Shown: positions 1 through 22,815 of the stretch, piece after piece
Position numbering within the stretch: the first letter of the stretch is position 1
Layout of the letters: each line of letters begins with the position of its first letter
NCBI GenBank assembly: GCA_032358255.1
Contig: JAULBX010029270.1
Coordinates: 1-22,815 of the forward strand
From: Heterotrichella gracilis
Taxonomy: Eukaryota; Sar; Xanthophyceae; Tribonematales; Xanthonemataceae
DNA: 22,815 bases
Direction of reading: 5' to 3'
Position numbers and translations under genes: made by a program
Notes under the pieces: generated by a model
What the model was told of the DNA's origin: nothing
The model's input: the letters and a program-made list of their open reading frames with translations, nothing else
The model's database searches: none

Positions 1-55
1 AGGTGGAACACGCCCTGTTGTGTGTGTTGTGCCTGGCTATGCCCTGTGGGCGTTT

Positions 56-77
56 CCTTTCTTTCTTTCTTTCTTTC
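56..77. repeat. (CTTT)n microsatellite
   Basis: About five tandem CTTT units read directly from the sequence. It lies in the 3' flank of the HCF173-like gene. Confidence 0.9.
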
Positions 78-285
78 CTCTCAGAGTGGGGAGGAGAGAG
101 TACTTGGTATAAATCTCCAAGCAGAGCCAATGAAAACCCACATGCACTCTAACTCCCTCCTTGTGACATCCAAACCAGCTCCACCCACTCCCTCACCTCC
201 ACCCAGAGTCAATAAGGTTAACTATAAACAGGACTAACTTGTGCAAACAACCTCAAGCAACCCCAGGCCGCAAGTCCCCTACCTT

Positions 286-304
286 CAAACCCTAAAACCC
301 TAAA
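286..304. repeat. Short telomere-like (CCCTAAAA) run
   Basis: Two consecutive CCCTAAAA-type units. The run lies just beyond the HCF173 last-exon copy at 321-418, matching the telomere/boundary-copy association seen elsewhere in the window. Confidence 0.75.
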
Positions 305-320
305 AGCGCCCCTCGCGCAT

Positions 321-418
321 GTGTTCTTCTCCAGGGTTCCTGAGTACTACCCAATTCTGCTGCTGGGCTGAGGTAGTTGTTTGACTTGCCAGGCAAGTGC
401 GCAAGCTCGCCCATCTCC
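321..418 (-). repeat. Degraded copy (echo) of HCF173 exon 8 in the 3' flank
   Basis: Parent is 532-615 in the last exon. Both contain GGGCTGAGGTAGTTGTT on the plus strand and matching flanks (GTGTTYTTCT at one end, CATCTCC at the other), with substitutions and an insertion of about 14 bp. It is in the same orientation as the parent. The copied frame is disrupted, so this is a pseudo-exon fragment. Confidence 0.8.
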
Positions 419-527
419 AACTATCAAAGATAAATTCTGCCCTGATAAAATCCCTGCCACAGCCAAATTTGCGCGATGGTGGAACAAAGCCCCCGCTCTT
501 CCCTGCCTCTGTCCCTGCCTCCCCTGC

Positions 528-3500
528 TCACGTGTTTTTCTGCAGGGTTGCCAGTGCCGGGCTGAGGTAGTTGTTCGACTTGTCTGGCAGGTGCGCAATA
601 AGCTCGTACATCTCCAGCCCCGCCTCTGGCGTGTACTCGTAGCACACCTCAAAGGCCTTGTTGCGTGCAAGGGGGTCGTGCAGCGCCTTGAGCGCCACGT
701 CAGCAACGTCGGCGCACGAGATGCCCTGCGGAACGGGTATGAGGGTTTAGGGTTTTAGAGTCGGGGGTTTAAAGCTAGGGCTTAGGGCCATGCAGCGCCC
801 GGGTGAAAAATGAGTACCTCCCCCACCTGCCTCCATGCAAATCATGCATGACCCCAAACCTGTCCCTACACCCAGGCTTCCCCAGAACCGAATTCCACCC
901 AAGTTATTGATCTGATGTTGATTAATATACTCCACTACTAACCTGCGAGATCCTGTTCCCCTGGTCAAAGATGAGCGCCTTGTACCCCCCTGCCTCCTCA
1001 ACAAGGGGCCCAGGCCGCACAATGGTGTAGCCAAGCCCGCTGTTGCGCAGCGCAGTCTCGCCCCGCCGCTTGTAGCCCAGCACGCGTTCCCGGGTGGTTG
1101 CATCCTCACCCACGCGGGGGGCGCCTGCGGGGGGGGCGCGGGAGGGGGTTGTGTGATGGGAGGCTGGATGGTGTGCCATGGGGAATTTTCAGGCTGTGGG
1201 GTGGTACCGGTGCAGCACTCAGTGTTGCCCAGTTGCATGGGGAGGACATGCGCTTGGTTTGATCTGTGCATGACCAGCCACACAAAAATAATGACCAAAT
1301 GCCCATTAGCCCAGCACTCCCAATCCCACCCACCTGCGCAAGACACAAAATAAGTCGCTCTCGCCCAAACCCTAGACCCAAACCCTAAAACCTCACCCAC
1401 CTGCGCAGGACACAAACATGATGTGCCTCTCATCCAAACCCTAAACCCTAACCCTAAACCCTGGACCCACCTGCACAGGACACGAACACGATGTCGCTCT
1501 CGTCGCCCCCCGGCAGCGCCTTAATCCAGTCCACCTCCAGGTGGAACCTATTTTGGTTGTCGGCCTCGCCCCCCTTGACTGCGGCCCCGGGAACGATTGT
1601 GGCTATGGTCTTCATGCGGGGCTCAAAGCGCAGCGCCACGGATTTCACCTGGGAGGGGTCCAGCGAGGTCTCCTTCTGCACGCAACAAATTGCAGAACCA
1701 GTCACAAAATGTACAAAATATAGACGATTGAAAAACGTGATTTGATCCATGGAGGCCTCCTTCTGCAGCAGGGGGAAAAGTTGAAATAAAGATACACCAA
1801 ATCCATGCTTTCATGAAATGAAATATAAATGAACAGGTTACAAAAGACAGTAGACCAGACAGACTGCACATCAGTTGTTCCACTTCCAGGGGCTTTTACA
1901 GTAAGCAGAAACCCACATTATTTTGCAATACATAACTTGCCCGTCACCAGTGCAAAAGAGGAAAATCACAACCTCTGGCATGGACAAAGGCATTTGCGGC
2001 ATACCTGCAAGAACGTCATTGGCCGGAACGTGTTGAAGGGCAGGCGCACGGTGGAGTAGCCCAGCTTGGTGGGGAAGCGCGCAGCAAAGGTGCCGCCGCG
2101 CTCTGCAGGATGGGAGGGAAAAGGGTGGGGTGAGGACTGTTGAAGGGAGTGGGCGGGGTCCAGAGGGTGCGGCGCAAGGCAAGGGCGGCGCACGAGGTGT
2201 GTGGTGTGAGAGGTGTGGGTGGCGGGATTCAAGGCCATGCAAGCGAAACCCACTGTATGGATGGAGTGACATGCAGCCTTGTGCCCCAGCAAGATGGCAC
2301 AAGGCGCGCCTCCTGCCTCAGCAACTGTTTAGTGGGTACTGCCAATTGCATGGCCCCATCCAGCATTGCTTCACCCCCGTTTGCCCACCCCACCGCACCA
2401 ACACCCCTGGTCCAGCACAGGCGACATAGCACTCCATTTCATCTCCCTCCTCCCAGCCCGCGGCCCCTCCACCCCACACCCTCCCCGCCTGTTATGAGCA
2501 CCACTACCACCACCACCACTCCTCACCTGTCGTGAGCACCACCTGGTAGGGGTTGGTGTCCCCAAGCACCCGCAGCACCAGACCCTCACACCCCGCCAGG
2601 CTGTCGCCGTTGGGCAGCGCCAGGGGGCCGCCCACATCGGCCACGCCGCCGCGCGAGTACACAGTGCCTGGGGAGGGGGTGTTGGGGTTACTGTGGTGGG
2701 GACGGGGGGCATGGGGGAGGGTGCGGTGCCGGCACATGATGTGCAATGACACGTTGTTTTGCAGAATTTCCTGCAGGCGGCGTGCTGCCCAGCGACGCAC
2801 ATGCACATGCAGATGCACATGCTCTGCTCCAAGCATGCTGCCATACCCCGCCTGGCTCAAGTGATCAGCCACAGACTCCCCCATGCTATGCCCACAGGCT
2901 CCACTATGCACAGCGCACGCGCACAAACACCCGCAGATACAAACCACACAACCCACGCGCGCCCTCCAACACCAGGTTGCCCTGCTTTCAAAAGCCCGAT
3001 TGCGCCTAGACCTGACCCTACCTATCATGTGCTGCTGCCCGCACCTACCCACAACTACCCCCAGCTTCACCACCCGCCCATCCAGTACACCACCCACCCA
3101 TCCGCACATCCCACCCACCCCACGCCCCCACGCACCCTCAAACACCAGGTTGCCCTGCTCCGAGATGCTCGCCTGCGCCTTGTCCTGTCCCCGGTCAAAC
3201 ATGCGCCTCTGTGCGCTGCTGCCCTCAGCCACACCAAGCTTCACCACCCGCCAGTCGCGCGCGGGGCCGTTCTTGCCGAAATCGGCCACCTCCTTTTTCG
3301 ACCGGCTGGACAACGAGCCTTGCCGCCGGGCGCTGCGGTTCTGGTAATCCTGCAGGTGGAGGGTTTCTTTGAGGTTTAGGGTTTAGTGTAGGGGTTGGTG
3401 TCCAGTGGTGCACTTCAGGTCGTCCTGTTGAGTTGGGGTGTAGACTCCTTTTCCGGTGTAGGGTCATTTTAGGGTGCAGCGAGCGGGTGCGCACCATGAA

Positions 3501-4575
3501 GGCCTTGGTGATGTTGGTCACCCCACTCTCCTCAACGCGTGTCAGCTCAGCAGCCATGGCAGACTTTGCGCCCGCACACCACACCACCTGCACCACAAGC
3601 GGGGTGCACCGTTATATGTCTAGAGCGCGGCGGGTGGGGCACAAGGGGGGATGCATGACAGTAGGGTGGTTCAGCTGGGTATTGGCGCAATAGCCTTGCA
3701 AGTGAGTGTGTGCCTGTTTGGTCTCAACAACTGTGTCTTGTGCCTGAACACCCATGCACCACTATGCTGATGGTGGTGGGTGGTGGGTGGGATGCATACG
3801 CTGAGTACAGAACAAGATCTGCTGCAGACCCACAACAGCATAATGGCGATACGTGTAGGAAGTGACACACAGGAAACACTTGGGGCAGCCTGGGTATTGA
3901 TGCAAGACCCTTGGGTACGTGCCTGTTTGATCTCACACTGTACATTTCCCATTGCCCTGTACCACCATGCCCCATTGCATGTGGTAGGTGGCAGACCAGC
4001 CAAGAGTGTCCTACCTTGTCCACCCCCTCCACAGCCCTCTTGCACGACTCGTAGTCAGCCACGTCCCCTTCAATGATCTCAACCGCTGGAGGCACAGGCT
4101 CGCTCAGGTCCCGTTCCTTGTTCCTCACTAGGGCCTTGACACTGTACCCCCGTAGCAATAGCTTGCGGATCAGCACCCGCCCCACCCGCCCCGTGCCACC
4201 CACCACCAGAACGGTGGTAAATGCCGCCTGGGGAGCCTCGAACACCGTCACATCTCCCTGCACATCGTCTTCCCACACGAAGGAGCCTCCTCGGGTTGGT
4301 GAGCTCAGCTTTGTGAATTGGGACCACACGTCGTCGAAAGCTGCCCGTGATCGTCGCCCCAGTTCCACGGGGTTGATGTCTTCCAGGCTGAACGCTTGGG
4401 CCTCGAGGTCTTTCTTTGCTTGCTTCTTGGTGCGCCGGGGCCGAGGGGTGGGTGTTTCGCCGTCTTCTGAAGTTGCAAAGACAGCGAATCGGCTCCTGCT
4501 GCGCCCAGGTGTGGTTCTGCAGGGGCGTAGGAGCTGAGTGGTACTAAGACCCTGCCTTTGGCTCAAGTTCTGCAT
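528..4575 (-). CDS. HCF173: HCF173-like chloroplast atypical SDR/CIA30 protein (8 exons, 563 aa)
   Basis: Exons (minus strand): 4015-4575, 3495-3587, 3136-3349, 2527-2667, 2005-2102, 1471-1675, 943-1124, 528-725. All introns are GT-AG and phases join to 563 codons plus TGA. The first ~35 residues are Ser/Arg/Thr-rich with few acidic residues, as in a chloroplast transit peptide. A Rossmann nucleotide-binding motif GGTGRVG lies at residues 126-132, followed by VVWCAG at 188. Residues ~220-430 match the CIA30-type insert (RGG near 295, LRFEP and WIKALPGG further on). The SDR part then resumes with SGLGYTIVRPGPL (466-478) and FDQGNRISQGISCADVAD. No SDR YxxxK catalytic pair was seen, as in the family. 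Plant HCF173 is about 600 aa and is needed for psbA mRNA translation initiation in the chloroplast (family knowledge). The C-terminus LQKNT resembles the Arabidopsis end. The start is the first Met before the transit-like segment. It is divergent from the SelO gene. Three introns or flanks hold copies of its own exon edges. Confidence 0.9.
1327..1464 (-). repeat. Two echoes of the HCF173 exon 6 donor boundary separated by telomere-like filler
   Basis: Parent boundary is 1465-1503. Copies at 1394-1435 and 1327-1365 each keep the end of the exon (sense TTTGTGTC then TGCGCAG) and the donor GTGGGT. Parent, copy and copy are separated by degenerate CCCTAAA runs at 1435-1464 and 1366-1391. The layout is a tandem array whose unit is exon edge + donor + telomere-like filler. 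Both copies keep a usable GT donor. Confidence 0.85.
1754..1768 (-). repeat. Short echo of the HCF173 exon 6 acceptor
   Basis: A 15-bp piece, sense CTGCAGAAGGAG plus CC, resembles the true acceptor and first codons at 1664-1680. It lies in the preceding intron about 85 bp upstream of the real site. It is short enough to be chance, but it has the same orientation and context as the larger copies. Confidence 0.45.
2952..3079 (-). repeat. 128-bp echo of the HCF173 exon 3 3' end and donor
   Basis: Parent is 3125-3252. The two align over their whole length: plus-strand ACCAGGTTGCCCTGCT near one end and AGCTTCACCACCCGCC at the other, with many substitutions between. The copy lies in the intron right after exon 3 and carries ~117 bp of exon sense plus the donor neighbourhood. 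Its frame still shows RVVKLGV, as in the exon, but then diverges. Confidence 0.85.
3674..3940. repeat. Direct repeat pair inside HCF173 intron 1
   Basis: Copies at about 3674-3730 and 3889-3940 share GGGTATTG, GCAA, then GTGCCTGTTTG and TCTCA in the same order, separated by ~160 bp. This is an intronic duplication without exon sequence, so it differs from the boundary echoes. Confidence 0.55.
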
Positions 4576-5225
4576 GTTGAAAGAGCCTGTAGGCTGTGAG
4601 CAGGGACTGAAAAAGATATCTAGCAGCCTAGTAACAGCATTGAACTAGCTTTGGCAACGCAGCTTGGAATACACAGAAGGGGAACGCTGCCCGTCAATGC
4701 GCTGGCGTTGATGGCCTATTTAGCTGGAAAAAGTAGCTCTAACAAAAACGTCGAAGCATGCAATGCGTCCGCTAGTACTTGGGTTTGCCCAATTCGTGCA
4801 TGCATTGTTGCGTGGTTGGGAGCTCACTCGAAAGGTGAGCGTGGCGTTTTGAGAGTGCACTCGACTGTCATCGACACGCGGCAGCTAGCTGTAAGCCGTT
4901 GCAGTTCGTGCCTAAAAGCAGAGCTCTGAGACACAAACTTGAAGCAGAGCCAGCGCAAAACTAAGCTCGCCACTACCACGGCCCTTCGCAGTCCATCTCC
5001 TACAAACGGTGCTGCGCAGGTGAAACTGTTGAGAACAGCAGTTGAGTGCATGCAGTGGATTGGGCGTTCACCTTGCGAGTTGGATCGTTTATGCCATCCA
5101 CACACTCGAAGCAGTGCCGCTTTCTTTACAACTGAAGTCATAGATTCCAGTTGCAACAAGGCAGAAACCTATCAACCTCACCCGCTTGTATATGCGGTTA
5201 ACCACCCTGCCTGAAGGCGGTTCTG
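4576..5225. promoter_or_regulatory. Shared divergent promoter region of HCF173-like and SelO genes
   Basis: This 650-bp gap separates the start codons of the minus-strand HCF173-like gene and the plus-strand SelO gene. Both promoters and 5' UTRs must lie here unless an upstream non-coding exon exists. A TATATG at about 5189 is the only TATA-like element I noticed near the SelO start. No clear repeat or additional gene was seen. The bidirectional role is inferred from gene order. Confidence 0.5.
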
Positions 5226-10984
<5,759 letters not shown>

Positions 10985-10993
10985 GCCAAGAGT

Positions 10994-11228
10994 GTCTCAT
11001 GCGGCTCGATCAGGAGGGAGCTCATGCGGCCTAGCCAGTGCGGAATGGAAGCCTATTGAGGAGGCTACTGCGGCCTACCAGTGGACTAATGGGTCCTAAT
11101 CAGAGGGCTAATGCAGCTGATTCAGTTGACTAATGGGAGCCTATTCAGGAGGTTAATATGGCCTAGTCAGCGGGCTGATGCGGGCCTAATCAGTGGGCTT
11201 ATGCAGCCCAATCAGAGGGCTATGCGGA
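10994..11228 (+). repeat. Degenerate ~22-bp minisatellite starting ~10 bp after the SelO stop
   Basis: About nine to ten imperfect units of 21-23 bp with approximate consensus CCTAATCAGNGGGCTAATGC. Adjacent units differ at several positions, so the array is old or gene-converted. It would be transcribed as the start of the SelO 3' UTR. Related fragments continue weakly to ~11340. The spacing is unlike a CRISPR array. Confidence 0.85.
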
Positions 11229-11908
11229 TGGGCATATACTGCCTGCCGTTCCCATCCCATTCAGGAGTCTCCGGGTCAGAACTTCAAGGTCTGGGGTTGG
11301 CAGCCTTATAGGGCAGCCTAATTAGACAGCGGAATGGGGTGTTGTCAGGCAAGGAAGGCGGTGTCGTGAGCCGAGGTCAATTGCTGAACGACATGATGTT
11401 TGTTTCAGGTGTTAATCTGGCTGTACTGCTGAAACGCATGCAAAGTGTGTGTGTTTAGGGTGTGCATGGGCAGTTGCTATTTTTGCTGCAGAGGGGCGAT
11501 GATTGTGCAAGGGAGTGTGGGTGGGAGCTTCAATACCCTAGGGTTATCGTCTTGGTGCCTTTAGTCAGCAGGGTGGGGATCGCAGTGTATTTTTGCAACA
11601 AATAATGTTTTATGCTGGTTTTAACCGCATGGCCAACTGTGACATTCATAATCCTTTCATGGTATCTGTTTACCTGACTGTTAGTGACTCAAGAATGCTG
11701 CTGTCACCTTCGCGAGGGTCAAAACTGTGTGAACTGTACGGCAAATATTTTACGGCGGTAAGTTGTTACATCTGTTGCAAGAGGCCTCCACGCAGGCCCA
11801 AGAGTCTCATCCGATGAATTGTTCAACCCTACACAACTCCATAACCAGCTTGCACCGTTGCACCCTTTAGGTCCTTATCTCAAGAGAGCCTAATACACCT
11901 GTACAGGA

Positions 11909-11930
11909 TGTAAACCAATACATGTTTACA
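11909..11930. terminator. Possible bidirectional poly(A) signal (TGTAA on both strands)
   Basis: TGTAAAC at 11909-11915 and its reverse complement GTTTACA at 11924-11930 form an inverted repeat. This puts the chlorophycean poly(A) signal TGTAA on each strand, about 925 nt past the SelO stop and 1,015 nt past the hydrolase stop. Other TGTAA sites exist in the region (for example 12164-12168 on the plus strand), so this choice is tentative. Confidence 0.3.
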
Positions 11931-12834
11931 GGCTGTACTAAATGACAGAGCCTTTGTGAGAAAGACTCTGTACCATAAATCCCAGGGCGGAAAGGAAGGG
12001 AACTCGCGCAATGCGCAGCATGACATATGCTGTAGCATAAATTGCAGATGGCGGTGGGATGGGGGCATTTTGTTTCTTTTGATCTTCTCCTATTGCAAAA
12101 ACCAACCCTAAACTACAGGCGGTACGGGCCTCTAGCCTATGGTAACCAGTCTATAGACAACAATGTAATCGAAACCACGGCCATGCACGTCAACACAGAA
12201 CCTCCTTGGCCAGTATGTGCATCAACCCTCGTATTGTACAAAAAACCTACAACAGTTCAGCAAAGTCCTGCAATGGCAGTGCTGCTGGAAACCATATTGT
12301 ACAAAAAGAATTATAAGGACCCAAAGCCGTGCACGGCGCATTAAAACATCAGCCCTTGCCCCTTTATTGATGCGTTCAATGCATCGCATAATGTATTCAA
12401 CATCCTCAATCCAATACAGCTCACAATTCCAACACCCTAATGCCAAGTTTTTGCTGCTGCACTTGCCATACCTACCCCATCCGACCCGCCACACTGCACA
12501 CACTGCTCAAAGTGGTTTGCAACCGAGAGAGCTGCTTAAAATCACGATGCTAGCCTGATTTTGGCAGTTGCTGTGTGGACCAGGTGTCCTGCAAGAATGG
12601 GTGGCATACATTGGCAGTACGCTGCACGGCTAGTTTGCCACCATCTGCCACACTGGACATGACACACCTTGACCCTTCAACACGGGGTGAGGCACGTGCA
12701 CTAATGCTACCCTGGCTAGAAATGGGGCCAGAAAACACCTACTTATCTACTCTCACATGCTACCTTCCTACATCCACCCACCCTATGCCTGCCTATGTCG
12801 TGCCTGGCTACACCGCAGATCAGTGATCCCCACC

Positions 12835-12935
12835 CGATGGCATCCTTCTCCCCGCCGCCACAACAGCTCCTTCCGCCGCCACTCCAGCTCCCCACCCGGT
12901 GCCATCCTGTTCCCCGCCGCCACTCCAGCTCCCCA
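12835..12935. repeat. GC-rich ~50-bp imperfect duplication in the hydrolase 3' flank
   Basis: Two to three copies of a segment with CCCCGCCGCCAC, CAGCTCC and CCATCCT lie just beyond the hydrolase stop codon. The plus-strand frames over it are low-complexity and not considered coding. Confidence 0.65.
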
Positions 12936-12944
12936 CCCCCCCCT

Positions 12945-15900
12945 TCACGTCACGCACAGCCTGTGCCTGGCCAATGGCTCCCCGTCCATAAGCGCCCCCA
13001 GGGGCATGGCCATCTCGGTGAACCTGCACCACACACACGCAGAAAAGATAATAATGCAGTACTGATGGATAGCCCGCACCCATGGGCAATGCACAGGCGC
13101 GGTGTATCACAGCACCACCGCCACCACCTGTGGGTTGGTCATGACTCTCATGAGCACAATGCACACCCCTCTCCCCCTCCATGTGAATTCCTCTCCAGCG
13201 CCCCAAGCTACCGTGTAGGCTCCCCCCACACAAACCCTAGTTCATAAATCCCACGCCAACCCGTGCGCCTCGGCAACACATACCTAAACCCTAACACCCC
13301 AATGCCAACCCTACCATCCGCTCACACCTCCAGTGCCTCAACACAAGGCGCACACTCCATCCACTCCAAACCCCCAAATCCTACACCCCGTGCCAATCCC
13401 AAACCCTACACCCCACCTACCTCTCCAGCGCCTCCAGCGAGGGTGTCCGCTCCAGCCACGCCTGGTCCGCCTCCACATAGCCCGGCAGCTCCCTGATGCG
13501 CGCCTCGATCATGGCCTGGCGGTCAAACATGTTGATCACGCCCTCCGAGGTGCGCAGCGGGTAGAAGGACTCCACCAGGATGCGCCGCACGTGCTGGCCT
13601 GCAGGAGGGAAGGAATTGGGTATTTGTTGAGTTCAATACTAAAAGCAGACTGGCTGAGTCAAATTGTATTGCACACCGAAGATGCACCTACAGGTTGATT
13701 CCACATGAAGTGCCTTCCTCCATCGCTCCAACTGTACACTTTGGAGAGAAAGAACGTGCCCGGTAAAGGACACGGCTTTGGACCCTTGGTCCTCCCCAGT
13801 GACATAGCCCACATGTACCCATATGTACCCTTACACAGGACTTGGCATTGCCACGTCAGCACAGAAGAAAAACCACGCCCCGAGGAATACACAAATTGTG
13901 GTCAGCCTGGTATAGACACCGATTCAAAACCTTACGACTTTTTGACCCCCCACCCTGTGTGGCAATGCCACCATGGCAATGCGACTCAGCTCAGCACAAG
14001 GGGGAAAGCACACACCAAAAGTCTCCCCCAGCCGCTCCATGCGCGGCCATGAGGTCATCTCCACGCAGCGCAGGGGGCGCCCGCTGGCAAAGTCAAAGGA
14101 CTTAGCCATGTTCCACATGCAGTGCGCGTCATACACGTAGGAGCAGGTGATGCCCAGGCGGCCTGAAGGGAGTGAAGGGGCCGCATGGTGTGAGTCCATG
14201 CAAGCGAGTTGTATGCCTGACCTCCTTTCTACGTTACAATTTGATGTACATATTTTATTAAGTAGGAGCAGGTGATGCCAATCCGCCTGGAGGAAGTGAA
14301 GGGGCGTGCCTGGGAGGAGTCCTTTCCTTTGTCTATAGATGACATTGCATTATGCTTTGCAGGTGCCTGGCTTACATGCAGCCGAACTCCCAACCGCATA
14401 GCAACTACAAAGGACACTAAGATCACATCCTGGCACATGCCCTCCAGCTGCTTGCCCCCACCTGCCAGGTAGGCCGCCCCCGACCGCACCGACCACGCTG
14501 CTGAGCTGGCCAGGTGGGCGGGACCCACCGCCAGCTCCCACGTGCACTGGCTGCCCAGGCCTTCAAGCAGGCCAGTCACACCTGCAGCGGTGGTGGGCAG
14601 GGGTGTGAGGAGATGTGTGCGGATAGAATCATCGGCCAGCCATAAGTGCGTTGCGTGCTGGGGGTGTTTCTATGAGTATGCTGGTATGTTATGTCAGCCT
14701 GGATCGAATGATAATGTGTGGCATTGGCTTGTTTTTAGTTGCATGCAAGTCCCCTAGACAGACAACATCCCAGCTTACGCCCTACTCAGGGTTGAGCAGC
14801 CCTGCATGCACAAGGCACCCTTTCCCGTTCCTGCCAAGCAGGAGATTCGTCCATATGGATTTGAAAAATTGATGATGAATGACAATGTGCAACCAGACAA
14901 CAGCTTCCCAAGTTACAGTACCACTCACCCACTGTGCCTGCGGCTGCCTCCAGCTTGTAACCCCTGAGGCAGGTCCACAGCGAGGTGGACACCCCCGCCA
15001 CCATGCGCAGTGAGTTGATGGCCAGGCTGCCCGCCACCGCCCAGTTGCACAGCCGCACCCCCGTGCCCAGCACGCACTTGGCGATGTGGACCATGTCGGT
15101 CCTGTGGTGGGGAGGGGAAAAGAGGGGTGAATGTGGTTGGATGCGTCTTTCGGGGGGCACTTTAGCGCTTGCCAGGAGCTACAATGATAGTACTGGTAGA
15201 CAAGTGATTCATGCAATTCCTGCCCACACAGGTTACTACTCCCCATAAGACAACAGAGTGCTTCCAATGCCAACGGCTGGTGGCCAGCCCGCGCATAAAT
15301 TATGCAAGAAATTATCCCCCCCTTGGCCTGCTACCCGCCTCACGCCCCAACCCCCATACTTGCATACCAAGGTAGAATGAAAATAAAATTATATTGAAAA
15401 TAAATCCATTTCCGCCCCTTACTTGCACTCCATCTTTGTGTACATCCTGAACACCTTCCCCAGGTGCTCGCGGCACATGTTGATGGGGTTGGGGATCGAC
15501 AGGTAGTTGGTGACCTTGGCGCGCCAGTACTCGGGGGCGCCGGTGTCGGCTGCGCGCGCCTGATAGTGGCTGGTCAGTCCTGGGGATTCAAAGGCTGTGC
15601 AGTGCAGCACCCGGTCGTGCAGCAGCAGGGTGCAGGCGGTGGCCACAAAGGCGCCCAGCGAGTGGCCTGCGGTGAGGCTTAGGGTTAAGGGTGCAGGCGG
15701 AGAGGATTAGGGTTTAGGGCGTCAACATGTAGAGTGTAGGGTGCAGGCGGTGGCCACAAAGGCGCCCAGCGAGTGGCCTGCGGTGAGGCTTAGGGTTTAG
15801 GGTGCAGCCGGTGGCCAAACCTTTTTACTCGATTATTGACTGCATGGGGCAAGGTCAGTGAGGCATGTACCCAGCAGCGCAACCATAAAGCCCACGAGTT

Positions 15901-16830
15901 TGGATGCGTGCAGGATGCTCCGGGATGAACCACAGCAGGCGCAATCCACGCCTCCACGCCTCAAACCCGCCGCCCGCCAAGACCCCTGCCGCCCGCCAAG
16001 ACCCCTGCCGCCCGCCAAGACCCCTGCCGCCCGCCAAGACTCCGCACCCCCCCACCCCCCCGCACCCACCTGCGCAGTAGAAGCCCCACTGCACGCCTGG
16101 GTAGTGCGCCTCCAGCCTGCTCATGCTGCGCGTGATGAGCTTGCGCGCGCGCTGCACCATGGCGATCTCCCCCGGCCTGTCGCGCGCCAGCTGGTAGTCC
16201 GCGTGGATGTTGCGCGAGCGGTGGAAGCGGGTGCCGCGGAAGGTGAACACAGCCGCTGCCACCTGGATGGGGGCGAGGAGCAACCGCTGTGAGATTGATG
16301 GTAAACCCTAAACCCTAAACCTACACCCTGGCGGAAGTTGGGTGGAAGTTGCCCCTGAACGGGATCACGGCCCAGGTCCAAGCCCTGGTATATTTGGGCT
16401 AATGCTAGTAGTGTGAAGCCTGCCCTAGGCCCATTCACAGCAAACTTGGCGCCCACCAGACACGGTGGCAGTGACAGAGGCAGCATGTGACAACCTCATG
16501 TGTGCCAGCCTGTATAGCGCACAGCCTGGTCCAAGTTGCCCTTACCTGGGGTTTGGTAGGGTCTGGCTGTGTGACCTGGGAGATGAAGGTGACCATGCGC
16601 AGGGCCAGGCGCTTGTCGTCCGCATGCTCAAAGATCTTCAGCACAGGGGTGATCTTCATCAGCTTCTTGGCCACCCCTTGCAGCCTGGACTCCTTGTAGA
16701 AGCGGTTGGCATACAGGCAGCAGAGTGCTGTCTGTGCGTCTGCGGGCTTGGTAAGGCGGTACAGCTCCTCTGGCGAGTATGAGGTGCTGGGCTCGTCATC
16801 GGAATCATCAATTGTGCTGCTAGCGCCCAT
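12945..16830 (-). CDS. Class-3-lipase-like alpha/beta hydrolase (8 exons, 472 aa)
   Basis: Exons (minus strand): 16546-16830, 16070-16262, 15423-15666, 14929-15101, 14462-14581, 14016-14162, 13421-13598, 12945-13023. Phases join to 472 codons plus TGA. The N-terminal ~95 residues are polar, with a DDSDDE acidic run, and have no signal peptide. Residues 100-106 (VFTFRGT) match the oxyanion-hole strand of lipase class 3. GHSLGA at 160-165 is the nucleophile elbow, with Ser162 catalytic. TAFESPG at 183-189 is the next core strand. At the usual Asp position the sequence reads IPNPIN (217-222), with Asn rather than Asp, so the acid residue is unclear. The rest, including a hydrophobic stretch near 245-275 and the C-terminal MIEARIRELPGY, is unrecognised. 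The substrate is unknown; acyl ester hydrolysis is inferred from the fold. The last exon (26 codons) is the least secure because it rests on splice sites and frame only. It is convergent with SelO and downstream of the PPIL2-like gene on the same strand. Confidence 0.78.
14262..14305 (-). repeat. Echo of the hydrolase exon 6 acceptor
   Basis: Parent is 14138-14183. Plus strand shows TAGGAGCAGGTGATGCC in both, then the acceptor region and AGTGAAGGGGC. The copy keeps an AG acceptor (sense CTCCAG) but has one base fewer after it, so splicing there would shift the frame. Confidence 0.85.
15738..15819 (-). repeat. Near-identical echo of the hydrolase exon 3 acceptor carrying GHSLG
   Basis: 15738-15802 matches 15627-15691 with a single difference over 65 bp. 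The copy contains the acceptor (exon would start at 15777) and codons for GHSLGAFVATACTL. A third partial piece follows at 15800-15819. TTAGGG-type filler separates parent and copy. Translated from the copied acceptor, the frame meets TGA after about 17 codons. Confidence 0.95.
15969..16044. repeat. 19-bp minisatellite (4 units) in hydrolase intron 2
   Basis: Four tandem GCCGCCCGCCAAGACCCCT units; the first three are identical and the last ends in variants. It lies about 25 bp from the exon 2 donor, inside the intron between exons 2 and 3. Confidence 0.95.
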
Positions 16831-17173
16831 GGTCCTGCCGCTTTTGCCAGTGGTGGTGTGTGGGAGCCCCCCTCAGCCCTGCACGTGGGGAGCACCCAGT
16901 CAAGAACTAACTAGTTGCCTGGACATACATCCTTGCACACATAGTCCTACTGCAGCTTTAAGAGTCAGGGCTGGTGCGGTGCACCACTGTGGTTTCTGGG
17001 GTCTGCAGGGTGGTTGTTGATCGGCATGGGTCAAGGAGGGCAGCCCTCTAGGAGGTAGCGGTAGTTACAACGCTATTTGCAAGGTGCAGTGGTTACCTCT
17101 TGAGGTACAGGTGGCAGTAGTGACGTGTGTGTGACAGTACTTGGGTAACTCCTAGACCAGGTGATTATGCTCC

Positions 17174-17189
17174 GAAACAGTACTGTTTC
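17174..17189. promoter_or_regulatory. 16-bp perfect palindrome upstream of the hydrolase gene
   Basis: GAAACAGTACTGTTTC is its own reverse complement and lies ~345 bp upstream of the hydrolase start codon. It could be a dimeric factor site, but one such palindrome is near chance expectation in a window of this size. Confidence 0.2.
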
Positions 17190-18424
17190 AAAGGGACTAC
17201 CTAGCAATGCAAAGGGCCCTCTGTTTGTGTACAGCAGACACACGCAACCCAAGTTACCTGCCACAAGTTGCCCACAACCTACTGCACTACGCTCAACAGG
17301 TCTGAAGAGCATCCCAAAAGTAGTGACGAGGACTGAAATTCAGAGATCACGCTATTCGGCATCCACGCACCTTCGGCAGTTGCAGCCAACACTGTTCGCT
17401 GCTTCGAAACAGAGAGGAGGCACAGCAAGCCTGAACGCTGCTCCCTTGGCCCTCAGCTGCTTAGGGCCTAAATTGCAATGTGCCTTGTCAGCATTCCTGG
17501 TCACAAGGTGATCTCAATACCCGGCCTAGGCACCGGTCTGGTCTGGCACAGAGCTTGCTTTGCTTCGGTCTTGAGGAAGTGATTCAATATTCTGGTTCAC
17601 TTCCCTTCCCGTGGTGGGTGGGCACGAGCTTTATTCCTTCAACAAGTTCCCACGACGCAAACTGGTCAAGGGGAGGATCTTTATCATGCACATGTCCCCT
17701 GGTGAAATCAATTGCAATTATTTTGTTGATGCAACTTGCATTTGACCATGGTTATTTTCAGTGACAGTCAAGGGAAGGCGCGTGGGAAGTGCGTTGCTAA
17801 GTATACACCTCTCAGAGCCATGAAAGAAACATAAGACCCTCAGCTGTCTCCCCCACACATCAGCATTGTTTCAGAAACACAGACAGCAAGCAGTGGAACA
17901 CGGTGTGCGCAAGTGCAACGGCACAACGTGCTGCGGTGGTAGTTGTGAGTGAAATCCATTGAATGACGGGCAATTCAGTGCGAGCATACGAGGAGTGCAC
18001 CCTGCCTATGTTGGGGTGCAGGGATTCAGACTTGGGCAACCAATTGACGCGTACATGACATTCATGTCCTGGCTAACCTAATAGAAATAGCGCCAGCGGT
18101 CCATCAACGACAGTTATTCAACAGGTCGGAAAAATGCTACCAACACGCACACTCTAGCGTCCAAAATCAAACCCTCGATAGGGTCACTGTAGGAGGTTCA
18201 AGAGTTAAGTGGTTGTTCAAGTGCCGCACCACCAAACCGTCAAACCAAAACCAATTGTCCTCTCGGCCAATTGCAGCTCCACTCTTGTAGCCTGCCAATA
18301 CCCTAGGGTTTAGAGTAACCCTACACCCTTTGAAGCTCAACAAAGCATCTGACCAGATCCCTGCTCTCCTAGCCGGTCGCCTGCCTCGGATTGGTGTATT
18401 CCTAGCCCAACCCTAACAAGACCC

Positions 18425-18429
18425 TTACA
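18425..18429 (-). terminator. Candidate TGTAA poly(A) signal of the PPIL2-like gene
   Basis: TTACA on the plus strand gives TGTAA on the coding strand 51 nt after the stop codon. TGTAA is the usual chlorophycean signal. The implied 3' UTR is short, so a later site is possible. Confidence 0.35.
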
Positions 18430-18479
18430 TCTATACCCTCACGATTCATGCGGCATCTCGGCCTCTTGCAGCAACGTCA

Positions 18480-21400
18480 TCACCAGCCATCAAAGTTGCC
18501 GTAGGAGGGTGCAGCCTTGGCCTTCTTGGGGGCGGGGGCTGCACCGCCGCCAGTAGCCTGCGCCCCGCCCCCGGCCAGGGGCGCCGCCAAGTACTTGCCC
18601 ACCCCCTCCCGCACAACCTTGGTGTCGTGGTGGCCTGCGGTGGGGTGTGGGGTGGGTACGTGTCGGTGGTGTACGGTGGTCATGCAATGGTGGCTGCATG
18701 AGGGGCTGCATGAGGGGCTGCATGAGGCTGCTGTGCACCTATGGGTGGGCACATGGTCCCGTATGGCACACACAGGTGATGGGGGAGGGGAAGCAAGACC
18801 GCTTATCATTGTAATTACCTCCCACGGTGCTGGAACCCAGTGGCCAAAGCCGGACATTGGAAAGGGCCACACACACAGAGGGCCGCTTACTTGCAATATG
18901 GGGTTTAGGGTTTACAACAGTCGGGTAAGCGGCCCTGCCGGGTTGCTAAACCGGCGCCAAAGTCCTGGTCCGATTACCCTTCCTCACCCCTCTTTCCCCC
19001 CTCGCCATGTGAAAACAGGACCTAACCACCCTCCAGCGCACCACAATGGCAGCGTAAACTAGGCGGGGGAAGCAGGGCCGCTTACCTGCCGGATTGCTGA
19101 ACCAATGGCCAAAGCCTGACAAGAAAAAAGAAAGGAGGTCGGGGAACTGCAGGGTGCAGGGTTCAGGGTGTAGGGTTTACGACACCCACCTGCCGGGTTG
19201 CTGAACCAGTGGCCAAAGTCCTCGTCGGCGTACCCCTCCTCCTCCCTCATCCGTTTCTTGACATCCTCCTCCGCCTTTTGCTTTTTCTCCTCCACCAGCT
19301 CCTTGTAGGGGTTGACAAAGATGGTGGCACCCGTGATCTTCAGCTCCTGTAGGGGGTGGTCCTCGCGGTCGGTGGGCACCTTCTCCATGGCAGACAGCAC
19401 CTCCAACCCTGCGCAAGGGTTTTGTGGTGAGTGGTCAGACCCTATTCGAGGGTTTGGCTGGTGAGCCAATAGTACTCACTTGATTGGTGAGTACTACAGA
19501 CATGTTGTTATGCACATGCACAGTCCAGCGATGCTGAGCAGTCAACCGTGCACACGCGGTGCCAAGAAGTCCTATACCAGTTGCTGATCTAAGGTCCTGC
19601 TGGACCCAATCAGCCAAGCACTAGCCTGCCATGAACCAGCGCCGCAAATGCCCGCGCAGGTGCAACGTACCTCGCCCAAGGGTAGTCACCCCATCATACA
19701 CCACATGACTGACTGCTAATCTGGCTGTATTGCTGGAATGCATGTAACTAAGTAACTGACCAACTAACGCCACATGACATTTGACCACTTTTCCCTCCCC
19801 TCTCCCTGCCCTCTCACCTCCCACCACCTTGCCAAAGACCGAGTGCTTGTAGTCCAAATGGTGCGCAGACTTGTACAGAATGAAGAACTGGCTGCCATTG
19901 GTATTTGCCCCATTATTAGCCATGCTCAGCACCCCCCTGCCAGAGTGCAGCAGCCGGGAATCCAGCTCATCCTTGAAGGTCTTCCCATAGATGGATTCCC
20001 CCCCTGTGCCTGTGCCCGTGGGGTCCCCCCCTTGCACCATGAAGTTCTTGATGCTTCGGTGGAAGGGGGTGTCGTCGTAGTAGCCAGACTCGGCCAGCGC
20101 CATGAAGTTCTCACATGTCCTGCAGGGGGGTCAAGACAACAGGATTTACAGGGGATGAACCATACAGTGCGCGTCGTCATGGTCGCCAGATGCCTGCCAG
20201 CGCAATGAACACCACACAAGGGTCGTCATGCAAGGGGTTGCAGGGATCAAACTAACAATTGAAGTAAACACCAATATATATACATCGCAGCAGATCACAG
20301 TACAATTCCAAGTCACAATCGCCCCCCTACCCACCCAAAATGCCACCCTCAACCCCCCCACCCACCTTGGCGCCAGGTCGCAGTGCAGCTCCAGGTTGAG
20401 GTCCCCCATGTTTGTGTGCAGGCGCATGTAGCCCTTCTTGGTGGGGTGCAGGTCCACGCGCACCTGCTGGCGCTCGTTGCGGGTGGTGACGGGCATGGCG
20501 GTGGAGGTGAACGCGCGCGAGCCTGGGGGGGTGGGGGAGGTAGGGGTGAGGTGGGGTGAGGTGAGGAAGGGTGGTGAGGAGGTGGAAGTGGTGGGGTGTT
20601 TGGAGGGAGGGAGGTGGTGGCCGGCATGGCGGTGGATGAGGAGGTGGGGTTTGGTTCACGAGTTGATGATGAGGTGGTAGATGTGACAGGGGTGCCAAAC
20701 CCTCCAAAAACTCTGCAACGTTGCACCGCAAAGCGCTGTCCCCAGCCCTCTAGGGGTGTGTGCATTCTCCCTGAACCCCCAAACCCTACCCTCCAAATAC
20801 CTACAAGCCCTAAACCCTTTCCTTCTCACCTGCCCCCGTGGTGTGCGCGCTCTCCCTGAACTCAACCAAATAAGGCTGAGGCACCACCCGCCCACTGACA
20901 GAAGGCCCCTCGTCTGCCGCCACAGGCTGCTGTGCCTGCCTCCCCCCCTTTTGCTTGCCCTTCTTCTTCCCCCCTTCCTCCTCTGGCTCGTCGGTGTTCC
21001 AGGTGGCGGCACCAGGCTTGAACGATACCGTCTGTGTCACCATGGGAGGAGGGTAGGTTTTAAGGTTTAGGGTTTATGGCTTGAAGATACGAGCTGCGGA
21101 GAGGGAAACAGGTCAGGTGTGTAAAGACTATGTTCCAGGTGGCGGCACCAGGCTTGAACGATACGGTCTGTGTAAGGGGGGGAACACGTCAGCCTATGTC
21201 TACTGCATGCAAGGCATATATGCAGCCAGCGCATGCTCCCCATTCCTGTACCCACATGATGGCACATCCAACAAACCCATTCGCCTCCAGGCGAGATGCC
21301 GTGTAAAATCTCCTCCACGCGATGTACTGCCCACAATTCCCCAAAACACTCCAAATCACCGCCACGCCCCTGCTACAGACCCCCCATATATGACACCCAC

Positions 21401-22702
21401 AGACACCCCCACCCCCACCACCCACCAGCCCTGCAGCAAACACCCCCAAAATCCTGCATGCGGGTCCTGCCACAAAGCAACCGAAAACCTACATTAGGGT
21501 CCCTCTTGGGCGGCTGCAGTCGCGGGTCCGGCCCCTCGTTGGCTGGCCCCTCCTTCTTCACCGCTGCCTGCGCCTCCATCAGGGTGCGGGCAGCCTCGGC
21601 GCGCCTGCGCAAGGGGGGTGAGAAGGGGGAAGTAATACTGCATTTCTATTTTTGTACTTCATTGGAATTTGTAAATCTGTGAAGTGGGTCTCCAAGGGTA
21701 GGGTGAGAGGAGATGATATTTTATTAAATCATATCTTTGTAGGGACTGTGTAGGGCTGGCACATGCACGACATATTTGTAGGGAGAGCGCATGGACAACC
21801 TCTCTCATCCCCCTCCATCAACAAACAGCCACTACCCCCAACCAGCGTCCCCAAGAAACAAACCGAACTCACTACAAATACATGCACTATTTGCTGCATG
21901 CACCCCACCCTTCACACCCCACCCACCTGCCCCCGCCCCCCCGCTGGAACACCTCCGCCCCCTCCGCAGTCCCCAGCGCCCCTAGCGCGCGCGCCACGTC
22001 CTCGCTTGCGTGCTTGATGCCGTACATGGGGTCAGCCTGGCGGGCCGCCACGTCATCTGCGTCCTCCAATGCCAGCTCCTTGCGCACATGGTCGAATGTG
22101 GCCACGTCTTTGTGCTGGAGGTTCAGGGGGTCCTGGGGGAGAGGAGGGGGCACTTTAGCTGCCAGTCGCAAAATCATGTATATTATACATGTATTTTACA
22201 ATCACGCAAAAACATGAAAATGATGTACAACCTATTACAAAATTTACAATGTTTATTTGACAATCACCAGTACTAAATTGAATGGTGAAGAGGCTCCATT
22301 TCAGCTACGTTTTTTTAATAAATATGATTAATTGGGGATGGTTGTGGGGCAGAGGTTGCTGAGCATAAAGGGTGCATGATGCATTGTAGCTGCTGCTTGA
22401 AAAGTTTGGAAAAGGAGCCCTCAAATACCCTTCCCATGCACCATCACGACGCCTGCATATGACCCCCTCTGCCCAGCCTGCATGTGTAATGCCGCCATTG
22501 AGTACCCATCAATCCCTCCCTCCCCCTCAACCTCCCAATCCCCATTCTCCTGCCAATCCCCCTCCCCGTCCCCTTCCCCCTCCCCTTCCCCTCCCCCTCC
22601 TCCCACCCCCACCTGTATGTGTATGATGTCCTTGCGCGTGAAGGGCTCATCGGTGAGCAGGTCCTTCCAGTGCTTGGGCTTCACGTTAAGCTCCTCAACA
22701 GC
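18480..22702 (-). CDS. PPIL2: PPIL2/CYP65-type U-box cyclophilin, 5' end off window (8 exons visible, 480 codons)
   Basis: Visible exons (minus strand): 22613-22702, 21927-22132, 21493-21604, 20830-21031, 20366-20522, 19818-20119, 19190-19408, 18480-18634. Phases agree throughout and the end is a double stop (TGATGA). The first visible exon reads [20 protein letters not shown], the segment just after the U-box in human PPIL2, so the U-box is beyond the right edge. A charged linker follows ([11 protein letters not shown]), then RAFTSTAMP. The cyclophilin domain covers visible residues ~234-385: [19 protein letters not shown], then [15 protein letters not shown], then [11 protein letters not shown]. 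It ends in a basic linker and YGNFDGW, resembling the family C-terminus. CypA Arg55, Phe60, Met61, Gln63 and His126 have equivalents at visible residues 277, 282, 283, 285 and 348; Trp121 is replaced by His343. The family are nuclear, spliceosome-associated E3 ligases. Three exons have boundary copies in adjacent introns. Confidence 0.93.
18785..19119 (-). repeat. Three echoes of the PPIL2 exon G donor boundary
   Basis: Parent is 19185-19250 (exon 19190-19408). Copies lie at 19085-19119, 18935-18987 and, most degraded, 18814-18855. All keep a core like GCTGAACCAGTGGCCAAAG. Two of them also share an upstream GCNGGCCGCTTA-type segment (from ~19065 and ~18785). TTTAGGG-like filler lies at about 19150-19180 and 18900-18915. 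All are in the intron between exons G and H. Confidence 0.82.
19470..19496. repeat. 10-bp perfect hairpin in PPIL2 intron F-G
   Basis: Arms TAGTACTCAC and GTGAGTACTA are separated by a 7-nt loop, 62-88 nt upstream of the exon G acceptor. One arm resembles a 5' splice site in sense. Arms of this length are near chance level for the window. Confidence 0.4.
20610..20641 (-). repeat. Echo of PPIL2 exon E start, in frame
   Basis: Parent is about 20485-20515. Both share GGCATGGCGGTGGA with GTGGTG beside it. In the sense strand the copy reads SSTAMPATT against TSTAMPVTT in the exon. It lies in the preceding intron (20523-20829). Confidence 0.65.
21132..21173 (-). repeat. Echo of PPIL2 exon D acceptor with intact splice site
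   Basis: Parent is 20996-21038. About 42 bp differ at one clear base inside (ACCGTATCG for ACGGTATCG in sense). The copy has its own acceptor (sense TTACACAG) and still encodes [12 protein letters not shown]. Telomere-like filler (about 21058-21078) lies between the two. Confidence 0.92.
22552..22612 (-). repeat. G-rich tract directly after a PPIL2 donor
   Basis: On the sense strand the intron begins GTGGGGGTGGGAGG and continues with more than six runs of three or more G within ~60 nt. It has the composition of a potential G-quadruplex or a G-run splicing enhancer. Similar G-rich starts follow SelO exons 9 and 11. Confidence 0.6.
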
Positions 22703-22739
22703 CTGGCAAGGGGGGCGGGTGAGGTCTAGACACATGTGG

Positions 22740-22740
<1 letters not shown>

Positions 22741-22815
<75 letters not shown>
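22741..22815. repeat. (TG)n microsatellite to the window edge
   Basis: An uninterrupted run of at least 37 TG units reaches the end of the window, inside the PPIL2 intron before the first visible exon. Its true length is unknown. Confidence 0.98.

Follow-up and report, generated by a model that had tools for sequence, protein, structure and literature searches.

Genes and exon-edge echoes

The window analysed here, 22,815 nucleotides in length, is the entire contig C675 of the 68.5-Mb, 903-contig assembly of Heterotrichella gracilis. Exon borders were set by eye and then checked by splicing, which yielded four gene models with 36 exons and 32 introns. All four spliced models read from end to end in a single frame without internal stops:

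Minus strand: HCF173 gene, 8 exons; exon 1 (4015-4575) begins with ATG
Plus strand: SelO gene, 12 exons; read by eye, spliced frame open
Minus strand: hydrolase gene, 8 exons; read by eye, spliced frame open
Minus strand: PPIL2-like cyclophilin gene, 8 exons; cut by the contig end

HCF173 is a plastid-related name. Pfam matches in the window genes were to SelO, to the cyclophilin domain and to NAD-binding and CIA30 domains; the hydrolase (12950-16830) had no Pfam match at 0.001 and carries a GHSLG motif. Residues 100-581 of SelO align with solved SelO chains, crossing most SelO exon joins. The SelO C-terminus (10862-10984) reads CLSCSS; some eukaryotic SelO proteins have selenocysteine where the window SelO has cysteine. 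The contig ends in 37 TG units (22741-22815), which probably made the assembly break off inside the PPIL2 gene. Dispersed repeats are also present, as positions 1-76 and 19704-19768 have copies (88% and 91%) on contig C771, in L012.

A first-pass annotation had described partial copies of exon edges ("echoes") in the neighbouring intron or flank at 13 or more boundaries, of which it listed 13. We aligned each of the 32 introns to 150 bases from the start or the end of every exon, with a cut at a score of at least 28, and took PPIL2 exons D, E and G of that annotation as exons 4, 5 and 7 of the gene model. The echo loci and the telomeric runs beside them are as follows (percentages are identities):

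361-419 vs 555-616, minus strand: HCF173 exon 8 (last) and its 3'-flank echo; 84% over 62 columns; no telomeric spacer
287-304: telomeric run just outside the HCF173 exon 8 echo
1327-1349, 1394/1395-1434 and 1465-1504 (span 1327-1504), minus strand: HCF173 exon 6 donor edge, three copies; 85-96%; own-pair score 38
1380-1389 and 1436-1462: telomeric runs between the HCF173 exon 6 copies, TTTAGGG-type on the coding strand; spacer scores 18 and 24
3099-3252 vs 2928-3078, minus strand: HCF173 exon 3 donor edge and echo; 72% over 154 columns; own-pair score 76; no telomeric spacer
7684-7719 vs 7608-7643, plus strand: SelO exon 6 acceptor edge and echo; 89%; own-pair score 44; degenerate CCCTAAA-type spacer, score 15
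8318-8386 vs 8074-8142, plus strand: SelO exon 7 acceptor edge and echo; 87%; own-pair score 77; no telomeric spacer
8851-8899 vs 8956-9004, plus strand: SelO exon 8 donor edge and echo; 94%; own-pair score 51; spacer with degenerate units in both directions, scores C 14 and G 8
9225-9313 vs 9082-9169, plus strand: SelO exon 9 acceptor edge and echo; 78%; own-pair score 52
9172-9187, plus strand: CCCTAAA run directly after the SelO exon 9 echo; spacer score 16
10571-10882, plus strand: SelO exon 12 acceptor edge, array of copies (families D6 and D12); 90-93%; own-pair score 32
10611-10637, 10704-10716 and 10787-10822, plus strand: CCCTAAA runs between the SelO exon 12 copies; spacer scores 27 and 28
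Near 13190-13229 and 13325-13364 (entry 13283-13459), minus strand: hydrolase exon 7 donor edge, weak echoes (family D13); 63-78%; own-pair score 27
13283-13294: telomeric run at the hydrolase exon 7 donor edge
14137-14181 vs 14262-14305, minus strand: hydrolase exon 6 acceptor edge and echo; 87%; own-pair score 36; no telomeric spacer
15627-15678 vs 15738-15789 (region 15627-15803), minus strand: hydrolase exon 3 acceptor edge and echo; 100% over 52; own-pair score 80
15707-15719 and 15790-15803: runs at the hydrolase exon 3 echo, CCCTAAA-type on the coding strand; spacer score 13
19188-19218 vs 19084-19114, minus strand: PPIL2 exon 7 donor edge and echo; 94%; own-pair score 48; degenerate spacer, CCCTAAA-type on the coding strand beside a donor, score 17
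20995-21037 vs 21131-21173, minus strand: PPIL2 exon 4 acceptor edge and echo; 98%; own-pair score 69
21064-21076: run at the PPIL2 exon 4 echo, CCCTAAA-type on the coding strand; spacer score 17

Echoes were recovered at all 13 listed boundaries. Twelve of them scored at least 28 in their own intron, and the thirteenth, at HCF173 exon 8, is located in the 3' flank and not in an intron. Two further echoes passed the cut, on the acceptor side of PPIL2 exon 6 (31) and on the donor side of PPIL2 exon 4 (29), and two fell narrowly under it, at the donors of hydrolase exon 7 (27) and hydrolase exon 6 (25). When the exon-intron pairing was shuffled, only 3 of 2016 non-neighbour pairs reached the cut, compared with 14 of 64 own pairs. 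The copies were described as keeping the orientation of their parent, and consistently no own antisense pair scored 28 or more. They are found on both donor and acceptor sides of introns, and they contain intron bases, which bears out their reading as DNA-level duplications; retrocopies were rejected on this account. The annotation put their identity between about 98% and barely recognisable; the measured pairs run from about 70 to 100%. It also took the process as a continuing one, for which this range of identities is the one possible sign.

Local repeats were then surveyed in the window and in 190 kb of four other contigs at a score of at least 40. Direct repeats gave 65 rows at offsets of 20-500, none at 500-2000 and 23 at 2-16 kb, and inverted pairs numbered 0 under 500, 9 in 500-8000 and 1 in 8-16 kb, so that adjacent same-strand duplications of overhang size are present with no inverted counterpart. 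The annotation placed every copy beside its own parent; the local direct repeats have offsets below 500 bp, and some repeats are found away from exon edges. Such repeats include a degenerate array at 11020-11227 (repeat 11044-11222) in the SelO 3' flank, with units of 22-45 bases and no telomeric spacer, and a repeat at 12827-12932. Hydrolase intron 2 (15969-16040) holds 3.8 identical copies of a 19-base unit without telomeric units, which represents tandem growth of a second kind and of very recent date. A splice boundary was spanned by at least 6 bases on each side in 9 of the 17 window repeat rows, against 3.3 rows under conditioned random placement (P = 0.002) and 4.0 under free placement (P = 0.0045), an excess that may be slightly inflated because exon copies diverge more slowly.

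Telomeric repeats at the joins

Many of the duplicate pairs are built as [X][telomere repeat][X], with X of about 15-90 bp; these telomeric joins were absent from the earlier annotation. The 17-mer GGGTTTAGGGTTTAGGG occurs 2437 times (1231 + 1206) in the 68.5 Mb, overlapping matches inside one run being scored separately, compared with a single occurrence (0 + 1) of the reversed pattern. The true telomere of this genome is TTTAGGG, as seen from the TTTAGGG repeats that terminate contig C173, and contig C626 encodes a telomerase RNA-binding domain (PF12009, over cut-off). Run lengths were determined in the 190 kb, where 75 runs measured 10-25 nt, with a median of 13 and a maximum of 25 nt; all seven phases occur in the register of run starts and ends. 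The observations comprise short telomeric tracts at sites with unrelated flanks and the same unit at a chromosome end, as in telomerase-type interstitial insertions at breaks.

The association between duplications and telomeric units was quantified in three ways. A telomeric stretch (score at least 11) was present in 25 of 60 spacers against 2.9 expected, in a count of the repeat pairs with a spacer that left out 5 overlapping rows and in which array rows are not independent. In the window and the 190 kb together, a flanking direct repeat scoring at least 30 was found at 31% of 80 telomeric clusters and at 4.5% of 800 control positions. For the third count, loci were chosen by the 17-mer alone, because a bias towards the window was to be avoided: the first 100 matches lay in 79 places on contigs C2-C20, of which 2 with short flanks were left out. 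A flanking direct repeat of at least 30 was detected at 28 of these 77 loci, compared with 15 of 6007 flank pairs formed across loci and 52 of 1500 positions free of repeats. The antisense comparison gave 0, and at the other 49 loci no duplication was detected at this cut. Among the 28 duplicated loci, the run had both copies within 3 bp in 6 cases, within 10 bp in 12 and within 30 bp in 18, the rest being looser. A donor-like site was seen by eye inside the copy at loci L085, L090, L034 and L061, and arrays of several [copy + repeat] units occur at L085, L090 and SelO exon 12.

Ordinary tandem duplication by slippage or unequal exchange might have made the echoes, the telomeric units arriving separately and secondarily. 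We regard this as unlikely. No telomeric spacer separates 35 of the 60 local repeat pairs, and several arrays resemble minisatellites, both of which speak for tandem duplication; against it, telomeric spacers reach about 8 times their expected frequency, and both copies lie no more than 10 bp from the run at 12 of 28 duplicated loci. The pairs lacking a telomeric spacer may be older, or may have been made without telomerase.

The sequence X is unlike between loci, so it is the telomere unit, not X, that the loci have in common. An introner or a telomere-targeting retroelement that inserts with long target duplications would account for direct repeats on the flanks of the inserted tract, and is nevertheless highly improbable as the source, since no common body was found: flanks match across loci only at the rate of the 6007 cross-locus pairs given above, and a masked all-against-all comparison of the retrieved loci gave 15 pairs of at least 60 bp, none of them between two of the 79 telomeric loci. 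Introners were rejected on these grounds. That the pattern is an artefact of assembly is hardly credible. Locus L090 does adjoin an assembly gap, but most copies have diverged, on which account we rejected the artefact, and the same arrangement recurs at unrelated loci on many contigs, both in the 190 kb of four other contigs and among the loci on contigs C2-C20.

Position and direction of the repeats

Coding sequence was predicted with a 3-periodic model, which recovers 85% of window coding bases at 88% precision, the window being part of its training set. None of the 61 telomeric clusters in the 190 kb had its centre in predicted coding sequence; such sequence accounts for 14% of those 190 kb. 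With the 79 17-mer loci oriented as TTTAGGG, a predicted exon lay within 120 nt on the left only at 28, on the right only at 5, on both sides at 1 and on neither at 45 (left vs right, P = 7e-5). The 61 clusters, similarly oriented and counted with 1 mixed-direction cluster left out, had an exon on the left only in 20 cases, on the right only in 4 and on neither side in 37 (P = 0.0015). Against the true exons of the window, all 10 CCCTAAA-type runs lay closer to the acceptor (in one case by no more than 9 nt), and 4 of the 5 TTTAGGG-type runs lay closer to the donor. Runs of at least 10 nt are carried by 11 of the 32 window introns, and these are introns of all ranks. Hydrolase intron 1 and PPIL2 exon 7 are the exceptions in direction, and both directions are present at SelO exon 8. 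At either end of an intron, the repeats tend to be directed away from the exon and into the intron.

A cruder measure was applied to the whole genome, with expectations extrapolated from the 190 kb. The donor word AGGTRAG was followed within 30 nt by a G-type unit 469 times and by a C-type unit 282 times (about 98 expected each), and TGCAGG was preceded within 30 nt by a C-type unit 1107 times and by a G-type unit 673 times (about 580 expected each). On this measure, units near splice words show an evident bias in direction across the genome, though one of moderate size.

Selection could set the position and direction of the tracts, the underlying insertion being random. CCCTAAA before acceptors would serve as branch-point and pyrimidine signals, and TTTAGGG after donors as G-triplet enhancers. 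The 60-nt edges of the 32 window introns average 0.36 G and 0.18 C at starts and 0.38 C and 0.14 G at ends, and such G-rich starts and C-rich ends show the same bias without clean repeats; they also exceed what the pyrimidine tract alone would suggest. Because introns start G-rich and end C-rich, selection on splicing could give the same direction bias. The duplications and the exact telomere unit are not accounted for by such selection, which is very unlikely as the explanation, although it could act together with break repair.

We also considered whether telomeric DNA fragments were captured at staggered breaks, with telomerase not acting there. Register bases are weak, being found at 8 of 17 usable junctions among those listed, with left-junction array cases left out. 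Register between donor and repeat was enriched (138 vs 17.2 per other gap). A control word that is not a donor was more enriched still (86 vs 4.8), so that controls removed this signal. Both results would fit capture. The very short runs speak against it, as does their biased direction relative to the exon, which free fragments leave unexplained, and we judge capture distinctly unlikely.

Facing telomeric runs of opposite direction showed no preferred order in 305 kb (8 vs 7). No clean empty site was found in the tandem paralogue pair on contig C771, where the telomeric stretch sits in a non-aligning intron. This paralogous region (L011:7089-9810 and L012:7787 to L013:820) has aligned blocks that are about 78-81% alike, and its introns could act as an internal clock for intron growth. 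Predicted coding sequence flanked the repeat within 120 nt on both sides at 1 of 79 telomeric loci, without a duplication, the coding prediction being approximate. These observations lend no support to the gain of introns, as distinct from their growth.

Break repair as a probable source of intron growth, and known systems

We consider it probable, with some reserve, that the echoes are scars of DNA-break repair, in which telomere units are added at staggered breaks close to intron ends, fill-in and joining follow, and splicing then hides the scar. Tandem duplication had been put forward in the first-pass annotation as the process at work. That reading stands as regards the local, same-strand duplication of exon edges, but it does not capture the telomeric repeat at the junction or its biased direction, both of which favour repair of breaks by telomere-type synthesis over simple tandem duplication. 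The arrangement [X][telomere repeat][X], with an unrelated X at each locus, suggests that X was duplicated and the telomere units were added in one event.

On the simplest route, repair would begin near an intron end with a staggered double-strand break or a pair of closely spaced nicks. A 3' end would then receive a few TTTAGGG units, of the kind seen at the joins, with telomerase as the most likely enzyme, after which the overhangs would be filled in, perhaps by CST/Pol alpha-primase, and the ends joined to give the arrangement above. Where X lies across a splice boundary, as in the window, the open frames of the gene models suggest that the outer copy is the one spliced and that everything else is removed, so that the scar would survive and the intron would grow. 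The observed arrays of [X + repeat] units could be built by further events of this kind or by unequal exchange. The duplication is symmetric, so the direction of the repeat alone tells which end was extended. Repeats pointing from exon into intron at both ends are expected if the extended 3' end is the intronic one, on the exon-side fragment, and the direction bias suggests that this was the case.

A wider reading is that telomerase and its fill-in partners are a main engine of intron growth in this lineage, breaks being healed outward from exons as if these were small chromosome ends, which would leave directed telomeric tags and duplicated exon edges thousands of times across the genome. We offer it tentatively, as possible and a little short of probable. 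If true, gene structure would be tied to telomerase acting elsewhere than at chromosome ends. Little is known of how introns arise and enlarge, and the study of intron-gain mechanisms has been described as not yet begun in earnest (PMC3488318). The telomere unit would serve as a tag on these scars: its direction suggests which break end was extended and its decay may give the age of the scar, and tagged scars would make events of intron growth countable genome-wide and testable in strains.

Each part of the proposed repair has a known counterpart. Interstitial telomeric insertions arise at double-strand breaks in mammals, with target duplication in 6 of 130 cases in rodents and 4 of 25 in primates (PMC2246262). 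Those insertions resemble the present ones in placing a short telomeric tract at unrelated sites, some with target duplication. In contrast to them, duplications here are commoner (28/77), larger and often across exon edges, the tracts show a bias towards intron ends, in direction as well as in place, and register bases are weaker (8 of 17 listed junctions vs 67-80% in mammals). Fill-in of 3' overhangs by CST/Pol alpha-primase followed by end joining produces small tandem duplications (PMC8355091), which are likewise local, direct and of overhang size, and the same complex fills in telomere ends. Telomeric filler is present at many junctions here and is unmentioned in the accessible text of that paper; the involvement of these enzymes in our system would be by analogy.

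The telo boxes of Arabidopsis and rice were explained by non-processive telomerase acting at free 3' ends, with invasion and error-prone repair as later steps (PMC3022908), and share the AAACCCTA motif with the present repeats. Arabidopsis telo boxes are concentrated in 5' UTRs, with introns at the genome average (150.7 vs 155.2 per Mb), and are single units; unlike here, duplicated exon edges find no mention in the accessible text of that study. Intron borders have also been described as carrying direct repeats close to splice sites, and break repair was given as their source (PMC11782384). Those measure 4-30 bp (mean 11.4) and pair the two ends of an intron, whereas in the present case a single exon edge is duplicated inside its own intron. 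Introners also change introns on a genome scale (PMC9860276), but the loci described here have no element body in common. Among the titles and abstract openings listed from open-licence literature, we found no account of directed telomeric tags between duplicated exon edges at intron ends. Telomeric insertion at breaks and fill-in duplication are each known separately, and within that literature their combination appears to be new.
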